NCBI GenBank assembly: GCA_913030835.1
Contig: CAJWDP010000011.1
Span: forward strand, 1 to 64,000
Origin: an uncultured Flavobacteriales bacterium
GTDB taxonomy: Bacteria; Bacteroidota; Bacteroidia; Flavobacteriales_D; Parvicellaceae
Direction of reading: 5' to 3'
DNA: 64,000 bases
Within the stretch, counting starts at the first letter, position 1, and each line of letters begins with the position of its first letter. The notes beneath the pieces were generated by a model. The model was not told the origin of the DNA and ran no database searches. It saw only the letters and a program-made list of their open reading frames with translations. Made by a program: the position numbers and the translations under genes. Positions 1 through 64,000 of this stretch are shown here, one piece after another.

Positions 1-457
1 CGATACGGAACCTCAGCAAGGATTATGGCTTCTGACGCACCCGGATCGATCCAACGCGATGGAACTTGAGTTTGTCTGGTGACCCCCACTTTTACGCCGC
101 TAGTTTTCGACAAATACACTACGTGTGGCTGCAAATGGTGTTCTCTTTCCCATTTTTCGTCCCTGAGTGCTATTCCCTCATGGATTCTACTTAGCTCCGG
201 TCGAATGATACTGGGGCTCGCAAGTGGTGAAGTCATAAAAGCATCATAACTCATCCCATCTCCATATGTCTTCCTGATCTTTTTCCCCGTTACCACGCAA
301 TTGATTTCGTGGCCAAATTCGATCTTAATCTGCTCGCCGACGAGTTCATTCATTTGGATGGTTTCATGTGGCTCCAATACAGAATATAGTGGGAGCTCGT
401 ATTGAACTTCCTCGTCCAATATTGCACGCATCTTACGTATATTACCGATACACCTCA

Positions 458-458
<1 letters not shown>
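1..458 (-). CDS. DUF2797 family protein, C-terminus cut by window edge
   Basis: Reading the minus strand from an ATG at 458 gives an open frame to the left edge, about 152 residues, beginning MRCIGNIRKM. It contains the family signatures VVTGKKIRKTYGDGMSYDAF, SPSIIRPELSRIHEGIA, QPHVVYLSKTSGVKVGVTR and VPSRWIDPGASEA, which I recognise as DUF2797, a family common in Bacteroidota and without an assigned function. The ATG shares one base with the TAA stop of fadH upstream (TAATG), so the two are probably translationally coupled. Only one Cys remains where many homologues have CxxC pairs, so zinc binding in this member is doubtful. The last part of the protein lies outside the window. Confidence 0.8.
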
Positions 459-2509
<2,051 letters not shown>

Positions 2510-2568
2510 GGTAAAAGAATGATATGCATGCATACCATTTCGAGTGGATTATTATACCAATTGTACAC

Positions 2569-2943
2569 TTATTTAATGTAATCTCCCCTTTTCACAATTG
2601 CGAATCGCTCGTCCTCTAATGAAAGGTAGCCATAGTCGTAGCAAAAAAAGTATTTGGCCCCTGTTTTTGTTGTATAAATGTTGGTAAAGTAATCGAAATT
2701 AAATCCCTCCACAAGCAATTCATCTTTATGCGCTACTCCTTTTCCTGCAGGACAAAATTGTTCCAAAATTTTTCGATTCTTTCTTAATCGGTTGTTGATA
2801 TTGCGTACATACTTGTTCGCATCCCGGTTTTGTTTGTTGTTAAATAGATTACGACAATAATCGGAACAGAATTTTTTATCAATCCTGCCTTCAATTTCGA
2901 TCTTGCATTCCAGACACTCTTTAATTTGATCTTCTTCGGCCAC
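2569..2943 (-). CDS. Small zinc-finger protein of unknown function
   Basis: About 124 residues. The N-terminus has a compact four-cysteine knuckle, CLECKIEIEGR followed by KFCSDYCRNLF, then an Asn/Lys/Arg-rich basic stretch (residues roughly 30-60) and a C-terminal beta-rich part with aromatic residues (YFFCYDYGYLSLEDERFAIV). The knuckle resembles the DUF2116-type zinc ribbons often seen as a header on small Bacteroidota proteins. The start is uncertain: GTG at 2943 gives MAEEDQIKECLECK, while TTG at 2964 adds seven residues; there is no ATG before the first cysteine. It follows the membrane protein gene at 2981 by a short gap and may be cotranscribed with it. Function unknown; nucleic acid binding is a guess from the basic zinc knuckle. 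Confidence 0.65.
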   Translation of the reverse strand: MAEEDQIKECLECKIEIEGRIDKKFCSDYCRNLFNNKQNRDANKYVRNINNRLRKNRKILEQFCPAGKGVAHKDELLVEGFNFDYFTNIYTTKTGAKYFFCYDYGYLSLEDERFAIVKRGDYIK

Positions 2944-2980
2944 AGTTAAATGTAGTAACACCAAGAATAGATTGCAAATA

Positions 2981-3463
2981 CTAAAGCATTGGACTTACCG
3001 AATTGAGCATGATCAAAAATGCTGTTACCAGCGCTATTGCAGTAATTATTGACGTCCATTTTAATCGCGGAAGAAATTGTTCCGGCACGAAAGACGCAGT
3101 TTCGTGAGCCTTTTTCATTCGTATTATACTTCTCTTCTCCATAATATGCAGTGGAATCAGTAAAATCCCAATTAATGAAGCAGCTATAAGCGACCTTCCT
3201 AAATCCGAACTACTCAGCTTATACATATCTCCATCAGTAGAACTGATTAACAAAAGTATCCCTGTCAACAAAGTAATTACAGCAGACATGGTCGTCAAAT
3301 TGAACACCCTTCTGTAAATGGCCAAAACAAAAGATCGTTTTGCCTCATTCGGGTTACGTCGGAGTGCAGGATAAAGCACAAAATTGACCAGAATCGATTC
3401 TCCCAGCCACATTGCGGCACCTAGAATATGAAAAGCCCTGATAAATGGATATAACTCTTCCAT
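2981..3463 (-). CDS. Four-helix integral membrane protein (CopD/DUF2269-like)
   Basis: About 160 residues with four hydrophobic segments: near residues 8-28, 50-72, 85-105 and 135-155. The first helix carries RAFHILGAAMWLGE, a pattern typical of CopD/DUF2269-type membrane proteins, where the His in the first helix may bind heme or metal. The loop after helix one has NPNEAKRSF and the loop after helix three has HIMEKRSIIRMKKAHE, a positively charged cytoplasmic side. ATG at 3463 is preferred over TTG at 3472. No adjacent gene reveals its partner. The family assignment rests on the N-terminal motif and topology only. Confidence 0.6.
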   Translation of the reverse strand: MEELYPFIRAFHILGAAMWLGESILVNFVLYPALRRNPNEAKRSFVLAIYRRVFNLTTMSAVITLLTGILLLISSTDGDMYKLSSSDLGRSLIAASLIGILLIPLHIMEKRSIIRMKKAHETASFVPEQFLPRLKWTSIITAIALVTAFLIMLNSVSPML

Positions 3464-3543
3464 AACCCACAATGTAAGAAAAGTGTACTACTGAACCAAT
3501 CCTACAACTTATCGCCCTGGCAGAGCCAATCGAAATTGACCAA

Positions 3544-5061
3544 TTATACTTCGAAGAGACAAAGCGAGCGCTCCAGCTTCAAATACAGTTCTTTCGGATT
3601 GAATGGTTTCGTGATGTAATCGTTCATTCCGATTTGGAGCAATTCTGTCTTTAAAGACACATCCGTAGATGCAGTCAATGCTATGATTGGAGTCTCCTGA
3701 TTAAATTTTCGAATCTCTTCGGTGGCTCCTCTTCCATCCATTACCGGCATTTGTAAATCCATGAGAACCATATCATACTGATTCGATTGGATCTTTTCTA
3801 CGGCTTCCATACCGTCAGATGCAGAATCAAGCACAACATTCCAATCGTTCAGGATTTTGTTTAAAATGATCACATTGTAATCCAGATCGTCAACCACTAA
3901 AATTCGGGCACCACCAAGATCCCTTGCCGTTTCAAATTGAGATTGACTTACCCGTTGCTGAACTGAGCACTCTAGAAACAAATCAAAATAAAAATAGGAC
4001 CCAGCCCCTAAACTTGACTCAATGTGTAATTTACTTTTCATCAATCCCAGTAGTTCTTTCGAAATAGACAATCCTAGACCCGAGCCTCCAAATTTTCTCG
4101 TAATGCTAGACTCTGCCTGAGTAAACTTGTCAAATATTCTATTTTGATTCTCCTCAGAAATTCCTATTCCGGTATCTTTTACGCCAAATCGAATCAAACT
4201 TCCCGAATCTGTTCTCTCTAGTTCTTTCGCTGAAATTTCTACAGCTCCATTGTTCGTAAATTTATTTGCGTTACTAACCAAATTGGTAAGTACCTGACCT
4301 ATTCGAACCACATCACCATTGTAGAACGGTTCTATATTCTCATCTATTTGAACTCCAATATGATTGCGTTTTTCAGCTGCGCTACTTTTGTGCGCTTTGA
4401 TTAAATTGTTCATTAAACTTCTCAGATCAAAAGAGGTGTTTTCCAATTCAAGCTTCCCGGATTCAATTTTATTAATATCCAGAATATCATTGATCAAAAG
4501 CATTAAGCTGTTGGAAGCTATATTCAGAATTTCGATGTTTTCTTTCTGACCTTGTAAATGGTCTTCTTTCTGAAGAATGTGGGCCATTCCTATGATCACA
4601 TTCAGGGGGGACCTAATTTCATGACTCATATTGGATAAAAACTGTGATTTGGCGTTGGATGCCTTTTCTGCTATTTGGATAGCTTCTTTCAATTCCAGCT
4701 CAATCTCTTTTCTTCTATTTACCTGTTCGTTCAGATATTCCGCAACCTGCAAAAGATCATCCTGACCAAAGTTGCTTTTCTGTTCTTCTCCTTCATCCAA
4801 TATTGATATGGAAGCAAGCAATTTTTCAATACTCTGCTCCCGCAAACTTTTCTCTTCCTTCAACTTAGAAGTAATGCTCATGTATTCCTTTTGCGCCAGA
4901 CCGGCGTTCGTTTCCATCGACATTTTTTCCAGCTTGGATTGCATGCACATTACAGACACGGATTCCATAAAATTCATCCACTCCGAGTTCTCTCTCCAAT
5001 CTACTGATTTTAGATGCTGATCGGCTAAAGCCGCTATTTCTTTACTTAGTTTCATAGACAT
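3544..5061 (-). CDS. Soluble hybrid histidine kinase with C-terminal receiver
   Basis: A 505-residue kinase with no membrane segment. Residues 1-140 are helical and coiled-coil-like with no sensor domain I can name. HisKA follows with the phospho-acceptor His147 (SNMSHEIRSPLN). The HATPase domain shows the N box (NLVSNANKF, 261-269), G1 (DTGIG, 296-300) and G2 (GGSGLGL, 325-331). A receiver domain begins at about 385 (ILVVDD) with phospho-acceptor Asp435 (LMDLQMPVMDG) and the conserved TKPF lysine near the end. The protein can therefore autophosphorylate and pass the phosphate to its own receiver; it has no HPt or DNA-binding output. No response regulator is adjacent; the nearest is the OmpR-type gene at 53379, far away. 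Input signal and output are unknown. Confidence 0.88.
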   Translation of the reverse strand: MSMKLSKEIAALADQHLKSVDWRENSEWMNFMESVSVMCMQSKLEKMSMETNAGLAQKEYMSITSKLKEEKSLREQSIEKLLASISILDEGEEQKSNFGQDDLLQVAEYLNEQVNRRKEIELELKEAIQIAEKASNAKSQFLSNMSHEIRSPLNVIIGMAHILQKEDHLQGQKENIEILNIASNSLMLLINDILDINKIESGKLELENTSFDLRSLMNNLIKAHKSSAAEKRNHIGVQIDENIEPFYNGDVVRIGQVLTNLVSNANKFTNNGAVEISAKELERTDSGSLIRFGVKDTGIGISEENQNRIFDKFTQAESSITRKFGGSGLGLSISKELLGLMKSKLHIESSLGAGSYFYFDLFLECSVQQRVSQSQFETARDLGGARILVVDDLDYNVIILNKILNDWNVVLDSASDGMEAVEKIQSNQYDMVLMDLQMPVMDGRGATEEIRKFNQETPIIALTASTDVSLKTELLQIGMNDYITKPFNPKELYLKLERSLCLFEV

Positions 5062-5265
5062 GGTTTTCTGATCAACAATTCTCGATTATTAACAACCGCT
5101 TAATAGGCAAAACAAGCAGCAGGTCGAAACCAAGAACGTTTCATGGGGTGAAATTACTGCCAACCGACATCGTTAGTTAGCAGAATCATCCCAATGTAGC
5201 CTACTGATTTCCCAACGTAATGATGAATTCCTGATGAATTACCTAGTCAAATCCATGATTAGGAC

Positions 5266-5273
5266 TAATTTTG
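5266..5273 (+). promoter_or_regulatory. Candidate -7 box immediately before mnmA
   Basis: TAATTTTG matches TAnnTTTG exactly and ends only four bases before the mnmA ATG at 5278. Transcription from it would begin at or next to the ATG, giving a leaderless message. There is no clear TTG 19 nt upstream, so this is tentative. Confidence 0.4.
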
Positions 5274-5277
5274 CACC

Positions 5278-6447
5278 ATGTCAAGAATTGTTGTTGGTCT
5301 TTCCGGAGGCGTAGATTCGTCCGTTGCAGCGTACTTGCTGAAAGAACAGGGGCATGATGTTATTGGAATTTTTATGCGCAACTGGCACGATGAATCGGTG
5401 ATCATTGATGATCAATGCCCATGGATTGAAGATAGCAATGATGCACTCTTGGTGGCAGAGAAATTAGGTATCCCGTTTCAGGTAATTGATCTGAGTAACG
5501 AATACAAAGAGCGTATCGTGGATTACATGTTTGCTGAATATGAAGCCGGACGAACACCCAATCCTGATGTGCTTTGCAACCGGGAAATCAAATTCGACAC
5601 GTTTCTTAACGCGGCAATAGAGCTAGGAGCCGACTTTGTTGCTACCGGGCACTACTGCCGTAAAGAGACATTGGATAGTAATGGAGCTACCATACACCAA
5701 TTGATCTCAGGAAAAGACCCAGGAAAAGATCAAAGCTATTTTCTCTGTCAGGTGAATCAAAAACAATTGAGCCGAGCCCTGTTTCCAATAGGAGATCTGT
5801 TAAAGTCGGAGGTGAGGGAAATTGCTCGGGAACAAAATCTGGTAACTGCCGAAAAAAAGGATTCACAGGGGCTTTGCTTTATCGGAAAAGTTAGACTACC
5901 CGAATTTCTTCAGCAAAAGCTAGCCCCTTTGAAGGGAGCAGTGGTCGAAATCCCTGTCGACTTTAATGGGTACAATATGGTACGAGAAACACTTTCTGAA
6001 CAGGCTCTACCCTACACCTATACACCTACTGACGGAAAAGTAATAGGAGAACACAACGGGGCTCATTATTTTACCATTGGTCAGCGCAAAGGACTTGGAA
6101 TTGGCGGATCATCATCACCGCTATTTGTAATTGGAACGGATGTAAAGACCAATACCATCTATGTCGGTCAAGGGGAAGATCACCCCGGACTTTGGAGAAA
6201 ATCCCTATACATTCCAGCTTCAGACAGCCATTGGATTAGAGAGGACCTAAAACTTGAGGTTGGAACCAGCAAACCGTTTGAAGTTCGAATCCGGTATAGA
6301 CAAAAGCTCCATTCTGCCGAATTGTTTCAAGATAAGGAAGGAATCTACATTGTTTTTGAAAATCCGATGAAAAGTATCACCCCCGGACAATTTGCTGCAT
6401 GGTATAAAAATCAAGAGCTAATCGGTTCCGGCGTCATTCACAAGTGA
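5278..6447 (+). CDS. mnmA: tRNA-specific 2-thiouridylase MnmA
   Basis: Cytoplasmic enzyme that adenylates and thiolates uridine 34 of tRNAs for Lys, Glu and Gln. The PP-loop SGGVDSS lies at residues 9-15. The two catalytic cysteines are Cys100 ([12 protein letters not shown]) and Cys200 (SQGLCFIGK). TGHYCR and the [12 protein letters not shown] tRNA-recognition segment are present, as is the C-terminal beta-barrel with the [15 protein letters not shown] motif. Its 389 residues are within the usual range for the family in Bacteroidota. Its last 30 bases overlap the 3' end of the convergent oxidase gene at 6418, so the two transcripts are antisense to one another there. Confidence 0.95.
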
Positions 6448-7719
6448 ATACAGGTACTCGTTCAGAAAAATCTTCTTAGGATCCTGCTGTCTGCGTATTG
6501 CTTTAAATTCACTCCACATCGGATACAATGCTTTAAAATCTTCCGCTTTTTTGTAGTTTATTTTCCCCCAATGAGGACGCCCATCGTATTTTGAAAATAT
6601 CTCCTCCGCTTTTCTGAAGAACGAATCATACGGCATTCCTTTGAATTGGTGAATGGCGATGTAAACCCCACTTCTTTCATAAGCAGGGCTGATCAAAAAG
6701 TTATCCTCTTTAACAAATCTGCACTCGACTGGAAAGTGAACCTTAATGTCTTCTTCGATTATCATGGACCTGATTTCCAATAGCACTTCTTTCGCATGCT
6801 CCAACGGAACATTGTATTCCATTTCGTAAAACCGAACAGATCGTTTGGTCGCATAGATTTTGTGGCTCCAATCCACAAATTTACCATTTGCAATACCCCA
6901 AGCGGATATTTTTGCAACCCGCTTTGAAAAGGACGGGAACCACTTTACCATATTCGAAAGCAACAGAAAAAACCAATGTTCAATTAGAACATCGCCAATC
7001 TTTTTCCCCAAACCATGTCGTTTAAATGCGTCTTGAGTGATGTTGAGTGTTTTCGTCTGAACTGTATCCGTATGTGGAAACCAAAAGAATTCAAAATTTC
7101 TATTGTTATCGCTATACTCGCCAATATGATTCAGGCAATCATCCAGGGTTTCTTTCTTCGTTATTTCTTTTAGTTTATATGCTTTCTCCAGACGTAATTT
7201 TATCCGTGTAATGATTCCCATTGAGCCTACATTTACACCCAACGCACAAAACAGTCTCTCATTTGTATTTTGATCAACGGTCTTAATTTCTCCCAACCCG
7301 TTTACAAATGTGGCTTCGAGAATTTGGGTCGACAGGATTCCCAGTCTTTTGCCAGTGCCATGTGTACCGGTACTTAACGCCCCCGCAACACTTTGCACAT
7401 TAATATCACCCATATTTTCCTGAGCCAATCCCAATTCGAACAGACCTTCCCCAAGCTCTTTTAATTTTGTCCCTGCCCAAACCGTAGCCGTTTTTCCATC
7501 AACATCAACATCGATTATTCCCTGCATTCGATCGAGCGAAACCAAAATCTGATTTGCCTCAACAACTCGTGAGAAGGAGTGTCCGCTGCCAATAACACGA
7601 ATCTGTTTTTCAGCTTCAGACGCTCTTTTCACCAATTCCACAATCTCCCCCTCAGAAGAAGGGTAGATCACTTCAGTTGGATTGGATCGAACACTACCTG
7701 ACCAATTGGACCAATTCAT
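6418..7719 (-). CDS. FAD-linked sugar-lactone oxidase (D-arabinono-1,4-lactone oxidase family)
   Basis: A 433-residue VAO-fold flavoprotein. The N-terminal FAD-binding domain (about 10-150) contains [10 protein letters not shown]; His47 in this motif is the usual site of covalent flavin attachment in aldonolactone oxidases. [10 protein letters not shown] completes the FAD site. The C-terminal ALO domain ends with the family motif RPHWGKINY and a [20 protein letters not shown] tail. The family oxidises sugar-1,4-lactones or sugar alcohols with oxygen or a dehydrogenase acceptor; the true substrate here cannot be read. The gene starts nine bases after the stop of the PLP aldolase-like gene (7729), so the pair forms an operon and may share a pathway. 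Its 3' end overlaps mnmA by 30 bp. Confidence 0.82.
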
Positions 7720-7728
7720 ATCTGTTTT

Positions 7729-8931
7729 TTATAAAAAAGCATACCCATCACCTCTATATGTAGTGCACACATCAACTATTTCGTCGTTTCGAATCAAATG
7801 AAGTGTATTGAATCGCTCACAAAGCTCTCCTGCTTTGGCATGACGAAAGAACACCGGCTCTCCTAAATCCAGCTTTCCGCTATAATGTATTGGTGTTTGA
7901 ACCTCTCCTGCTCCCTCATTATTCTCCAAGCGCATTCCCACCGGCAAGTATGGAGTTGGAAGTTTGCTTGGATCACAGCTACCTGAAGCAATGTATCCTC
8001 CTCCGTTCAATGTATAGATGTCCGGTTCCGGATGTCTTGCTACTTCGAGTACAAAAAAGGCAGCAGGTTCATGCTTAAACGAATTGTAATCGTCGAATAA
8101 GGTCGGCTGAAAAAAACCAGAACCAACGGTAACTTCATTGACCCAATCCTCCGAAACAGAAGATTCTATACTCCCCGTACCACCTGCATTTGCTACAACC
8201 GGGTCACAATTTGTAATGCCTTTGTAAAGAGCGACCATCATTCTTCTTTTAGCCGCTATTTTTGGTATGGACCTTTTCTTTAGCGCTTTTACAATACTGC
8301 TTTTCGCTCTTTTTCCATTCTGCCCATCCGACACTCCTGCAATCTGAGCCTCATACCCCATTAATCCAACAGGTTCAACGTTGTTGTAGCTTAGAATTTT
8401 GCTCAACAGTTCCTTAAAATCTTCATTGCTCCTAACCGAAGAACGATATACTCCAAAATAAACTCCGGGAAATTTTGTTGACACATCTGCATCTATGCAC
8501 ACAGAAAAGGTGCAGCTAAGCTCCATTCCGACCTTGCTCAAGAGTGCAATGTGCTCCTCCTTATCTACCATTAGAACAATTTTCTTTCCCTTCTTGACCC
8601 AGCCCCCGACTTCCTTTATTGACGGTTCGTGCATAGCAGGATAACCAACAAGAATGTTATCCAACCCATTGTCCACCAAATAACAGGTTTCGCTTAACGA
8701 AAAGGACATAAAACCGATCGTGTTTTCCAATCTCTCCTGAATATATTTCAAAACAAAAAGGGATCGAATGGACTTCGTAGCAATTCGAATAGGTTTCGAA
8801 CCACTTCTCTTTCTCAAAACGAGGATGTTCTTGTCCAGTAATTCAAGATCGACACAAGCAGCCGGCAACCGGGTTCCATAAATTGCCTTTTTATACCATT
8901 CGTACCTCAATTGCTTTTCATTTTCAGACAT
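7729..8931 (-). CDS. PLP-dependent amino acid deaminase/aldolase (D-threonine aldolase-like)
   Basis: A 400-residue protein with an alanine-racemase-type N-terminal TIM barrel. The PLP-lysine region is likely PIRIATKSIRS (about residues 47-57), which resembles the RPHxKTH/RxxTKS motif of D-threonine aldolases and D-serine dehydratases. The C-terminal beta domain includes an HAKAGELCERFNTLHL stretch that holds metal-ligand-like His and Cys residues (HxxxxxxxC). These enzymes act on D-beta-hydroxy amino acids. Immediately downstream is the lactone oxidase, and I infer a joint catabolic step, but the substrate is unknown. The gene is divergent from the sterol desaturase-type gene at 9006, with 74 bp between. 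Confidence 0.75.
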   Translation of the reverse strand: MSENEKQLRYEWYKKAIYGTRLPAACVDLELLDKNILVLRKRSGSKPIRIATKSIRSLFVLKYIQERLENTIGFMSFSLSETCYLVDNGLDNILVGYPAMHEPSIKEVGGWVKKGKKIVLMVDKEEHIALLSKVGMELSCTFSVCIDADVSTKFPGVYFGVYRSSVRSNEDFKELLSKILSYNNVEPVGLMGYEAQIAGVSDGQNGKRAKSSIVKALKKRSIPKIAAKRRMMVALYKGITNCDPVVANAGGTGSIESSVSEDWVNEVTVGSGFFQPTLFDDYNSFKHEPAAFFVLEVARHPEPDIYTLNGGGYIASGSCDPSKLPTPYLPVGMRLENNEGAGEVQTPIHYSGKLDLGEPVFFRHAKAGELCERFNTLHLIRNDEIVDVCTTYRGDGYAFL

Positions 8932-9005
8932 TGTTGCTCAGATATGAAATAAGTTCTAACTAACTTAGTTATTTTGTACTAAACTAATTCTAATTCGAAC
9001 TCCCA

Positions 9006-9950
9006 ATGTTTGAGGATATTGACAAGGTAACATCTGTATTTGAGTTTGACGACCCCACGGTTTACGCAATTCCGTTGTTTCTTGTAATGATCGGAATTGA
9101 ACTTGCCATTGATTTCAAAAAGAGCTTGAAGTTGTACCATGGTAAAGATGCTTTTGCCAGCATTGGCATGGGATTAGGCTCTTTGGTTATTGGACTTGGG
9201 ATGAAAACCTTAGCGTTCATTGTATTCAACTGGATCTACCACAATTATGGCATTTGGAAGGACATGAATCAGCATTGGTGGGTATGGATTCTTCTACTGT
9301 TCGCAGATGACTTCACTTTTTACTGGCACCACCGATTGAGTCATTCCATGAGAATATTGTGGGCTGCTCACGTCAATCACCATAGCTCTATCCACATGAA
9401 TTTCTCTACGGCATTGCGCCAAAGCTGGGTAGAAGTGCTCTATAAATATGTCTGGTGGCTATGGCTTCCGTTGGTAGGATTTCATCCTGTATTTATTATG
9501 ACCATGATGGCCTTCAGTTTGATCTATCAGTTTCTGCAACATACAGAGCTTGTCGGTAAATTGGGGCCACTCGAATGGGTTCTTAACACGCCATCTCATC
9601 ATAGAGTGCACCATGCTACCCAGGTAAAATACCTGGATCGAAATCATGCAGGCATACTCATCATTTGGGACCGAATTTTTGGAACTTTTCAGGAAGAAAA
9701 AAATGAAGATTTGCCCGTCTATGGAATCACCAACAACATCAGCACATACAACTTGTTTAAAATCGCATCTCACGAGTATATTTCACTTTGGAGAGATGTA
9801 AAAAGAGCACCTACTTTTAAAGACAAGTTCAATTACCTATTCCAACCGCCCGGTTGGTCTCACGACGGGGAACTGAAAACATCCAACCACCTCAGGCGCT
9901 TAGAAAAGTCTGCTTTGGAAAAAGACCATCTGAATATCAAAACGAACTGA
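9006..9950 (+). CDS. Sterol desaturase / fatty acid hydroxylase family membrane di-iron enzyme
   Basis: A 314-residue integral membrane protein with hydrophobic segments near 20-37, 52-75, 88-104 and 145-178. The histidine clusters of the superfamily are visible: H108/H109 to H113 (WHHRLSH), H122-H126 (HVNHH), H179 (QHTEL) and H198-H203 (SHHRVHH), followed by DRNHAG. These bind two irons for O2-dependent hydroxylation or desaturation of a lipid. In Bacteroidota, members act on carotenoids, hydroxy fatty acids or sterol-like lipids; the substrate here is unknown. The CotH-like gene starts two bases after its stop, so the two are probably one operon. Confidence 0.85.
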   Translation: MFEDIDKVTSVFEFDDPTVYAIPLFLVMIGIELAIDFKKSLKLYHGKDAFASIGMGLGSLVIGLGMKTLAFIVFNWIYHNYGIWKDMNQHWWVWILLLFADDFTFYWHHRLSHSMRILWAAHVNHHSSIHMNFSTALRQSWVEVLYKYVWWLWLPLVGFHPVFIMTMMAFSLIYQFLQHTELVGKLGPLEWVLNTPSHHRVHHATQVKYLDRNHAGILIIWDRIFGTFQEEKNEDLPVYGITNNISTYNLFKIASHEYISLWRDVKRAPTFKDKFNYLFQPPGWSHDGELKTSNHLRRLEKSALEKDHLNIKTN

Positions 9951-9952
9951 AT

Positions 9953-11158
9953 TTGCCCAAAAAGTCACTTTTCCTGTTTCAAAAGCGCTTCAAACTTATA
10001 GTTATTGCACTCTTGCTTCTTGCAATTTGCTACTACTATCGATATCCCATATATCACTGGGGTTATCAACAGTTTGGATTTTTAAACTATGATATTCCCA
10101 CTCTCCATTTTCACACTGAACCGGAATATGTGCTGACCATCAAAAGGCAAAGGGAAAAATCATTAAACGAAGGTTGGATCACGACGGATAAACGAGATCT
10201 TGTTCCCACCAAAATTGATTTGGATGGAAGGATTATCCAAGCACAATACAGGCTCAAAGGAGATTACATTGAGCATGCCTTGCAGGAAAAATGCTCTTAT
10301 CGGGTAGAGGCAGCAGATACTGTTTTTGGAAAGTTGAAGTTTTCTCTTCACAAACCTATCCGAAGGAACAATCTAAATGAGTTTTTTTGGCAATTCGCCT
10401 GTGCAAAGGAGGGATTAATCCGTTTGGATTACGACCTGGTTCAGTTGTCGGTAAATGAAGATAACTTCGGACTGTATGCTTTGGAAGAGCATTTTGGCCA
10501 TAACTTTTGTTCCCGACGTAATCTATCCGGATTCGTTTTGCGTTTTGAAGAAAAGGAATATTGGAATCAAAAAATCTCCTTCCAACCCATGTCTTCGAGA
10601 AAGTCATTTGAATCCGCTGCTATCGACAGCTATAGTACTCCCACAATAAAAAAAAATGCAGCATTGTGGAAAGAACACGAAGTAATCATTGCTAAGCTGC
10701 ACTTGTGGAGAGCCGGAATTATTCCACTCACTTCTGTTTTCGATCCATACAAACTCGCCACGTATTTTGCTCTTGCTGATTTATGTTCCGGACACCATGC
10801 TTTGGTATGGCACAATTTGAGGTTTTATTACAGGCCGGAAACAGGTCTTCTGGAACCCATAGCGTATGATGGTGATTTGTTCGGGACAATCGAAAGTCCT
10901 GTATTTGCTTCAGAAAACAGGAGTTCAGGATGGCATTTCTCATCCCGATGCCTCGGCAACAAATCGTTTGAAACAATCTATAAAAAGGAACTGGCAAGAA
11001 TTGCAGATAATCAGTACCTACATGATTTACTCCGTGATTTTAAAGGAGAACAATTGAAATATGAAAACATATTGCAATGGGAATACCCTAGCTATTCTTT
11101 CAACGCTAATTTTCTAATTAACAACGTACAGACAATACAATCCAATTTAATCCACTAG
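9953..11158 (+). CDS. Membrane-anchored CotH-like protein kinase-fold protein
   Basis: A TTG at 9953, two bases after the desaturase stop, gives 401 residues starting MPKKSLFLFQKRFK. An in-frame ATG at 9854 exists but would overlap the upstream gene by 97 bases. One N-terminal membrane helix (LIVIALLLLAICYYY) is followed by an extracytoplasmic domain. Motifs match CotH-like spore-coat-kinase folds: IDLDGRIIQAQYRLKGDYIE, KLKFSLHKPIRRNNLNEFFW, EEHFGHN, then WHNLRFYYRPETGLLEPIAY, where the Asp of AYDGD may be the metal-binding residue. CotH proteins are atypical secretory kinases that phosphorylate serine on coat proteins; kinase activity here is unproven. A second CotH-like gene lies at the right edge. 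Confidence 0.65.
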   Translation: MPKKSLFLFQKRFKLIVIALLLLAICYYYRYPIYHWGYQQFGFLNYDIPTLHFHTEPEYVLTIKRQREKSLNEGWITTDKRDLVPTKIDLDGRIIQAQYRLKGDYIEHALQEKCSYRVEAADTVFGKLKFSLHKPIRRNNLNEFFWQFACAKEGLIRLDYDLVQLSVNEDNFGLYALEEHFGHNFCSRRNLSGFVLRFEEKEYWNQKISFQPMSSRKSFESAAIDSYSTPTIKKNAALWKEHEVIIAKLHLWRAGIIPLTSVFDPYKLATYFALADLCSGHHALVWHNLRFYYRPETGLLEPIAYDGDLFGTIESPVFASENRSSGWHFSSRCLGNKSFETIYKKELARIADNQYLHDLLRDFKGEQLKYENILQWEYPSYSFNANFLINNVQTIQSNLIH

Positions 11159-11183
11159 TGGTTCAGATTGGAACTGAAAAGTG

Positions 11184-13277
11184 TCAATTCGCTTGAATCT
11201 TAAACTCAGTTCTCCTATTTTCTTGTCTGCCTTCGGAAGTCTTGTTTGAAGCAATTGGATATTCAGATCCGTAACCAACCGCAACCAGCCGACCTTCTGC
11301 AATTCCTTTTCCTTTCAAATAGGCAACCACTGCTTTTGCCCTGTCCTCGGATAATTTTTTATTCAAGCTTTCCGACCCCCGATTATCTGTATGTCCGGAA
11401 AGTTCCACTTTAAGGCTACTCACATCTTTCATCAGCTTTACCAAGCGGTCCAACTCCGCACTTGATTCAGGGCGCAAGGTTGATTTCCCCACATCAAAGA
11501 ATACATTTCGAAGCGCAATTTTACTTCCAACTGCAATGTTCTTTAATTCTATTTCTTTATCGATCAGATTGTATTCGCTGTTCTTAGGAATATCGAAATT
11601 CTCGGAATGAAACAAGTAATCTTTGGCTTTGACAGCTATTCCATAGTTTTTACCGCTATTTAGTGAAAGCAGGAATTTTCCCGTTGCGCTATTGGTGGAA
11701 AAGGTCTGGATTACTCTTCCGGTTGAATTGTCCGAAATTTCAATCTTTGCTTCAACGGGTTCTTTGGTGATTGCGTCTATTGTTTTGCCCTTAAACACGG
11801 TTAAGCTTTTTCTGTTCACTTCTACAGATTTTTCAATACGAACGTCCGTTATCGGATTGGCAATACTGGCCAACAGATAATCCTCTGTATCGATCTGATG
11901 GAATTTTTCGGGCCCCCAAAATGTAATTTTATACAGATCCATACCGCCTTTACCACCTTTTCTGTTTGAGGCGATATAAGCATATTTCTCACTCGCCGTT
12001 AATGCAAAAAAATGATCATCGTAAGGTGTATTTATCGGCCAGCCCAGATTTTCAGGTTCAGACCACTGACCTTGCTTTCTTTTTGAAACAAATATATCGT
12101 AACCCCCTATTGAATTGTGTCCTTCTGAAGAAAAGAACATCAGATCACCCTTGGGGTGCATATATACCGAACCTTCATTGAACTTCGTATTTACTTTCTG
12201 CCCTGCTGAGTTCGGGAACTCGTATTTTCTTGTTTTCTTATCCATGACCTGGGAGAAGTAGATGTCGTAACCATAGTTACCCTCTCCTTTTTTTCGATCA
12301 TTTATGTAATAGAGTTTTTTCTCGTTGGCATTGAAACTGCAAAACGTCTGGTTGTCTTTTGTGTTGATCTGTGGTGAAAATGAAACCATAGTAACCCACT
12401 TGGAACCTTTTAATCTCGATTCATATATGTCATACTGACCATCCTCTTCTTTGAACAACAACAATTTAGTTCCATCGTAAGACAACATGCCGGTTGTTTC
12501 ATTGCCCTCTGTATTGATCTCAGGCCCCATATTCTTCGGCCCGGTAAATTTTCCATCTTCTAAGTATGACACGTAAATATCCTGATCCCATTCAAAACCA
12601 TCAGCGGATGGCTTACCATTGTCTCGATTGGATGTAAACATAAGCATTGAACCATCCATAGACACGCATGGACTAAAATCATCTAACGACGAATTTACTT
12701 CCTCCACATTATCCACCCACACTCTTTTTTTATCAGCTGCTATAGTAATTCCGTATTTACACTCACTTATTCTCTTTGATAACATTCTACCTAGCGACTC
12801 TATTTGTTTTGACCTGGAGGAAGCCTGAAAATTTTTATAATACTTGATAGCTTGGTTCCAATCCATCTCAAGCTGATATGCCATTCCCAAATAAAAATCA
12901 ATAAAAGGATCGACTTCAGCATCCAATTGTACAGCTCTTTGAAGAAATTCCAATGCTTTGTGTTTGTTGTTTGTGTACAAATAACAGTTGCCGATCTTAA
13001 AATTAAGCTCAGCATTTTTCGGATTAAATTCCTGAGCCAATAGGTAATTCTGCAGTGCCTGTTTGAAATTCTTCTTCGGGTTCAAAATACTGTAAATCGC
13101 CTCATTTCCGGCATCTCGGAACTCGTCTCCTTTTTTAATATGCTCCACCGCTGTTTTGAATGCTTCTTTGTCCTCTTTAAAATTAGAAGCCTTGAATTCT
13201 ATATTGTTCTGAGCCAGCAGGCCAAAACAACATAAACACAACGCCGCGACGACCACATAATTTTTCATACTTACCAT
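11184..13277 (-). CDS. TPR / beta-propeller / OmpA outer-membrane-associated protein (PorE-like)
   Basis: About 697 residues from an ATG at 13277 that shares a base with the upstream TAA stop (TAATG); ATG at 13268 is an alternative. A signal peptide (YVVVAALCLCCFGLLAQ) is followed by TPRs (roughly 35-170), a PD40-type beta-propeller with repeated blades such as VSMDGSMLMFTSNRD and GYDIFVSKRKQGQW (200-480), a carboxypeptidase-regulatory-like beta domain (510-580), and a C-terminal OmpA peptidoglycan-binding domain (NVFFDVGKSTLRPES, LSGHTDNRGSESLNKKLS). This domain order is the same as PorE of the type IX secretion system, although Bacteroidota carry several paralogues with it. Coupled to the TPR gene upstream. 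It probably links the outer membrane to peptidoglycan. Confidence 0.8.
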   Translation of the reverse strand: MVSMKNYVVVAALCLCCFGLLAQNNIEFKASNFKEDKEAFKTAVEHIKKGDEFRDAGNEAIYSILNPKKNFKQALQNYLLAQEFNPKNAELNFKIGNCYLYTNNKHKALEFLQRAVQLDAEVDPFIDFYLGMAYQLEMDWNQAIKYYKNFQASSRSKQIESLGRMLSKRISECKYGITIAADKKRVWVDNVEEVNSSLDDFSPCVSMDGSMLMFTSNRDNGKPSADGFEWDQDIYVSYLEDGKFTGPKNMGPEINTEGNETTGMLSYDGTKLLLFKEEDGQYDIYESRLKGSKWVTMVSFSPQINTKDNQTFCSFNANEKKLYYINDRKKGEGNYGYDIYFSQVMDKKTRKYEFPNSAGQKVNTKFNEGSVYMHPKGDLMFFSSEGHNSIGGYDIFVSKRKQGQWSEPENLGWPINTPYDDHFFALTASEKYAYIASNRKGGKGGMDLYKITFWGPEKFHQIDTEDYLLASIANPITDVRIEKSVEVNRKSLTVFKGKTIDAITKEPVEAKIEISDNSTGRVIQTFSTNSATGKFLLSLNSGKNYGIAVKAKDYLFHSENFDIPKNSEYNLIDKEIELKNIAVGSKIALRNVFFDVGKSTLRPESSAELDRLVKLMKDVSSLKVELSGHTDNRGSESLNKKLSEDRAKAVVAYLKGKGIAEGRLVAVGYGSEYPIASNKTSEGRQENRRTEFKIQAN

Positions 13278-14380
13278 TATTGACAATTTGCTACTTGATA
13301 TTTTCTTGCTAACTCTGAGCCTAGCTCTCTTCCTTTCGTCCAGTCCTGGCAAGCCCCAACCTGGTCCCTGAGCATCTCTTTTGCTATCCCTCTGTTAACA
13401 TAAGCGCCTGCATAGTTTTGATCCAAATCGATTGCTTTATCACAATCTTTGATGGCTTCACCGTACTCCTCTCGTTTGTGTTTGCACGCACATCGGCCAC
13501 TATATGCCGGTGCATAGTTCGGATTTATTTTTATACAGCTCGTGAAGTCCTTTTCTGCTTCAGCATATTTTCCTTGCTCATAAAACATGGCCGCCCTATT
13601 GCTGTACGCGAGGAAAAATTTCGGGTCAATAGAAAGCGCGCGGCTGTATGCATTTTTAGCTCCTTCAAAATCATTCATCAATTTTTTGGTAGTTCCTATA
13701 TTGTTGTGCACGAATGCCTGATCGTTTTGCAATTCCGCTGATTTGGAATAATCCTGGATTGCCAGATCGTATTTTTGAAGCATCCTATAACAGCTTCCGC
13801 GGTCATTGTAGGCACTGGACAGATTCTGATTCAATCGAATTGCCTTATCGTACATTGATATTGCTTTCAGGTAATCATTAAGCAAGAACCAAGCAACGCC
13901 GGTATTGTAGTATGCGTTTTCATTCTTTGGATTGAAAAACAAAACCTGATTGTAATCGGCAATAGCTGCTTCCTGATTGTTGAGACCTTGATAGGCTCTT
14001 GCTCTGTTGAAGTAAGCCATTTCATGTTCATCGTTCATTCCTATGAGGATACTAAATGTGTTGATCGCAGATGTGAAATCTTCGATTTCCACCTGCGCAA
14101 CACCCTTATTGAAATAGGCAAATTGAAAACTGGAGTCTCCTTCAATTGCCTTATTGAATTGTGCGATCGACTCTTTGTATTTTTTGTTTTGAAAAAGCTC
14201 AATCCCTGCATTGTAAGCATCCTGTGCCGCAGCGGTACGTTCATTTTCGGCATTCAGGGCTTCGATGGAGTCCCGATAGGCTTGTTCCTGATCCGTTAGC
14301 TGATTCTCCGACTGACCATAAACCCCTGAGAAAGCAAATAAGAAGCTAATAGAAAAGGCATAAAAATATTTGTGAATCAT
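13277..14380 (-). CDS. Secreted/periplasmic TPR protein
   Basis: About 367 residues starting at ATG 14380, chosen because a clean signal peptide follows (MIHKYFYAFSISFLFAFSGV then YGQ); the frame is open further upstream only from a non-ATG codon. The mature part is about nine consecutive tetratricopeptide repeats with the usual W/L-G-Y-A-P pattern, for example AYNDRGSCYRMLQKYDLAIQ and AYSNRAAMFYEQGKYAEAEK. It ends with a Cys-containing half repeat (VGACQDWTKGRELG). TPR arrays scaffold protein complexes. Its stop overlaps the start of the PorE-like OmpA gene by one base, so I infer that the two products work together at the outer membrane. Confidence 0.82.
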   Translation of the reverse strand: MIHKYFYAFSISFLFAFSGVYGQSENQLTDQEQAYRDSIEALNAENERTAAAQDAYNAGIELFQNKKYKESIAQFNKAIEGDSSFQFAYFNKGVAQVEIEDFTSAINTFSILIGMNDEHEMAYFNRARAYQGLNNQEAAIADYNQVLFFNPKNENAYYNTGVAWFLLNDYLKAISMYDKAIRLNQNLSSAYNDRGSCYRMLQKYDLAIQDYSKSAELQNDQAFVHNNIGTTKKLMNDFEGAKNAYSRALSIDPKFFLAYSNRAAMFYEQGKYAEAEKDFTSCIKINPNYAPAYSGRCACKHKREEYGEAIKDCDKAIDLDQNYAGAYVNRGIAKEMLRDQVGACQDWTKGRELGSELARKYQVANCQ

Positions 14381-14461
14381 TTTTGTGTGGTTTTCAAAGG
14401 CCAATAAAAATAGATGAATTGGTATTGCAACAGGAATCAACTACCTCACATTTATCAACAA

Positions 14462-14491
14462 TTGATGAAACTAATCATTCCTTTATCTTTG
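14462..14491 (+). promoter_or_regulatory. Promoter for miaE (TTG-N19-TATCTTTG)
   Basis: TTG at 14462-14464 is followed after exactly 19 bases by TATCTTTG at 14484-14491. This fits the Bacteroidota sigma-70-type pattern TTTG-N19-TAnnTTTG. Transcription would begin near 14498, about 13 bases before the miaE ATG. One of the two best promoters in the window. Confidence 0.65.
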
Positions 14492-14510
14492 CATTTCAAA
14501 TTCGAACAAT

Positions 14511-15092
14511 ATGTTGGGTCTAAAGATGGCAACCGATCCCAGATGGGTAAATATCGTTGAAAAAAATATTCAAGAAATTCTTACCGACCATGCCTGGTGT
14601 GAGCAAAAAGCAGCCAGCAATGCAATTACCTTAATGGTGAAGTACCCTCACCTTACCGACCTGGTGGATGCGATGGTGGAAATTGCCAACGAGGAGATTA
14701 CACATTTCGGAATGGTGCATGAAAAAATAAAATCTCGGGGCTATGAATTGGGACCTGAGAGGAAAGATCCTTATGTCCACGATCTGATGGGCTATATCAG
14801 AAGAGGTGGCAGCCCAACGGAAATTTTAGTTGATCGTTTGTTATTTGCAGCGATGATTGAAGCAAGAAGCTGCGAGAGATTCAGAATACTATCTCAAGAA
14901 ATCAATGATGAAGACCTCAGATTATTTTACCATGATTTGATGATCAGTGAAGCGAACCATTACACCACATTTTTATCGTTTGCAAGGCAATACGGAGAAA
15001 ATATTGATGTAAACCAAAGATGGAGCGATTTTCTAGATTTTGAAGCTAATCTAATGCACAATTACGGGAAAGGAGAAACCATTCACGGTTAA
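14511..15092 (+). CDS. miaE: tRNA-(ms2io6A)-hydroxylase MiaE
   Basis: A 193-residue ferritin-like di-iron oxygenase that hydroxylates the isopentenyl group of ms2i6A at position 37 of tRNAs. The six ligands expected of the family can be placed: Glu31 (CEQKAAS), Glu62 and His65 (NEEITHF), Glu117 (MIEARS), Glu147 and His150 (SEANHY). The GYIRRGG segment between helices is also typical. Cytoplasmic. The start at 14511 follows a strong promoter by a short leader; an ATG five codons later is an alternative. It requires oxygen, so the organism is probably aerobic. The enzyme acts after MiaA and MiaB, which are not in the window. Confidence 0.92.
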   Translation: MLGLKMATDPRWVNIVEKNIQEILTDHAWCEQKAASNAITLMVKYPHLTDLVDAMVEIANEEITHFGMVHEKIKSRGYELGPERKDPYVHDLMGYIRRGGSPTEILVDRLLFAAMIEARSCERFRILSQEINDEDLRLFYHDLMISEANHYTTFLSFARQYGENIDVNQRWSDFLDFEANLMHNYGKGETIHG

Positions 15093-15096
15093 ACCC

Positions 15097-15486
15097 TTAC
15101 GAAACAGCACTAAGAATTTTTTTGGACCCTTCACCGTATTTCTCGGTAAATTCCTCGTTTACGATAAACGTCTTGTGTTGACCCACTAGGCGTGAAAATA
15201 ATACCTTGACATTACTACCATCCAATTTGTGCAGTTTCAAGGATACAAAATTGGGAAAGTTCTCTGAGCCTAGGTTTTCCCAACAGTATGGGCAATAACA
15301 CTCTACCAATTCCCCGTCATCTAAAGCCAGTGGTGGGTTGCAATAATATCCGTAAACTCCAGGTTGCGGATGCAAAATTAAGTTGGTCTTTTCTCCGGTG
15401 GTGCGCGTCATCGTGAGCATCACTTCACCTGCTTGACTCAATCCTGCCGAACATTTCGGGCAAGTGTATTTGTACTTTTCAGACAT
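15097..15486 (-). CDS. Conserved zinc-ribbon hypothetical protein
   Basis: A 129-residue protein with cysteines suited to two metal sites: Cys9 and Cys12 (YTCPKCSAG) and a CYCPYC cluster (Cys63, Cys65, Cys68), with Cys49 between. The middle holds a beta-rich stretch (LILHPQPGVYGYYCNPPLAL) and the C-terminus a short alpha/beta part ending ILSAVS. I do not recognise the family. The CPxC pairs suggest a structural zinc ribbon. It converges on miaE with only four bases between the stops and has no operon partner on its own strand downstream. No function is proposed. Confidence 0.6.
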   Translation of the reverse strand: MSEKYKYTCPKCSAGLSQAGEVMLTMTRTTGEKTNLILHPQPGVYGYYCNPPLALDDGELVECYCPYCWENLGSENFPNFVSLKLHKLDGSNVKVLFSRLVGQHKTFIVNEEFTEKYGEGSKKILSAVS

Positions 15487-15658
15487 AAGGTTTCGTTGTA
15501 GCGTTAGTATAATTTGACATTAATCCGGTGTGAATATACGATGAATAGTTTAATTTTTTCGACAAAACAGTATTTTTTTTCAACGAAACACGGTTTCCAT
15601 CAACAAAAACCAAATATTATACTCCATCCGGCACAGATATATAACGGAAATTTGGCGT

Positions 15659-16066
15659 TTAAAGTATTTCAAGAAATTCAATCCACTCCTTGTAAACAGG
15701 AATGGTTTTTTGAGAATTGTAATCCATACACACCAAAATACTTCTACCCGTGGTGTGAACAAGTTGATTCTTGTTGTCATCTTCGGAAAACAATCTGTAG
15801 GAAAGCGTAAAGCTTTTTGTCCCAATATGATCACATTCAATACTAATGTGAATCTTATCGCCCAAGTGAACAGGCAAAATGTAATCGATCTCATTTCTGG
15901 CCAAGATCAAACCTTTACTCTTCCAATCCCAATCATCTGCTACAAACTCAGCGAACAACATCATCCGTGCCTGTTCAAAATACGAGAGATAAACACTGTT
16001 GTGAACATGGCCGGCAAGATCAATATCTTTGAACCGAATTTCTACGGGATAAGTTCCTTTCATCAT
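15659..16066 (-). CDS. Hotdog-fold acyl-CoA thioesterase (4HBT/YbgC family)
   Basis: A 135-residue single hotdog domain. Near the N-terminus it has the 4HBT signature FKDIDLAGHVHNSVYLSYFE, with the catalytic Asp in DIDLAGHV and the HVHN loop, followed by a helix (QARMMLFAE). The core strand EIDYILPVHLGDKIHISIE is typical of YbgC/FadM-type acyl-CoA thioesterases, which hydrolyse acyl-CoAs in lipid or aromatic metabolism. The start ATG overlaps the TGA of the upstream gene (ATGA), indicating coupling with the 133-residue unknown protein. Substrate is unknown. The length is normal for the family. Confidence 0.82.
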   Translation of the reverse strand: MMKGTYPVEIRFKDIDLAGHVHNSVYLSYFEQARMMLFAEFVADDWDWKSKGLILARNEIDYILPVHLGDKIHISIECDHIGTKSFTLSYRLFSEDDNKNQLVHTTGRSILVCMDYNSQKTIPVYKEWIEFLEIL

Positions 16067-16464
16067 GCAATTGGGTTTAGTACTACACTAAAGACCACAA
16101 TTGAATTGAGATCCCTACCGTGATAAAATTTATCCAGAGCGCTTAGAATATTATTTGCCCGGAAATAGGAAGTATGAAGCTCCTCAGCACCCATAAGACT
16201 CCATTGAATCGTATAGGAGCTCTCTTTAACCTTATACTCTCTTAAATAAGCCAGCATTTTATATAAACAATCGTCTTTGGTTAACCCTTCGGTACTGTGA
16301 AATAAAAAAGATTGTTTGTGCCTCGGGTTCACGGTGATCAGATCCAATTTGATATGACCCAGCTCTTCCTTGTACTCAAAAACGATGCTATTTGATTCTA
16401 AGCCTCCAAGAAATCCTTCAATCTCTTTTTCTACCTCACGAGTTAGCGATGTTGTTGCTCCCAT
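16063..16464 (-). CDS. Conserved hypothetical protein coupled to a thioesterase
   Basis: A 133-residue soluble protein that I do not recognise. It looks like a mixed alpha/beta domain: an N-terminal helix (LTREVEKEIEGFLGGLE), hydrophobic strands (HIKLDLITVNP, KQSFLFH, SSYTIQWSLM) and a helix (RANNILSALDKFYHGRD), ending in VFSVVLNP. No signal peptide, membrane helix or metal motif. It is translationally coupled (ATGA) to the thioesterase downstream and has a TATATTTG box about 20 bases upstream. A shared role with the thioesterase is inferred from coupling only. Confidence 0.65.
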   Translation of the reverse strand: MGATTSLTREVEKEIEGFLGGLESNSIVFEYKEELGHIKLDLITVNPRHKQSFLFHSTEGLTKDDCLYKMLAYLREYKVKESSYTIQWSLMGAEELHTSYFRANNILSALDKFYHGRDLNSIVVFSVVLNPIA

Positions 16465-16485
16465 TTACGAATAATTTTAGTTCGG

Positions 16486-16493
16486 CAAATATA
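16486..16493 (-). promoter_or_regulatory. Candidate -7 box for the hypothetical/thioesterase pair
   Basis: Minus-strand TATATTTG, an exact TAnnTTTG match, about 22 nt before the ATG at 16464. A TTG lies 24 nt upstream, longer than the ideal 19. Confidence 0.45.
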
Positions 16494-16560
16494 CTGATTG
16501 TTCAGCATCAGGAGAATCAATTTAAATTTTCCATGGCATTCTCAAATACAATGAAGCTCA

Positions 16561-18441
16561 CTAATCTAGCTTAGAATAGTCCGAATTTTTACTAATAAAC
16601 TCAGGAACAATCCGCTTCATCTGTCCCACGATATCCGTATTCTCTTGTGCATCAAAAGAATCGATGAGCGCTTTAATATGTTCTTCGATTTCTTCAAAGT
16701 CATACTCTTTAACCCGACCGATTAAAATTTGCGGGTGGTGCGTGGGCAATGTATTTTCCTCAGCGGCCAAAAGCTCTTCATACAGCTTCTCTCCAGGTCT
16801 CAAACCGGTAATTTCGATTTCAATGTCCTCTCCTAGCTTAAGTCCACTTAAGCTAATCATTTTTCTCGCTAAATCTATTATTTTGATCGACTCACCCATA
16901 TCAAACACGAATACTTCACCACCCTCACCCATACTACCTGCCTCCAGTACCAATTGACATGCCTCGGGAATCGTCATAAAGAATCTGGTCACCTTCTCAT
17001 GCGTAACGGTTACCGGTCCTCCTTCTCTTATTTGCCTTTCAAACAAAGGAATTACAGAACCATTGCTCCCGAGCACATTACCGAATCGGGTCGTAACAAA
17101 TTGGGTGTTACTTCGCGAGTTGAACGATTGACAATAAATTTCAGCAATTCGTTTTGATGCTCCCATGACATTCGTCGGGTTAACCGCCTTATCCGTAGAA
17201 ACCATAACAAACTTACTTACCTGAAACTGATCAGCTAAGTCAGCCAATATTTTGGTTCCTCGAACATTTGTAAGAACTGCTTCCGACGGATTATCTTCCA
17301 TCATTGGCACATGTTTATACGCTGCGGCGTGATAAACAATTTGTGGTTGGAAAGTAGAAAACAAATTTTTCATCCTGTGCTCATTGGCAACATCACCAAG
17401 CACAGGTTTAACTAAATCTCTGTGGCTTTGAATTCCATTATGCACATCATACAGCGGTGACTCGGCTTGATCCAACATGATTACCTGCTCCGGAATAAAC
17501 TTCAGCACTTGCCGTACGATTTCTGAACCGATCGATCCCGCAGCTCCCGTTACCAGAACCCTTTTCCCTTTCAATTCAGCACTGATCTTATCTTTGGATA
17601 ATTTGATTTCCTTTCTGCCCAACAGATCCTCAATTTTAACCTTTCGAATCTGGCCTGCTTTTAACTCACCATTCACCCAGCTTTCTATCGGTGGGATCGA
17701 TAGTGTTTCAACACCATAATCCAAGCAAATGTCAACCACACTTTTCTTATTGGAAATGTCAGGCTTCAACACACCGATAATCAAACTGTCAATCTCATTT
17801 TTTGAGAGAATATTCGGCAGCTCAGAGGTGGATTGAATGTTAATTCCCTCAATTCGTTTACCGACTTTTTTCGGATCGTCATCCACATAAGCGAAAACTA
17901 CATTCTTATGCTTGTGGTCCTGTTCAAGTGCCCGCCTTAATATTAAACCCAATTCTCCGGAACCATAGATAATCACATTTCTTTTCAGCTTTCCTTTCTT
18001 CCTTGATTCTAGATAAAGCAGCTTTATCATAAATCTACTGGCCAGCATCAGAAAAAGCGTAATTAAAAAGTCTAGAATTATAATTGGCCTAGGTAAAAAA
18101 TAGAAATCATCAACCAAATGATAACGAACCGGCGAAATCAATGCAAATACCAAGGATCCAAATGCAACGGTAAAAAATAATCGTTTCGCATCTTCGGAAC
18201 TCGTATACCGAATTATCCCTCGATACGTTTTCGCAAAATAGAAGGAACTCGCCCGAACCAACAAAAAGATGGGAAACGCCCATTCCAGCTGACTCCATTC
18301 CTTCTCAAGAAATAAAGTTGAATCAGCCACAAAATCAAAACGAATGGCATACGAGATAGCAAGCGACAACACGCAGATGAACATGTCAATTAGAAAAATC
18401 AGCCATCTGGGTGTATTTCGTTCCGGTAGTTTAATCATCAC
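16561..18441 (-). CDS. Membrane-bound nucleotide-sugar 4,6-dehydratase (PglF/WbpM/CapD type)
   Basis: A full-length 626-residue member. Four membrane helices occupy about residues 13-35, 52-68, 86-104 and 118-140. A first Rossmann-like domain follows (NVIIYGSGELG, 155-165), then the catalytic extended-SDR domain from about 293 with TGAAGSIG at 298-305 and VSTDKAVNPTN near 414-424. The SDR Tyr-x3-Lys is Met426-x3-Lys430 (MGASK), the substitution known in PglF and WbpM. The family converts UDP-GlcNAc to a 4-keto-6-deoxy sugar for surface polysaccharide or protein glycosylation. It is divergent from an NAD-sugar epimerase gene and near a glycosyltransferase, consistent with a surface-glycan locus. 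Confidence 0.9.
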   Translation of the reverse strand: MMIKLPERNTPRWLIFLIDMFICVLSLAISYAIRFDFVADSTLFLEKEWSQLEWAFPIFLLVRASSFYFAKTYRGIIRYTSSEDAKRLFFTVAFGSLVFALISPVRYHLVDDFYFLPRPIIILDFLITLFLMLASRFMIKLLYLESRKKGKLKRNVIIYGSGELGLILRRALEQDHKHKNVVFAYVDDDPKKVGKRIEGINIQSTSELPNILSKNEIDSLIIGVLKPDISNKKSVVDICLDYGVETLSIPPIESWVNGELKAGQIRKVKIEDLLGRKEIKLSKDKISAELKGKRVLVTGAAGSIGSEIVRQVLKFIPEQVIMLDQAESPLYDVHNGIQSHRDLVKPVLGDVANEHRMKNLFSTFQPQIVYHAAAYKHVPMMEDNPSEAVLTNVRGTKILADLADQFQVSKFVMVSTDKAVNPTNVMGASKRIAEIYCQSFNSRSNTQFVTTRFGNVLGSNGSVIPLFERQIREGGPVTVTHEKVTRFFMTIPEACQLVLEAGSMGEGGEVFVFDMGESIKIIDLARKMISLSGLKLGEDIEIEITGLRPGEKLYEELLAAEENTLPTHHPQILIGRVKEYDFEEIEEHIKALIDSFDAQENTDIVGQMKRIVPEFISKNSDYSKLD

Positions 18442-18457
18442 ACTGCCTAGGTCCGCT

Positions 18458-18465
18458 CAAATATA
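18458..18465 (-). promoter_or_regulatory. Candidate -7 box for the 4,6-dehydratase gene
   Basis: Minus-strand TATATTTG, exact consensus, about 17 nt before the ATG at 18441. It faces the box at 18508-18515 in the short divergent region. Confidence 0.5.
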
Positions 18466-18507
18466 CTAAAAAGGTAAACCGCGATTAGAAGTTATGCCTC
18501 TCCTGAC

Positions 18508-18515
18508 TATATTTG
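18508..18515 (+). promoter_or_regulatory. Candidate -7 box for the epimerase gene; decides its start
   Basis: TATATTTG, exact consensus, ends 18 nt before the ATG at 18533; a TTAG lies 19 nt upstream in the -33 position. An in-frame ATG at 18494 lies upstream of this box and so would not be in the transcript, which favours 18533. Confidence 0.5.
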
Positions 18516-18532
18516 TGCGTAACAACTTTAAG

Positions 18533-19531
18533 ATGATATCATCTCTAGTAACTGGGGGAGCAGGTTTTATAGGTGCTCATATAACAAACGAGCTCATTGA
18601 AATGGGGCACAATGTAGTCGTCTTGGATGATTTAAGCGGGGGATATCAAGAAAACGTAAATCCTCGTGCATTGTTTGTTGAAGGGTCTATCACCAACTAC
18701 TCACTGATCCTTGAACTTTTCGAAAAACACAATTTTGATTACGTCTATCATTTAGCGGCTTATGCTGCAGAAGGTCTGAGTCATTTCATTCGGCGATTCA
18801 ATTACGATAACAACTTAATGGGAAGTATCAATTTAATCAATGCATCCATCAAGTTCAATGTAAGCTGTTTTGTTTTCACCTCTTCTATTGCGGTTTATGG
18901 TGGAATTGAACCGCCCATGAAGGAAAGTGACTTTCCCCATCCTGAAGACCCTTATGGTGTTGCGAAGTTCTCTGTGGAACAGGATCTGAAAACCGCCAAC
19001 GAGATGTTTGGACTGAATTTCGTCATTTTTCGTCCGCATAATGTTTACGGAGAATATCAAAACATTGGTGACCGATACAGAAATGTGGTAGGGATTTTTA
19101 TGAATCAGTTGATGCAGGGCAAAGAGTTGACCATATTCGGAGATGGAGAACAAACCAGAGCATTTAGCTATATCGGAGACGTCGCACCTCACATTGCGAA
19201 TTGCGTCAATCATCCCGAGGCTATTAATGAAGTATTCAATATTGGCGCTGATCAGGAATATACCGTTAAGGAACTCGCGGAAACGACTCAGAAGGTCATG
19301 GGAATCAGTGGGAAACTGAAATTTTTAGAAGCCAGAAATGAGGTTACCCATGCCTACGCAGACCATTCCAAAGCGTCGAAAACCTTCAATCAGCATAGCT
19401 ATACCTCCCTGGAAGAAGGGCTGACGAGAATGGCCGATTGGGCAAGGACCCATGGTTCTCGAAAAAGCAACAAATTCGAGAATATAGAAATCGACACCAA
19501 TCTTCCGAAAATTTGGCTAGAAGAAAACTAG
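18533..19531 (+). CDS. NAD-dependent nucleotide-sugar epimerase/dehydratase (GalE-like SDR)
   Basis: A 332-residue extended SDR. The Rossmann motif TGGAGFIG lies at about residues 7-14. A catalytic Ser/Thr (FTSSIAVYG) and the YxxxK pair (DPYGVAKF) are intact. RPHNVYGEYQ and a C-terminal nucleotide-sugar region (FGDGEQTRAFSYIGD) mark it as a UDP-sugar epimerase or decarboxylase-like enzyme. The start at ATG 18533 puts the dinucleotide fold at the N-terminus as usual and sits just below a promoter box; ATG 18494 would add 13 residues. Its divergent neighbour is the 4,6-dehydratase and its downstream neighbour is a glycosyltransferase. The exact sugar is unknown. Confidence 0.87.
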   Translation: MISSLVTGGAGFIGAHITNELIEMGHNVVVLDDLSGGYQENVNPRALFVEGSITNYSLILELFEKHNFDYVYHLAAYAAEGLSHFIRRFNYDNNLMGSINLINASIKFNVSCFVFTSSIAVYGGIEPPMKESDFPHPEDPYGVAKFSVEQDLKTANEMFGLNFVIFRPHNVYGEYQNIGDRYRNVVGIFMNQLMQGKELTIFGDGEQTRAFSYIGDVAPHIANCVNHPEAINEVFNIGADQEYTVKELAETTQKVMGISGKLKFLEARNEVTHAYADHSKASKTFNQHSYTSLEEGLTRMADWARTHGSRKSNKFENIEIDTNLPKIWLEEN

Positions 19532-19632
19532 ACGCAGTTCAATCACAGTCGATTTTAAGCCCTTTTTTCCTACAGCCAAACATTTAACGTGAAATAATGG
19601 TACACTTGAATTTTACAGACTAGAAAATATTG

Positions 19633-19640
19633 TAGTTTCG
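19633..19640 (+). promoter_or_regulatory. Possible -7 box before the glycosyltransferase gene
   Basis: TAGTTTCG, one mismatch to TAnnTTTG, about 43 nt before the proposed ATT start at 19683. Weak on its own, but it is compatible with the conserved N-terminus beginning upstream of the first normal start codon. Confidence 0.3.
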
Positions 19641-19682
19641 TCGTGATTCGATTGGTATTATTTCGGTATAAATCAAATTGAC

Positions 19683-20762
19683 ATTAAAAACGTTTTATTT
19701 ATAGCACATCACAGACCGGATCGGTCACCGGGTCAGCGATTCAGATTCGAACAATATTTTGAATTTTTGAAATCGAATGGATTCAATTGCGAGCTATCCT
19801 ATCTAATCAGCGAAAAAGAGGATGCTTTATTTTATTCAAAAGGGAAATACTTTACCAAAGCCCGTTTGATGCTTAAGTACATCCGAAAAAGAAAAGCAGA
19901 TGCCGCCAGAGCTTCTAAATTCGACATCATTTTTATTTTCAGAGATGCACTTCCGACCGGATCGATTAAATATGAAAAACTATTCCAATCTTCCGGCGCA
20001 AAATTGATTTACGACTTTGACGATGCCATATTCGTGCTTAACATGTCTGAAGGGAACAAATCGCTAAGTTTTCTGAAACGTCCCGAAAAAACCGGTGAAA
20101 TCATTGAACTATGCGATCTGGTTATTGCAGGAAATCAATACCTGGCGGATTATGCCGCTTCCTATAACGACAATGTGAAGATCATTCCTACTACGATTGA
20201 CACCGACTTATATCAAAGAATCCAGCACAAAAAGGACAAAGTCTGCATTGGTTGGAGCGGCAGCGTAACTACAATACAGCACTTTGAGTTTGCGATTCCA
20301 TTTCTCACGAAAATCCTGAAAAAATATGGAGACAAAGTATATTTCAAAGTAATTGGTGATGGCGATTACTCCAATGAAGAGCTCAACCTCAAAGGGTTGT
20401 CATGGAATAAGAATACTGAAATCTCCGATCTATCCGAAATTGATATTGGAATAATGCCTTTACCGAATGATGAATGGGCAAAGGGAAAATGCGGACTAAA
20501 GGGACTGCAGTATATGGCTTTGGAAATTGCTACAATTATGTCGCCCGTGGGTGTGAACACAGAAATCATTGAAGATGGTAAGAATGGCTTTATTGCAGAT
20601 GATCATGAAGAATGGGTTGAAAAAATATCGAAGCTCATCGAACACCCTGAGCTGAGGGAAGAAATGGGAAAAGAAGCTCGAAAAACAGTCATTGATCAAT
20701 ATTCAGTTGAAGCAAATCGTGATTTATATTTGACCTACTTTAAAGAAGTATTGAGTACGTAG
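19683..20762 (+). CDS. Glycosyltransferase (GT4-like), with an apparent non-canonical start
   Basis: The first usual start in this frame is TTG at 19767, but the reading frame is open back to a TGA at 19644, and the upstream codons encode IKNVLFIAHHRPDRSPGQRF then RFEQYFEF, which looks like the true conserved N-terminus of this glycosyltransferase type. The most plausible initiator is ATT at 19683; no ATG, GTG or TTG is available. The C-terminal half has the GT-B donor site: CIGWSGSVTT, IDIGIMPLPNDEWAKGKCGL and GLQYMALEIATIMSPVGVN with the conserved acidic residue. From 19683 the product has about 359 residues. It probably adds a sugar to a surface polysaccharide with the dehydratase and epimerase nearby. 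The start is uncertain. Confidence 0.78.
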   Translation: MKNVLFIAHHRPDRSPGQRFRFEQYFEFLKSNGFNCELSYLISEKEDALFYSKGKYFTKARLMLKYIRKRKADAARASKFDIIFIFRDALPTGSIKYEKLFQSSGAKLIYDFDDAIFVLNMSEGNKSLSFLKRPEKTGEIIELCDLVIAGNQYLADYAASYNDNVKIIPTTIDTDLYQRIQHKKDKVCIGWSGSVTTIQHFEFAIPFLTKILKKYGDKVYFKVIGDGDYSNEELNLKGLSWNKNTEISDLSEIDIGIMPLPNDEWAKGKCGLKGLQYMALEIATIMSPVGVNTEIIEDGKNGFIADDHEEWVEKISKLIEHPELREEMGKEARKTVIDQYSVEANRDLYLTYFKEVLST

Positions 20763-20781
20763 CAAAATCAAAAGAAAACAA

Positions 20782-20789
20782 TAAGTTTG
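20782..20789 (+). promoter_or_regulatory. Candidate -7 box for gcvT
   Basis: TAAGTTTG, exact TAnnTTTG match, 28 nt before the GTG start of gcvT. No TTG at the right distance upstream. Confidence 0.45.
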
Positions 20790-20817
20790 CAGAGACAAGT
20801 AACTAACAATTAGACGA

Positions 20818-21921
20818 GTGGAAACAAAAGTGGAAATTAAAGAAACTGCACTTTACCAAAAACACGTGAATTTGGGTGCAAAAATGGTTGAATTTGCTGG
20901 ATATAAAATGCCGATTCAGTACACAGGGGTCAATGAAGAACACCAGATAGTCAGAGATGGTGTGGGAGTCTTCGATGTTTCTCATATGGGAGAGTTTATG
21001 CTCAGAGGGAAAGGAGCAATTGATCTGATCCAGCGCATCTCATCTAACGATGCCGAGAAATTATTTGACGGTAAAGCACAATATGCTTGTATGCCAAATG
21101 ATCAGGGCGGAATTGTGGATGATTTTTTAACCTATCGAATTTCTGAAGAGGAATATTTGCTTGTCGTCAATGCGTCCAATATGGAAAAGGATTGGGAATG
21201 GTTAATGAAGCACAATCAGTTTGATTGTGAAATGGAAAACATTTCTGATGCTACTTCACTTCTGGCCGTTCAAGGTCCAAAAGCAGCACAAGCTATACAG
21301 TCGCTTACCGATATCGATCTTGAAAGTATGCCGTATTATACCCATAAAACATGCACATTTGCTGGTGTACATGATGTGATCGTTTCCACAACAGGATATA
21401 CCGGATCAGGTGGATTTGAGATCTATTTCAATAATGCTGACGCCGAAACCATTTGGGACGCAATATTTGAAGCAGGTGCTCCCTATGGTATCAAACCAAT
21501 TGGTCTCGCTGCCCGTGATACGCTGCGATTAGAAATGGGTTTTTGTCTGTACGGAAATGACATTGATGACACGACTTCACCGTTGGAAGCAGGACTGGGA
21601 TGGGTAACAAAGTTTACAAAAGATTTTATCAATTCAAGTGCCTTGAAAGCTCAAAAAGATGAGGGTTTGAAGAAAAAATTGGTCGGATTCGAACTTTTAG
21701 AAAGAGGCATACCCAGAAAGGGTTATGGTATCGTGGATAAAGAGAACAATCCAATTGGAATTGTAACGTCCGGTACTATGGGACCTTCCGTTCAGAAGGC
21801 AATTGGTCTTGGTTATATACCCGCATCGCTTGCAGCAGAAGGAAACGAAATTTTCATTCAGGTTCGAAACAAGTCCCTTCAGGCAAAAGTTGTTAAATTG
21901 CCATTCTACAAAGTGAATTAG
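20818..21921 (+). CDS. gcvT: Glycine cleavage system aminomethyltransferase (T protein)
   Basis: Transfers the methylene group from the lipoamide-bound H protein to tetrahydrofolate and releases ammonia. The 367-residue length is typical. Family motifs are present: [25 protein letters not shown] (with the Asp that contacts folate), [23 protein letters not shown] and the C-terminal [15 protein letters not shown] start at 20818; a second GTG four codons on is possible. comB follows after three bases, so the two are cotranscribed. H and P protein genes are not in the window. Confidence 0.94.
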
Positions 21922-21924
21922 CAT

Positions 21925-22641
21925 ATGGATAGCCGCCCAACTGTAGAGGTCTGTTTCACACCAAACTTATACCCACTCCATTTCGATGGTTCGGATATCA
22001 TCGTGGTTATTGATGTGCTCAGAGCAACCAGTGCGATTTGCGCAGGTCTTTCAAATGGAGTTGAGAAGATTATTCCTGTAGCAACTATTGAAGAGGCGAT
22101 TGAGTACCGTCAAAAAGGATACATCGTCGCCGCAGAGAGAAAGGGAAAGGTAGTTGAGGGGTTCAATTTGGGCAATTCGCCAAGCAGCTGGTTAAACAAA
22201 GAACTAGTTGGAAAAACGGTGGTGCTTACAACCACAAATGGAACACAAGCAATTCATACAGCTCGCCGATGCAAGCACATGGTCATTGGATCTCTTATCA
22301 ATCTGGACGCATTGGTTACCTACCTGCATGAAAAGAAAAAGAATGTAATGTTGCTCGGCTCAGGATGGAGAAACAAGTTTTGTCTTGAAGACACCATATG
22401 TGCTGGAGCCATTGCGGAAGGACTGCTCGCTACCGGAGATTTCCGATCTGAAGAAGATTCAACAATCGCTTCTAAGTATTTGTACCTAAGTGCAAGAGAC
22501 AATTACTTGGGGTATTTGAAGGCATCTTCCCACAGAAGAAGATTACGAGATTTGAATCTGAACGAAGACATTAAATATTGCCTTACGCCCAACACCGTAG
22601 ATGTTGTTCCAATTTATAAAGACGGAATAATCACTGCGTAA
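21925..22641 (+). CDS. comB: 2-phosphosulfolactate phosphatase family protein (ComB)
   Basis: A 238-residue ComB-family phosphatase, Mg-dependent, first known from coenzyme M synthesis where it converts 2-phosphosulfolactate to sulfolactate. Typical stretches are VVIDVLRATSAICAGLSNG, GFNLGNSPSSW, VVLTTTNGTQAIHTA and FCLEDTICAGAIAEGLL. Bacteria outside methanogens carry the family without making coenzyme M, so the substrate in this organism is open; a sulfolactate or sulfonate role is an inference only. The gene starts three bases after gcvT and its TAA stop lies within a TAATTTTG box that could also serve the next gene. Confidence 0.85.
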   Translation: MDSRPTVEVCFTPNLYPLHFDGSDIIVVIDVLRATSAICAGLSNGVEKIIPVATIEEAIEYRQKGYIVAAERKGKVVEGFNLGNSPSSWLNKELVGKTVVLTTTNGTQAIHTARRCKHMVIGSLINLDALVTYLHEKKKNVMLLGSGWRNKFCLEDTICAGAIAEGLLATGDFRSEEDSTIASKYLYLSARDNYLGYLKASSHRRRLRDLNLNEDIKYCLTPNTVDVVPIYKDGIITA

Positions 22642-22672
22642 TTTTGCCACTCATATTTTTTAAATTTATAAC

Positions 22673-23686
22673 GTGAGAGCGGTATTGATTTTTTGTTTTT
22701 GTATGTGCATCGGTGTTGCACAAGGAGGAGACGAACCAAAGAGTGGCAATCACAACTGTACTGCCAGTTGGGGGTTTTACGGTCACAAGAGGATCAACCG
22801 TATGGCGGTATTCACCCTTCCACCCGAATTGTTTACTTTTTACAAGACGCACATCGAATTCATTACTGAACATGCTGTTGACCCGGACAAAAGAAGGTAC
22901 GCTGTTGACGGGGAAGCACCTCGACACTATATTGATATTGACCATTATGCAAACAATGGTGAAAGTCCTTTTGTAACGATGCCAAAAAAATGGGAAGATG
23001 CCGTAGCCAAGTTTACGGAAGATACGCTAACAGCGTATGGAATAGTCCCCTGGCATTTGGATGTCATGGTTAAGAGACTTTCCTCCGCATTCAGAGATAA
23101 AAATCTTGATCTGATCCTACGTTTATCTGCTGACCTTGGTCATTACACGGGCGATGCACATGTTCCTTTGCATACAACCGTAAACTACAACGGTCAGTTA
23201 ACTGGTCAATATGGTATCCATGGGTTCTGGGAGTCGAGGGTTCCAGAGCTTATCGCAGAAGATTGGGATTATTTTGTGGGAAAGGCACAGTATATTGAAA
23301 CACCCTTGAATTTCGCATGGGACATTGTTGAGACTAGCCATATTGCTTTGGACAGTGTTTTAAATTTCGAACGTAATCTTACTGATCAATTCGGTTCGGA
23401 TAAGAAATACAGCTATGAAAACAGAGGGGCAGTTACCATGAAAGTTTACTCCGAAGAATTTACAAGAGCGTACAATGCCAGCCTTCATGGAATGGTTGAG
23501 CGAAGAATGCGAAAATCTATACACTCAGTTGGTAGTTTATGGTACACCGCCTGGATTAAAGCAGGAAAGCCAGACTTATCGATACTCATTAACCAATCTA
23601 TTTCGTCAAAACTTGAGGAGGAAATCAAGAAAAACAATGAGGCACGAAAATCCAACAAAATTAAAGGTCGGCAGCACGACGATTGA
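22673..23686 (+). CDS. Secreted zinc-dependent phospholipase C / S1-P1 nuclease-like protein
   Basis: A 337-residue protein starting at GTG 22673 with a signal peptide (VLIFCFCMCIGVAQ). The mature N-terminus WGFYGHKRINRMAVF, a central RHYIDIDHY and the GHYTGDAHVPLH motif provide the Trp, His and Asp ligands of the trinuclear zinc site in the phospholipase C/S1-P1 nuclease fold. Most Bacteroidota annotations call this a zinc-dependent phospholipase C family protein; which bond it cuts cannot be told from sequence. The C-terminus is lysine- and asparagine-rich (KNNEARKSNKIKG). It starts 31 bases after comB and its stop lies three bases before the M14 peptidase gene, so it is probably in one operon with both. 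Confidence 0.78.
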   Translation: MRAVLIFCFCMCIGVAQGGDEPKSGNHNCTASWGFYGHKRINRMAVFTLPPELFTFYKTHIEFITEHAVDPDKRRYAVDGEAPRHYIDIDHYANNGESPFVTMPKKWEDAVAKFTEDTLTAYGIVPWHLDVMVKRLSSAFRDKNLDLILRLSADLGHYTGDAHVPLHTTVNYNGQLTGQYGIHGFWESRVPELIAEDWDYFVGKAQYIETPLNFAWDIVETSHIALDSVLNFERNLTDQFGSDKKYSYENRGAVTMKVYSEEFTRAYNASLHGMVERRMRKSIHSVGSLWYTAWIKAGKPDLSILINQSISSKLEEEIKKNNEARKSNKIKGRQHDD

Positions 23687-23689
23687 CAC

Positions 23690-25411
23690 ATGAAATCTAT
23701 CATTGTATTATTTGTAATAACGTCATTGATCTCATTGGATTGTATCGGACAGATCAACATACAGCAATACAAAAACAACCATTCACTGACCTATGAAAAT
23801 ACCATTAGCGCATACAAAAAGCTAGATGAAAAGTTTGAAGACGGCCGACTGATTGAAATGGGGAAGGCGGACTGCGGAAAACCAATTTACTTGTTCGTAA
23901 TCGATCCAACCAAAACATTCGACAAGACATCCTTTAAAAACAGAACGGTCTTAATGATCAATAACGGGATTCATCCTGGAGAACCTTGTGGAATTGACGC
24001 TTCGATCAACTTTGTCAATGATCTCATGAATGACTCCAATTTCATTCGCAGAATGGAAAACTTGGTCATAGGCATCATTCCTATTTACAATGTAGGTGGG
24101 TCGTTAAACAGAGGATGTTGCAGCAGAGCCAATCAAAACGGCCCTGAAACTTATGGGTTCAGAGGAAATGCAAGAAATTTGGACCTCAATCGCGACTTTA
24201 TCAAGCGAGATTCTGAGAATGCCAAAATATTTGCTAAAATTTTTCATTTTTTGGATCCGGATGTTCTTGTGGATACACACACTTCAAACGGAGCAGACTA
24301 CCAACATGTAATGACCTTGCTTACCACCCAGTTGGACAAGCTCAACCCCAGTCTAAGTGATTTGTGCAGAACTGATCTCGTCCCAACACTGTATGAAAAA
24401 ATGAAGGAAACAGGCTACATAATGTCTCCTTATGTAAACACCTTACAATCGATACCGGATTCCGGTTTATATGCGTATATGGAATCACCGAGATACTGTA
24501 CAGGTTATGCTGCTCTTTTTAATACCATAGGTTTTACGACAGAAACACATATGTGGAAACCTTTTCCTGAACGGGTTCAAAGCACCTACGAATTTCTTAA
24601 TGTTATTAGCACCTACTTGAATCAATACGGTTCAGAAATAAAAAAAGCAAGAACAAATGCATTCAATAATGATGCAAACCAAATCACGTTTCCCTTAGAT
24701 TGGCATCTAGACACAACAGAGTTTGAACCCATTGATTTCATGGGATATGAAGCTGAGTTTTACACGAGTGAAGTAACCGGTTTAGAAACGTACAGATACA
24801 ACCGAGAAAAACCATGGACCAAAAAGGTCAACTATTACAACAAATACATTCCGTCAGTTTCGGTGAAGAAACCCATGTATTATGTGTTGCCGCAGGCATG
24901 GAAAGAAGTGCATGAACGACTAAAAGAGAATGGAGTTTCTTTGACACAAATAAAGCAGGACACAAGCTTACTGGTGAGTGCTTATTTCATTATCGATCAA
25001 AACACTCCCAGCAGGCCTTATGAAGGTCATTATTTGCACAGGAATGTTCAGGTCATGAAAAAAGAACAGCTCATCTCATTTCACAAAGGTGACTACATCA
25101 TTCCGACAGCTCAGAAAAATGTTCGTTTCATTATTGAAACACTTGAACCACAGGCTGTAGACTCCTATTTTGCATGGAATTTTTTCGACGAAATTTTGCA
25201 GCAAAAAGAATACTTCTCGCCGTACATTTTTGAGGAAAAAGCAAAGGAAATAGTACAAAACCAACCTGATTTAAAGGCTGAATTTGAACTACTAAAGGAA
25301 TCTGATGTTCAATTTGCAAATAATCACTGGCAGCAGCTCTATTGGATTTATAAACATTCTGACAACTATGAGCCCACCCATTTGCGCTATCCGGTATTCA
25401 GAATCGAATGA
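23690..25411 (+). CDS. Secreted M14-family zinc carboxypeptidase
   Basis: A 573-residue protein with signal peptide (IIVLFVITSLISLDCIGQ). The zinc-binding HxxE is in NNGIHPGEPCG, the third ligand His in DTHTSNGADYQH, the substrate-binding Arg/Asn in GNARNLDLNRDF, and the catalytic Glu probably in FTTETHMW. These place it in the M14 metallocarboxypeptidases. The C-terminal 250 residues carry no motif that I recognise but look beta-rich. Follows the phospholipase-like gene by three bases. It probably trims C-terminal residues of peptides in the periplasm or outside the cell. No T9SS sorting domain is seen. Confidence 0.85.
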   Translation: MKSIIVLFVITSLISLDCIGQINIQQYKNNHSLTYENTISAYKKLDEKFEDGRLIEMGKADCGKPIYLFVIDPTKTFDKTSFKNRTVLMINNGIHPGEPCGIDASINFVNDLMNDSNFIRRMENLVIGIIPIYNVGGSLNRGCCSRANQNGPETYGFRGNARNLDLNRDFIKRDSENAKIFAKIFHFLDPDVLVDTHTSNGADYQHVMTLLTTQLDKLNPSLSDLCRTDLVPTLYEKMKETGYIMSPYVNTLQSIPDSGLYAYMESPRYCTGYAALFNTIGFTTETHMWKPFPERVQSTYEFLNVISTYLNQYGSEIKKARTNAFNNDANQITFPLDWHLDTTEFEPIDFMGYEAEFYTSEVTGLETYRYNREKPWTKKVNYYNKYIPSVSVKKPMYYVLPQAWKEVHERLKENGVSLTQIKQDTSLLVSAYFIIDQNTPSRPYEGHYLHRNVQVMKKEQLISFHKGDYIIPTAQKNVRFIIETLEPQAVDSYFAWNFFDEILQQKEYFSPYIFEEKAKEIVQNQPDLKAEFELLKESDVQFANNHWQQLYWIYKHSDNYEPTHLRYPVFRIE

Positions 25412-25414
25412 TCT

Positions 25415-26068
25415 CTATTTCTTTCTCTTCTGATTTTTCTTTCTTCGCTTTCTCTTTTCCATTACGGCCTTGCCCTCTTCCGTTTTAGGACTGTGGTCTT
25501 CGTACTTTAATTTTCCGTCTTCTATTTCCCGAACAACCAATTCTATATATCCATCGTCGCCTTGAGGGTCATATTTTCTTTTCAGATCCGCCCCACCCAA
25601 TCGCGATATGCCTTGCCACAATTTTGCTTTTGTTTTACCCAAATATTCTTCTAACAGGGTGTAAGCCATTTTGTCCGTTTCCCGCTCTATCAGTTTTACC
25701 AGATAAAAGCTACGTGTTACCGACATTTGTTTAATGTCTTCCGAAAACTCTTCTTTTAAATTCTTTTTGGCCTTCTTAATGTACTTTTTTCGTGCGCGAT
25801 TGGATGTTAACAGTTCGATATCTGCGTCATACTTGTCTGACAGCTCTTTGACCAATATGGCATAGTAATAGACCTTGGGAACAAATAATTTAGCATGGTA
25901 ATAATTCTTCCAAAAATCTTCTGCACCAAATCCCACAGGAACTGCAGGAAGCTCATCATACAAAACTGTATCTCCCTCATATATAGCAACAGTGGTAGTT
26001 GTTTTTGTTTCCGATTGCGAAAGAAAAACAAATGGCAAGAAAAAGATGAAAATCAGAACTACGCGCAT
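25415..26068 (-). CDS. DUF4294 family protein, secreted
   Basis: A 217-residue protein with a signal peptide (VVLIFIFFLPFVFLSQ). The DUF4294 core is recognised from GDTVLYDELPAVPV, YYAILVKELSDKYD, and FYLVKLIERETDKMAYTLLE followed by LWQGISRLGGADLKRKYDP. The family is nearly confined to Bacteroidota and has no known role. The C-terminus is strongly basic (EKRKRRKKNQKRKK). It converges on the M14 peptidase gene with three bases between stops. The helical core and conserved RET motif suggest a folded helical domain, but no function is proposed. Confidence 0.82.
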   Translation of the reverse strand: MRVVLIFIFFLPFVFLSQSETKTTTTVAIYEGDTVLYDELPAVPVGFGAEDFWKNYYHAKLFVPKVYYYAILVKELSDKYDADIELLTSNRARKKYIKKAKKNLKEEFSEDIKQMSVTRSFYLVKLIERETDKMAYTLLEEYLGKTKAKLWQGISRLGGADLKRKYDPQGDDGYIELVVREIEDGKLKYEDHSPKTEEGKAVMEKRKRRKKNQKRKK

Positions 26069-26117
26069 ACTACTTATTGGTCGCTTAGTTTAACTCTTCA
26101 GCAACAAATAAGTTACG

Positions 26118-27593
26118 TTAATTTCTGTTAAGCTTCCACTTAGAAACCGCCGGCTTTTCGAGATGGAATCCGAAATTTTTATTTGCATGGAAATACTTAA
26201 CGGCAAATAGCTCGGCTACGTCCATTTCATCTTCAAAGAAAGCATCTAGCACGGACGGATCTTGAAAATGTTGGTCGACAAATTTTGTAGTAAAATTTCC
26301 CGATCTGAAGTCGTTATGATCTATTGCGAAAGAGCAAAAGGGCAGCGTTGTCTCAACGCCAACTACTTCGTAATCCTTAATCGCTGTGAGTATCTTTTCA
26401 ATAGCCTGATCGCGTGTACCGGAATGGACAATGAGCTTCGATATCATCGGATCGTAATAAATTGGGATTTCCATTCCCTCCTCAAACCCGTCATCCACGC
26501 GGACACCGAGACCGCCAGGTCTTCTGTACCTGACTAACTTTCCGATATCTGGAAGAAAGTTGTTTCGAGGGTCCTCTGCATATACTCGAACTTCAATTGC
26601 ATGACCTGAAATTGTCAAATCCTTTTGTTCAAATTGTAATTTTTCACCCCGGGCAATCTTAATCTGCTCTTTTACCAGATCTACCCCGGTTATCATTTCA
26701 GTAACGGGATGCTCCACCTGAAGCCGAGTGTTCATTTCAAGAAAATAGTATTTACCATCTTCATAGAGAAATTCTACCGTTCCGGCCCCAACATAATCGC
26801 ACGATCTTGCAACATCACATGCTGCATTTCCCATTTCCTTGCGCAGGTCTTCCGTTAGACAACTACTAGGAGCCTCCTCTACTACCTTCTGGTGTCGTCT
26901 TTGAATAGAACATTCCCGTTCAAACAAATGCACGATGTTCCCATGGGTATCTGCAAGAATTTGAATTTCTATGTGTCTGGGATTACCAACGTATCGTTCT
27001 ATAAAAACTGAACCATCACCAAATGCACTTTTCGCCTCTGATACAGCTCGATCCATTTGATCCTCAAACTCATTCTCATTTTCGACGATCCTCATGCCTT
27101 TTCCTCCACCTCCTGCAGAAGCTTTGATCAAAATTGGGAAACCTATCTCTTTGGCCTTGGTTTTTGCCAACTTTATATCCGTTATGGCCTTATCTGTTCC
27201 TTCGATCATTGGAATGTTGTATTCCTTTACTGCGGCCTTTGCTGCCAGCTTACTACCCATTACCTCGATTGCTTCCGGTGAAGGACCAATGAAGGTGATA
27301 CCATTAAGTGAAACTTCTCGGGCAAACTCAGCATTCTCTGACAAAAATCCATAGCCGGGATGAATTCCATCTACTCCCAATTCTTTGCATATAGCGATAA
27401 TTTTATCTCCCATCAAGTAACTTTCAGTACTCGGTGGTGGACCAATACAAACCGCCTCATCCGCATATTTTACAAAAGGAGCATTACGATCTGCTTCTGA
27501 ATACACAGCAACGGTTTTCACTCCCATCTCCTTACAAGACCTCATGATTCGCAACGCAATCTCACCTCTATTCGCAATCAGAATTTTTTCCAT
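26118..27593 (-). CDS. accC: Biotin carboxylase (acetyl-CoA or related acyl-CoA carboxylase)
   Basis: A 491-residue ATP-grasp enzyme that carboxylates the biotin of a carrier protein. ATG at 27593 gives the usual MEKILIANRGEIALRI; the upstream TTG is unlikely. Motifs: GIHPGYGFLSENAEFA, ASAGGGGKGMRIV (ATP loop), FIERYVGNPRHIEIQ, RECSIQRRHQKVVEE, and FLEMNTRLQVEHPVTE with the catalytic Arg/Glu pair. Length is slightly above the 445-450 of housekeeping AccC, with a C-terminal extension, so it may instead be the carboxylase subunit of a propionyl- or methylcrotonyl-type enzyme. No accB or carboxyltransferase gene adjoins. Confidence 0.88.
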   Translation of the reverse strand: MEKILIANRGEIALRIMRSCKEMGVKTVAVYSEADRNAPFVKYADEAVCIGPPPSTESYLMGDKIIAICKELGVDGIHPGYGFLSENAEFAREVSLNGITFIGPSPEAIEVMGSKLAAKAAVKEYNIPMIEGTDKAITDIKLAKTKAKEIGFPILIKASAGGGGKGMRIVENENEFEDQMDRAVSEAKSAFGDGSVFIERYVGNPRHIEIQILADTHGNIVHLFERECSIQRRHQKVVEEAPSSCLTEDLRKEMGNAACDVARSCDYVGAGTVEFLYEDGKYYFLEMNTRLQVEHPVTEMITGVDLVKEQIKIARGEKLQFEQKDLTISGHAIEVRVYAEDPRNNFLPDIGKLVRYRRPGGLGVRVDDGFEEGMEIPIYYDPMISKLIVHSGTRDQAIEKILTAIKDYEVVGVETTLPFCSFAIDHNDFRSGNFTTKFVDQHFQDPSVLDAFFEDEMDVAELFAVKYFHANKNFGFHLEKPAVSKWKLNRN

Positions 27594-27663
27594 ACCCAAA
27601 ATTCAATTCACCCAAACTCGCCTAAGAGTTCAAGCTGATAAGCACTATTTCATTAATTCGGGT

Positions 27664-27671
27664 TAAATATA
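27664..27671 (-). promoter_or_regulatory. Possible -7 box for accC
   Basis: Minus-strand TATATTTA, one mismatch from TAnnTTTG, about 70 nt before the accC ATG. No -33 match found. Confidence 0.3.
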
Positions 27672-27728
27672 CTAAGTAAATCTAGAGCTGAGAAAACTAC
27701 TCAAGACACAATCAATCCTACTTCAATT

Positions 27729-28010
27729 TTAGATGCGAACTCGGGCTAGTGGCCGAGCCAAATAGTACATGAAGTCCATCAATTGATTTGCATTTGACTC
27801 CACCTTTTGTAGCTGGAATTCAATGATCCGCTGCTGATTACGATACAAATTAGAAACTATTTCGATCAGCCTGTAAAGCGGAATATAAAACCACTCCCCT
27901 TTTTTAGTATGAATAATCAGCTCCCGATTTTGATCGATATTGTGGTGGCTAAGCGCAGCTAATAATTTTTCTTTCAATTCCATACAAAAGAGGTTGATGT
28001 CCTTTGACAT
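27729..28010 (-). CDS. Small hypothetical protein
   Basis: A 93-residue soluble protein not recognised. It looks mostly helical: an N-terminal amphipathic helix (LFCMELKEKLLAALSHH), a short strand pair (RELIIHTKKGEWFYIPLY) and a long helix (LIEIVSNLYRNQQRIIEFQLQ). No cysteine motif, signal peptide or membrane segment. It stands alone between accC and the divergent fsa gene. The codon use looks coding and the frame has a normal ATG, so I regard it as a real gene, though it could be lineage-restricted. Confidence 0.5.
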   Translation of the reverse strand: MSKDINLFCMELKEKLLAALSHHNIDQNRELIIHTKKGEWFYIPLYRLIEIVSNLYRNQQRIIEFQLQKVESNANQLMDFMYYLARPLARVRI

Positions 28011-28131
28011 TTTGCAATTAGCGTGCCATTTTGCGCTCTACAAATTCAACCAAAATTTTTCATTTTGTCCAATAGTTTTCAGTCGATTATAACAGAACTT
28101 GGTCAATTCTTCATATTGTTGATTTTTTTAC

Positions 28132-28162
28132 TTGCATAGTGGTTTCTTGCTTCATACTTTTG
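28132..28162 (+). promoter_or_regulatory. Promoter for the fsa operon (TTG-N20-TACTTTTG)
   Basis: TTG at 28132-28134, then 20 bases, then TACTTTTG at 28155-28162, an exact -7 match with near-ideal spacing. The start of transcription would be near 28169, 24 nt before the ATG. Confidence 0.6.
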
Positions 28163-28192
28163 ACAGAACAATTCAACTATATCTAAAAGCCA

Positions 28193-28852
28193 ATGAAATT
28201 TTTTATCGATACCGCCAATCTTGATCAGATTGTAGAAGCTCAGAATCTTGGAATTCTGGATGGAGTAACTACAAACCCATCATTAATGGCGAAAGAAGGA
28301 ATAACCGGACAGGACAACATCATGAAACATTATGTAGACATCTGCAACATTGCAAAAGATGGAGACATAAGTGCGGAAGTTATTTCTACCGATTATGAAG
28401 GAATGGTGCGAGAAGGCGAAGCATTGGCCAATCTCCATCCGAACATCGTGGTCAAAATACCAATGATTAAAGATGGTGTAAAAGCGTTAAAGTACTTCTC
28501 TGAAAAAGGCATTAAGACGAATTGTACACTTATCTTTTCTGCAGGTCAGGCTTTACTTGCGGCAAAGGCAGGAGCAACCTATGTGTCACCATTTATTGGA
28601 AGACTGGACGATGTATCTACAGACGGATTGGCCTTAATTGAGCAGATTCGTACTATTTACGACAACTATATGTTCGACACAGAAATTCTAGCTGCCTCTG
28701 TTAGGCACCCCATGCACATCATTGAATGTGCGGAAATTGGCGCGGATGTAATGACCGGACCATTGAGTGCAATCTTGGCTCTTCTCAATCATCCACTTAC
28801 AGATATTGGATTAGAAAAGTTCTTAGCAGATTATGCTAAAGGAAATAAATGA
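28193..28852 (+). CDS. fsa: Transaldolase-like fructose-6-phosphate aldolase
   Basis: A 219-residue class I aldolase of the short transaldolase/FSA group, acting in the cytoplasm on fructose-6-phosphate or as a transaldolase in the pentose phosphate pathway. [10 protein letters not shown] at the N-terminus, [14 protein letters not shown], the Schiff-base lysine in [27 protein letters not shown] and [11 protein letters not shown] are all family-typical. The C-terminus matches the TalC/FSA length. Whether aldolase or transaldolase activity dominates cannot be decided by motif alone. The TsaC-like gene follows three bases after its stop. Confidence 0.9.
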
Positions 28853-28855
28853 TCC

Positions 28856-29476
28856 ATGCTCATTGAAATACACCCGGATAATCCGGAACCCCGGAAAATA
28901 ACGGAAGTTGTAAACTGCCTTAGAAAAGGTGGCGTCATAATTTACCCAACAGATACAATTTACAGCATAGGCTGTGACCTGAGAAATAAAAAAGCCATTG
29001 AAAAAGTGGCTCGACTAAAAGGTGTGCGATTAAGAAAAGCACAGTTTTCACTAATATGCTACGATTTAAGCAGCATTGGAGATTACACCAAACAATTCGA
29101 TCGTTCCGTATTTAAGGCCATGAACAAAGCGCTTCCTGGTCCATATACATTCATTTTGAACGCAGGTAATAAAGTACCTAAACTTTTTGAAACCAATAAA
29201 AAAGAAGTAGGTATTCGAATACCGGACAACAACATTGCAAGACAGGTTGTTCACGAGTTGGGGAACCCAATTATTGCTACATCAGTGCACGACGATGATG
29301 AAATTCTGGAATACACCACAGACCCAAGTTTGATTCATGAGAAATATGAGAATATGGTTGACCTTGTAATTGACGGGGGATATGGAAAAAACAATCCATC
29401 AACCATAGTAGATTGCACAGATGGTGAAATAAATGTTATTAGAGAAGGTATTGGAAGTATAGATGTACTAACCTGA
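28856..29476 (+). CDS. TsaC/YciO/Sua5 family protein (threonylcarbamoyl-AMP synthase fold)
   Basis: A 206-residue single YrdC-type domain. Characteristic motifs are GGVIIYPTDTIYSIGCDL, ARLKGVRLRKAQFSLIC, LPGPYTFIL, VGIRIPDN and NPSTIVDCTDGEINVIREG. The family makes threonylcarbamoyl-AMP for the t6A modification of tRNA; the YciO branch has a related fold with uncertain activity. The sequence around RLRKAQFSLIC is closer to YciO than to TsaC, so I keep the function open. It is cotranscribed with fsa and is followed by a hairpin at 29487-29512. Confidence 0.82.
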   Translation: MLIEIHPDNPEPRKITEVVNCLRKGGVIIYPTDTIYSIGCDLRNKKAIEKVARLKGVRLRKAQFSLICYDLSSIGDYTKQFDRSVFKAMNKALPGPYTFILNAGNKVPKLFETNKKEVGIRIPDNNIARQVVHELGNPIIATSVHDDDEILEYTTDPSLIHEKYENMVDLVIDGGYGKNNPSTIVDCTDGEINVIREGIGSIDVLT

Positions 29477-29486
29477 ATTCTCTGTC

Positions 29487-29512
29487 ACGAAGGTGAATTA
29501 GGCTTCCTTCGT
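29487..29512. terminator. Possible bidirectional terminator between convergent genes
   Basis: ACGAAGG (29487-29493) and CCTTCGT (29506-29512) form a 7-bp stem with a 12-base loop, between the stop of the TsaC-like gene and the stop of the minus-strand gene at 29514. There is no T-run, so termination is inferred from position only. Confidence 0.4.
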
Positions 29513-29513
29513 C

Positions 29514-29954
29514 CTAATACTCCATCATTAGATTTCGATAACCAATCAAATCTTCTCGATTCAATTTGTTCTCGTCGCAGTTGGTCATGATAGACAACAG
29601 ATAGTCCAAGCTCTCGTGTCTGGCTGCATCATCCAATTCAACGACTTCCTCTTCCTCAGCAACCGGAGTTTCCTCCAGTTCCTCTTCTTCATCAACTTCT
29701 TCAGGAATCGGAATATTGAACGTACCTGTTGACTCGATATGCTCGTATGTAAGTCGAATTACCTTTGTCAAACTTGGGTCCTCTTCTTCTATTGCAATGG
29801 GTCTTAATTGTTTCAAATCCTCAACGATCTTTTCAACCACAATTCCGGAGGCTGCAAGATCATTTTTCATCTTCTCAATTAATTCTAAAGCCTTAGTGCT
29901 TTTCATTTTCTCAAATTTTATCTGTTCTGCGAAAGTATTGTATACTTTCGACAT
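29514..29954 (-). CDS. Acidic helical protein of unknown function
   Basis: About 146 residues from ATG 29954; a TTG two codons earlier is less likely. The N-terminal half is helical and charged (EKMKSTKALELIEKMKND, ASGIVVEKIVEDLKQLR), then a beta-like stretch (TKVIRLTYEHIESTGTFNIP), then a Glu-rich linker (EEVDEEEELEE and EEEEVVELDD), and a short C-terminal helix (HESLDYLLSIMTNCDENKLN). No signal peptide or known domain. It is divergent from the small protein gene at 30027. The architecture suggests a small domain with a flexible acidic tether; function unknown. Confidence 0.6.
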   Translation of the reverse strand: MSKVYNTFAEQIKFEKMKSTKALELIEKMKNDLAASGIVVEKIVEDLKQLRPIAIEEEDPSLTKVIRLTYEHIESTGTFNIPIPEEVDEEEELEETPVAEEEEVVELDDAARHESLDYLLSIMTNCDENKLNREDLIGYRNLMMEY

Positions 29955-30026
29955 TCTCAATTCTTAGTCAAAAAACTTAACAACTATTTTCTTGCCATAC
30001 GAGACTTACGGTTATAAATTAGCATC

Positions 30027-30407
30027 ATGACTGAAGCACAACAACTGCTGGCTGAGAATTGCCTGCAATCTGCAAGAGAGATGTTAATACAAACAGACGA
30101 ATTTTATCCTTTTGGAGCCTTTTTGGGACCAACCGGAATCGCCCATCCCTTAGGAATAGAAGTCGATAAAAAGAACATACCTAACAATGGAAATCTGATC
30201 AAGCAGCTCATTGACCTAGCAAAGAGTGAAAATTTCGAGCAATACAGTCTTTGTTATGAAGTCTCGTTGCAAATGAGCGAAGCAAAGCCAGCCATAGATG
30301 CCATTTGTGTAGAATTCTCTGAAACAGAAGCGCCCAAAGTTTACCAACCATTCTCAAAGGTGAACAATGAATATATTTTTGACGATGTATTTGCTGTTCA
30401 GCAATGA
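30027..30407 (+). CDS. Conserved hypothetical protein
   Basis: A 126-residue soluble protein with ATG start. It begins with a helix (TEAQQLLAENCLQSAREML), then FYPFGAFLGPTGIAHPLGIE, a second helix (NGNLIKQLIDLAKSE), two strands (YSLCYEVSLQM, AIDAICVEFSE) and ends KVYQPFSKVNNEYIFDDVFA. The FGAFLGPTG loop and the strand order suggest a small alpha/beta domain, possibly related to enhanced-serine-sensitivity/SseB-like folds, but I cannot name it with confidence. No operon partner on the same strand. It converges on the GH3 gene. Confidence 0.6.
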   Translation: MTEAQQLLAENCLQSAREMLIQTDEFYPFGAFLGPTGIAHPLGIEVDKKNIPNNGNLIKQLIDLAKSENFEQYSLCYEVSLQMSEAKPAIDAICVEFSETEAPKVYQPFSKVNNEYIFDDVFAVQQ

Positions 30408-30415
30408 ATCAGTCA

Positions 30416-31504
30416 TCAGATCAACCCTAAACAAATCTTCACCCGGATGATTTTTTTCACAGCATCTTCTACCCTTTCCTTAAACACTTGATCCTGTTTC
30501 ATTTTGGTTTGAATATCTTCAACAACTTGTTCCAAATTAACGGGCATTAGTAGGATATCGCATCCCGCTTCGACCGCCTTAATAGCAGCGTTTTCGATAT
30601 CTCTTACTCCACCCATGTTCATCGCATCCGTCACAACCAAACCTCTGAATCCAAGCTCAACTTTAAGCAAATCATTTACTATTTTTCTAGAACACGTTGC
30701 AGGCATACCGAACGTGCCATATTTGGGATTATTTTTAACTGCAATATGTCCCACCATTATAGACAGCACTCCCTGATCTATTACAGGTTTGTAATTTTCT
30801 ACCTCTTTTAAAATGCCGTCAATAAATACCAGCTTTTTGTGTGTATCTCCCACCACCAATCCATGACCCGGAAAGTGTTTTGCTGTGGCAATAATTCCCA
30901 TTCCTTGAGAAGTCTTAATAAATGCGTTGCTCCAAACCCAGATCGAATCTTTATTGTAACCAAAACTTCTATTTGTAATTGCAGAATTTTCGTTCCCTTG
31001 ATCGATCACCGGTGCAAAATTATAATTGATCCCGATGTCTTTCAGGTCATTTGAAATGACCATTGCTGTTTTCTTGACTTCCTCTGAAGATTTAAGCTCA
31101 TTCGCATTCGCGACATTCGACGTGTTCTTTATCTTGTATCGGATCAAGGAGGGTTCAGCATCGGCGCTGTATAGAAAGGGCAATACGTTTGATTGCACTC
31201 CTATCGAGTCAAGCTCATGAACAAAACGTTGAAATTCGTGCTTTTCGCCATTTAACAGCAAAACACCGCCGATCTTATTCGTTTCAATAAATTTAACGAT
31301 TGCTTCTTTTGATTGCCCATGCCGTCCGACGGCTGGCATCATCATCTGACCAACAATTTCAGCTTCGGTAAGCAGGCCATAAATGGAATCCACTTTTTTC
31401 GCAAGAACTGCATCATCCTCAAAGAATCGAGCCAGATCATTACTTTGGGCATAAATAAATTGACTTAATCCGAGAATCAGAAATAGAAGAAATCGCTGAA
31501 TCAT
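30416..31504 (-). CDS. Glycoside hydrolase family 3 protein (NagZ-like), exported
   Basis: A 362-residue protein with a signal peptide (FLLFLILGLSQFIYAQ). GH3 motifs: GGVLLLNGEK, the NagZ-type ATAKHFPGHGLVVGDTHK with the His of the Asp-His general-acid pair, and the nucleophile Asp in LVVTDAMNMGG. NagZ-type enzymes remove N-acetylglucosamine from peptidoglycan or glycans. Many Bacteroidota homologues carry an extra C-terminal beta-lactamase-like domain; this one does not and ends at the barrel. The gene starts 12 bases after the adhesin stop, placing it last in an operon with the SprB adhesin and the GT-C-like membrane protein; glycan processing at the cell surface is an inference. Confidence 0.85.
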   Translation of the reverse strand: MIQRFLLFLILGLSQFIYAQSNDLARFFEDDAVLAKKVDSIYGLLTEAEIVGQMMMPAVGRHGQSKEAIVKFIETNKIGGVLLLNGEKHEFQRFVHELDSIGVQSNVLPFLYSADAEPSLIRYKIKNTSNVANANELKSSEEVKKTAMVISNDLKDIGINYNFAPVIDQGNENSAITNRSFGYNKDSIWVWSNAFIKTSQGMGIIATAKHFPGHGLVVGDTHKKLVFIDGILKEVENYKPVIDQGVLSIMVGHIAVKNNPKYGTFGMPATCSRKIVNDLLKVELGFRGLVVTDAMNMGGVRDIENAAIKAVEAGCDILLMPVNLEQVVEDIQTKMKQDQVFKERVEDAVKKIIRVKICLGLI

Positions 31505-31516
31505 ACTAGAAAATTA

Positions 31517-34500
31517 TCAACCTCCAATTACTGAAATATGACCCGAGTACTCATTTCCATCCGGGTCAATTATGATGTAGTAGTACGTGCCATTTTTTAC
31601 TCGTTCCCCCGTACTCGTTCTTCCATCCCAATTGTTCAAGTAATCGTACGTTTCGAATAATTTCTGACCCCACCTATTGTATATGGATATGTAACTTCCT
31701 GCCGGCATTCCGTCAATTCTAAACACATCATTTTTACCATTTCCATCTGTTGTAATGATATTCGGAATTACAATTGTGTCAAGTGCGTTAACTACTACTG
31801 TCAGGCTAACACTGTCGGAACAATTAAGGCCATTGGTAACGACTAACGTAACAAGATATGTTCCAGGATCGGTAAAATTGAAAGATGGATTCTGAACCCC
31901 ATCCGTACCCAATGTATCAAATTGCCAATTCCACTGCACTACATCGCTGGAAGACGCATCAAAAAAATCAATCAATGGATTGTTTACATCTGTTACAACC
32001 GGATTAGCTGTGAATGAAGCGGTTGGACTACCGACATCTCCAATTGTAATTGGTCCAATTGAATCAAAACAACCAACGGAATCCACCACAATCAGCGTAT
32101 AATCACCGGCAAAAAGGCCAGTCGTATCGAGTCCCGATGAGTTGCCATTCCACTGTATGTTGTAAGATCCTGTTCCTCCAGATACAGCTATCGATGAGAT
32201 AGCGCCAATTCCTTGTCCACAACCGTCGTCGGTAATTAGAATTCCTGACGTATCAATAGATGGACCAGGTATATTGTTCACAACATAAGGTCCCAGGCTG
32301 TCAACACAGCCATTATCATCGGTAATGACCAATGAGTAGGTCCCACTGGACAAACCGGTTGTATCCATTGAAGAGCTGGCAACCCCATTCCACTGGAACG
32401 ACAACAAACCCGATCCTGTCGCCGAAATTCCGGTTATGGAACCATCTACGCTACCGCAATGTTCATCAGAAATAATCACTGCAGAATCCGATGTACTTAA
32501 TGTAGAAGAAGTTCCTAATGAAAACGGACCAACTGACACAACGCAGCCTGCATTATCGGAAATCGTTAATGTGTAGCTACCTGCACCTAATCCAATCGTA
32601 TCAGCCGATGAAGTCAACACCCCATTCCAATTAAAAGTATAAGGGGATACTCCTCCCGATACGATGATACCCGTTATACTCCCGTCTACACCAGTACAAT
32701 TTTCGTTGGTTGTTACTAAACCGGATGTATCCACAGACAGGGTTGAAACATTGCCAACAGAGTATACTCCTGTAGAATCCACACAACCGTTGTTGTCTGT
32801 CACAACCAGAGTGTAATTACCCGTAACCAAGCCAATCGTATCAGGACCAGTGGTTGCAATTCCATTCCACTGGTAGGTGTAAGGAGCCGAACCTCCTGAA
32901 ACCAAAATACCCGTTATGCTTCCATCAGCAGCACTGCAATTTTCATCTGAGATCAAAAATCCGGTGGTATCGATTGATAAGGTATTTACACTGCTGATGG
33001 TATATACGCCTGTCGAATCAACGCAACCGTTGTTGTCAGTCACGACCAAAGTATAACTTCCCGCGCTTAAACCCGCTGTATCTGCACCAGACGCAGCATT
33101 ACCATTCCATTGATAGGTATACGGCAATGCCCCTCCCGTTAATATGATTCCCGTTATGCTTCCATCCGTAGCGCTGCAATTTTCATCACTCAATAAAACG
33201 CCTGTAGAGTCAATTGCCAGATTATTTATACTATTCACTACATGTGGTCCACTTGTAACTACACATCCATTATCGTCAGTTATTTGCAATGTATAGCTGC
33301 CTGCTGATACTCCGCTTGTATCCGCACTGGAGGAAAGGCTTCCGTTCCATGTGAACGAATAGGGGCTGGTTCCACCCGAAACCGTTATCCCCGTAATTGA
33401 TCCGTCAGCCGCGATACAGTTTGCATCAGTTATGGTAATTCCAGAGACATCGACTGACATGCCCGCAGAAGAACCTATAGTTATGGGGCCAACACTATTG
33501 GTACAACCCAACTGATCCGTTACCAGTAAAGAATAACTTCCTGCATTTGCTCCTAATGTATCTGCACCCGAAGCCAAACCACCATTCCAAGAATACACAT
33601 AGGGGGAAGTTCCTCCAGAAACAACAATTCCCGTAATGCTTCCATCATTCCCTGCGCAGGATTCGTCTTGTACAACCATACTGGTAGTGTCAATTACGAG
33701 ACCCGATCCGGTTCCTATCGTATAAGGTCCTGACGACGCTGTGCATCCTGCAGCATCACTAACAACTAACGAGTAAGATCCTGCCGAAGCCCCCACAGTA
33801 TCAATTGAAGAAGATGGCCCTCCATTCCAATCAAAAGTATATGGGCTTGAGCCACCCGAAACTAAAATACCCGTTATGCTTCCATCCGATCCGGCACAGG
33901 ATTCATCTGCAATGAGTATCCCTGAATCATCAATACTAATCGTTGGACTTACAATTACAAAAACGGTATCAAAATCAGTCCCTGGGCAAGAGCCAAAGTA
34001 AAACTCTGCATCGGCAAACAATACACCGGTCGTTAATGAAGTCCCTGTACCAACCTGATTCCAACCCGAATCGTACCAAACAATTACTGATCCCGATTCG
34101 GGTGATCCAGTTGCTACTAAAGTCGCGGTAGAACCTGAACAAATCGTATCGTTTGTTGACGCCAATGATGAGCCAGTAAATGGAGTAGCTTCAACTAAAC
34201 CAACGTCTCCGGAAGTTGCTCCATTGGGCTGAAAGTTAGACATGGTAGAGGAGTTTGTCGTGCCATAAACCCCACCGTTAACAGCTGCAGTGCCTGAAGT
34301 TCCATTCGTGTGGATATATCCTCCTCCTCCTCCTCCTCCGGGACCTTGTGCTTCATTTGAACTAGCAAAAGCACCAAAATCAAGTACCTGATTACCACCG
34401 CTACCTCCATTTGCAGAGATACCAACACCTACTATTGTTGATGGTGAGCTAATGAAAACGGTTCCACCTGCACCTGCACCTCCGGAACCATCCTTATTTG

Positions 34501-35743
34501 TAACCTGAGCAAACCCAGCGCTTGTATAATCTGAACCTTGACCATCCTCACCATCGGCAGCAATAGATCCTGTACCGGAGATTGTTCCGTTGGAAGAAAT
34601 AAATATAATTCCACCACCATCACCACCATTTCCTCCCTGGTTGTCATTTTGGTGACCTCCTCCACCACCTCCTCCGAAGAATAGCTTTCCGGTAGAATAA
34701 TCAAGGTCTCTTCCTCCATATCCCCCTGAATTGTTTCTGTTGTCACCTGCCCAAGATGAATTTCCCGGTCCGGTCGTTAATGGATTACTTGAATTGTCAG
34801 ACCAAGCATAACCCCCTCTTCCTCCTCCAGAAGATTCAGAACCAGGTGAAAGTCCCTCAAGGGCCCAAGCTGAAGAGTACGAACCCGTTGTGAAATCAGG
34901 AACACCTACCCCTGTCCATGTATTGACACCATTCGAGGCGTTGGCACCTCCTGCACCACCTGCATTGTGAGCAGAACCTCCGCCCCCTCCATTGCCAATC
35001 GCACCTTTTGCATATCGTCCTCCTATCAGCTGATAATCTGCCCAATCTCCAGCTACGCTCTCACCTTTCTCTCCTCCTTTATCCTGAGCTGTTCCTGCAA
35101 ACCAAGTAGAATTAAAATCCAGCGAACCATTATTTCCGGCTACGCTTCCGCCACGAAAGCCCAATGCACTGACATTCATCGTGCCGTTTATAGTCGTATT
35201 TCCATTGACTTCAACCGCCAGAATTCCTCCGGTAGTTCCATTCCAATCGTCAGCTGTGAGTGTCCCTGAAACGGTAAGATCGGAATATCGAGGAACACGT
35301 ACCACCTGCACATTACCTGCCGCCGTGTAGCTATTCGACAAGCCACAGCGCAAGTTGATGGTTGTTGCTCCTCCCGTTCCAATAACTTCAACATACTCCC
35401 AGTTCCCACAATTGTTCAAATTGGCAATCGAACCCCATGTGGAATTATTTGGATCGCATACATCACCAAATGTAGGATGTAACTGTCCATTAATTGTAGC
35501 TCCTTGTATCTGAATCAGTAAAACCAGATCTCCAGGTTCCAGTGCTCCTGAAAATCTACCGTTTGCATTTAAGTTATTTGAACTTACTGTAATTACAGTG
35601 GATCCTGCAGTTGCGTCAGCGGTCAGCGTGGTATACTCATTTACCACTTCCGTACCTGTAACGGATTTAGCCCCGTCTTTTTCACGTTGCCCATAAATTC
35701 CTAGAGCAAACAGACAAAATAAAGGAATAAAAGCAATTCTCAT
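31517..35743 (-). CDS. Giant SprB-repeat adhesin with gliding-type T9SS C-terminal domain
   Basis: A 1408-residue exported protein. After the signal peptide (AFIPLFCLFALGIYGQ) comes a glycine-rich beta domain (about residues 30-520) with runs such as GNGGGGGSAHNAGGAGG. A short Ig-like segment leads to eight tandem SprB-type repeats of 79-80 residues (about 600-1240), each with a Cys pair (ESCAG... and ...AGCTAS), SITGI..SGG, W/NG and AGSY. A PKD domain follows (ASFTANPVV...NFTDPGTYLVTLVV), then a gliding-motility-type (type B) sorting domain with NIITTDGNGKNDVFRI, IYNRWGQKLFE and NWDGR. Such proteins are moved over the surface by gliding machinery or act as adhesins. Operon with a GT-C-like gene and a GH3 gene. 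Confidence 0.93.
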   Translation of the reverse strand: MRIAFIPLFCLFALGIYGQREKDGAKSVTGTEVVNEYTTLTADATAGSTVITVSSNNLNANGRFSGALEPGDLVLLIQIQGATINGQLHPTFGDVCDPNNSTWGSIANLNNCGNWEYVEVIGTGGATTINLRCGLSNSYTAAGNVQVVRVPRYSDLTVSGTLTADDWNGTTGGILAVEVNGNTTINGTMNVSALGFRGGSVAGNNGSLDFNSTWFAGTAQDKGGEKGESVAGDWADYQLIGGRYAKGAIGNGGGGGSAHNAGGAGGANASNGVNTWTGVGVPDFTTGSYSSAWALEGLSPGSESSGGGRGGYAWSDNSSNPLTTGPGNSSWAGDNRNNSGGYGGRDLDYSTGKLFFGGGGGGGHQNDNQGGNGGDGGGIIFISSNGTISGTGSIAADGEDGQGSDYTSAGFAQVTNKDGSGGAGAGGTVFISSPSTIVGVGISANGGSGGNQVLDFGAFASSNEAQGPGGGGGGGYIHTNGTSGTAAVNGGVYGTTNSSTMSNFQPNGATSGDVGLVEATPFTGSSLASTNDTICSGSTATLVATGSPESGSVIVWYDSGWNQVGTGTSLTTGVLFADAEFYFGSCPGTDFDTVFVIVSPTISIDDSGILIADESCAGSDGSITGILVSGGSSPYTFDWNGGPSSSIDTVGASAGSYSLVVSDAAGCTASSGPYTIGTGSGLVIDTTSMVVQDESCAGNDGSITGIVVSGGTSPYVYSWNGGLASGADTLGANAGSYSLLVTDQLGCTNSVGPITIGSSAGMSVDVSGITITDANCIAADGSITGITVSGGTSPYSFTWNGSLSSSADTSGVSAGSYTLQITDDNGCVVTSGPHVVNSINNLAIDSTGVLLSDENCSATDGSITGIILTGGALPYTYQWNGNAASGADTAGLSAGSYTLVVTDNNGCVDSTGVYTISSVNTLSIDTTGFLISDENCSAADGSITGILVSGGSAPYTYQWNGIATTGPDTIGLVTGNYTLVVTDNNGCVDSTGVYSVGNVSTLSVDTSGLVTTNENCTGVDGSITGIIVSGGVSPYTFNWNGVLTSSADTIGLGAGSYTLTISDNAGCVVSVGPFSLGTSSTLSTSDSAVIISDEHCGSVDGSITGISATGSGLLSFQWNGVASSSMDTTGLSSGTYSLVITDDNGCVDSLGPYVVNNIPGPSIDTSGILITDDGCGQGIGAISSIAVSGGTGSYNIQWNGNSSGLDTTGLFAGDYTLIVVDSVGCFDSIGPITIGDVGSPTASFTANPVVTDVNNPLIDFFDASSSDVVQWNWQFDTLGTDGVQNPSFNFTDPGTYLVTLVVTNGLNCSDSVSLTVVVNALDTIVIPNIITTDGNGKNDVFRIDGMPAGSYISIYNRWGQKLFETYDYLNNWDGRTSTGERVKNGTYYYIIIDPDGNEYSGHISVIGG
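32030..33940 (-). repeat. Eight tandem SprB-type repeats (about 240 bp each)
   Basis: Within the adhesin gene, eight repeats of 79-80 codons run without spacers. Protein similarity is high (SITGI, SGG, WNG, AGSYTL, DNNGC) but most third codon positions differ, so only short identical DNA words remain, such as CCCGTTATGCTTCCATC (plus-strand form) in several units. Repeats 4 and 5 are the closest pair. Seven of eight units have a DT(V/L/A/I/T) triplet at the same place, about ten residues before the AGSY turn. Confidence 0.85.
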
Positions 35744-35744
35744 T

Positions 35745-36977
35745 TTAGAATATCAGTTTATAATAAGCCTCCCAGTCCCACACATCTCCATGAAAGCAAT
35801 CGTCATACTTATAAATCATTTTTAAATTGATAAAAACAAAAACGGCTGCAAGTGTAAGCGCTAAGTATCGTAAAGACGAAAATCTTGACCTGAAAGTTTG
35901 CTGTACAAATAAACAAAATGGAATGGAAAAAGGCACAATATATTCGACCAAGTTCCGGGAACCATAGCTACACCCATAAAACCAGCAATGCCAAGCACTG
36001 AAGATATAACTAAACACGAGGAACAATACAATGAATTTAGCTGAGTCGAGTCTGTTTTTCTTTCGCATCATGAATACTCCTATAAGAGCGAACACAAACA
36101 TGGGTGTAATTACAAAAAGTCCGTTCTTCGTCGAAAACCAAAACTTAAGAATCTGTGGATTGAGCAGGTAATCGAATCCTTCTTCCTCGTAGGAATAATG
36201 CAATAGGTTTCCAGAGCTATAACGCCAGTAGATGAACTGAGGAATCAAAGGCAGAACAGCAATCAAAAGAACAATGACAATTAAAACTGGTTTTCTGATC
36301 AGCTCTGCAATAATTATTCGAAATAAGGTTGGCTTCAAAAAGAAAAGAAATACTATATATATCAAACTCGTTGGTCGAACAACAATGCAAAGACTGCAAG
36401 CAAAGGCAAACAACAAAAGGTATTTCAATTTGAAATTGTCAACCAAAAGATCGGCAAGCCACAGCATCAACGAAAAAAGAAAAAACGAATAGATATGCGA
36501 CATCCCGGAGGAATTCAGAGCATAATAATAGAGGTTGGTTCCTGCAAGGAGAAAAAACAAGGTGACGAAAACAAACTTTAAGTCGTACCGTTTCACCAAA
36601 TATTTTTTCAGAAAAACAAGGCCCATCAATAAATAAAAAATGCCTGCCATCCACAAGCCTATATGGTACTCAGAGCTGTAGCCGTCCGCATTGCCGTTTA
36701 AGAGCGCAAAACCGTGAGCTACGAGAAAGAAGGGCAATTCCATGATCGCAACTCCCACGGAATATTTCGTTGAAAGCATACCTGTTCCCTGATCGATTTC
36801 AAAGCCATGGCCAAGCTTTTGAGGCCAATCAAGCGGCATAGCACCGGGCTCCCATCCGTATATAAAGGTTGCAGGTAAATAAACATAGTAACCTGCTGCG
36901 TCTGCCCAGATCGGATCTTTATAATTGGAATACTCGTTTTTACTATTGAGGTTAAGACACAGGAAAAACAGGAACAT
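35745..36977 (-). CDS. Multipass membrane protein, GT-C glycosyltransferase-like
   Basis: A 410-residue protein with about ten hydrophobic segments. The first external loop contains PIWADAAGYYVYLPATFIYG, with an early Asp and aromatic run as in GT-C fold glycosyltransferases using lipid-linked sugars. The C-terminus is a short aromatic tail. The frame stays open upstream of ATG 36977 to a TAG at 37040 and encodes TFEFIVWSTIG directly before the ATG, which completes the first membrane helix; no ATG, GTG or TTG is present there, so the true start may be a non-standard codon such as ATT at 37022. One base separates it from the adhesin gene downstream, so they are certainly cotranscribed. Glycosylation of a surface product is an inference. 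Confidence 0.68.
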   Translation of the reverse strand: MFLFFLCLNLNSKNEYSNYKDPIWADAAGYYVYLPATFIYGWEPGAMPLDWPQKLGHGFEIDQGTGMLSTKYSVGVAIMELPFFLVAHGFALLNGNADGYSSEYHIGLWMAGIFYLLMGLVFLKKYLVKRYDLKFVFVTLFFLLAGTNLYYYALNSSGMSHIYSFFLFSLMLWLADLLVDNFKLKYLLLFAFACSLCIVVRPTSLIYIVFLFFLKPTLFRIIIAELIRKPVLIVIVLLIAVLPLIPQFIYWRYSSGNLLHYSYEEEGFDYLLNPQILKFWFSTKNGLFVITPMFVFALIGVFMMRKKNRLDSAKFIVLFLVFSYIFSAWHCWFYGCSYGSRNLVEYIVPFSIPFCLFVQQTFRSRFSSLRYLALTLAAVFVFINLKMIYKYDDCFHGDVWDWEAYYKLIF

Positions 36978-37058
36978 ACCAATCGTGCTCCATACAATAA
37001 ATTCGAATGTTTTATGTCCAATCCGTGTTTTAACGAACTAAATTTAGAAAAATACACC

Positions 37059-37074
37059 CCACACAAAATTGTGG
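37059..37074. promoter_or_regulatory. Small inverted repeat in divergent region, possible operator
   Basis: CCACACAAAATTGTGG contains the perfect arms CACAA-AA-TTGTG. It lies between the divergent GT-C-like gene and the flavoprotein gene and overlaps a TTG at 37069-37071 that is 17 nt before a TAAATTCG box (37089-37096). A regulator binding site is possible but a single short palindrome can occur by chance. Confidence 0.3.
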
Positions 37075-37088
37075 TATTTATATTTTTT

Positions 37089-37096
37089 TAAATTCG
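37089..37096 (+). promoter_or_regulatory. Possible -7 box for the E3-like flavoprotein gene
   Basis: TAAATTCG, one mismatch to TAnnTTTG, with TTG 17 nt upstream and the ATG 25 nt downstream. Consistent with start choice at 37122 and not the TTG at 37116. Confidence 0.35.
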
Positions 37097-37121
37097 TCTG
37101 TAAGAATGTATCCGTTTGCAA

Positions 37122-38612
37122 ATGGAACGATATGATTTATGTGTGATTGGTGGAGGTCCTGCAGGGTATGCTGCAGCGATGCGGGCCATCGATTTTGGCA
37201 AACGGGTAATCCTAATCGAAAAGAGTAAAGTTGGAGGAGCAGGTGTTTACAACGGTGCTTTATCCTCAAAAACCTGGTGGGAGCTTTCTCAAAAGGTAAG
37301 GGCGGTTAACGAATCCATCGTATCTGTCGGCAGATCGAAATTTGGAATTACTTGGCAAGAAGTCATTAAAACGGAGCAGGAAGCTCTATTTGATCGAAAA
37401 TTTCAGTATAGCTGTCATATCAAACTGCTACAGGAAGAATCCATGAACAACATCTTCACTTACGAGCGTGGGTATGGAAAAATCATTTCTGCTAACGAGG
37501 TCAGTATCGACAAAGGAAAGCAGGAGTTGACAATTTGGGCTGAAAATATTATCATAGCAACAGGGTCTCGCCCAAGAGCTCTGCCAAATATTCCCGTAGA
37601 TGAAAAGATCATCATGACCAGTGATGGCATTCATCAATTGGAAGAATACCCAAAAAGTCTGGTCGTGGTTGGTGCAGGTGTAATAGGATGCGAATATGCG
37701 ACCATATTTGCCAACTTTGGCAAAACCCGAGTTCATCTCATTGACCGTGCTGATCGTATACTTCCCTTCGAAGACGAGGACATTTCCAAATTGGTGGATA
37801 ACAATTTGAAAAAAGAAGGGGTTGTAATGCACCACAATTCATCTTTGGAGAGGTTGGAGATAAAAGATGGAGAGGTGGAATATGAATTGTCCTACGAGGA
37901 TGGAAGAAGAGAAGTGATCAGAGTTGAAAAAGCCCTTCTTGCAATTGGAAGAATACCAAACGTTGAAAATATAGGACTGGAAAACGTTGGAATTCAAATG
38001 GGAGAAACGGGAAGACATATTGGCGACGATGATACTCGCACAAATATTCCCAACATTTATGCGGTTGGAGATGCTTCAGGAAGAATAAAGCTCGTTAACA
38101 TGGGCGAAATCGAAGCAAGGCATGCAGTGGAAAAAATATTTGGAAATAAAAAAACACGATTGTCGTATGACAATGTGACGACGATCATGTTTTTGCAACC
38201 GGAGGTGGCTGCTGTTGGAATGAATGAAAAAATGGTACGCGATCAGAACATCCCGGTTAAAGTTGTTAAGATCGACTATTCGTGCATTGCCCGAGCTATT
38301 GCCATGAGAAAAACGGAAGGATTCTTTAAAATCATTGTTTCAAACGATGATGAAATGAAAATACTCGGAATGCGTGCGATTGGTGAACATGCTTCAAGCG
38401 CCGTTCAGGCCGTAGCATTGTTGATCAAACAAAACCGGGGAATCGAAGAACTCGCTGAACTGGTTCATCCACACCCATCCATTATTGAAGGTATTCAAGA
38501 GTGTGTCAGGATGCTATTAAACAAATCTATATTCAAATCCTCTGTCTTCAAGGACAAGCTGAAATGCTACAGTTTTATTGATGGTGTAAAAACACCGCTT
38601 CAGAGACTTTAA
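37122..38612 (+). CDS. E3-like NAD(P)/FAD oxidoreductase lacking the redox disulfide
   Basis: A 496-residue flavoprotein with the fold of dihydrolipoamide dehydrogenase and soluble transhydrogenase. The FAD site is CVIGGGPAGYAAAMRA, the NAD(P) site VVVGAGVIGCEYATIFANFG, and the second FAD motif IYAVGDASG. Where dihydrolipoamide dehydrogenase has GGTCLNVGCIPSK, this protein has GGAGVYNGALSSKTWWELS with no cysteine. The C-terminal His-Glu pair is retained (HPHPSIIEG). It therefore cannot use a disulfide and probably transfers hydride or electrons directly from FAD, as in transhydrogenases or quinone-reducing relatives. ATG 37122 is preferred over the TTG two codons before. The gene stands alone. 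Confidence 0.82.
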   Translation: MERYDLCVIGGGPAGYAAAMRAIDFGKRVILIEKSKVGGAGVYNGALSSKTWWELSQKVRAVNESIVSVGRSKFGITWQEVIKTEQEALFDRKFQYSCHIKLLQEESMNNIFTYERGYGKIISANEVSIDKGKQELTIWAENIIIATGSRPRALPNIPVDEKIIMTSDGIHQLEEYPKSLVVVGAGVIGCEYATIFANFGKTRVHLIDRADRILPFEDEDISKLVDNNLKKEGVVMHHNSSLERLEIKDGEVEYELSYEDGRREVIRVEKALLAIGRIPNVENIGLENVGIQMGETGRHIGDDDTRTNIPNIYAVGDASGRIKLVNMGEIEARHAVEKIFGNKKTRLSYDNVTTIMFLQPEVAAVGMNEKMVRDQNIPVKVVKIDYSCIARAIAMRKTEGFFKIIVSNDDEMKILGMRAIGEHASSAVQAVALLIKQNRGIEELAELVHPHPSIIEGIQECVRMLLNKSIFKSSVFKDKLKCYSFIDGVKTPLQRL

Positions 38613-38640
38613 AAAATCCTAAAGGAATACCTTTTAATCT

Positions 38641-39702
38641 TCAAAAAGGAGAAGAAAAAGCAGGGTTATTAATAAACTCAGGATCTGACAGCGATTTCAA
38701 AAATTCCTTAACCTGCATTTTTTCGGTCGCCGTAAGGGCCACTCCTCCGGTTGAAGCAAATTCGATTAATGGGCTAATATTTGGACTTGAAGCTTCTATA
38801 TGGTCGCTGTAATGATCAATTACCTCATCCAATGTATTGAATCTACCATCATGCATATAAGGCGCTGAATATTCAATATTCCTTAGTGTGGGTACTTTGA
38901 ACTTTCCAATATCAGTGGAAACTCCATTTACACCACCCAATCCTTCATCTACATGCACCAAATCCATTCCATTGTTCGAATAGCTATGATCTGTAAACAG
39001 CTTTGAGGAGTGCGGGTGACAGTGAAAGCAATCTGCTCCTGTCAGGTCTTGAAAAAGATTGTACCCCGCCAATTCATCGGGAGTCAGCATTAATTCAAAT
39101 CGAGTCCATTTATCCCATCTGGAATTACCGGAAACCATCGTTCGCAGAAATTGCGCAATTGCTTTCGATACATGCACAGAATCGACTTGGTCTACCCCAA
39201 AGGCCTCATAAAACATCCTCTGATACATGGTGTCAGACTGTAATTTATTTTCGACATTTTCCCACGTATCATTCATTTCTATGGGGTTCGTTATCGGATC
39301 AAATATCTGCTCCTCCAACGTAGCTGCCCTTCCATCCCAGAAAAAGTCGTTTGCATATCCCAGGTTTTGAAGTACCATTGCTTGTCTTGTACCTAATGCG
39401 CCAGTAACTCCCTGACTGTAACGATTTGTATCTGAAAACGCCGCAAATTGAAAGTGGCAATCTGCACATGACTGCGTATTCGTTCCAGACAATCTTTTTT
39501 CATAAAATAAGTGACGACCTAGTTCAACTCCTTCCACCGTAAGTGGATTACTTGATGGTATATTCATAGGAGGAAACCCACCGGGTAAATCTAAGCTATA
39601 CGGAGTTGGATTATGCACCCAAATTGTTGGCACTTCGGATTTGTCCTTTTTGCATCCAACAAGGAAAATAATTACGATCGCTGATAGTACCAACCTATGC
39701 AT
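38641..39702 (-). CDS. Diheme cytochrome c peroxidase / MauG-MbnH family lipoprotein
   Basis: A 353-residue protein from ATG 39702. Lipoprotein signal: hydrophobic AIVIIFLVGCKK with Cys17 in the lipobox, so it is anchored in a membrane facing the periplasm. Two c-type heme sites: C79-A-D-C-H83 and C225-F-H-C-H229. Between them NPIEMNDTW and GNSRWDKW are typical of the CCP_MauG family. The family includes hydrogen-peroxide reductases and MauG/MbnH enzymes that oxidise Tyr or Trp in a partner protein. A second copy lies directly upstream and an MbnP-family lipoprotein is first in the same operon, which makes the MbnH-like role attractive. Key distal Tyr or His cannot be assigned by eye. Confidence 0.86.
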   Translation of the reverse strand: MHRLVLSAIVIIFLVGCKKDKSEVPTIWVHNPTPYSLDLPGGFPPMNIPSSNPLTVEGVELGRHLFYEKRLSGTNTQSCADCHFQFAAFSDTNRYSQGVTGALGTRQAMVLQNLGYANDFFWDGRAATLEEQIFDPITNPIEMNDTWENVENKLQSDTMYQRMFYEAFGVDQVDSVHVSKAIAQFLRTMVSGNSRWDKWTRFELMLTPDELAGYNLFQDLTGADCFHCHPHSSKLFTDHSYSNNGMDLVHVDEGLGGVNGVSTDIGKFKVPTLRNIEYSAPYMHDGRFNTLDEVIDHYSDHIEASSPNISPLIEFASTGGVALTATEKMQVKEFLKSLSDPEFINNPAFSSPF

Positions 39703-39717
39703 ACCCTTCAAAGTTAC

Positions 39718-40761
39718 CTATTTTCGAAATGATTCGTTGGTTAAAAAACTGTCGTCGGTCAATGTTTTTAGAAAAGCCAACAAATCCTCTTTTTCTTCAT
39801 TAGAAAATACAATTTTTTCAATCAAAGGGTCCTGGTTCCAATGGCCAGACCCACCCCTCTGATAGCTATCCAACACATCATTCAATGTCCTATAGCTTCC
39901 ATCATGCATGTATGGACCCGTTACTTCACAATTCCGCAAAGTTGGCACTCTGAACTTCCCATGATCCATATGTTTAAGGGTGATTCTAGCCCTTCCTGTG
40001 TCAGCATACACCTGATGACTCCCGTTGTTTGCGTAACTATTATCAGTAAAGTTAAAACCACTGTGGCATGTTGAACACTTCGCATCATCTCCGAAAAATA
40101 GATCCATCCCACGCTTTTCCGCTTCGGTAAACCCGTATTTTCCCTCCTGAGCCAGATCATATCTGGAATTTCCGGAGATAAAGGTCCTCATAAAATTGGC
40201 AAGCGCTCTGGTAATCACGAATGCATCCATGTCCCGGCCATATGCCTCTCTTGCCATTCTTTGGTATGCTGAATCCCGTGAAATTCGGATCGTTAACTCG
40301 TGCATATTGTAATTCATTTCGAGCTGGTCTTCAATCGGCGCTTTGATTTGCAGCTCGAGATTTGGTATTCCACCATCTTTGAAAAAACGGGGCACATAAG
40401 CAACATTGTGCAAAGCCGTGGCATTTCTCTGTCCTATCCCACCATGGGCTCCAGAACTCAATGCTAATGTATCAGAAAACGAGTACTGTGGAATGTGACA
40501 CGATGCGCATGATACCGTTTTATCGAGGGATAAAATCGGATCATAAAAAAGCTGTTTACCCAAAGAAATGCGCGCCTTTGATGGCAAATTATCTTCTGGA
40601 AAGTCTATTTCAGGGAAATGATCCGGGATTTTAATCCAATTTGCCGATACATCCTGAGCTTCATACTGTAGAAATTCTCTATTCTCTCCGCATGCGAATA
40701 GTGCTATTAGCATGCAAGAAATCAGTTTACTCAGATCAATGCAATTTGAGAACCTTTTCAA
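39718..40761 (-). CDS. Second diheme peroxidase / MauG-MbnH family lipoprotein
   Basis: A 347-residue paralogue of the downstream gene with heme sites C85-A-S-C-H89 and C229-S-T-C-H233 and the same EDQLEMN and GNSRYDLAQ stretches. Lipobox LFAC at Cys24. The start appears to be TTG at 40761, which overlaps the end of the MbnP-family gene by 26 bases and gives a charged n-region (MKRFSN) before the hydrophobic core; ATG 40713 would leave too short a signal peptide. The gap to the next peroxidase gene is 15 bases. Two peroxidases with one MbnP may act on different sites or at different steps; this is inference. Confidence 0.85.
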   Translation of the reverse strand: MKRFSNCIDLSKLISCMLIALFACGENREFLQYEAQDVSANWIKIPDHFPEIDFPEDNLPSKARISLGKQLFYDPILSLDKTVSCASCHIPQYSFSDTLALSSGAHGGIGQRNATALHNVAYVPRFFKDGGIPNLELQIKAPIEDQLEMNYNMHELTIRISRDSAYQRMAREAYGRDMDAFVITRALANFMRTFISGNSRYDLAQEGKYGFTEAEKRGMDLFFGDDAKCSTCHSGFNFTDNSYANNGSHQVYADTGRARITLKHMDHGKFRVPTLRNCEVTGPYMHDGSYRTLNDVLDSYQRGGSGHWNQDPLIEKIVFSNEEKEDLLAFLKTLTDDSFLTNESFRK

Positions 40762-41494
40762 AATTATTCGCCAAGTTTTGCGCTAAATGCATATTATCCA
40801 TTGTGTGGGTACTGTTGTCAATTGCTAAATTGATACCATCAAAGAATTCCGAATAGTCCACATCCAAAGAAATAACCGAAGTTTCTCCTGCTGCTATTGC
40901 TTTATTTACATATAAATTTGGACCTTCCCTGTAGGTTGTGTCCATTCCAATATGCATAGAGAAAAGCTCACCCGGGTCATAATTGCCATTTCCATTTATG
41001 TCCACTCGTCCATCCAATGCACAAAAAATGTAACCACTTGACCAACCCCAATGCATACTAGGTGATTGATTTCCCAGTGCACTTCCGAGCTCATGAATAT
41101 TTGGATCCATGTGATTCGTTACAGAATCAACTCCCACTGCCCATTGAAGATTATACAACGTCATTGGAGAATATTCACCATAATTTACGGTCGTTACAGA
41201 CGGGTCTATTTTGAGGTAATACGAATCACTTACAATTTGGGGATTACTATCCTGATCTACGAAACCTGACACTCTTAAATACCAGTCCGCTCTGAAAAAC
41301 TGATATTTATTTCCAAAATCATCCGTATAATCTGTGTTAAAAGCGAAGGACTCTGTTCCTACCAAATGAGTAAAGCTCAAATCAACCTTTCCCGGTTCTT
41401 GAGTACAGGTTGGATTTTCTTCATCTTTCTTGCAGCCGAAGAAAGCAATCGTTAGGATAAAGGTGCCAATGATACTTGTTGAGAAAATTTTCAT
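40736..41494 (-). CDS. MbnP-family periplasmic lipoprotein (copper-binding family)
   Basis: A 252-residue lipoprotein (hydrophobic TSIIGTFILTIAFFGC, lipobox Cys21). The family is recognised by DLSFTHLVGTESFAFNT, RADWYLRVSGF, and especially MHWGWSSGYIFCALDG with Trp149 and Trp151. In methanobactin-producing methanotrophs, MbnP binds copper after its diheme partner MbnH converts a tryptophan to kynurenine. The presence of two diheme MauG-family lipoproteins immediately downstream is the same pairing. There is no methanobactin gene here. This protein probably binds copper in the periplasm, but modification of a Trp is inference. Confidence 0.83.
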   Translation of the reverse strand: MKIFSTSIIGTFILTIAFFGCKKDEENPTCTQEPGKVDLSFTHLVGTESFAFNTDYTDDFGNKYQFFRADWYLRVSGFVDQDSNPQIVSDSYYLKIDPSVTTVNYGEYSPMTLYNLQWAVGVDSVTNHMDPNIHELGSALGNQSPSMHWGWSSGYIFCALDGRVDINGNGNYDPGELFSMHIGMDTTYREGPNLYVNKAIAAGETSVISLDVDYSEFFDGINLAIDNSTHTMDNMHLAQNLANNFEKVLKLH

Positions 41495-41584
41495 TTTATT
41501 TCTTTTCTAATGTATGTTACGATTTATTACAGCTTTTAGTATGACAAGCCATCAGATTTCACATGACTAAATTCACTTGAAAAG

Positions 41585-43270
41585 CTATTCCAGGATCAAT
41601 TTAAAGGATCGTGAAAAGTTCCCCGATACATTTTTTAGGTTCAGGATATACTGACCTGCGGCCTCAGATGAGTAGTCCAAAGTAAGTTCCCCGTAACCGG
41701 ATATAAATTCGTTTTTCAAATTGACCTGCTGTCCGATAAGATTGTTCAGTTCAACAAAGTAAAATCCTTCTTCAATATCACTAAATGAAACACGAATAAC
41801 ACCATTCGACGGATTAGGGTACAACCTCATTAATCCAGTGTCCGTTTCATCTAGCCCAAGGGCAGGACAAGATGCATATTGTCCCATCGCTAAAACAGAT
41901 TTATGGAGATTGAGTCTTCCACCCGTTACTGTCGGGTTTGAACCCGTTGGGCTCAATGAACTTACGGCATCCAAACCTGAATTGAGCATGTAATCTTTAA
42001 CCGTTAAAGCAAGCGTTGCTGGATCGTTTTTGTAGTCCGTAATCATATCACTGCAAGCAGCAGACCACATTAAACCAATTGCACCAGCAACATGAGGTGT
42101 AGCCATTGAAGTTCCCGAAGACTGGCCGTAGTCATTTGTGGGATTAGTAGACAGGATATTGGTCCCTGGCGCTCCCATATCAATTGTCGTTAAACCGTAC
42201 CCTGCCCAACCTAAGTCGTCGGATGATGTAGTATTGGTTACCGAAATGAGCCAATCACTGGAACAAGCAGTAGGCACATCTCCCACCGCATCAATGTCAA
42301 CTAAATTGTTGGCTGTAGCACCGGCACTTAAGATTCCGTAAGCCCCGAGCGAGTCATAGAAGGCACACCACAGAGGATAATCGTTGGGATCCGCATTGTC
42401 AATCCCAAACGAAGAGTTCGTTGACACAACAAAAGCTCCTTCAGCACCACTTGTTTGATCGTATTGCGCTCGCAGCTCCAAAACATAACCATAAGCTGTC
42501 AAGACAGTTGATTCAAACCCACTACTTCCCCCATTGGTTGCCACAGGAAGGACCTGAACATCCCAGTTCACACCTGTCACACCTATTCCGTTGTTTCCTA
42601 TGGCGCCTACTGTTCCCGAAACATGAGTCCCATGAGATGACTGAGGCAAATTGCCATCGTTTCCTCCGGCATCCCAACCATTCACGTCATCGATGTATCC
42701 GTTTCCATCATCATCAACACCGGATGATCCAGCCATCTCCGTCGCATTCTTGAAAAAATTAATGTCCTCGTGCGAGATCTGAAATCCTCCATCGATAACA
42801 GCAACAACTATGGGATCCCCCTGTGCACTTGCTCCGCCTGTGGTAATTGCCCACGCATCACAAGCAGAGATATCTGCAGTTCCACCGCTACCATTCGTCC
42901 CATCGTTATACAGGTTCCACTGAACATTAAACTGTGTGTCGTTAGGACAAAGTGTATCCCTCAATTTTACATTGTTGTGATTGTATTGAACAATTTCGAC
43001 GTCCTGGCGACCAGCGAACAAATTTATTGCTGCTTGGGGAGATGTAGTCAGTGGATTGTAAGCCAGATGCCACGCGTTTATTCTACGTGATATCGGCTTA
43101 ATAATTTCTAGATCAACCGATACGTTTTCGGAATTAATTTCCTTCAAAATTTCATCCGAATCATGCCCTGTCTTGAACATAACCAGCATTTCGCCGGGAA
43201 CAATATTTTCCTGCGAAAAAACATATGAACTAATCAGAAGAAAGAAAACGGTAAGTATTTTAAATTTCAT
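41585..43270 (-). CDS. Secreted S8 subtilisin-like protease with T9SS type A sorting domain
   Basis: A 561-residue protein. Signal peptide (ILTVFFLLISSYVFSQ), an inhibitor-like propeptide (about 21-100), then the catalytic domain with Asp160 (VAVIDGGF), His213 (SSHGTHVSG), Asn285 for the oxyanion hole (VVSTNSS) and Ser388 (SSGTSMATPHVAG). The last 80 residues are a T9SS type A domain beginning LYPNPSNGVIRVSF and ending in a beta-sandwich (SFKLILE), so the protease is exported across the outer membrane. It probably degrades extracellular protein. It is divergent from the AddA-like gene. A calcium-type insert (DDDGNGYIDDVNGWD) lies between Asp and His. Confidence 0.93.
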   Translation of the reverse strand: MKFKILTVFFLLISSYVFSQENIVPGEMLVMFKTGHDSDEILKEINSENVSVDLEIIKPISRRINAWHLAYNPLTTSPQAAINLFAGRQDVEIVQYNHNNVKLRDTLCPNDTQFNVQWNLYNDGTNGSGGTADISACDAWAITTGGASAQGDPIVVAVIDGGFQISHEDINFFKNATEMAGSSGVDDDGNGYIDDVNGWDAGGNDGNLPQSSHGTHVSGTVGAIGNNGIGVTGVNWDVQVLPVATNGGSSGFESTVLTAYGYVLELRAQYDQTSGAEGAFVVSTNSSFGIDNADPNDYPLWCAFYDSLGAYGILSAGATANNLVDIDAVGDVPTACSSDWLISVTNTTSSDDLGWAGYGLTTIDMGAPGTNILSTNPTNDYGQSSGTSMATPHVAGAIGLMWSAACSDMITDYKNDPATLALTVKDYMLNSGLDAVSSLSPTGSNPTVTGGRLNLHKSVLAMGQYASCPALGLDETDTGLMRLYPNPSNGVIRVSFSDIEEGFYFVELNNLIGQQVNLKNEFISGYGELTLDYSSEAAGQYILNLKNVSGNFSRSFKLILE

Positions 43271-43293
43271 ATTTGTTTATTTTGGTGCACACC

Positions 43294-43301
43294 CAAATTT
43301 A
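43294..43301 (-). promoter_or_regulatory. Candidate -7 box for the S8 protease gene
   Basis: Minus-strand TAAATTTG, exact consensus, about 23 nt before the ATG at 43270. Confidence 0.45.
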
Positions 43302-43342
43302 CACAAACCAATTCTTTTATTCAGGTCATTCGTACGACAAAA

Positions 43343-43350
43343 TAATTTTG
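43343..43350 (+). promoter_or_regulatory. Candidate -7 box for the AddA-like operon
   Basis: TAATTTTG, exact consensus, 67 nt before the ATG at 43418. A second, weaker TAATTTTC at 43381-43388 has a TTG 22 nt upstream. Either may be used. Confidence 0.4.
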
Positions 43351-43417
43351 GTTTATTGGATTCCCGAATAGGAAATAAAGTAATTTTCGTCCTAATTAGA
43401 GGACATTAGGTTACTGG

Positions 43418-46400
43418 ATGAACACAAAAGGACTAACCATATATCGAAGCAGCGCAGGTTCAGGGAAAACATTTACACTGGTTCTGAATTACCTCAAGCT
43501 CATCATTCAGGATGAAAATCCCTTCAAGTTTCAGGAAATTTTAGCGATAACTTTTACCAATAAAGCCGCAAACGAAATGAAGCAAAGAGTGCTGGCACAC
43601 TTGAAAGAGCTTGCGGATAATCCAGCATCTGAAATTCTTCCTGTGTATTCAAAAGAGCTGCAGCTATCGGAAGAAACGATAGCAAAGATTGCAAAAGACA
43701 GATTGAGCATCATGCTTCACAACTACAGCGACATTGCAATCATAACCATCGATCGATTTGCACACCGATTGATACGTTCTTTTTCGCGCGACCTGGACCT
43801 GCAAGCAGATTTTGAGATAGAAATGGATTTTCCAAAAGTACTTCAAGAGGCTGTAGATGGTTTGATGCAGCAAGTTGGAAATCGAAAAGACCTTACTGAC
43901 CTAATTGTGCATTATGCAAAAGATCTTGCCTTTGAAGACAAATCATGGAAGGCATCTAGAAAATTATTTGAAATCGGAAAGCTGATCAAAAAGGAGGATA
44001 CGGAAGAATGGATAGATAAGTTCAGGGAAATGAACATTGAAGAAATTTTTTCCATTCATAAACAAACCGCTATCACTTCCAATCAGTTGAAACGTTCTTT
44101 GTCGGAGCTTGGAACAAGCACCATCAATACAATCGGAGATGCAGATATTGTCGATTGGGCACCTCTCGGTTGGCGCGGATGGCCCGGCTATTTCAAAAAA
44201 TTAAATGACGGTAATGTCAAAGTTCTTGAAAATCCCGGAAACTCAATTTTGAATGCTATTCATGAGGAAAAGTGGTTGAAAAAAAATCCTCCTATCGAAA
44301 TTCAATCCAAGCTGGAAGAAATTCAAGATACCATTACAGAAAATTATGACGCATCACTTCAAATAGGACAAAAACTGATTCGTCAAAAGATCATCCGGGA
44401 AAATATCATTGGGCTTGGGTTGATCAAAGAACTTTCTGCCATCCTTGAACAATATAAACTCAACAACAATCTCGTTCTCATTTCAGATTTCAACAAAACC
44501 ATCTCCGACATTGTATTGCAGCAACCAACCCCATTTATTTACGAACGCATTGGTTGCAAGTTCAAGCATTTCTTTATTGATGAATTCCAGGATACTTCTG
44601 TACAGCAATGGCAAAATTTCATTCCACTTATCGATGACAGTTTGGCCCAAGGAAATCATAACCTGCTGGTCGGGGACGCAAAACAAGCTATTTATAGATT
44701 TCGAAACGGGGAGGCAAAACAATTTGTCCTGTTACCCGAGATCTACAAAAAGAACAATTTGGAAGTATTGCATCACGCCGAACGTAACTTTAAATACCAT
44801 GCACACGTCGAGGAACTCAATCAAAATTACAGATCTGCTCCTGCTGTTGTGAACTTTAACAATGACATATTTGAATTCATTCATGGGCAAATGCCTGCAT
44901 CCATCCAAAATAATTACGATGAATACAAACAACATGCGCATCATAACTTGGATGGACTGGTAGAAGTACAACTGGCTGATCTCAAGACGAACAAAGAGCG
45001 ATTTGAATTTGAGGCTGAAGCAACATTAACTGCAATAAATCAGTGTCTTGAAGATGGCTTCAACGAATCTGACATTACCATTCTTGTACGTCAAAATAAT
45101 TATGGGAAAGAAATTGCCGACTATCTTATCAGCCAGAATGTGCCCGTTACTTCTGATGATAGTATTTACCTGCTGAATGATCGAAAAGTAATCGTAATTC
45201 TCTCGCTTCTTAAAGTTTTGGACAACATACATACTCGTGGCGATGTAATGAAACTCATTGCTTACTTTTTCCCTTTAGAACAGACGAAGAGAGCACATTC
45301 CGCTAAGTTGAAAACTGCCAAGGATTTGGGCAAAGCTGCAGTATTGAATATGCTAAATGAGCGGTTTAAAGTCTATGCTGGAAATTTTGACAATGACCCA
45401 CTATACGTTCGCGCCAGACGTATTATTTCGTCGCTTTTCGACCCTTCAGAACACGATCAGTTTATTGATTCCATTTTAGAAAACATACATCAGTTCTGTT
45501 CCAGCAAAGGAGAAGACATCAATCAATTTATTGATTGGATCGAAGAAAAAAACCCCGCAATTGAATCAAAAGAAAGTGGAAATGGAATTCAAATAATGAG
45601 TATTCACAAATCCAAAGGTCTCGAATTCAATGTAGTCATACTCTATAATTGTGCGTGGGAATTAGGGCCATCATCAAGATCAAAAGTATGGACCAGTATC
45701 GAAAACGGAGATTCCATGATCAATGTTCAGATCCATCCATCAGAGAAAACATTTACAAGATTGGACAAACGAACAGAATTCGAAGATGCATATGCACAGG
45801 AATACCTTGATGGACTCAATCTATTTTATGTTGCTTCTACCAGACCGAAATACCGTTTGTACATTTTCGCAGGGAAAACAAAACAAAATGTGGTTTCGGG
45901 AATGATCCACAACTTCCTCTCTGAAAAGGAAAAAATAGAACTACCACTGAAGAGGTGTTTTGGAAAGCGAACAAAAATAAAGTTCAATAGAAAAACTGAA
46001 AAGTTATACGAATATACATACACTCCCAATCCAACATTTCAGCTGGAAATATCCTCAAAGAGAGGAATGGATCAGTCGATTATGCCATCTGACATTAAGT
46101 GGGGGGAATTGTATCACAGGGCATTGGAGGAGGTCAGCTCAGAGCAGCAAATTAAGCCATACCTCCAAAAAATGATAGAACGTGGTAAACTTCCTGAATC
46201 GAAGAAATCATTATTTGAAGAACAGCTGACCAAAACGCTTACACACCCTGAGTTAAAAGAATGGTTTAGCGGAAAACACACTCAAATAATAGAAAGGGAA
46301 ATTGTGGACTTCGACGGGAATACGTACCGACCGGATCGAGTAATTACTCTGCCGAATGAGACCATTATTCTTGACTTCAAAACCGGAACACCCAGAAAGC

Positions 46401-46510
46401 AGGACGAACAACAAATTAAGAAATACCACAACTTGTTAGTGGATTTGGGTTATTTACACATTAAAAATTATTTATTTTACGTCCGAAATGGAGATTTAGT
46501 TAAAGTATAA
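43418..46510 (+). CDS. AddA/RecB-like UvrD-family helicase with C-terminal nuclease domain
   Basis: A 1030-residue protein for double-strand break processing. Walker A is SSAGSGKTFT (Lys17), motif Ia FTNKAANEMKQRV, Walker B IDEFQD at 387-392, motif III VGDAKQAIYRFRNG, motif V IMSIHKSKGLEFNVVIL and motif VI LFYVASTRPKYRLYI. The C-terminal 150 residues form a PD-(D/E)XK nuclease (YHRALEEV, YRPDRVI, ILDFKTGTP, IKKYHNLL). This is the AddA architecture. It heads a six-gene operon whose last gene is the AddB-like partner at 50451. Between them are genes of no obvious repair role. Confidence 0.88.
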   Translation: MNTKGLTIYRSSAGSGKTFTLVLNYLKLIIQDENPFKFQEILAITFTNKAANEMKQRVLAHLKELADNPASEILPVYSKELQLSEETIAKIAKDRLSIMLHNYSDIAIITIDRFAHRLIRSFSRDLDLQADFEIEMDFPKVLQEAVDGLMQQVGNRKDLTDLIVHYAKDLAFEDKSWKASRKLFEIGKLIKKEDTEEWIDKFREMNIEEIFSIHKQTAITSNQLKRSLSELGTSTINTIGDADIVDWAPLGWRGWPGYFKKLNDGNVKVLENPGNSILNAIHEEKWLKKNPPIEIQSKLEEIQDTITENYDASLQIGQKLIRQKIIRENIIGLGLIKELSAILEQYKLNNNLVLISDFNKTISDIVLQQPTPFIYERIGCKFKHFFIDEFQDTSVQQWQNFIPLIDDSLAQGNHNLLVGDAKQAIYRFRNGEAKQFVLLPEIYKKNNLEVLHHAERNFKYHAHVEELNQNYRSAPAVVNFNNDIFEFIHGQMPASIQNNYDEYKQHAHHNLDGLVEVQLADLKTNKERFEFEAEATLTAINQCLEDGFNESDITILVRQNNYGKEIADYLISQNVPVTSDDSIYLLNDRKVIVILSLLKVLDNIHTRGDVMKLIAYFFPLEQTKRAHSAKLKTAKDLGKAAVLNMLNERFKVYAGNFDNDPLYVRARRIISSLFDPSEHDQFIDSILENIHQFCSSKGEDINQFIDWIEEKNPAIESKESGNGIQIMSIHKSKGLEFNVVILYNCAWELGPSSRSKVWTSIENGDSMINVQIHPSEKTFTRLDKRTEFEDAYAQEYLDGLNLFYVASTRPKYRLYIFAGKTKQNVVSGMIHNFLSEKEKIELPLKRCFGKRTKIKFNRKTEKLYEYTYTPNPTFQLEISSKRGMDQSIMPSDIKWGELYHRALEEVSSEQQIKPYLQKMIERGKLPESKKSLFEEQLTKTLTHPELKEWFSGKHTQIIEREIVDFDGNTYRPDRVITLPNETIILDFKTGTPRKQDEQQIKKYHNLLVDLGYLHIKNYLFYVRNGDLVKV

Positions 46511-46514
46511 ATCA

Positions 46515-47273
46515 ATGATCAACGAATTAACCGCAGATAATAATTTAAGACCCAGGGCAACCTATATTCTTGCCTTCTGCTGCGTAATGATCACAGGCGG
46601 AACACTAATGTTTCCTTTGCTTGAGTCGACGTACGGAGCAGGTAACTTCGGCGGTATTCCAATCCTTTCGCGATTAACCGTTCCCTTCCAGCATGGATTT
46701 GGTTTCACCCCCAAAGTCGTACATCTTTCAATTATGTTGGTACTATTTGGTTTAATTAGCCGGCCGGTTGAAAAGGTGCTGGGCACAACACGGTTTGTGC
46801 TATTTACAGGAGTTTGTTGGCTCTTCTACGTAGTGGTTCATCGGGTATTTGAAATGCAGGGTCACGGTTTCCATCCCATCATTTGGTCTTACTCTATCAT
46901 ACTCTGGTATATTTTAGGTGAAGCCAAGTACATTAAGACCAGATCTTCCTTTCAAGAAAACTACAGATTGTTGCGTCTTGTAATTAGCCTGATGTGGGTT
47001 GTAGCTCCTGTAATGATGATGTTTATTCCATTGCATTTTTCAAACACAGCGGAGACGTCATTAGCCGAAAGTCTCTGGTTAGGGAACATATTTCACATTT
47101 TAGCACTTCTACTTGGAGTTGCTGGAATACTCTTTTTTAAACCGATAATTAGGAAGCGATTGTTGCTGTTGGCAAGAAAAAAGAAACTCGAAAACAGCAA
47201 GTATGACAAAAAAGTGAGTTTCGCTTGTATTCTGATCCCGATATTTTTGCTGACGGTATTTTTCCTGAGATAA
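46515..47273 (+). CDS. Six- or seven-helix membrane protein, possibly rhomboid-like without catalytic Ser
   Basis: A 252-residue integral membrane protein with helices near residues 18-35, 65-80, 90-110, 120-138, 150-172, 185-200 and 230-248. Between helices one and two LSRLTVPFQHGFGFTPKVVH and the next helix LSIMLVLFGLISRPVEKVLG resemble the early part of rhomboid proteases (Phe-x-His then LxxxG...E), but the GxSG motif of active rhomboids is missing. It may be an inactive rhomboid-like protein or an unrelated fold; I put low weight on the assignment. Four bases after the AddA-like stop and 11 bases before a GNAT gene, so in the same operon. Confidence 0.55.
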   Translation: MINELTADNNLRPRATYILAFCCVMITGGTLMFPLLESTYGAGNFGGIPILSRLTVPFQHGFGFTPKVVHLSIMLVLFGLISRPVEKVLGTTRFVLFTGVCWLFYVVVHRVFEMQGHGFHPIIWSYSIILWYILGEAKYIKTRSSFQENYRLLRLVISLMWVVAPVMMMFIPLHFSNTAETSLAESLWLGNIFHILALLLGVAGILFFKPIIRKRLLLLARKKKLENSKYDKKVSFACILIPIFLLTVFFLR

Positions 47274-47284
47274 ATTAAAATTCA

Positions 47285-47752
47285 ATGCATTTGTGGGAAA
47301 TAAAAGCATTTGGAGATTTAAATTTAAAGGAGTTTCACGATTTAATAGCTCTGCGGATATCCGTTTTTGTAATTGAGCAAAATTGTCCATACCAAGAGCT
47401 GGATGGAAAAGACCAGCATAGTATTCACGTAATCGGGAAAAAGGATGGAGAGATAGTCGCCACTGCCAGAATTGTAGCTCCGGGGCTTTCTTATTCCGAA
47501 CCGTCCATCGGTAGAGTACTGACGATTAGCACAGCCCGGGGAACCGGTCTGGGACATGAATTGATGGAAGAAACTATGAAAGCAGCGAAAAATCACTTTG
47601 GTAACGTTCCCATTCGAATGTCTGCACAAGAACATTTGATCAATTTCTATCAAGTTCATGGCTTTGAACCTGTTTCAGACGTTTATCTTGAAGACAATAT
47701 TCCTCACGTAGAAATGCTATACAATCCACATAACAATACAATTAACTCATGA
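47285..47752 (+). CDS. GNAT family N-acetyltransferase (ElaA-like)
   Basis: A 155-residue acetyltransferase of the ElaA group. FHDLIALRISVFVIEQNCPY is the typical ElaA N-terminal motif, IGRVLTI and RGTGLGHELMEETM form the acetyl-CoA pyrophosphate loop, and the C-terminus HLINFYQVHGFEPVSDVYL is also characteristic. Substrate unknown for the family. Its TGA stop overlaps the ATG of the M13 peptidase gene (ATGA), so translation is coupled. It is in the operon that begins with the AddA-like gene. Confidence 0.88.
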   Translation: MHLWEIKAFGDLNLKEFHDLIALRISVFVIEQNCPYQELDGKDQHSIHVIGKKDGEIVATARIVAPGLSYSEPSIGRVLTISTARGTGLGHELMEETMKAAKNHFGNVPIRMSAQEHLINFYQVHGFEPVSDVYLEDNIPHVEMLYNPHNNTINS

Positions 47753-49809
47753 TGAAGATCATTATTCCAATTTGCGCGACGATTCTCTTGTTTGGAGCGT
47801 GCACGTCAAGACTCTCAAAAACTGAACCATCGGAAGAAGCGGCAAAAGCTGAGCCACTTATGTTGGAATTTGAATACATGGATACAACCGCGGACTTAAA
47901 GGAAGACTTTTATCAGTATTGTAACGGTACCTGGCTAAAAGACAATCCTGTACCCAATGATAAATCAAAATTTTCGACTTTCAACGTAGTGGATGACAGA
48001 ATCAAAAAACGGCTGAGATTGCTTCTGCTCGACGTATCACATGATCCTTCGGAACCGGGTTCGGATGAACAAATCCTTGGAGATTTTTATACCTCATTTA
48101 TGGACACAATTCGTCGAAATGACAAAGGGGTGCAACCCCTCGACGAATCTCGTCTATTTGAGTATGCCCTATCGATAGATAATCTGGAGGGTGTCATAAA
48201 CGTCCTTGGATTTCATCACCCAAGAGGAGTAAATTCAATTTTCAATTTCTATATAGAAATAGACGAAAAAGACAATTCAAGATATGTGCCTTATCTATCT
48301 CAGGGAGGACTAGGATTACCCAACAAAGCCTATTACTTTGACACGGATGAGCGGTCTATTGGTATTCGCGAAAAGTACAAGCAGCACATGTCAAATGTAT
48401 TTGAACTTTTGGATCTTTCGCTGTCCAAAGAAGAAATCGATCGGATCTATGCAATCGAAGAAAATCTAGCTAAATTTTCAAGATCACAAGAAGAGAACAG
48501 AGATAACAATGCGAAATACAATCCGTATTCGGTTGATCAGCTGATCGAAGAATTTCCCAATATCAACTGGAAGAGATACTTCGATAAAATCGGACTTACA
48601 AAAAAGGACAAAATAATTGTTCAGCAACCTGAGTTCTTTGCCTCTTTAAATAAACTGTTGGTTCAACTTCCAATCGAAGACTGGAGTTTGTACCTGCAAT
48701 GGCGGGTGCTTAACGAATATGAATCCGCGCTTACTATAGCAGTCAATGAGGAGCATTTCGATTTCTACTCAAGAGTCATGAGGGGTAGAAAAAAGATGAA
48801 AGAGGATTGGGAAAGAGCTATCGTTAAAATAACGAGATCCCCAATTAGTGAAATTTTAGGTAAAAAATTCGTGGAAGTCAAATTCAGTGCGGCAGACAAG
48901 GAAAAGGTCAATGAAATGGTCGGCTATATCACAGAAATATTTGATGCAAGGATACAAGACCTTGATTGGATGAGTGACGAAACAAAATCAAAGGCAAAAA
49001 CAAAACTAGCCTCGTTTGCCAGAAAGCTTGGATTCCCGGACAAATGGAAATCATTTAAAGGCCTTGAAATTTGCGACTCAAATTATTTGAAAAATTTAGT
49101 GAACCTATCGCTTTTTCAATTCAACGATAAATTGAAAAAATTGAACGGAAAAATTGATAAAACAGAATGGTATATGCCCCCCCATATGGTAAATGCATAT
49201 TACAATCCGGTTCTGAACGAAATCGTTTTTCCCGCAGGAATTATGCAAAACCCATTTTTTGACTCACAGTATGAAGATGCCGTTAATTATGCCCGAATGG
49301 GAGCTGTGATTGGCCATGAGCTTACTCACGGGTTCGACGATCAAGGATCCAGATATGGAGCAGATGGAAACCTGGAGAATTGGTGGACAACAGAAGACAG
49401 TATTCAATTTTTAAATAAGACCCAGAAGTTAATTGATCAATACAATGAATTCGAGGTATTGGATGGAGTCTTCATCAACGGCAAATTAACTTTGGGAGAG
49501 AATATTGCAGATCTTGGAGGACTTACCATTGCCTACCATGCCTACATGAAATCCTTGGAAGGAAAGAAAAAGGAGGTAATCCGCGGATTTACAAATGAAC
49601 AACGTTTTTTCCTGGCATTCGGACAGGTCTGGAAGAACACGATCAAAGAAGATGAGCTAATTACCCGAGTGAAAACAGATTACCATTCTCCCGGAAAATA
49701 TAGAGTAAATGGAACGCTAGCCAATATGCCCGAGTTTTTTCAGGCATTTGATGTTGAGGAAGGAGCCGGAATGAGACAATCACCTGAAAAAATTGCTAAG
49801 ATCTGGTAA
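47749..49809 (+). CDS. M13 family zinc metallopeptidase (neprilysin/PepO-like) lipoprotein
   Basis: A 686-residue protein with a lipoprotein signal (ICATILLFGACTSRL). The zinc site is VIGHELTHGFDDQG and the downstream ENIADLGGLTIAYHA supplies the third ligand Glu, both hallmark M13 motifs. NAYYNPVLNEIVFPAGI precedes the zinc helix as in neprilysin. Length matches bacterial PepO. It degrades oligopeptides in the periplasm or at the surface. Its ATG overlaps the GNAT stop. An upstream ATG immediately before (47749, first of two) is taken as start; the second at 47752 is equally possible. Confidence 0.92.
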   Translation: MMKIIIPICATILLFGACTSRLSKTEPSEEAAKAEPLMLEFEYMDTTADLKEDFYQYCNGTWLKDNPVPNDKSKFSTFNVVDDRIKKRLRLLLLDVSHDPSEPGSDEQILGDFYTSFMDTIRRNDKGVQPLDESRLFEYALSIDNLEGVINVLGFHHPRGVNSIFNFYIEIDEKDNSRYVPYLSQGGLGLPNKAYYFDTDERSIGIREKYKQHMSNVFELLDLSLSKEEIDRIYAIEENLAKFSRSQEENRDNNAKYNPYSVDQLIEEFPNINWKRYFDKIGLTKKDKIIVQQPEFFASLNKLLVQLPIEDWSLYLQWRVLNEYESALTIAVNEEHFDFYSRVMRGRKKMKEDWERAIVKITRSPISEILGKKFVEVKFSAADKEKVNEMVGYITEIFDARIQDLDWMSDETKSKAKTKLASFARKLGFPDKWKSFKGLEICDSNYLKNLVNLSLFQFNDKLKKLNGKIDKTEWYMPPHMVNAYYNPVLNEIVFPAGIMQNPFFDSQYEDAVNYARMGAVIGHELTHGFDDQGSRYGADGNLENWWTTEDSIQFLNKTQKLIDQYNEFEVLDGVFINGKLTLGENIADLGGLTIAYHAYMKSLEGKKKEVIRGFTNEQRFFLAFGQVWKNTIKEDELITRVKTDYHSPGKYRVNGTLANMPEFFQAFDVEEGAGMRQSPEKIAKIW

Positions 49810-49840
49810 TCCAGCTTAGATTGATTTAAATAGCGAGTAA

Positions 49841-50464
49841 ATGACTGCCTTCAAACAATTCGAATTAGGGAAAAAGCACATGCTTGATGGAAGCTATAAG
49901 CTTGCGCTACAGCATTTTGATAAGGCAATCAAAAAACAATCAGACGTTGCAGATTTTCATTCCGAAAGAGGCGTGGCGTTGTTTCATCTGAACAGGAAAG
50001 AAGATGCTTTGGCGGCTCTAAACAAGGCACTTATGCTGGAGCCCGACAATCCATATCGATACTCTAGCAGAGCGTTCATTAAAGATTCAATGGGTGATAC
50101 TGAAGGAGCTATACAGGATTATTTGAAATGCATCAAAATCGATCCAGAAGATGCTATTGCTTTTAACAATCTCGGTATGCTCGAAGAAAAAATGGGCCGA
50201 AAGACCTCGGCCAAAAAACGATTTAAACGAGCTGACGAGCTAATTTCACTTATGGATCCAGAATCTGGCCAAATCAAGTTTGCTCCTGATGAAACAGAAA
50301 AGCCAAGAAATATTCAAAAAGAGATAAACGAAGAGAAAAAACAGGATATTGAAAAAGGAATAACTGGAATCATGCTTGATGTATTCAGAAATAAAAATAC
50401 ACGGAAAGAATTTCTAGAATTTGTTAAGTCCGGAATGAAAGGTAAAAAGAATGACATTTCTTGA
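49841..50464 (+). CDS. Soluble TPR protein
   Basis: A 207-residue protein without signal peptide. Three to four tetratricopeptide repeats occupy residues 1-130 (for example HMLDGSYKLALQHFDKAIKK, ADFHSERGVALFHLNRKEDA and AIAFNNLGMLEEKMGRKTSA). A charged linker (KPRNIQKEINEEKKQDIEKG) and a C-terminal helix (TRKEFLEFVKSGMKGKK) follow. It overlaps the start of the AddB-like gene by 14 bases, so the two are translationally linked and perhaps produced in fixed ratio. A role with the helicase-nuclease is inference. Confidence 0.8.
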   Translation: MTAFKQFELGKKHMLDGSYKLALQHFDKAIKKQSDVADFHSERGVALFHLNRKEDALAALNKALMLEPDNPYRYSSRAFIKDSMGDTEGAIQDYLKCIKIDPEDAIAFNNLGMLEEKMGRKTSAKKRFKRADELISLMDPESGQIKFAPDETEKPRNIQKEINEEKKQDIEKGITGIMLDVFRNKNTRKEFLEFVKSGMKGKKNDIS

Positions 50465-53201
50465 TGAGTTGGCGGAACGATTAATCAATTCGCACGGTGT
50501 TGATTTAAAAGATTGTGCAGTGATACTGCCCAGCAAGCGGTCCTCACTTTATTTAAAAAAAGCATTATCAAGAAAAATTAAGGGCACATTTTGGGCCCCG
50601 TTAACCCTAAATTTTACCGATTTAATCAGCAGATATTCCTCGGATGATCTAATGGACAGTACATCTTTGTCGTTTGAACTTTACGAAGCACACAAAGAAC
50701 TTGCCGGGCAAAATGCAGAAAGCTTTGACCAATTCTATAAATGGGGAGAAATACTCTTGTCCGATTTCAACCAGATAGACTTGTACCAGCTCGAAGCCGA
50801 TGAAGTTTTCAAAGACCTTCAAAACATACAAGAGCTGGAAAGCTGGAGTATGGAAACGCATACAGAATTGCAAAAGAAATATTTGAGTTTCTGGAAAGGA
50901 CTGGCACCACTTTATTATACGTTTAATAAGCATCTAGAATCAAAAGGTTTAACCTACTCTGGGAGTGCTTACAAAAGAGTAGCTGAACAGTTGAGGGAAT
51001 CCGGAGTAACAGAATCCGAATTTAATGCGATCTATTTCTGTGGATTAAATGCGTTGTCTCCTTGCGAAATTGACATCATAAATAGCTTCAAAAAGTCGAT
51101 GAAAACAGAAGTCATATGGGATGTGGATCAACATTACATATCGAATCCTAATCACGAAGCAGGTCACTTTTACAGGTCCATTATTCGGCATAATTCAAAT
51201 CTTAAAGCCGACAATATCCCTGACAATTTAGATTCGACAGACACAACGATAACGATATACGAGAGCTCGTCAACAATTTCTCAGGCGAAAATCGCAGCAC
51301 AAATATTGGAGGAAAGGCCTCAAAACAACAATCCTGAGAGCTTCGCCATTATTCTTCCGGACCCATCTATGCTTCTACCTTTAGTGCATGAAATGCCTTC
51401 TGCCGTGAACTCAGCGAATGTCACTATGGGTTTCCCCATCAATAAAACCGAGATATTCTCACTTCTTACACATGTGATTAAGTTTCAAGAGAATTCGAAA
51501 AAATATGAAACCCAACGGAAGAACATTTTTATTCACCATAAACCTTTTCAGCGATTCATCAAACATCCTGTATTGAGGTATCTATTTGGAGAGGAGCTAG
51601 ATCGAATGGATTACAAGATTCGAAAAGAAAATAAAGTATTTATTCAAGAATCAGACCTGTCGGACCTTTCCATCTACCGCTCAATTCCTACTCTATTTCA
51701 AACATGGACCAACTTATCCAACCAACCTGTTGAATCACTTCTTGCCCTCATTGACTTTTTAGAACCAAGATTAGGTGAAGACTCCGACAGAAACAAAATT
51801 AATTTACAGAGTATTTCTCAGCTGAGGGAAGTGCTCACAAAACTGGGACAAACCTTCAGCAGATATCCCTACGTAGAAAAAATGAGTACGTTCAAAAGGG
51901 TTTTTAACAACATCTGCAACAATCACGAACTAGCATTTTATGGTGAGCCTCTTTCCGGCATCCAGATTATGGGACTTCTAGAATCTCGGGCACTCGATTT
52001 TGAAGAGCTAATTATACTTTCTGTTAATGAAGGAATATTACCTCGGGGAAGGCAAGACAATTCCATACTGCCTTTCGACCTAAAGAGACACCATAAACTA
52101 CCTGCGTCAAAAGAAAAAGATGCCGTACTCAGCAATCATTTTTTTCGATTATTGCAAAGGGCAAAAAACATACATCTTGTCTACTCACCCTTAACCGATC
52201 GATTTGGGTCCGGAGAAAAAAGCAGATTTTTACTTCAGCTGGAGGAGGAATTGCATCAGGTCAAAATTAGTAGTAAGAAATTCAAAACATTTCTCGCTAA
52301 GAAGCCTAAACAAGATGCAGTGCGCAAAAATGCCGAGTATATCAAATTATTGGATAACTACCTTACGAACAATGGGTTGTCTATATCTGGGATCAATAGA
52401 TTCATCACTTGTCCTCTAGATTTTTACTACACATACATATGCGGAATTCGAGATGATGATCAGGTCCAGGAAGAAATTGAAGACAGTTCCATGGGGACCA
52501 TCGTTCATGGTGTTTTAGAAGATATTTACCACCCGTTTATAGATCAGGAATTGCGCGCAGCTTCTCTTCGAAAAAGTTTGGAGAGTGTAAAAGATTTGAC
52601 GGAACAGAAATTCAAAACTCTGTTGAATCAAAAAAATCTTTTCGGAATCAATTATCTGTCGAAAGAGATGGCAATTCTACAAATTGAAAAAGTATTGCGC
52701 GCAGACATTGAGGACCTTGAAAATGGGGAAGAGATTAAACTGCTTGGGGTTGAGCTGGATTTTAGCGAAAAGCTAAAATACAGCTGGAACGGAAATACAA
52801 TCGATATAAAATTAACCGGCAAGATTGACCGGGTGGACACAAAAAATGGAATTGTCCGACTAATTGACTATAAGACAGGCACATTTGATAATAAGAAACT
52901 GAAATCACTCGATTTAAATGACAGCTTTCAGAACGCAAGCAATCTTGAACTGCAGTTGGCCTTTTACGCCTTTGTATACGGCAGAAATCATCCCAATAAA
53001 ACTATAACTAGCTGGATAGTTGCACTAAAAGGAAATAAAAAGCTCTACAACCAGGGTTCAGTTAAAAACCTGCCTTATTTCGGAAATGATTTTCATCAGG
53101 CTTTTGATAGTTTCCTCAAGAGTATAATAGATGAAATGACAAATGAAGAAATTGATTTGATACACGATGAAAGTTCAAAATATTGTCAAATCTGTGATTG
53201 A
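50451..53201 (+). CDS. AddB-like helicase/nuclease subunit with PD-(D/E)XK domain
   Basis: A 916-residue protein. The N-terminus (CAVILPSKRSSLYLKKAL) is the degenerate UvrD-like fold of AddB, and the middle holds ESRALDFEELIILSVNEGIL, a motif conserved in this family. The C-terminus is a RecB-type nuclease: INRFITCPLDFYYTYICGI, MGTIVHGVLEDIY, TGKIDRVDTKNG and LIDYKTGTFD. AddB nucleases hold a 4Fe-4S cluster formed by one Cys before the nuclease and three near the end (CxxC...C). Here the last residues are KYCQICD and the stop follows, so the final Cys is absent. It overlaps the TPR gene and ends the operon. Confidence 0.82.
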   Translation: MTFLDELAERLINSHGVDLKDCAVILPSKRSSLYLKKALSRKIKGTFWAPLTLNFTDLISRYSSDDLMDSTSLSFELYEAHKELAGQNAESFDQFYKWGEILLSDFNQIDLYQLEADEVFKDLQNIQELESWSMETHTELQKKYLSFWKGLAPLYYTFNKHLESKGLTYSGSAYKRVAEQLRESGVTESEFNAIYFCGLNALSPCEIDIINSFKKSMKTEVIWDVDQHYISNPNHEAGHFYRSIIRHNSNLKADNIPDNLDSTDTTITIYESSSTISQAKIAAQILEERPQNNNPESFAIILPDPSMLLPLVHEMPSAVNSANVTMGFPINKTEIFSLLTHVIKFQENSKKYETQRKNIFIHHKPFQRFIKHPVLRYLFGEELDRMDYKIRKENKVFIQESDLSDLSIYRSIPTLFQTWTNLSNQPVESLLALIDFLEPRLGEDSDRNKINLQSISQLREVLTKLGQTFSRYPYVEKMSTFKRVFNNICNNHELAFYGEPLSGIQIMGLLESRALDFEELIILSVNEGILPRGRQDNSILPFDLKRHHKLPASKEKDAVLSNHFFRLLQRAKNIHLVYSPLTDRFGSGEKSRFLLQLEEELHQVKISSKKFKTFLAKKPKQDAVRKNAEYIKLLDNYLTNNGLSISGINRFITCPLDFYYTYICGIRDDDQVQEEIEDSSMGTIVHGVLEDIYHPFIDQELRAASLRKSLESVKDLTEQKFKTLLNQKNLFGINYLSKEMAILQIEKVLRADIEDLENGEEIKLLGVELDFSEKLKYSWNGNTIDIKLTGKIDRVDTKNGIVRLIDYKTGTFDNKKLKSLDLNDSFQNASNLELQLAFYAFVYGRNHPNKTITSWIVALKGNKKLYNQGSVKNLPYFGNDFHQAFDSFLKSIIDEMTNEEIDLIHDESSKYCQICD

Positions 53202-53217
53202 TTCTAATTTGAAAAAA

Positions 53218-53241
53218 CCCGAGAAGGTGGGGCGTCTCGGG
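53218..53241 (+). terminator. Hairpin after the AddB-like gene
   Basis: CCCGAGA (53218-53224) pairs with TCTCGGG (53235-53241), a 7-bp GC-rich stem with a 10-base loop, 17 bases after the stop. An A-run precedes it and a short CTTTAAG follows; no strong T-run. Probable transcription end of the operon. Confidence 0.55.
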
Positions 53242-53378
53242 CTTTAAGAGCAAGGAAAATAAAAAAACCAGAAAAATTAGCGTTTTGGCCAGATCAATTT
53301 AGGCCGTCACAATGATAAGACGCACTGTACATTCCAATGGTTGCCTTTCACTTTGGATTTAGGTTGAAATAATCCGAG

Positions 53379-54065
53379 TCAAGCCATGAACTTGTAGCCA
53401 ACTCCACGAATGGAATAAAAATGAACTGGATGTTTGGGATTACTCTCAAATATTTTTCTGAATTCAACAATATAATTGTCAATGGTTCGGGTGGTTGGAT
53501 ACACATCAAAACCCCACACCTTTTCCAGAATCTCCTGTCTGCTTACCACCTGCCCCTGTCTGTCAATAAGCAGTTTTATAAGCATGATTTGCCTTTTGGA
53601 AAGGGTGGTGATAGGACCTTTGGAATTCCTTACCTCGTAGGTTAAAAAGTTAATGGTAAACTGACCAAAGCTAAATTCATTGAATGAAACAACTGGTTTG
53701 GACCCACTTCTTTTCAATAATTTTTCTATTCTGAGCAACAATTCTTCCAAATTGAATGGCTTTACCAAATAATCGTCTGCTCCCGCCTTTAATCCATCAA
53801 TTCGATCCTGGCTCGAATTTTTTGCAGTCAACATGAGTATGGGGGTTTCATTGTCTTTCAGTCGGATTATTTCGCAGACATTAATACCATCGACCAAAGG
53901 CAGCATAATGTCAAGCAAAATCAAATCAAATTTTCTTGATTCAATTGCCTCCAATGCCGCCTTACCATCAGCAAACACCTCACATTCATAACCTTCAAGA
54001 CGCAAATTAATTTCCAATAGCTCGGAAATAGACACTTCGTCCTCAACTACACAAATTCTTGACAT
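53379..54065 (-). CDS. OmpR/PhoB-family response regulator (orphan)
   Basis: A 228-residue regulator. The receiver domain holds the acidic pair ED at 8-9 (VVEDE), phospho-acceptor Asp about 52 (LLDIMLPLVDG), Thr in MLTAKN and Lys in LVKPFN. The C-terminal winged helix carries LSKRQIMLIKLLIDRQGQVV, EILEKVWGFDVYPTTRTID and HFYSIRGVGYKF, all typical of PhoB-type DNA-binding domains. No histidine kinase gene is adjacent. It is divergent from the M43 protease gene with 117 bp between, so control of that gene is possible. Confidence 0.93.
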   Translation of the reverse strand: MSRICVVEDEVSISELLEINLRLEGYECEVFADGKAALEAIESRKFDLILLDIMLPLVDGINVCEIIRLKDNETPILMLTAKNSSQDRIDGLKAGADDYLVKPFNLEELLLRIEKLLKRSGSKPVVSFNEFSFGQFTINFLTYEVRNSKGPITTLSKRQIMLIKLLIDRQGQVVSRQEILEKVWGFDVYPTTRTIDNYIVEFRKIFESNPKHPVHFYSIRGVGYKFMA

Positions 54066-54125
54066 AATGAGTTTCGTTAATTGGTGTTATGTAAAAACAA
54101 TACAAAGGATTGACATGTTTATTCG

Positions 54126-54155
54126 TTGAAAGCAAACTTTAATTCAATATATTTA
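54126..54155 (+). promoter_or_regulatory. Promoter for the M43 protease gene (TTG-N19-TATATTTA)
   Basis: TTG at 54126-54128, exactly 19 bases, then TATATTTA at 54148-54155 (one mismatch to TAnnTTTG). Transcription would begin near 54162 and the ATG is at 54183, which excludes the TTG at 54126 as translation start. Confidence 0.6.
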
Positions 54156-54182
54156 CAAGGCATTAAAGTAAACAAATTAAAC

Positions 54183-57100
54183 ATGATTCGATCAATTTTC
54201 GCAGTTGTTCTGTCTTTGCTGTGCGTTTCATTCGTGCAGGGGCAATCCAACTCAATTATCCCAAACAATATTGAAAAAAATGTATCAGAGAAAGCGCTGA
54301 ACATAGCCAAATTTAAAATCCATTCAAGCAAGGATGATCAAAGCAATCATTCTGCAAGTCCTGAAGATGGAAATCATTTTTGCGGTGCTCATACGTTAAC
54401 CAATAGTTTCCTTAAAAACAATGGTTACGAAGAGCAGTATCAAGAATTCAGGGAGGAGCTTCTTGAAGCAGCTCAAAATTATATTCCAACCAAGGCATTA
54501 AGAGGACCCATTCCGGTGATTTTCCATATCGTACACAATCCATCCAATCCTTCAGAAAATGTTCCGTACAGCACAGTTCAGAGCTACATGGATATTTTAA
54601 ATGAGGATTTTCAGCTATTGAATTCAGACGCTGTAACTACACACACAACGACTTATGGATTTACAGCAGCAAACGTTGAACTTTCATTTTGTCTTGCAAC
54701 ACAAGACCCTTCAGGAAACACATTGGCTGAACCCGGGGTAGAGCGAGTTACGACCACAGAAGGTTGGTATGATTCTAACGGAGGTGAAGAAAACAAAATG
54801 AAACAAGCGTCAACCGGTGGCGCGGATGCTTGGCCAAGAGAAGATTACATCAATGTGTGGATCTGCGATATAACCAATGGTGCGTCTTCTGGAACAGCAG
54901 GTTATGCATATTTACCCTCCAATTTCATACCGGTATACTGGGACGGAATTGTAATCGATTACCAGCTCTCAACTCCGTCAAGCCGAACTTTAACGCATGA
55001 AATGGGGCACTTTTTAGGTTTGAATCACACATGGGAGGGTACAGGTTCCGGTGCATGCGGTGATGACGACGGACTTACGGACACACCATTTACAGCTGGG
55101 CCATTCTTTAACTACTCTTTTGGTTGTCCATCTAGTATCAGCACTTGCGGATCTATTGAAACCCAATACGAGAACTTCATGGATTACAGCAACTGCTATG
55201 CTCTGTTTACACAAGAGCAGGCCAATGTTATGAATGCTACGATGAATAGTACTGTAGCAGACCGAAGTAGCCTTTTACTTTCAGATAAATGTAATGCGGC
55301 GGGCCCACCAGTTTGCGCAGCTTCAGCAAGCGCATCTACAATTACTGTAGGAGGATCTGTTGATTTCTTCGACAATTCATCCGGGCTTCCGGATACATGG
55401 TCGTGGGATTTTGGTGGTGGAGGTACACCGGGAACATCGACAGTGCAAAATCCAACAGGAATTGTGTTTAATACAATAGGGTCTTATACCATCACTCTAA
55501 CCGCATCAAACAGCCTTGGCTCTTGTAATACAACTCTCACGATCAATGTAATCCCTTCATCCGGATGCGATACGCTGTCCAATATTTCGGACACAATGAC
55601 ACTCACCATTTATGGTTCTCCAGGAGGAGGTTATGTCACAGGGGTGAACGCTTATGGGGATCTAGCAAAAGCTGAAAGATACTCGGGTTATTCACCCTAC
55701 ACCCATGTAACCGGTGGACAGGTATACCTATTCAATGTGAAAGACGGTGGCAACTCCTCTACACTTGACCTGGTAGTGTGGGATGATGTCGGGGGTCTGC
55801 CCGGAACAGAACTTGGACGCGCCTCCTACGACTTATTATCTATTGAAACTGCTCTCGGAGGGCCAGGGAATCAAGGAGTGTTGAATCTCTTATTCAATTC
55901 ACCTGTTAATGTTGCCGGAGCTGATTTCTTTTTAGGAGTTGATTTTGCTTCGTTTGGTAATGGCGACACGATTGGAGTAGTTCAGAACTTACTCAGCGTA
56001 GGTTCAAATACGGGTTACGAACAATGGAACGATGCAACGTGGTACGACATGGAAACGGCATGGGGTGCGGGAAATACTTTTTCACTTTACATCAATCCGC
56101 TCGTTACGGATGTACCCGTACAGGCCAATGTCTCTGCCAACCCTTCAACCGTTTGTGCAGGTCAGCCGATAGATTTTAATGGAACTGCATCTATAGATGC
56201 ATCCGGATACAGCTGGTTTTTTCCCGGCGGAACCCCTTCTACCGGATCGAACGGGACAGAAACAGTGACCTACTCCGCTGCAGGCACATACATGAACTAT
56301 TTCTACGCGCTTGGGGCTTGTAACGGCCAGGACCTCGACTCGGTTCAGGTGGTCATCACCAATGGACCAACAGTAAGCACGGTTTCAACCGATCCATCAT
56401 GTGCAGGCAACGACGGTGAAATAGACATTACAGTAACTGGGGGATCTGGAAGTTATGAATACAGTATAGATGGTGGAACCACATTTCAATCTACCGGTGT
56501 ATTTACCGGCCTCTCCGCTGGGACCTATGATGTCGTAGTAAATGACATTTCAAGTGGATGCAGCTCGACCGATGCCATAACAATCACTGGGTCGGCGACG
56601 AGCTTAACCGTTACAACTGTAGAGGGAATTGAAACCTGCTCAGGCAATGACGGCTCAATCGACATAACGGCTTCAGGTGGTTCCGGATCCTATGAATACA
56701 GCATTGATGGAGGTGTGACATTTCAAACTTCACCTATATTCACAGGACTTACCGGAGGAACCTACACCGTCGTGGTTAACGATTTGTCGGTAGCTTGTTC
56801 AGGGTCCTCAACATCAGTAGTTAACGTATCAACTACCCTATCGTTGTCATCCAACAGTACGGATCCGACGTGCGTTGGTGCGGACGGAACCATTACCATC
56901 ACGATTCCCAGCGGTTCCGGGTCCTACGAATTCAGTATTGACGGGGGAGCAACATTCCAGTCCGCCGGATTCTTTAGTGGATTGTCTGGAGGAACGTACA
57001 ATGTTGTAGTGAACGACCTGACAACCGCTTGTTCAGGTACGGATGTGCTGACCTTAGCCGCATCCTCTGGAGGGCCGACAGCTTCAGCTTCTGCATCCAG

Positions 57101-58022
57101 CAACTCAATTTGTGAAGGCGACCCTGTCACAATAGCATCCTCAGGAGGCACTTCGTACTCCTGGAGCACAGGACAGACCACAGCCTCATTTACAGATTAT
57201 CCCACATCAACAACTACCTATATTGTTTTTGTTGAAGATGCTTCCGGCTGCAGTGATAGCGCAACTGTAACCGTAACCGTATCGAGCGTACCGGTAACAA
57301 CAGTTACGGGTGACACCTCAATTTGTCAAGGAGATACTGTAGTTCTAACAGCCAATGGAGGAACAGACTATTTTTGGAACACATCTCAGACTACACAATC
57401 CATAACAGTTTCGCCCGCAAGCACAACAACCTACTCTGTAGTCGCATCTGATGGGCCTTGTACAGGCTCATTGGCCAATTCTGTTGTAACCGTGTTGCCT
57501 ACGCCTAATCTAATTATCGATGCATCTGCCACCACTGTATACATCAGCTTGGGTGCATCCGTTGATTTCAGTAATATTGGCTCACCTGCCGTTACCTACT
57601 TATGGGATTTCGGAGATGGTGCAACGTCAACTTCGATCAGTCCAACTCACGTATATACAACTGCCGGAACATACACCGTTACTCTAAGTGGGACACTAGG
57701 TTCATGCACAGGAACAGACACAATCACCATTATCGTGCTTGATGAAGTAGGTATAAACGAAAACGCGTCTTTTTCAACTATCCTAATGTACCCAAATCCA
57801 ACACCGGGATTGGTACAAATAGAGATGGCCAACAAAAAAGAGTTGAATTTGGAAATTCAGATTTTGGATGCAATCGGCAATCTGGTGATGGTCAAGAACC
57901 TGAGCGGAGTTGAACTAAAGACGACACTGAACCTAACCGAAAATGCTTCGGGTATATATTTGGTTCGCTTTCTTGTCGGCAACGAACAAATTACGAGAAG
58001 ATTGTTCGTCATTGATCAATAA
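54183..58022 (+). CDS. Secreted M43 metalloprotease with PKD, SprB-like and Ig-like modules and T9SS sorting domain
   Basis: 1279 residues from ATG 54183, where a clean signal peptide begins (SIFAVVLSLLCVSFVQGQ). The catalytic domain has HEMGHFLGLNH (HExxHxxGxxH) and the Met-turn NFMDYSNC, marking the pappalysin/M43 group. Modules follow in order: PKD (WSWDFGGG), an unassigned beta-sandwich, a second PKD-like domain, three SprB-like repeats (YEYSIDGGTTFQ), two Ig-like domains (SICEGDPVTI, SICQGDTVVL), a PKD (YLWDFGDGATS) and a type A sorting domain (ILMYPNPTPG). Exported by T9SS; the modules may bind glycans or cells. A strong terminator follows. Confidence 0.92.
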   Translation: MIRSIFAVVLSLLCVSFVQGQSNSIIPNNIEKNVSEKALNIAKFKIHSSKDDQSNHSASPEDGNHFCGAHTLTNSFLKNNGYEEQYQEFREELLEAAQNYIPTKALRGPIPVIFHIVHNPSNPSENVPYSTVQSYMDILNEDFQLLNSDAVTTHTTTYGFTAANVELSFCLATQDPSGNTLAEPGVERVTTTEGWYDSNGGEENKMKQASTGGADAWPREDYINVWICDITNGASSGTAGYAYLPSNFIPVYWDGIVIDYQLSTPSSRTLTHEMGHFLGLNHTWEGTGSGACGDDDGLTDTPFTAGPFFNYSFGCPSSISTCGSIETQYENFMDYSNCYALFTQEQANVMNATMNSTVADRSSLLLSDKCNAAGPPVCAASASASTITVGGSVDFFDNSSGLPDTWSWDFGGGGTPGTSTVQNPTGIVFNTIGSYTITLTASNSLGSCNTTLTINVIPSSGCDTLSNISDTMTLTIYGSPGGGYVTGVNAYGDLAKAERYSGYSPYTHVTGGQVYLFNVKDGGNSSTLDLVVWDDVGGLPGTELGRASYDLLSIETALGGPGNQGVLNLLFNSPVNVAGADFFLGVDFASFGNGDTIGVVQNLLSVGSNTGYEQWNDATWYDMETAWGAGNTFSLYINPLVTDVPVQANVSANPSTVCAGQPIDFNGTASIDASGYSWFFPGGTPSTGSNGTETVTYSAAGTYMNYFYALGACNGQDLDSVQVVITNGPTVSTVSTDPSCAGNDGEIDITVTGGSGSYEYSIDGGTTFQSTGVFTGLSAGTYDVVVNDISSGCSSTDAITITGSATSLTVTTVEGIETCSGNDGSIDITASGGSGSYEYSIDGGVTFQTSPIFTGLTGGTYTVVVNDLSVACSGSSTSVVNVSTTLSLSSNSTDPTCVGADGTITITIPSGSGSYEFSIDGGATFQSAGFFSGLSGGTYNVVVNDLTTACSGTDVLTLAASSGGPTASASASSNSICEGDPVTIASSGGTSYSWSTGQTTASFTDYPTSTTTYIVFVEDASGCSDSATVTVTVSSVPVTTVTGDTSICQGDTVVLTANGGTDYFWNTSQTTQSITVSPASTTTYSVVASDGPCTGSLANSVVTVLPTPNLIIDASATTVYISLGASVDFSNIGSPAVTYLWDFGDGATSTSISPTHVYTTAGTYTVTLSGTLGSCTGTDTITIIVLDEVGINENASFSTILMYPNPTPGLVQIEMANKKELNLEIQILDAIGNLVMVKNLSGVELKTTLNLTENASGIYLVRFLVGNEQITRRLFVIDQ
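56370..57065 (+). repeat. Three SprB-like repeats inside the M43 protease gene
   Basis: Three units of about 78 codons share the pattern C-x-G-N/A-D-G, GSGSYEYSIDGG.TFQ, FTGL..GTY and VVVND. They differ in sequence class from the repeats in the adhesin at 31517-35743, which contain WNG. The DNA is not identical between units, so duplication is old. Confidence 0.75.
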
Positions 58023-58025
58023 GAC

Positions 58026-58053
58026 AAAAAGCACCGCAACGGTGCTTTTTTTT
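58026..58053 (+). terminator. Strong intrinsic terminator after the M43 gene
   Basis: GCACCG (58031-58036) and CGGTGC (58040-58045) form a stem with a three-base loop CAA, extended by A5 before and followed by a run of eight T. This is the clearest intrinsic terminator in the window. It separates the protease gene from the menaquinone cluster. Confidence 0.85.
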
Positions 58054-58071
58054 ATTTCCTAATTTTGAAGC

Positions 58072-58497
58072 ATGTTTCCTCAAAAGATTACCATCGAACA
58101 ATTAAATACTGTTTCAAAAGATACCTTATTGGAAAACCTGGGTATTGAATTTACCGAGATTGGAGCAGATTTTATTGTTGCCAAAATGCCCGTAGATGAA
58201 AGAACTCAGCAACCCATGGGTTTATTGCACGGTGGTGCGAGTGTTGCTCTAGCTGAATCCATTGGAAGCACAGGGTCCTATTTACTGATCGATACAAAAA
58301 AACAATCGGCAGTAGGTCTTGAGATCAATGCCAATCATATTGGAGGGGCACAAAAAGGATTTGTTTACGGAACAGGAAAGATAGTTCACAGAGGCAAGAC
58401 AACGCATATTTGGAATATCGAAATCAGAGATGAAAAGGATAAACTCATTTCTATTTGCAGATTGACCCTATTGATCTTGGAAAGGAAGGAAGTCTAG
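58072..58497 (+). CDS. Hotdog thioesterase, likely 1,4-dihydroxy-2-naphthoyl-CoA thioesterase
   Basis: A 141-residue PaaI/YdiI-type hotdog protein. The motif QPMGLLHGGASVALAES contains the HGG and the catalytic Glu of the helix; GLEINANHIGGAQKGFVYG is also typical. The gene is two bases before menF and so part of the menaquinone cluster. By context I infer that it acts as MenI, hydrolysing DHNA-CoA to DHNA. A general acyl-CoA thioesterase is the alternative. Starts at ATG 58072 just after the terminator. Confidence 0.82.
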   Translation: MFPQKITIEQLNTVSKDTLLENLGIEFTEIGADFIVAKMPVDERTQQPMGLLHGGASVALAESIGSTGSYLLIDTKKQSAVGLEINANHIGGAQKGFVYGTGKIVHRGKTTHIWNIEIRDEKDKLISICRLTLLILERKEV

Positions 58498-58499
58498 AA

Positions 58500-59492
58500 A
58501 TGCAATTAAAGCAAGAAGATTCTTTTGTTTGCTACAGTTCTCCTGGAGAGGTTCAGTTTAGGTTAATTCAAGGTAAAGTCTCTGAAATTACGCTTGACCA
58601 AATTCCGGAAGTACCTGGATTTATTATCTCACGATTTCACAATGACAATAAAGCATTCTTTATACAGAACGATCTAAACCTGCTCAATCCGAATTTCGAA
58701 TTCAAAGTCACGGCCAATCCAAATCCAATTGAGATGAGCAAGCGTGACTATCTTGAAATTTGCACAAATTATATTGAGCGGTGCGACATTGATCTTGAAA
58801 AAATCATCTTGTCTCGAGTCAGTTCCGCTCCATACAAGTCGAATCCTGAGAAAATCTTCCACGCCTTAAGAGAATCCTACCCAAATGCATTTGTATATCT
58901 GATACACTCCCCTCAATTCGGCACTTGGTTGGGAGCCACTCCGGAAAAGCTCCTAGTAAGAAAAAACACATGCTTTTCCACTATGGCTTTGGCCGGAACC
59001 AAATCCATCGAATCCGCGGCAGAATGGACTGAAAAAGAAAGACACGAGCAGCATCTGGTAACCGCGTATATTTCCCAACAGCTAAATAAACTGGGTATTC
59101 ACTACGATGCAAAAGGGCCATTTGATTTGCAAGCCGGCAATGTAGTTCACCTTTGCACAACATTTGAATTCTCGACAGATCTTAAAAGAGAAAAAATCAT
59201 TGATTCACTGCACCCTACCCCTGCAGTTTGCGGAATGCCAAGAGAGCTTGCAAAGCGCGTCGGAAAATCAGCTGAGCCCCACGACCGAGAGCTATACTGT
59301 GGATTTCTAGGGCCCATTAACCAGAAGGGAACTGATGACCTATTTGTCAACCTCAGATGTATTAAATTGGGAGTTGATCGAATTTACTTTTATGCAGGTG
59401 GTGGAATTACCAAAGACTCAGTTCCGGAAGAAGAATGGCGGGAGACAAAAATGAAGGTGGCCACAATATTGGGAGTTGTTGAAAAATTGTAG
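58500..59492 (+). CDS. menF: Isochorismate synthase
   Basis: A 330-residue chorismate-utilising enzyme for menaquinone biosynthesis, starting at ATG 58500 two bases after the thioesterase stop. It contains the family core: KIILSRVSSAPYKS, FGTWLGATPEKLL, FSTMALAGTKS, HEQHLVTAYISQQL, LHPTPAVCGMPRELA and YAGGGITKDSVPEEEW, with the metal-binding Glu residues. It is shorter at the N-terminus than the enterobacterial protein, as is usual in Bacteroidota. It converts chorismate to isochorismate, the substrate of MenD encoded 11 bases later. An isochorismate synthase for siderophores is unlikely from this context. Confidence 0.9.
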   Translation: MQLKQEDSFVCYSSPGEVQFRLIQGKVSEITLDQIPEVPGFIISRFHNDNKAFFIQNDLNLLNPNFEFKVTANPNPIEMSKRDYLEICTNYIERCDIDLEKIILSRVSSAPYKSNPEKIFHALRESYPNAFVYLIHSPQFGTWLGATPEKLLVRKNTCFSTMALAGTKSIESAAEWTEKERHEQHLVTAYISQQLNKLGIHYDAKGPFDLQAGNVVHLCTTFEFSTDLKREKIIDSLHPTPAVCGMPRELAKRVGKSAEPHDRELYCGFLGPINQKGTDDLFVNLRCIKLGVDRIYFYAGGGITKDSVPEEEWRETKMKVATILGVVEKL

Positions 59493-59503
59493 AAATTTAC
59501 CTC

Positions 59504-61183
59504 GTGCGTTCAGATAAAATTTTGGTAAATCACCTTGTCGACCTATGTGCAGCAAAAGGAGTGCGGCACATTGTTTTTTCTCCGGGATCGAGAAATGCGC
59601 CGTTGATTGTATCGTTCAACGATCACAAGGACATTGAATGCCTGGTGGTTGCAGATGAAAGATGTGCCGGTTTTTTTGCAATCGGCATTGCTCAAGAAAT
59701 AAAAATGCCTGTTGCCATTTGCTGTACAAGCGGCACTGCTGCATTAAACTACGCACCTGCAATAGCAGAAGCATTTTATCAGAGAATTCCTTTGCTCATA
59801 ATTACAGCCGACAGACCTGTTGAATGGGTAAATCAGGGAGACGGACAGACCATTGCGCAAAGAAATGTATTCCAGAATTACATTCTAGACTCTTATGAAC
59901 TTCCCCAAGAATCACTACATCAAGATGAGCTGTGGAGCGGCGGAAGAATCATCAATGAAGCGATTGACCGTTGTATAGATCAGATCGGGCCTGTACACAT
60001 TAATTTCCCTTTACGCGAGAACCTGTATGGCGTAACCGACACCTATACTAAACCGAAAATAATTCAATCAGTAAAAACAAAACAGCAACTTTCCTCTGAA
60101 CAGATTGAATCTATTGCAACCGGTTGGAACACAGCTTCAAAAAAGCTAATTCTTTGTGGTCAGCTTGCGTCGGATGAAAGCTTGAATAATGCTTTAAACG
60201 TTATAGCAGAAGACGAATCAGTTGTGATTTTAACCGAGACTACCTCGAATCTTTGGAACCCCAAGTTCGTGGGTTGTATTGACCGAACCATTGCAACTTT
60301 CACTGATGAAGAATTGAGCGGCTTCATGCCTGACCTTTTGATTACTATTGGAGGGGCGATAATCAGCAAACGGATTAAATCGCTTTTCAGAAAGACGCAA
60401 CCAAATCAGCACTGGCATATTTCCGAGCATGATGGGCATTTGGATACCTATCAAAGTCTGACCAAACGAATCACATGTTCTCCCAGTCACTTTTTTCATG
60501 CAATTAAAAGCAAAATAAAGCCCATACAAAGCGGATTCAGCACATTGTGGAATGGAAGAAACCTGCTTACTGAAGAAAAGCATCACGAGTATATTAGCAA
60601 TGCAGAATTTAGTGACCTGTCGGTGTTTCATTCGATAATGGACTATCTCCCGGACAACTCAAATTTACATATGTCGAATAGCACGACAGTACGTTATGTT
60701 CAATTGTTCAACCCTATTCGTGGAATCAATTATTTTGCTAACCGCGGCACCAGCGGAATAGACGGAAGCACATCAACAGCGGCAGGAGTTTCCTACCAAT
60801 CCAATAAGATCAATACGCTTGTTACAGGAGACATGAGCTTCTTTTATGATTCCAATGCGTTTTGGAACAATTACCTTGAGGGAAATTTCAAGGTTATACT
60901 AATCAACAATGGTGGAGGAGGCATATTCAGGATCATTCCAGGACCGGATGAAACAGATCAACTCGAGGAATTCTTTGAAACCAAACAAGGTATGACAGCC
61001 AAATATGTTGCAAAACAATACAATCTGAATTACTATCACGCCTCAAACAAGAAGGAACTTGAGGATATTCTGGTCTCGTTCTTTACTACGGAAGACAATA
61101 ACCGTCCTAGCTTGCTTGAAGTTTTCACCCCTCGTTTGGCCAATGACTCAGTTTTGAAGAACTACTTTGAAGCACTCAAGTAG
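59504..61183 (+). CDS. menD: SEPHCHC synthase MenD
   Basis: A 559-residue thiamine diphosphate enzyme that joins isochorismate and 2-oxoglutarate in menaquinone biosynthesis. The start is GTG 59504. The N-terminal motif VFSPGSRNAPLIV, the ThDP Glu (VVADERCAGFF), TSGTAALNYAPAIAEAFYQR and ITADRPVEWVNQGDGQTI are typical. The C-terminal ThDP domain has ANRGTSGIDGSTSTAAG and TGDMSFFYDSNAF (GDx...N metal site). Cytoplasmic. It closes the cluster; menB, menC, menE and menA are not in the window. Confidence 0.95.
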   Translation: MRSDKILVNHLVDLCAAKGVRHIVFSPGSRNAPLIVSFNDHKDIECLVVADERCAGFFAIGIAQEIKMPVAICCTSGTAALNYAPAIAEAFYQRIPLLIITADRPVEWVNQGDGQTIAQRNVFQNYILDSYELPQESLHQDELWSGGRIINEAIDRCIDQIGPVHINFPLRENLYGVTDTYTKPKIIQSVKTKQQLSSEQIESIATGWNTASKKLILCGQLASDESLNNALNVIAEDESVVILTETTSNLWNPKFVGCIDRTIATFTDEELSGFMPDLLITIGGAIISKRIKSLFRKTQPNQHWHISEHDGHLDTYQSLTKRITCSPSHFFHAIKSKIKPIQSGFSTLWNGRNLLTEEKHHEYISNAEFSDLSVFHSIMDYLPDNSNLHMSNSTTVRYVQLFNPIRGINYFANRGTSGIDGSTSTAAGVSYQSNKINTLVTGDMSFFYDSNAFWNNYLEGNFKVILINNGGGGIFRIIPGPDETDQLEEFFETKQGMTAKYVAKQYNLNYYHASNKKELEDILVSFFTTEDNNRPSLLEVFTPRLANDSVLKNYFEALK

Positions 61184-61202
61184 CCTATGTACAAATTAGG
61201 CT
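61182..61202. terminator. Possible hairpin between menD and the convergent TPR gene
   Basis: AGCCTA (61182-61187) and TAGGCT (61197-61202) form a 6-bp stem with a nine-base loop, overlapping the menD stop codon and lying just before the convergent stop at 61209. No T-run; weak. Confidence 0.3.
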
Positions 61203-61208
61203 TAAACC

Positions 61209-61760
61209 TTACTTTGGCTGTTCAAAATAGTCGGGCAGCTGACCACCTTCCATATCCAACGAATTCATTTGCAAACTCCCTTGAGCATCTTCAGCCCATT
61301 CACTGTTAGGATATTCTTCTATAATCTGTTTGTAAATACGTGTGGAGCCTGCAATATCGCCTAACTGCCATAATGTGAACGCCCTTAGACTCAATTTTTC
61401 CGGTCTCAATTCATGATTTGGAAATTCATCGATCAACATTTTTAGGATTCGATCTGAGTCTCTTAAATTACCTGCTCCTGTCGAGGAAGCCCTTGCATAT
61501 TCCATTACAGCAAACCTATCTTTTCCATCAGGAAACTTTTCGATGTATTCTAACGACAGCTGGTACAATTCATTTGCCTTTATCCTATTTGCTGATCCAT
61601 CGTTGTTCAGAAGATCTTTGTGTAGTTCAGCAATTTCACTCAACATTGATTTTTCTTCCGAATGTTTAACCGAATCAGCTGAAATTTGAGTCGGCTCATG
61701 CTCAGTGCCGCATGCTGCAAGGGTTAAGACAATAATAATTGTGAAAATAAACCTACTCAT
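61209..61760 (-). CDS. TPR-containing lipoprotein
   Basis: A 183-residue protein from ATG 61760, chosen because a lipoprotein signal follows (FIFTIIIVLTLAACGTE, lipobox Cys18). The mature part has about three helical TPR-like repeats, such as ADSVKHSEEKSMLSEIAELH and LRAFTLWQLGDIAGSTRIYK, and ends SLDMEGGQLPDYFEQPK. It resembles the YfgC/BamD-like class of short periplasmic TPR lipoproteins in fold only. The start lies four bases after the def stop, so it is cotranscribed with peptide deformylase. Function unknown. Confidence 0.78.
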   Translation of the reverse strand: MSRFIFTIIIVLTLAACGTEHEPTQISADSVKHSEEKSMLSEIAELHKDLLNNDGSANRIKANELYQLSLEYIEKFPDGKDRFAVMEYARASSTGAGNLRDSDRILKMLIDEFPNHELRPEKLSLRAFTLWQLGDIAGSTRIYKQIIEEYPNSEWAEDAQGSLQMNSLDMEGGQLPDYFEQPK

Positions 61761-61764
61761 TTCG

Positions 61765-62355
61765 TTATCTTTTTTTATTAGGAAAACGCATTTTGTATTT
61801 AACGTCAACCATACCTTTTGAAATATCCGAAAGTCGGGATTTCAATAAACGCTTTTTCAATGGACTCAAATAATCGGTAAATAAAACACCTTCAATATGG
61901 TCATATTCGTGTTGTACAATTCGAGCAGCCAATCCAGTAAGCTTTTCTTCTTTAAGTTCCCAGTTTTCATCAAAATAGCTGATGACCAGTTCCTTTTTCC
62001 GAAAAATCTCTTCACGAATTCCAGGTATACTCAAACACCCTTCCTGAAATCCCCACTCCGGACCAGATTCTTCCTCTATAATTGGATTAATAAAAATGCG
62101 TTTGAAGTTGCTTAGAAATTCAAATTCTTTTTCCTCGTCTTCATTTTCAGGATCGTCCTCAGCAAACGCTGAAGCATCAATTACAAAAACGCGCAAACTT
62201 TTTCCAACCTGAGGTGCTGCCAGCCCTACCCCATTTGAATCATACATTGTTTCAAAAAGATCATCCTTAAACTTTTTCAGATCTGATCCTTCTTCAATCT
62301 CTTCACAGTCTTTTCTTAAGACTGGATCTCCATATGCAACAATTGGTAATATCAT
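61765..62355 (-). CDS. def: Peptide deformylase
   Basis: A 196-residue metalloenzyme that removes the N-formyl group from nascent proteins. The three signature motifs are intact: GVGLAAPQVG (about 42-51), EGCLSIPG with metal ligand Cys107, and QHEYDHIEG with His149, Glu150 and His153. An acidic insertion (EDDPENEDEEKEFEF) in the loop after residue 65 is typical of Bacteroidota versions. Preceded by a TATTTTTG box about 18 nt upstream. The TPR lipoprotein gene follows. Confidence 0.96.
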   Translation of the reverse strand: MILPIVAYGDPVLRKDCEEIEEGSDLKKFKDDLFETMYDSNGVGLAAPQVGKSLRVFVIDASAFAEDDPENEDEEKEFEFLSNFKRIFINPIIEEESGPEWGFQEGCLSIPGIREEIFRKKELVISYFDENWELKEEKLTGLAARIVQHEYDHIEGVLFTDYLSPLKKRLLKSRLSDISKGMVDVKYKMRFPNKKR

Positions 62356-62372
62356 GTCATTTGATTCCGAGG

Positions 62373-62380
62373 CAAAAATA
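62373..62380 (-). promoter_or_regulatory. Candidate -7 box for def
   Basis: Minus-strand TATTTTTG, exact TAnnTTTG match, about 18 nt before the ATG at 62355. Confidence 0.45.
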
Positions 62381-62618
62381 GTTTATTTCCAACATAATTA
62401 TCGACGTTTTTGCACCAATTGTCGGTCTGTTGTAAGATGAAACAAAAAAATCGTTAAGTTGAAGTCCAATATGCTATTTACCACCAATTATTCCCATTGT
62501 AATTACTCAACACAACTATTCTTTCCGGAATTCCAGGTGGTTTATTCAATAACCCAATTATACATTTGATGGTGACGCAATTTCAAGTTAAGAGACAAAG
62601 TCTTCTCCAAAGCAGGTC

Positions 62619-62626
62619 TACTTTTG
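62619..62626 (+). promoter_or_regulatory. Candidate -7 box for the Crp/Fnr gene
   Basis: TACTTTTG, exact consensus, 66 nt before the ATG at 62693. No clear -33 element. Confidence 0.35.
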
Positions 62627-62692
62627 TTTGGATTAAAATAAAGACAATTAACGTGAAAACAATATTGGTTAAAGATTGTTAATTAGATTGAA

Positions 62693-63406
62693 ATGGAAAC
62701 GTTAAAAGCAAAGCACATGCACAAAGCGGAAGACTCGTTAGAAAGAAGTTGTCCATGGTTAGAAATTGAAGCATTTCAGAATCTTACCGAAGATCAAGCA
62801 AACTGGTTAAGGGAAATAGCCGTTATGAAGACGATTGGAAAAGGTGAATTTGTTTTTCGACCTGGAGAGCCATCTACTTCCATTTTTTTAGTAATTGAAG
62901 GGCGGTTAAAACTGGGTGCATTCAGTACCGAAGGAAAGGAAATGATCAAACACATTTATTTTCCTGGTGAGCTATTCGGAATAATGGCCATCTCGAATCA
63001 AAAATTGAGGGTGAATTACTCCAAGGCAATGGATGATATTTGCACTTACTGTGCTATAGACGTGTTTGATTTGAAAAAACTGATGCAACAGAATGCCGAG
63101 TTTTCCTTGAGCATCTCAAAAATTATGGGAGACCGACTGGTACAATTCCAGAACAAGATTGAAAGTCTGATGTTCAAAGACACTTTTACTCGTGTCACAG
63201 ATCTATTGAAAGAATTCGCTACCAAACAAGGCCAGTTTGTGGGAGATGAAATAATGATCAAACATAATTTAACTCACCAAGACTTTGCCAGCCTTACTGC
63301 AACAACTAGACAGACGGTAACAAGTATCTTGAACGAGTTAAAAAAAGAAGATCTTATTTACATGGAGAGAGGAAAAATGCTGATTAGAGACCTAGACCGA
63401 TTGTGA
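62693..63406 (+). CDS. Crp/Fnr family transcriptional regulator
   Basis: A 237-residue regulator. Residues about 30-150 form a cyclic-nucleotide-binding-type beta roll (GKGEFVFRPGEPSTSIFLVI, EGRLKLG, YFPGELFGIMA), then the dimer helix (FSLSISKIMGDRLVQFQNKI) and a winged helix-turn-helix (HNLTHQDFASLTATTRQTVT, then LNELKKEDLIYMERGKMLI). The phosphate-binding Arg of CRP-type cAMP sites is not visible and the Cys set of Fnr is absent, so the ligand is unknown. Its last 15 bases overlap the convergent gene at 63392. ATG 62693 follows an AT-rich leader. Confidence 0.9.
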   Translation: METLKAKHMHKAEDSLERSCPWLEIEAFQNLTEDQANWLREIAVMKTIGKGEFVFRPGEPSTSIFLVIEGRLKLGAFSTEGKEMIKHIYFPGELFGIMAISNQKLRVNYSKAMDDICTYCAIDVFDLKKLMQQNAEFSLSISKIMGDRLVQFQNKIESLMFKDTFTRVTDLLKEFATKQGQFVGDEIMIKHNLTHQDFASLTATTRQTVTSILNELKKEDLIYMERGKMLIRDLDRL

Positions 63407-64000
63407 TAATTTAGCTCGCCTTCTGTAATAGGCGACAATTAAAACAAAACCGGATGTAATTAGAACATAAGACAAGTACACCAGCAGCCCATCAGTTTTT
63501 TCCTCTGACCTTTTCGTGCTAATTTTTGGTGACACTCCTGAGCGCGCATCTGCATCGATTTGGCTTACGATTTGAGGCGTTTCAACAGGAACCTCAACCG
63601 GCTTAAACTTCGGTTCCAATGTAATCGTATCAGACCCTCCGTATAGAATTCTGATCGAACCCTTCTCACCATCCAGCCAACCCGTAAAATCTAAACGATC
63701 ATTTCCCACAGCCTTGACCTCCAACTTAACTCCCTTAAAATAGATGCCTTGAAATGGCAGCTGAATTGGAGAGTTTCCATTGATCACGACAGATCCAGTA
63801 TCACCTTTAATTTTCAAAACATAAGTTCCTTTACCCGTTATTAAACGATCAATTTCAGCTCGTAAATGGACCGACCTTAGTTTAGCAAACTTTCGAATCT
63901 CATCTACTTTTTTCAACCAATTTGACTCGGAGATAGCACTGTTTCGAAAATACCGAGGAAGCAATTCCCTTTCTCTCGGAAGCTCGTTTTCATACAACTT
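63392..64000 (-). CDS. C-terminal part of a CotH-like protein with C-terminal membrane helix, cut by window edge
   Basis: The minus-strand frame is open to the right edge (N-terminus outside the window); a TTG at 63997 is within the gene and not its start. The visible 203 residues begin with LPRYFRNSAISESNWLKKVD and IRKFAKLRSVHLRAEIDRLI, resembling the last helical part of CotH kinase-like proteins, followed by beta-rich modules (TGSVVINGNSPIQLPFQGIY, LDFTGWLDGEKG) that often trail this domain. Near the end is a membrane helix (LLVYLSYVLITSGFVLIVAY) and a basic tail. It overlaps the Crp/Fnr gene by 15 bases. The assignment is from partial sequence. Confidence 0.55.
   Translation of the reverse strand, partial: KLYENELPRERELLPRYFRNSAISESNWLKKVDEIRKFAKLRSVHLRAEIDRLITGKGTYVLKIKGDTGSVVINGNSPIQLPFQGIYFKGVKLEVKAVGNDRLDFTGWLDGEKGSIRILYGGSDTITLEPKFKPVEVPVETPQIVSQIDADARSGVSPKISTKRSEEKTDGLLVYLSYVLITSGFVLIVAYYRRRAKLSQSV

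Follow-up and report, generated by a model that had tools for sequence, protein, structure and literature searches.

Among the described systems closest to the one considered here is the general O-glycosylation of Bacteroidota (the B. fragilis LFG type), which acts at the sequon D-S/T-phi. T9SS-exported S-layer proteins of Tannerella are O-glycoproteins of this sequon (PMC8550257), and the T9SS protein SprE is O-glycosylated (PMC10994853; the part of that paper drawn on here contains nothing on SprB glycans). Spreading mutants of F. collinsii lose high-molecular-weight glycosylated surface material (PMC9950754). According to a 2025 review (PMC12871550, section 5), the OTase of the sequon system is undiscovered, and that section does not name a GT-C of the type described below among the pathway components. 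A tight pairing of a GT-C gene with the gene of an adhesin with sequons therefore looks like a lead to that OTase. A literature search by title returned no article on any glycosyltransferase that serves one T9SS adhesin alone, a result that is not a claim of absence.

Gene unit and adhesin architecture

The window, i.e., the whole 64,000-nt stretch of DNA that was analyzed, contains three minus-strand genes in the order GT-C gene, adhesin gene, and GH3 gene. The first (35745..36977, minus strand) encodes a 410-aa multipass membrane protein with a predicted GT-C fold, the second (31517..35743, minus strand) a 1408-aa T9SS type-B adhesin with SprB repeats, and the third (30416..31504, minus strand) a NagZ-like GH3 glycosidase. 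The original prediction placed the membrane-protein gene one base upstream of the adhesin gene, and the junction indeed reads TAA-A-ATG. The three-gene unit was seen in all three members of the window's genus that were compared (including G001 and G002), and the genes are presumably co-transcribed.

The downstream gene had likewise been called a GH3 gene, in agreement with its GH3 N-terminal domain (PF00933, 176.5 bits, above cut-off); NF003740 gives 124.9 bits against an equivalog cut-off of 207. The N terminus of the product resembles a signal peptide. Among the loci examined, the GH3 gene sits directly beside the adhesin gene only in the window's genus. In three genomes of genus g2, distantly related GH3 genes (31-32% identity) are located 7-9 kb away from that of the adhesin, and no GH3 partner was found in other families among the 40 adhesin loci surveyed.

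The adhesin has an N terminus that is hydrophobic as judged by eye and an AgmC_N-like glycine-rich N-terminal domain (best stretch aa 22-272, 34928..35680, minus strand), which scores 138.3 bits with NF047640 and so misses the equivalog-domain cut-off of 275 bits. At E<=1e-50, its N-terminal 520 aa have matches in 120 of the order's 399 genomes. Farther along the chain, all on the minus strand, are an Ig_7 domain (aa 528-584, 33992..34162; PF19081, 30.1 bits, cut-off 27.3), eight SprB repeats of ~80 aa each (aa 604-1239, 32027..33934; PF13573, 6.1e-44, 147.8 bits against a cut-off of 28), a PKD domain (aa 1240-1315, 31799..32026; PF18911, 31.8 bits, cut-off 27), and a type-B T9SS C-terminal signal (aa 1325-1401, 31541..31771; CHU_C PF13585, 63.8 bits, cut-off 27; TIGR04131, 39.2 bits, cut-off 35). 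The protein is a putative surface adhesin. It shares its repeats and type-B CTD, both above cut-offs, with SprB-type T9SS type-B adhesins, and differs from them in the AgmC_N-like N terminus, which scores below the family cut-off, and in having D-T-phi at a position where none of 133 other repeats in the genome has D[ST].

The structure model of repeats 4 and 5 is beta-rich (pLDDT 91.9, pTM 0.67), and its strand 50-53 starts at the T of the triplet discussed below. Foldseek returned as the best PDB match the calcium-binding adhesin SiiE, with a TM-score of only 0.35, and in VIA the best Z was 7.6, none of 999 chains reaching 8. The PDB entry that the repeat profile matches best (E 0.004), and also the first row in VIA (Z 7.6), is GhpA, the grappling hook protein of Aureispira, a likeness that shows an Ig-like arrangement only, since many unrelated Ig-like chains lie within 1 Z.

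Triplets at the repeat register

All eight repeats carry DT at one register, as originally described, with a canonical third residue in seven of them. On the minus strand, the triplets are DTV at residue 648 (33794..33802), DTL at 728 (33554..33562), DTS, with its non-canonical third residue, at 808 (33314..33322), DTA at 888 (33074..33082), DTI at 968 (32834..32842) and again at 1048 (32594..32602), and DTT at 1127 (32357..32365) and 1206 (32120..32128). The DTS of repeat 3 falls within a broader motif reported for Tannerella, in whose TfsA the single predicted DTS was not detected (PMC8550257). Canonical D[ST][AILVMT] motifs also stand near the start of four repeats (DTT 685, DST 845, DTT 925, and DSA 1086), again as first reported, and four repeats have such a motif at a third position, after the GC, that is absent from the earlier account (DST 909, DST 989, DSL 1148, and DSI 1227).

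The whole adhesin has 21 canonical motifs, compared to 8.4 expected from composition and 16 reversed motifs; its first 520 residues have none. For the repeat region the count is 16, with a shuffled mean of 5.6 and 14 reversed motifs. A shuffle test of this number was significant on paper and was dropped, the repeats being paralogous and the reversed motif nearly as frequent (14 against 16); its P-value is not used because, with eight related repeats, every conserved tripeptide enters the count roughly eightfold.

A better control comes from the remaining SprB repeats of this genome, which were aligned by a model trained without the window adhesin. D stands at the register in 13 of the 133 repeats found, and D[ST] in none. 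An equal frequency of the triplet in unrelated SprB repeats would have told against the original prediction; the triplet is not common there, and register DT is not generic among the SprB repeats of this genome. Orthologues of the adhesin give a different picture for D itself. A first set of 15 proteins from outside the genus has register D in 55 of its 75 repeats, and a second set of 41 ORFs has it in 127 of 303; its usual successor is L, I, or A (in the second set, L in 67 repeats, I in 25, A in 20, V in 6, T in 4, and another residue in 5). D[ST] occupies the register in 22 of 26 repeats in the window's genus, compared to 27 of 381 in the other orthologues examined; among these orthologues, DT/DS is near fixation only in the window's genus. 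Since register D is common to orthologues that have L, I, or A next to it, it needs no glycosylation as its explanation.

Hydrophobic residues hold register+1, the position of the T, in at least 110 of the other 133 repeats in the genome and, among 96 repeats of orthologues, in at least 55. Hydrophobic and polar residues trade places between register+1 and +2: a hydrophobic residue follows T in 29 of 45 cases, compared to 9 of 39 after L, I, or A (P 2e-4, for repeats that are non-independent). Such a pattern bears on the possibility that the triplet is purely structural, D being a turn cap or metal ligand and T being packed in the core and never glycosylated. The hydrophobic character of register+1, the retention of D while T is exchanged for L, I, or A, and the match to calcium-binding SiiE, low as its TM-score is, are all consistent with this possibility; the swap, however, looks as if T pointed outward, and we consider a purely structural role possible but doubtful.

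Motif counts across the genome speak to whether such sites might be used. They come from 222 ORFs in the window and 20 further stretches, 19 of which were picked around SprB genes, sorted into crude hydrophobicity classes. Exported proteins without SprB repeats or a CTD have 110 motifs, compared to 65 reversed and 71 expected, and membrane proteins have 51, compared to 28 reversed. Cytosolic proteins have no excess (65 against 71 reversed), and there is no clear excess in the other SprB proteins (231 against 234 reversed) or in CTD proteins without SprB (38 against 34 reversed). The excess suggests a general O-glycosylation system in this genome, which may use exposed sites on the adhesin; general glycosylation of T9SS cargo is not indicated by the counts. 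The locus resembles the described Bacteroidota system in the triplet, in the CTD export signal of the adhesin, and in the genome's excess of motifs among those exported and membrane proteins that have neither SprB repeats nor a CTD, and departs from it in that the register D is accounted for by the repeat family.

The GT-C protein and its linkage to the adhesin

The membrane protein had been described as GT-C-like, with structure prediction proposed as a check. The AlphaFold2 model (pLDDT 94.9, pTM 0.93) has its best VIA match in ALG12 (Z 23.4 over 344 residues, 4.1 A), and also matches archaeal AglB (Z 20.0 over 318 residues), ArnT (Z 19.0 over 329 residues), and fungal Pmt4 and Pmt1-Pmt2 (Z 16.3-17.1). 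Of 379 chains, 53 are at Z >= 8, and each of the 50 best rows is a GT-C enzyme, a complex that includes one, or subunit U of the GPI transamidase. We assign the GT-C fold to this model with high confidence, and by its fold the protein is a putative glycosyltransferase. Most of the 410-aa model aligns with the ALG12, ArnT, OST, and PMT enzymes; unlike them, the protein lacks a soluble C-terminal domain, and identity is ~9%. In the OST chains it is the N-terminal membrane part that aligns, over a span reaching residue 394 of the protein, and the protein ends at residue 410, without the C-terminal soluble domain of PglB/STT3-type OTases. Residue D26 is invariant among 56 aligned sequences and is a candidate for the catalytic Asp of the first periplasmic loop. 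ALG12 itself uses dolichyl-P-mannose and acts on a lipid-linked glycan, according to the title of its entry.

Sequence comparisons of the GT-C protein are less specific. A search of its profile against PDB sequences (hmmsearch) gave no matches at E <= 1, no PMT domain is above the Pfam cut-off, and EpsG (PF14897) scores 20.2 bits, below the gathering cut-off of 30.1. The best sequence-profile match is NF047440, the LA_3751/LA_3752 putative glycosyltransferases (39.7 bits, E 2.6e-10), but this is far under the curated cut-off of 200. NF047440 also weakly matches a GT-C paralogue in the same genome and three other homologues; the G061 copy has no match.

A GT-C gene lies within 5 kb of the adhesin gene in 7 of the 24 genomes that have both at E<=1e-50. 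The gene pair is found in the three genus members compared and in G061, a genome of another family; the spacing is 1-2 nt in the window's genus (g1), and the genes overlap in G061. Linkage recurs in G061, G012, G003, and G317, the GT-C being adjacent or near in G012 and G003 and less closely placed in G317. This linkage is real, yet it does not track the motif. Register D[ST] is present in 1 of 7 repeats in G061, 0 of 15 in G317, 0 of 3 in G012, and 3 of 7 in G003; congeners with no GT-C in the fetched stretch have 4 of 7 and 3 of 7 (genus g2, with G003) or 0 of 3 and 1 of 4 (genus g3, with G012). Sequons are therefore not present wherever a GT-C pairs with the adhesin, as G061 and G012 illustrate, and the G061 protein has one canonical motif in 1274 aa, compared to 4.4 expected. 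The G317 adhesin has 26 over the whole protein, compared to 8.0 expected and 17 reversed. The adhesins of G057 and G027 are sequon-rich (17 motifs against 5.6 expected, and 14 against 3.8), with no GT-C in the adhesin flanks fetched and with GT-C homologues elsewhere in both genomes.

The two genes could be functionally unrelated neighbors, the GT-C being one of several surface-polysaccharide GT-Cs that has come to occupy a variable upstream slot by chance. The family is indeed large, a single scan giving 295 relatives, and the linked copies are not firmly united in its tree: the four linked copies fit one group as opposed to the three copies that are near (65/80 support), but the tree has many open basal branches, and the G317 copy is in another clade. 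The slot is variable as well, being occupied in 28 of ~60 loci by a CxxCxxCC protein (position -1 in 18, -2 in 10), with a divergent oxidoreductase present at 18 (Pfam was run on one representative of each slot protein). The co-location in 7 of 24 genomes, however, is far above a rough chance estimate of ~0.1, and together with the near-zero spacing in g1 and the overlap in G061 it makes chance placement unlikely.

The same tight spacing and co-location would fit a GT-C dedicated to the adhesin that ignores the sequon and, in the manner of a PMT, modifies Ser/Thr-rich surfaces during export. The Pmt4 and Pmt1-Pmt2 matches point the same way, as do seven loci of genus g16 in which the immediate upstream neighbor of the adhesin is a GT2-family gene. 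We nonetheless judge such a role to be decidedly unlikely, given that 96 of the 120 adhesin genomes have no GT-C match at E<=1e-50, that no PMT domain exceeds the Pfam cut-off, and that most close GT-C relatives lie away from the adhesin: among the best 80 of the 295 relatives, which made up the locus survey, the window-type adhesin is in the fetched stretch at 3 loci, two of which are G001 and G002. In the same survey, a role as general SprB partner was rejected, with any SprB ORF in the fetched stretch at 7 of 80 loci. A more particular form of the idea, which we hold to be very unlikely, is that the GT-C is a private, sequon-independent protein glycosyltransferase forming a tight pair with its adhesin substrate and that lineages have paired the adhesin with different glycosyltransferases, a GT-C in the window's genus and G061 and a GT2 in genus g16.

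For GT-Cs of up to 500 aa, immediate neighbors are CTD-positive in 19 of 102 cases, compared to 21 of 469 genes at least three positions away. This excess is not evidence of a sequon link, because 13 of the 19 belong to one syntenic family, in which motifs number 72 forward and 75 reversed.

That the GT-C is a transferase dedicated to the DT sequon and regularly glycosylates the shaft, as the original prediction proposed, is suggested by the three-gene unit in all three genus members, the relation of its fold to OST and PMT modules, the D[ST] frequency in the genus, and the undiscovered OTase of the phylum's sequon system (PMC12871550, section 5), but it is highly improbable in view of the G061 pair and the counts in G317 and G012, the same-genus comparisons with and without a near GT-C, which show no difference, the general sequon system already indicated in the genome, and the absence of the PglB/STT3-type soluble domain. 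Of the predicted glycosylation, the part that gains from the analysis is the occurrence of sequons in excess in exported proteins (110 against 65); the connection between GT-C and triplet found no support.

Proposed reading and significance

The explanation we favor, to which we give about an even chance as a whole, is a structural DT element used at most by a general system, with the GT-C working on another glycan. The unit, with the GT-C gene first and the GH3 gene last, would make a T9SS-exported SprB-repeat surface adhesin, and its DT triplets would be the genus version of an adhesin-family structural element, D-(L/I/A/T)-x, that stands just before a conserved G-x-Y. An exchange of places between the hydrophobic residue and T (DLT to DTL) would create the match to the Bacteroidota O-glycosylation sequon. 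Any use of sites exposed to the periplasm would probably fall to the general O-glycosylation machinery, and the motif is probably a by-product of repeat structure, available at most to that sugar-attachment system. The GT-C would most likely take a polyprenyl-phosphate-linked sugar and act on the periplasmic face, where it would decorate one of the cell's own glycans, lipid-linked or at the surface, and would not read the DT sequon. We infer the donor and acceptor of the GT-C, the use of the adhesin sites, and a shared surface role.

Several observations count for this structural and general explanation: the register D of the orthologues, the +1/+2 swap, the almost sequon-free G061 pair, the sequon-rich adhesins of G057 and G027 without a flanking GT-C, the exported-protein excess, ALG12 as top match, and the Tannerella precedent. 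Against it, D[ST] is at 22 of 26 in the sole genus seen with GT-C, adhesin, and GH3 together, where one correlated origin is possible; the recurrent linkage in G061, G012, G003, and G317 exceeds the need of a general surface-glycan gene; and SprB or CTD proteins have no clear motif excess.

The lead to the OTase, as stated, is weakened because the pair also occurs where the sequon is lacking. What remains is that glycosyltransferase genes recurrently pair with one and the same adhesin family, and the natural variants, with or without the GT-C and with or without sequons, make a knock-out and glycoproteomics test feasible. If the GT-C did prove to be a private glycosyltransferase of the adhesin, Bacteroidota would have a second, adhesin-specific glycosylation route beside the general one.

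The three-gene unit and its repeat triplet

Three genes on the minus strand form the unit: those for the GT-C multipass membrane protein (36977-35745), the SprB-repeat adhesin (35743-31517), and the NagZ-like GH3 glycosidase (31504-30416), with 1 base between the first two and 12 bases between the last two. The adhesin has a glycine-rich, AgmC_N-like N-terminus, whose match is below the AgmC_N cut-off, followed by Ig_7, eight SprB repeats of ~80 residues each, PKD, and a type-B T9SS signal. A dihydrolipoamide-dehydrogenase-like oxidoreductase gene (37116-38609, plus strand) lies divergently upstream of the GT-C gene, and a total of 18 loci have a homologue close to the adhesin on the other strand.

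The triplets originally noted at one register of the repeats (DTV, DTL, DTS, DTA, DTI, DTI, DTT, and DTT) are present, as are four additional sites near repeat starts. The genome has 91 Pfam SprB matches; an HMM was trained on 70 SprB repeats from its other proteins, with the adhesin left out so as not to shape it, and placed 240 repeats from the collected ORFs in one alignment. D[ST] occupies the register in 8/8 adhesin repeats, compared to 0/133 other SprB repeats of the genome, and so the triplet is not generic to SprB repeats. In the repeat block, 16 sequons are found where shuffling gives a mean of 5.6; the reversed motif, however, is found 14 times, and these counts are thus inflated by repeat paralogy alone. 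The second SprB-repeat protein in the window (54126-58022, plus strand) shows no excess, with 7 sequons and 7.3 expected.

The GT-C protein and its linkage to the adhesin

The proposal that the membrane protein has a GT-C fold is borne out by structure prediction. Both profile names, Pfam EpsG and NCBIfam LA_3751, fall under cut-off, and Foldseek by itself scored its top rows at probability 1.00 with no E-value ≤0.001; the AlphaFold2 model (56-row alignment; pLDDT 94.9, pTM 0.93), compared by VIA, matches ALG12 best (Z 23.4 over 344 residues at 4.1 Å), followed by archaeal AglB (Z 20.0), ArnT (19.0), and Pmt4 (17.1).

A search of 399 genomes of the order at E ≤1e-50 found the adhesin N-terminus in 120, the GT-C in 34, and both in 24, of which 7 have them within 5 kb. 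The two genes share a unit in the window's genome and its congeners G001 and G002. They have the same order and strand in G061, from another family (L235:7238-13452), overlapping by ~35 bases when the ATG preceding KTFSRS is taken as the adhesin start; a PorP/SprF gene follows the adhesin there. They are divergent neighbors in G012, 3.4 kb apart in G003, and 0.7 kb apart in G317, where the GT-C is downstream with one small ORF between; in G308, the distance is about 11 kb. Rough arithmetic, a ~14-kb target in ~3 Mb, predicts ~0.1 cases by chance compared to the seven seen, and the linkage is therefore real, even counting the three congeners once.

We favor a role in which the GT-C would decorate, on the periplasmic face, a lipid-linked or surface glycan that acts at the cell surface alongside the adhesin, because its relatives form a large Bacteroidota family (295 in one scan), a paralogue in the same genome abuts a GT2 gene, and ALG12 is the best structural match. 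The strongest open alternative is that the GT-C transfers sugar to the adhesin independently of the sequon. Other Bacteroidota have a conserved block of a T9SS type-A protein, a GT-C relative, and, in several, yebC; the relative lies directly 3' of the ~495-residue type-A protein in L128, L131, L145, L156, L163, and other loci.

Possible glycosylation of the adhesin and probable origin of the triplet

Sequons were counted in 222 ORFs, drawn from the window and from 20 fetched stretches of which 19 were selected around SprB genes, with crude export classes based on hydrophobicity windows. Exported proteins without SprB or a T9SS C-terminal signal contain 110 D[ST]-phi motifs versus 65 reversed and 71 expected; the forward and reversed counts are 51 and 28 for membrane proteins and 65 and 71 for cytosolic ones. 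An excess in exported proteins is what a general Bacteroidota O-glycosylation system predicts (PMC12871550, section 5), and Tannerella S-layer proteins, which are T9SS exported, carry such glycans (PMC8550257), so exposed sites on the adhesin may be modified even if no enzyme is dedicated to them. Judged from sequence, regular glycosylation of the adhesin by the general system is possible. T9SS cargo as a class does not appear to be a favored target here, because neither the 22 other SprB proteins (231 forward, 234 reversed) nor the 11 signal-bearing proteins without SprB (38 and 34) have a clear forward excess. Three SprB proteins of the same genome are possibly better glycoprotein candidates than the adhesin: L022:8262-16901 (49 sequons; 16.9 expected, 11 reversed), L013:5593-8526 (20; 5.8, 7), and L027:4231-7605 (17; 6.6, 2). 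Two tandem SprB genes on contig C7 of this genome (L014:4351-9720 and L014:9758-14242) have identical repeat sequences, suggesting recent duplication or recombination.

Adhesin orthologues were identified through the N-terminal domain. The two congeners have D[ST] at the register in 7/9 repeats each, and 15 further orthologous proteins have D in 55/75 and D[ST] in 23/75. A second set, chosen non-randomly from the top of the N-terminus match list and from GT-C-holding genomes, comprised 41 ORFs from 39 genomes, 35 with recognizable repeats; D occurs in 127/303 and D[ST] in 4/303, the D being followed by L (67), I (25), A (20), V (6), T (4), or others (5), with D-L-T a common form. The other SprB repeats of the genome have a hydrophobic residue at the T position in at least 110/133, with T or S right behind in 82/133. 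Among the adhesin and its orthologues, T-then-hydrophobic and L/I/A-then-polar swap positions: the third residue is hydrophobic in 29/45 after T versus 9/39 after L/I/A. Since orthologues keep the D while the hydrophobic/polar order trades places, the D would be a family trait, and the DT-phi of genus g1, the window's own, reads as a swapped variant of that element.

The original prediction also coupled the triplet to a possible dedicated transferase. D[ST] nears fixation only in g1 (22/26 repeats, versus 27/381 in the other orthologues examined), where the full three-gene unit was seen; this correlation favors such an enzyme, yet it is one lineage and cannot be told from shared ancestry. The comparison proposed with that prediction, of adhesins with and without a nearby GT-C gene, shows no coupling. 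With a linked GT-C, register D[ST] occurs in 1/7 (G061), 0/3 (G012), 3/7 (G003), and 0/15 (G317) repeats; with none in the fetched stretch, it occurs in 4/7 (G011) and 3/7 (G018) in the genus of G003 and in 0/3 (G019) and 1/4 (G004) in that of G012. The G061 adhesin, 1274 residues long, has 1 canonical sequon (4.4 expected, 7 reversed), and that of G317 has 26, none at the register (8.0, 17). G308, with its GT-C not closely linked, has 22 (7.5, 17), and the adhesins of G057 (17; 5.6, 3) and G027 (14; 3.8, 4; contig cut) are sequon rich with no GT-C in the fetched flanks and homologues elsewhere in both genomes. The natural variants G061, G012, and G317 thus give no support to a dedicated sequon transferase.

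Recurrent adhesin-glycosyltransferase pairing

In seven loci of genus g16, family f8 (L241, assigned by Pfam, and L244, L245, L246, L248, L250, and L253, assigned by clustering), the adhesin gene is immediately preceded by a GT2-family gene on its own strand; measured on stop-to-stop ORFs, the spacing runs from -43 to 45 bases. This is a second adhesin-glycosyltransferase pairing, with an enzyme unrelated to the GT-C. The G012 adhesin is flanked by its GT-C and by a Glycos_transf_1 gene that adjoins a YfhO gene. Other neighbors, each typed on one representative, are a CxxCxxCC protein upstream of the adhesin at position -1 or -2 (28 of ~60 loci) and a SiaB-like kinase downstream (23 of ~60). 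Given the g16 pairing and the G012 neighbors, the GT-C/adhesin pair is not an isolated oddity. The parts are ordinary; what gives the unit moderate interest is the recurrent pairing of adhesin and glycosyltransferase.

Follow-up and report, generated by a model that had tools for sequence, protein, structure and literature searches.

An MbnP-family copper-protein locus of a Flavobacteriales bacterium with two unlike MbnH-type diheme enzymes

MbnP proteins of Bacteroidota are, as a rule, accompanied by a single diheme enzyme, and the locus described here raises the question of why an uncultured Flavobacteriales bacterium keeps two of them beside one MbnP, and what each would do. The window (the whole 64,000-nucleotide stretch of DNA that was analysed) holds a known kind of copper-protein locus, with two different heme enzymes in place of the usual one. 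All three genes are read from the minus strand, MbnP first, followed by diheme B and then diheme A:

40736..41494, minus strand: MbnP-family lipoprotein, 252 aa (PF20243, E 3e-24)
39718..40761, minus strand: diheme B, 347 aa, MbnH family, Trp-less subtype (PF03150, E 3e-46)
38641..39711, minus strand: diheme A, 356 aa, or 353 from the ATG, MbnH family, Trp-bearing subtype (PF03150, E 8e-56)
41042..41050, minus strand: WGW motif of MbnP (Trp149 at 41050-41048, Trp151 at 41044-41042)
40378..40380, minus strand: codon for Lys128 of B, which aligns with Trp93 of MauG and with the inter-heme Trp of MbnH

Given a TTG start for B, this gene overlaps that of MbnP by 26 bases, and the gap from B to A measures 6 bases with a TTG start of A or 15 with an ATG start. 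Each protein has a lipobox (FFGC-KKDEE in MbnP, FLVGC-KKDK in A and ALFAC-GENR in B), and both A and B contain two CxxCH motifs. The first-pass annotation of this DNA had described three lipoprotein genes, the motif MHWGWSSGYIF and paired CxxCH hemes, and all of these are present. The Pfam matches of the three proteins are far above chance. The source genome encodes a single MbnP, A and B are the only PF03150 proteins detected in it, and a c-type cytochrome assembly gene was also found. A search whose positive controls matched revealed no homologue of the methanobactin protein MbnB (PF05114) in this genome, implying that the locus does not require methanobactin, as had been proposed earlier; MbnP-MbnH-type pairs without methanobactin have been known since 2013 (PMC3621798). 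The operon is also conserved in relatives, both in the tandem loci considered below and in a congener (locus L086) that displays identical genes, order and flanks.

The MbnP scored 86.5 bits against PF20243, for which the gathering score is 27, and 26 bits against the WxW equivalog TIGR04052, for which the cut-off is 140, so that membership is claimed at the family level and not at the equivalog level. An AlphaFold2 model computed from an alignment of 43 homologues (pLDDT 90) matches the solved MbnP of Methylosinus trichosporium (7l6g) with a Z of 16.3 and an rmsd of 3.0 over 203 residues, the next row having a Z of 5.0; a single-sequence search of the PDB gave no real match, whereas both the profile and the model recovered 7l6g. 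In the profile alignment to this structure, Trp149 falls on the first Trp of the WNW motif of M. trichosporium MbnP, and it is invariant in the 43-sequence alignment. This first Trp is reportedly the residue that is turned into kynurenine, according to work on the M. trichosporium protein from 2021. By homology, kynurenine formation from the first Trp of the motif and the binding of Cu(I) would be expected for the MbnP of the window as well. His181 and His230 are conserved among MbnPs of this type, with Met often replacing His230 in single-enzyme loci, and both are candidate copper ligands.

The mature N-terminus of the MbnP, C-K-K-D-E-E, fits C-X-K-(D/E)2-X, the surface lipoprotein export signal of Capnocytophaga (C. 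canimorsus) (PMC5080379). Related MbnPs from tandem loci carry a C-terminal sorting domain of the type IX secretion system (T9SS; PF18962) instead; this tail replaces the lipobox in the MbnPs of L164, L155, L098, L214, L225, L237 and L206, which implies their secretion to the cell surface. Judged by these signals, both routes would end at the cell surface, where MopE and CorA are also located. The full export signal is found in neither A nor B, and therefore the two enzymes may face the periplasm. The lipid anchoring that the first-pass annotation had regarded as unusual is common, since most Bacteroidota MbnPs carry a lipobox. The methanotroph systems MopE/SACCP and CorA/CorB likewise combine a surface copper protein containing kynurenine with an adjacent diheme gene resembling a cytochrome c peroxidase (CCP) (PMC3912023, PMC3423442), but their sequences are not markedly similar to MbnP (PMC3621798), and MopE and CorA have one diheme each. 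Tandem MbnP genes were also observed beside a diheme gene (L162, L166, L174, L213, L234, L245 and L259), one of the copies usually lacking WxW.

The best sequence match in the PDB for both A (E 6e-50) and B is MbnH (6e1c). Against the MbnH model TIGR04039, which is the top NCBIfam family for both, B scored 260 bits and A 247 bits, below the cut-off of 363, and the MauG equivalog score is far under its cut-off for A and B alike. The structural model of B matches 6e1c with a Z of 38.4 and 37% identity, compared with about 33 for classical peroxidases, about 31 for MauG and 29.0 for BthA; together with the PF20243 and PF03150 matches and the model match to 7l6g, this bears out the earlier assignment of the locus to the MbnP family and the MbnH type. 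The features that define an MbnH-type enzyme, namely two CxxCH motifs, a Tyr in place of the Met ligand and a distal Glu and Gln, are present in both A and B. In the alignment, Tyr takes the place of the Met that serves classical peroxidases as sixth ligand of the second heme, in A as well as in B; with the distal pair Glu/Gln also retained, neither is a classical peroxidase, a point that the first-pass annotation had left to be checked.

The two enzymes differ between the hemes. Alignment with 6e1c and 1iqc shows that the inter-heme Trp, present in MauG (Trp93), MbnH and classical peroxidases, corresponds to Trp125 in A (FFWDGR) and to Lys128 in B (FFKDGG); B departs from this pattern and we therefore refer to it as a Trp-less MbnH relative and not as an MbnH proper. 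At the inter-heme Ca site, B keeps Asn/Thr/Pro and A has Gln/Ser/Pro. The Asn is shared by MauG, MbnH, CCP and B, so that A combines the Trp with an altered Ca site and B an intact Ca site with the absence of the Trp. MauG (3l4m) resembles them as a Tyr-ligated diheme that oxidises a Trp of its partner protein, but it has the Trp that B lacks and produces TTQ in methylamine dehydrogenase. Compared with the MbnP/MbnH system of M. trichosporium OB3b (7l6g and 6e1c; TIGR04052 and TIGR04039), the locus shares the MbnP fold, the aligned first Trp of WxW and an adjacent diheme with a Tyr ligand and distal Glu/Gln; it differs in that it has two diheme genes, of which one encodes an enzyme that lacks the inter-heme Trp, that the proteins are lipoproteins, that the genome lacks an MbnB homologue and that all three NCBIfam scores are below their cut-offs.

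To learn how widespread this arrangement is, we collected 121 MbnP loci from Bacteroidota, in which a diheme gene was found near MbnP in 118 cases, 97 as a plain pair and 13 as a close tandem. Using the Trp-less type as query, and hence with a bias towards it, we gathered a further 80 loci. The pooled samples contain 49 tandem diheme pairs, 48 of them consisting of one Trp-less and one Trp-bearing enzyme and only one of two enzymes of the same type, and the Trp-less gene comes first in 45 of the 48 mixed tandems. Within the MbnP-anchored sample 12 of the 13 tandems are mixed, a count equalled in 1 of 100,000 label shuffles, which ignore shared ancestry. The residue at the Trp position of the Trp-less enzymes is mostly Arg or Lys, with Ser, Ala, Met and Thr also occurring. 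A tree built from 45 pairs has one branch (SH-aLRT 98.7) that separates all Trp-less members from the rest; this and the mixed pairing indicate that the two genes have long been inherited together as a cassette and did not arise by recent duplication. A recent or local tandem duplication of A and B is also ruled out by their 37% identity and their separate, supported clades. A and B are ancient paralogues of different clades, and the duplication that the first-pass annotation had singled out is thus not the unusual part of the locus; what sets it apart is that two unlike MbnH-type enzymes, one of them lacking the inter-heme Trp, are conserved as a pair. About fifty alignment columns separate the Trp-less from the Trp type (48 versus 48 sequences); at one of these, MbnH, CCP and each of the 48 Trp-type partners have Phe, and the Trp-less enzymes usually have Ser or Ala. 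The mixed tandem is shared by dozens of species of Bacteroidota and occurs in cultured strains too (Cryomorpha ignava, Taibaiella lutea and Edaphocola aurantiacus).

Either subtype can also be found alone beside an MbnP in some genomes, so neither strictly depends on the other. The cases with a lone Trp-less enzyme include high-completeness genomes, and in two genomes (G097 and G270) it is the sole MbnH-type gene beside a WGW MbnP, the remaining PF03150 proteins being a Met-ligand CCP and another type. These two genomes rule out that the Trp-less enzyme always requires a Trp-bearing MbnH in the same genome.

The families, folds and ligand residues of the three proteins and the conserved pairing of the enzymes are direct observations; that A and B both act on MbnP, and how they would divide the work, we infer. 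The reading that we favour, with somewhat better than even confidence, is that MbnP is a surface copper protein in which a Trp is oxidised to kynurenine and that two non-equivalent MbnH subtypes serve it. The locus would then make a cell-surface copper protein together with its maturation enzymes: MbnP would be exported as a lipoprotein, MbnH-type dihemes driven by H2O2 would convert a Trp of WGW into kynurenine, Trp149 being the likeliest target, and Cu(I) would then bind at the site so modified. A, which has the inter-heme Trp as MbnH and MauG do, and B, which is without it, would be two ancient subtypes acting on the same MbnP. The conversion of Trp to kynurenine takes four oxidising equivalents and each H2O2 supplies two, so that two turnovers are required. 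Two unlike dihemes could perform one turnover each, as different two-electron steps of a single conversion, or take one Trp of WGW each, and these are the likeliest ways of sharing the work.

The distribution of the motif bears on this reading. WxW is intact in all 47 MbnPs of mixed tandem loci and in 41 of 42 accompanied by a lone Trp-less enzyme (88/89 together), compared with only 74 of 95 accompanied by a lone Trp enzyme. Among loci of this MbnP's own family with the Trp enzyme only, one group has HWQM for HWxW, so the second Trp was lost where the Trp-less enzyme is absent. The pattern is suggestive of both enzymes acting on MbnP, with the qualification that it reflects a handful of events and is not significant on the tree. 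The HWQM proteins, which keep the first Trp and have Met for the second, are those of L089, L090, L094, L095, L100-L103 and L181-L183, and every one of them is paired with one single Trp-bearing diheme; further losses of WxW were seen in L151, L159, L162, L168, L171, L174 and L180. Of the 24 loci that combine a WGW MbnP with a diheme gene, 22 have a Trp-less enzyme, which raised the idea that WGW co-evolves with this enzyme; a test on the tree showed only about three changes, so the link is not independent evidence and serves as a lead only.

In a more far-reaching version of the favoured reading, the reactions of A and B on their shared MbnP would differ, with B oxidising a protein substrate although it has no inter-heme Trp as relay. 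The product would be a doubly modified, unprecedented WGW copper site that might contain two kynurenines or a novel ligand derived from Trp; we offer this tentatively and regard it as unlikely.

The strongest competing explanation is that A alone is the MbnH that modifies MbnP and that B is a peroxidase similar to Burkholderia BthA (6nx0), removing or tuning H2O2 and leaving MbnP untouched. BthA is likewise a Tyr-ligated diheme without the inter-heme Trp, reaches bis-Fe(IV) nonetheless and uses H2O2 as a peroxidase, reducing it to water, and MauG studies found the Trp necessary for the oxidation of a protein substrate (PMC6405878). BthA differs, however, in having Ser and not a basic residue, Lys or Arg, at the Trp position, in having lost the Ca site of which B retains Asn/Thr/Pro, and in its partner, described as a phosphatase of unknown function and not as an MbnP. 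B is also structurally closer to MbnH than to BthA by the Z scores given above, and the lone Trp-less enzymes of G097 and G270 argue against B being a mere peroxidase. We therefore consider this explanation doubtful, though a serious one.

An obligate heterodimer of A and B, with catalysis in one subunit and electron relay or docking of MbnP in the other, is improbable: the unlike partners are tightly conserved in tandem and classical bacterial CCPs are dimers, but single-enzyme pairs prevail elsewhere and each subtype, including the Trp-less one in high-completeness genomes, can stand alone with an MbnP. Equally hard to credit is that A and B are redundant, or suited to different conditions such as peroxide level or redox state with the same product, because, although both keep all peroxide-handling residues and each can occur alone, subtype-specific residues are kept across large distances and same-type tandems are nearly absent.

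Two gene families recur near MbnP in Bacteroidota, encoding a short membrane protein with a motif of the C-N-G-K-C-Y-L type (45 loci) and a protein of about 310 residues that begins A-C-D-N-C-N after its signal (39 loci); neither gave a Pfam or NCBIfam match above the cut-off. In congeners both genes stand upstream of MbnP, between it and a subtilase gene (L086 6454-7786, L088 4571-5902 and L075 4420-5836; the window counterpart is 41495-41584). The window has neither gene, and neither was found in the source genome, where the search with the ACDNCN protein failed although it did match in congeners; the window thus shows a five-gene locus in stripped form. Clustering of the neighbour genes yielded antisense artefacts for the most part, and also a family of CusB/HlyD-like adaptors for metal efflux (PF16576 with DUF3347) near five tandem loci (L230, at 9576-10973, L207, L218, L239 and L242), which is consistent with a link to copper.

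In the open-access literature searched we found no description of the three-gene version, MbnP with two dihemes, though an earlier report may exist, and we know of no biochemistry on any Bacteroidota member of the MbnP/MbnH system. The inter-heme Trp is thought to wire the two hemes and is held to be necessary for the long-range oxidation of a protein substrate by MauG. A Trp-bearing and a Trp-less diheme on one presumed substrate make the role of this residue testable with matched enzymes, and the locus points to an unstudied surface copper-handling system across a large phylum, the Bacteroidota.
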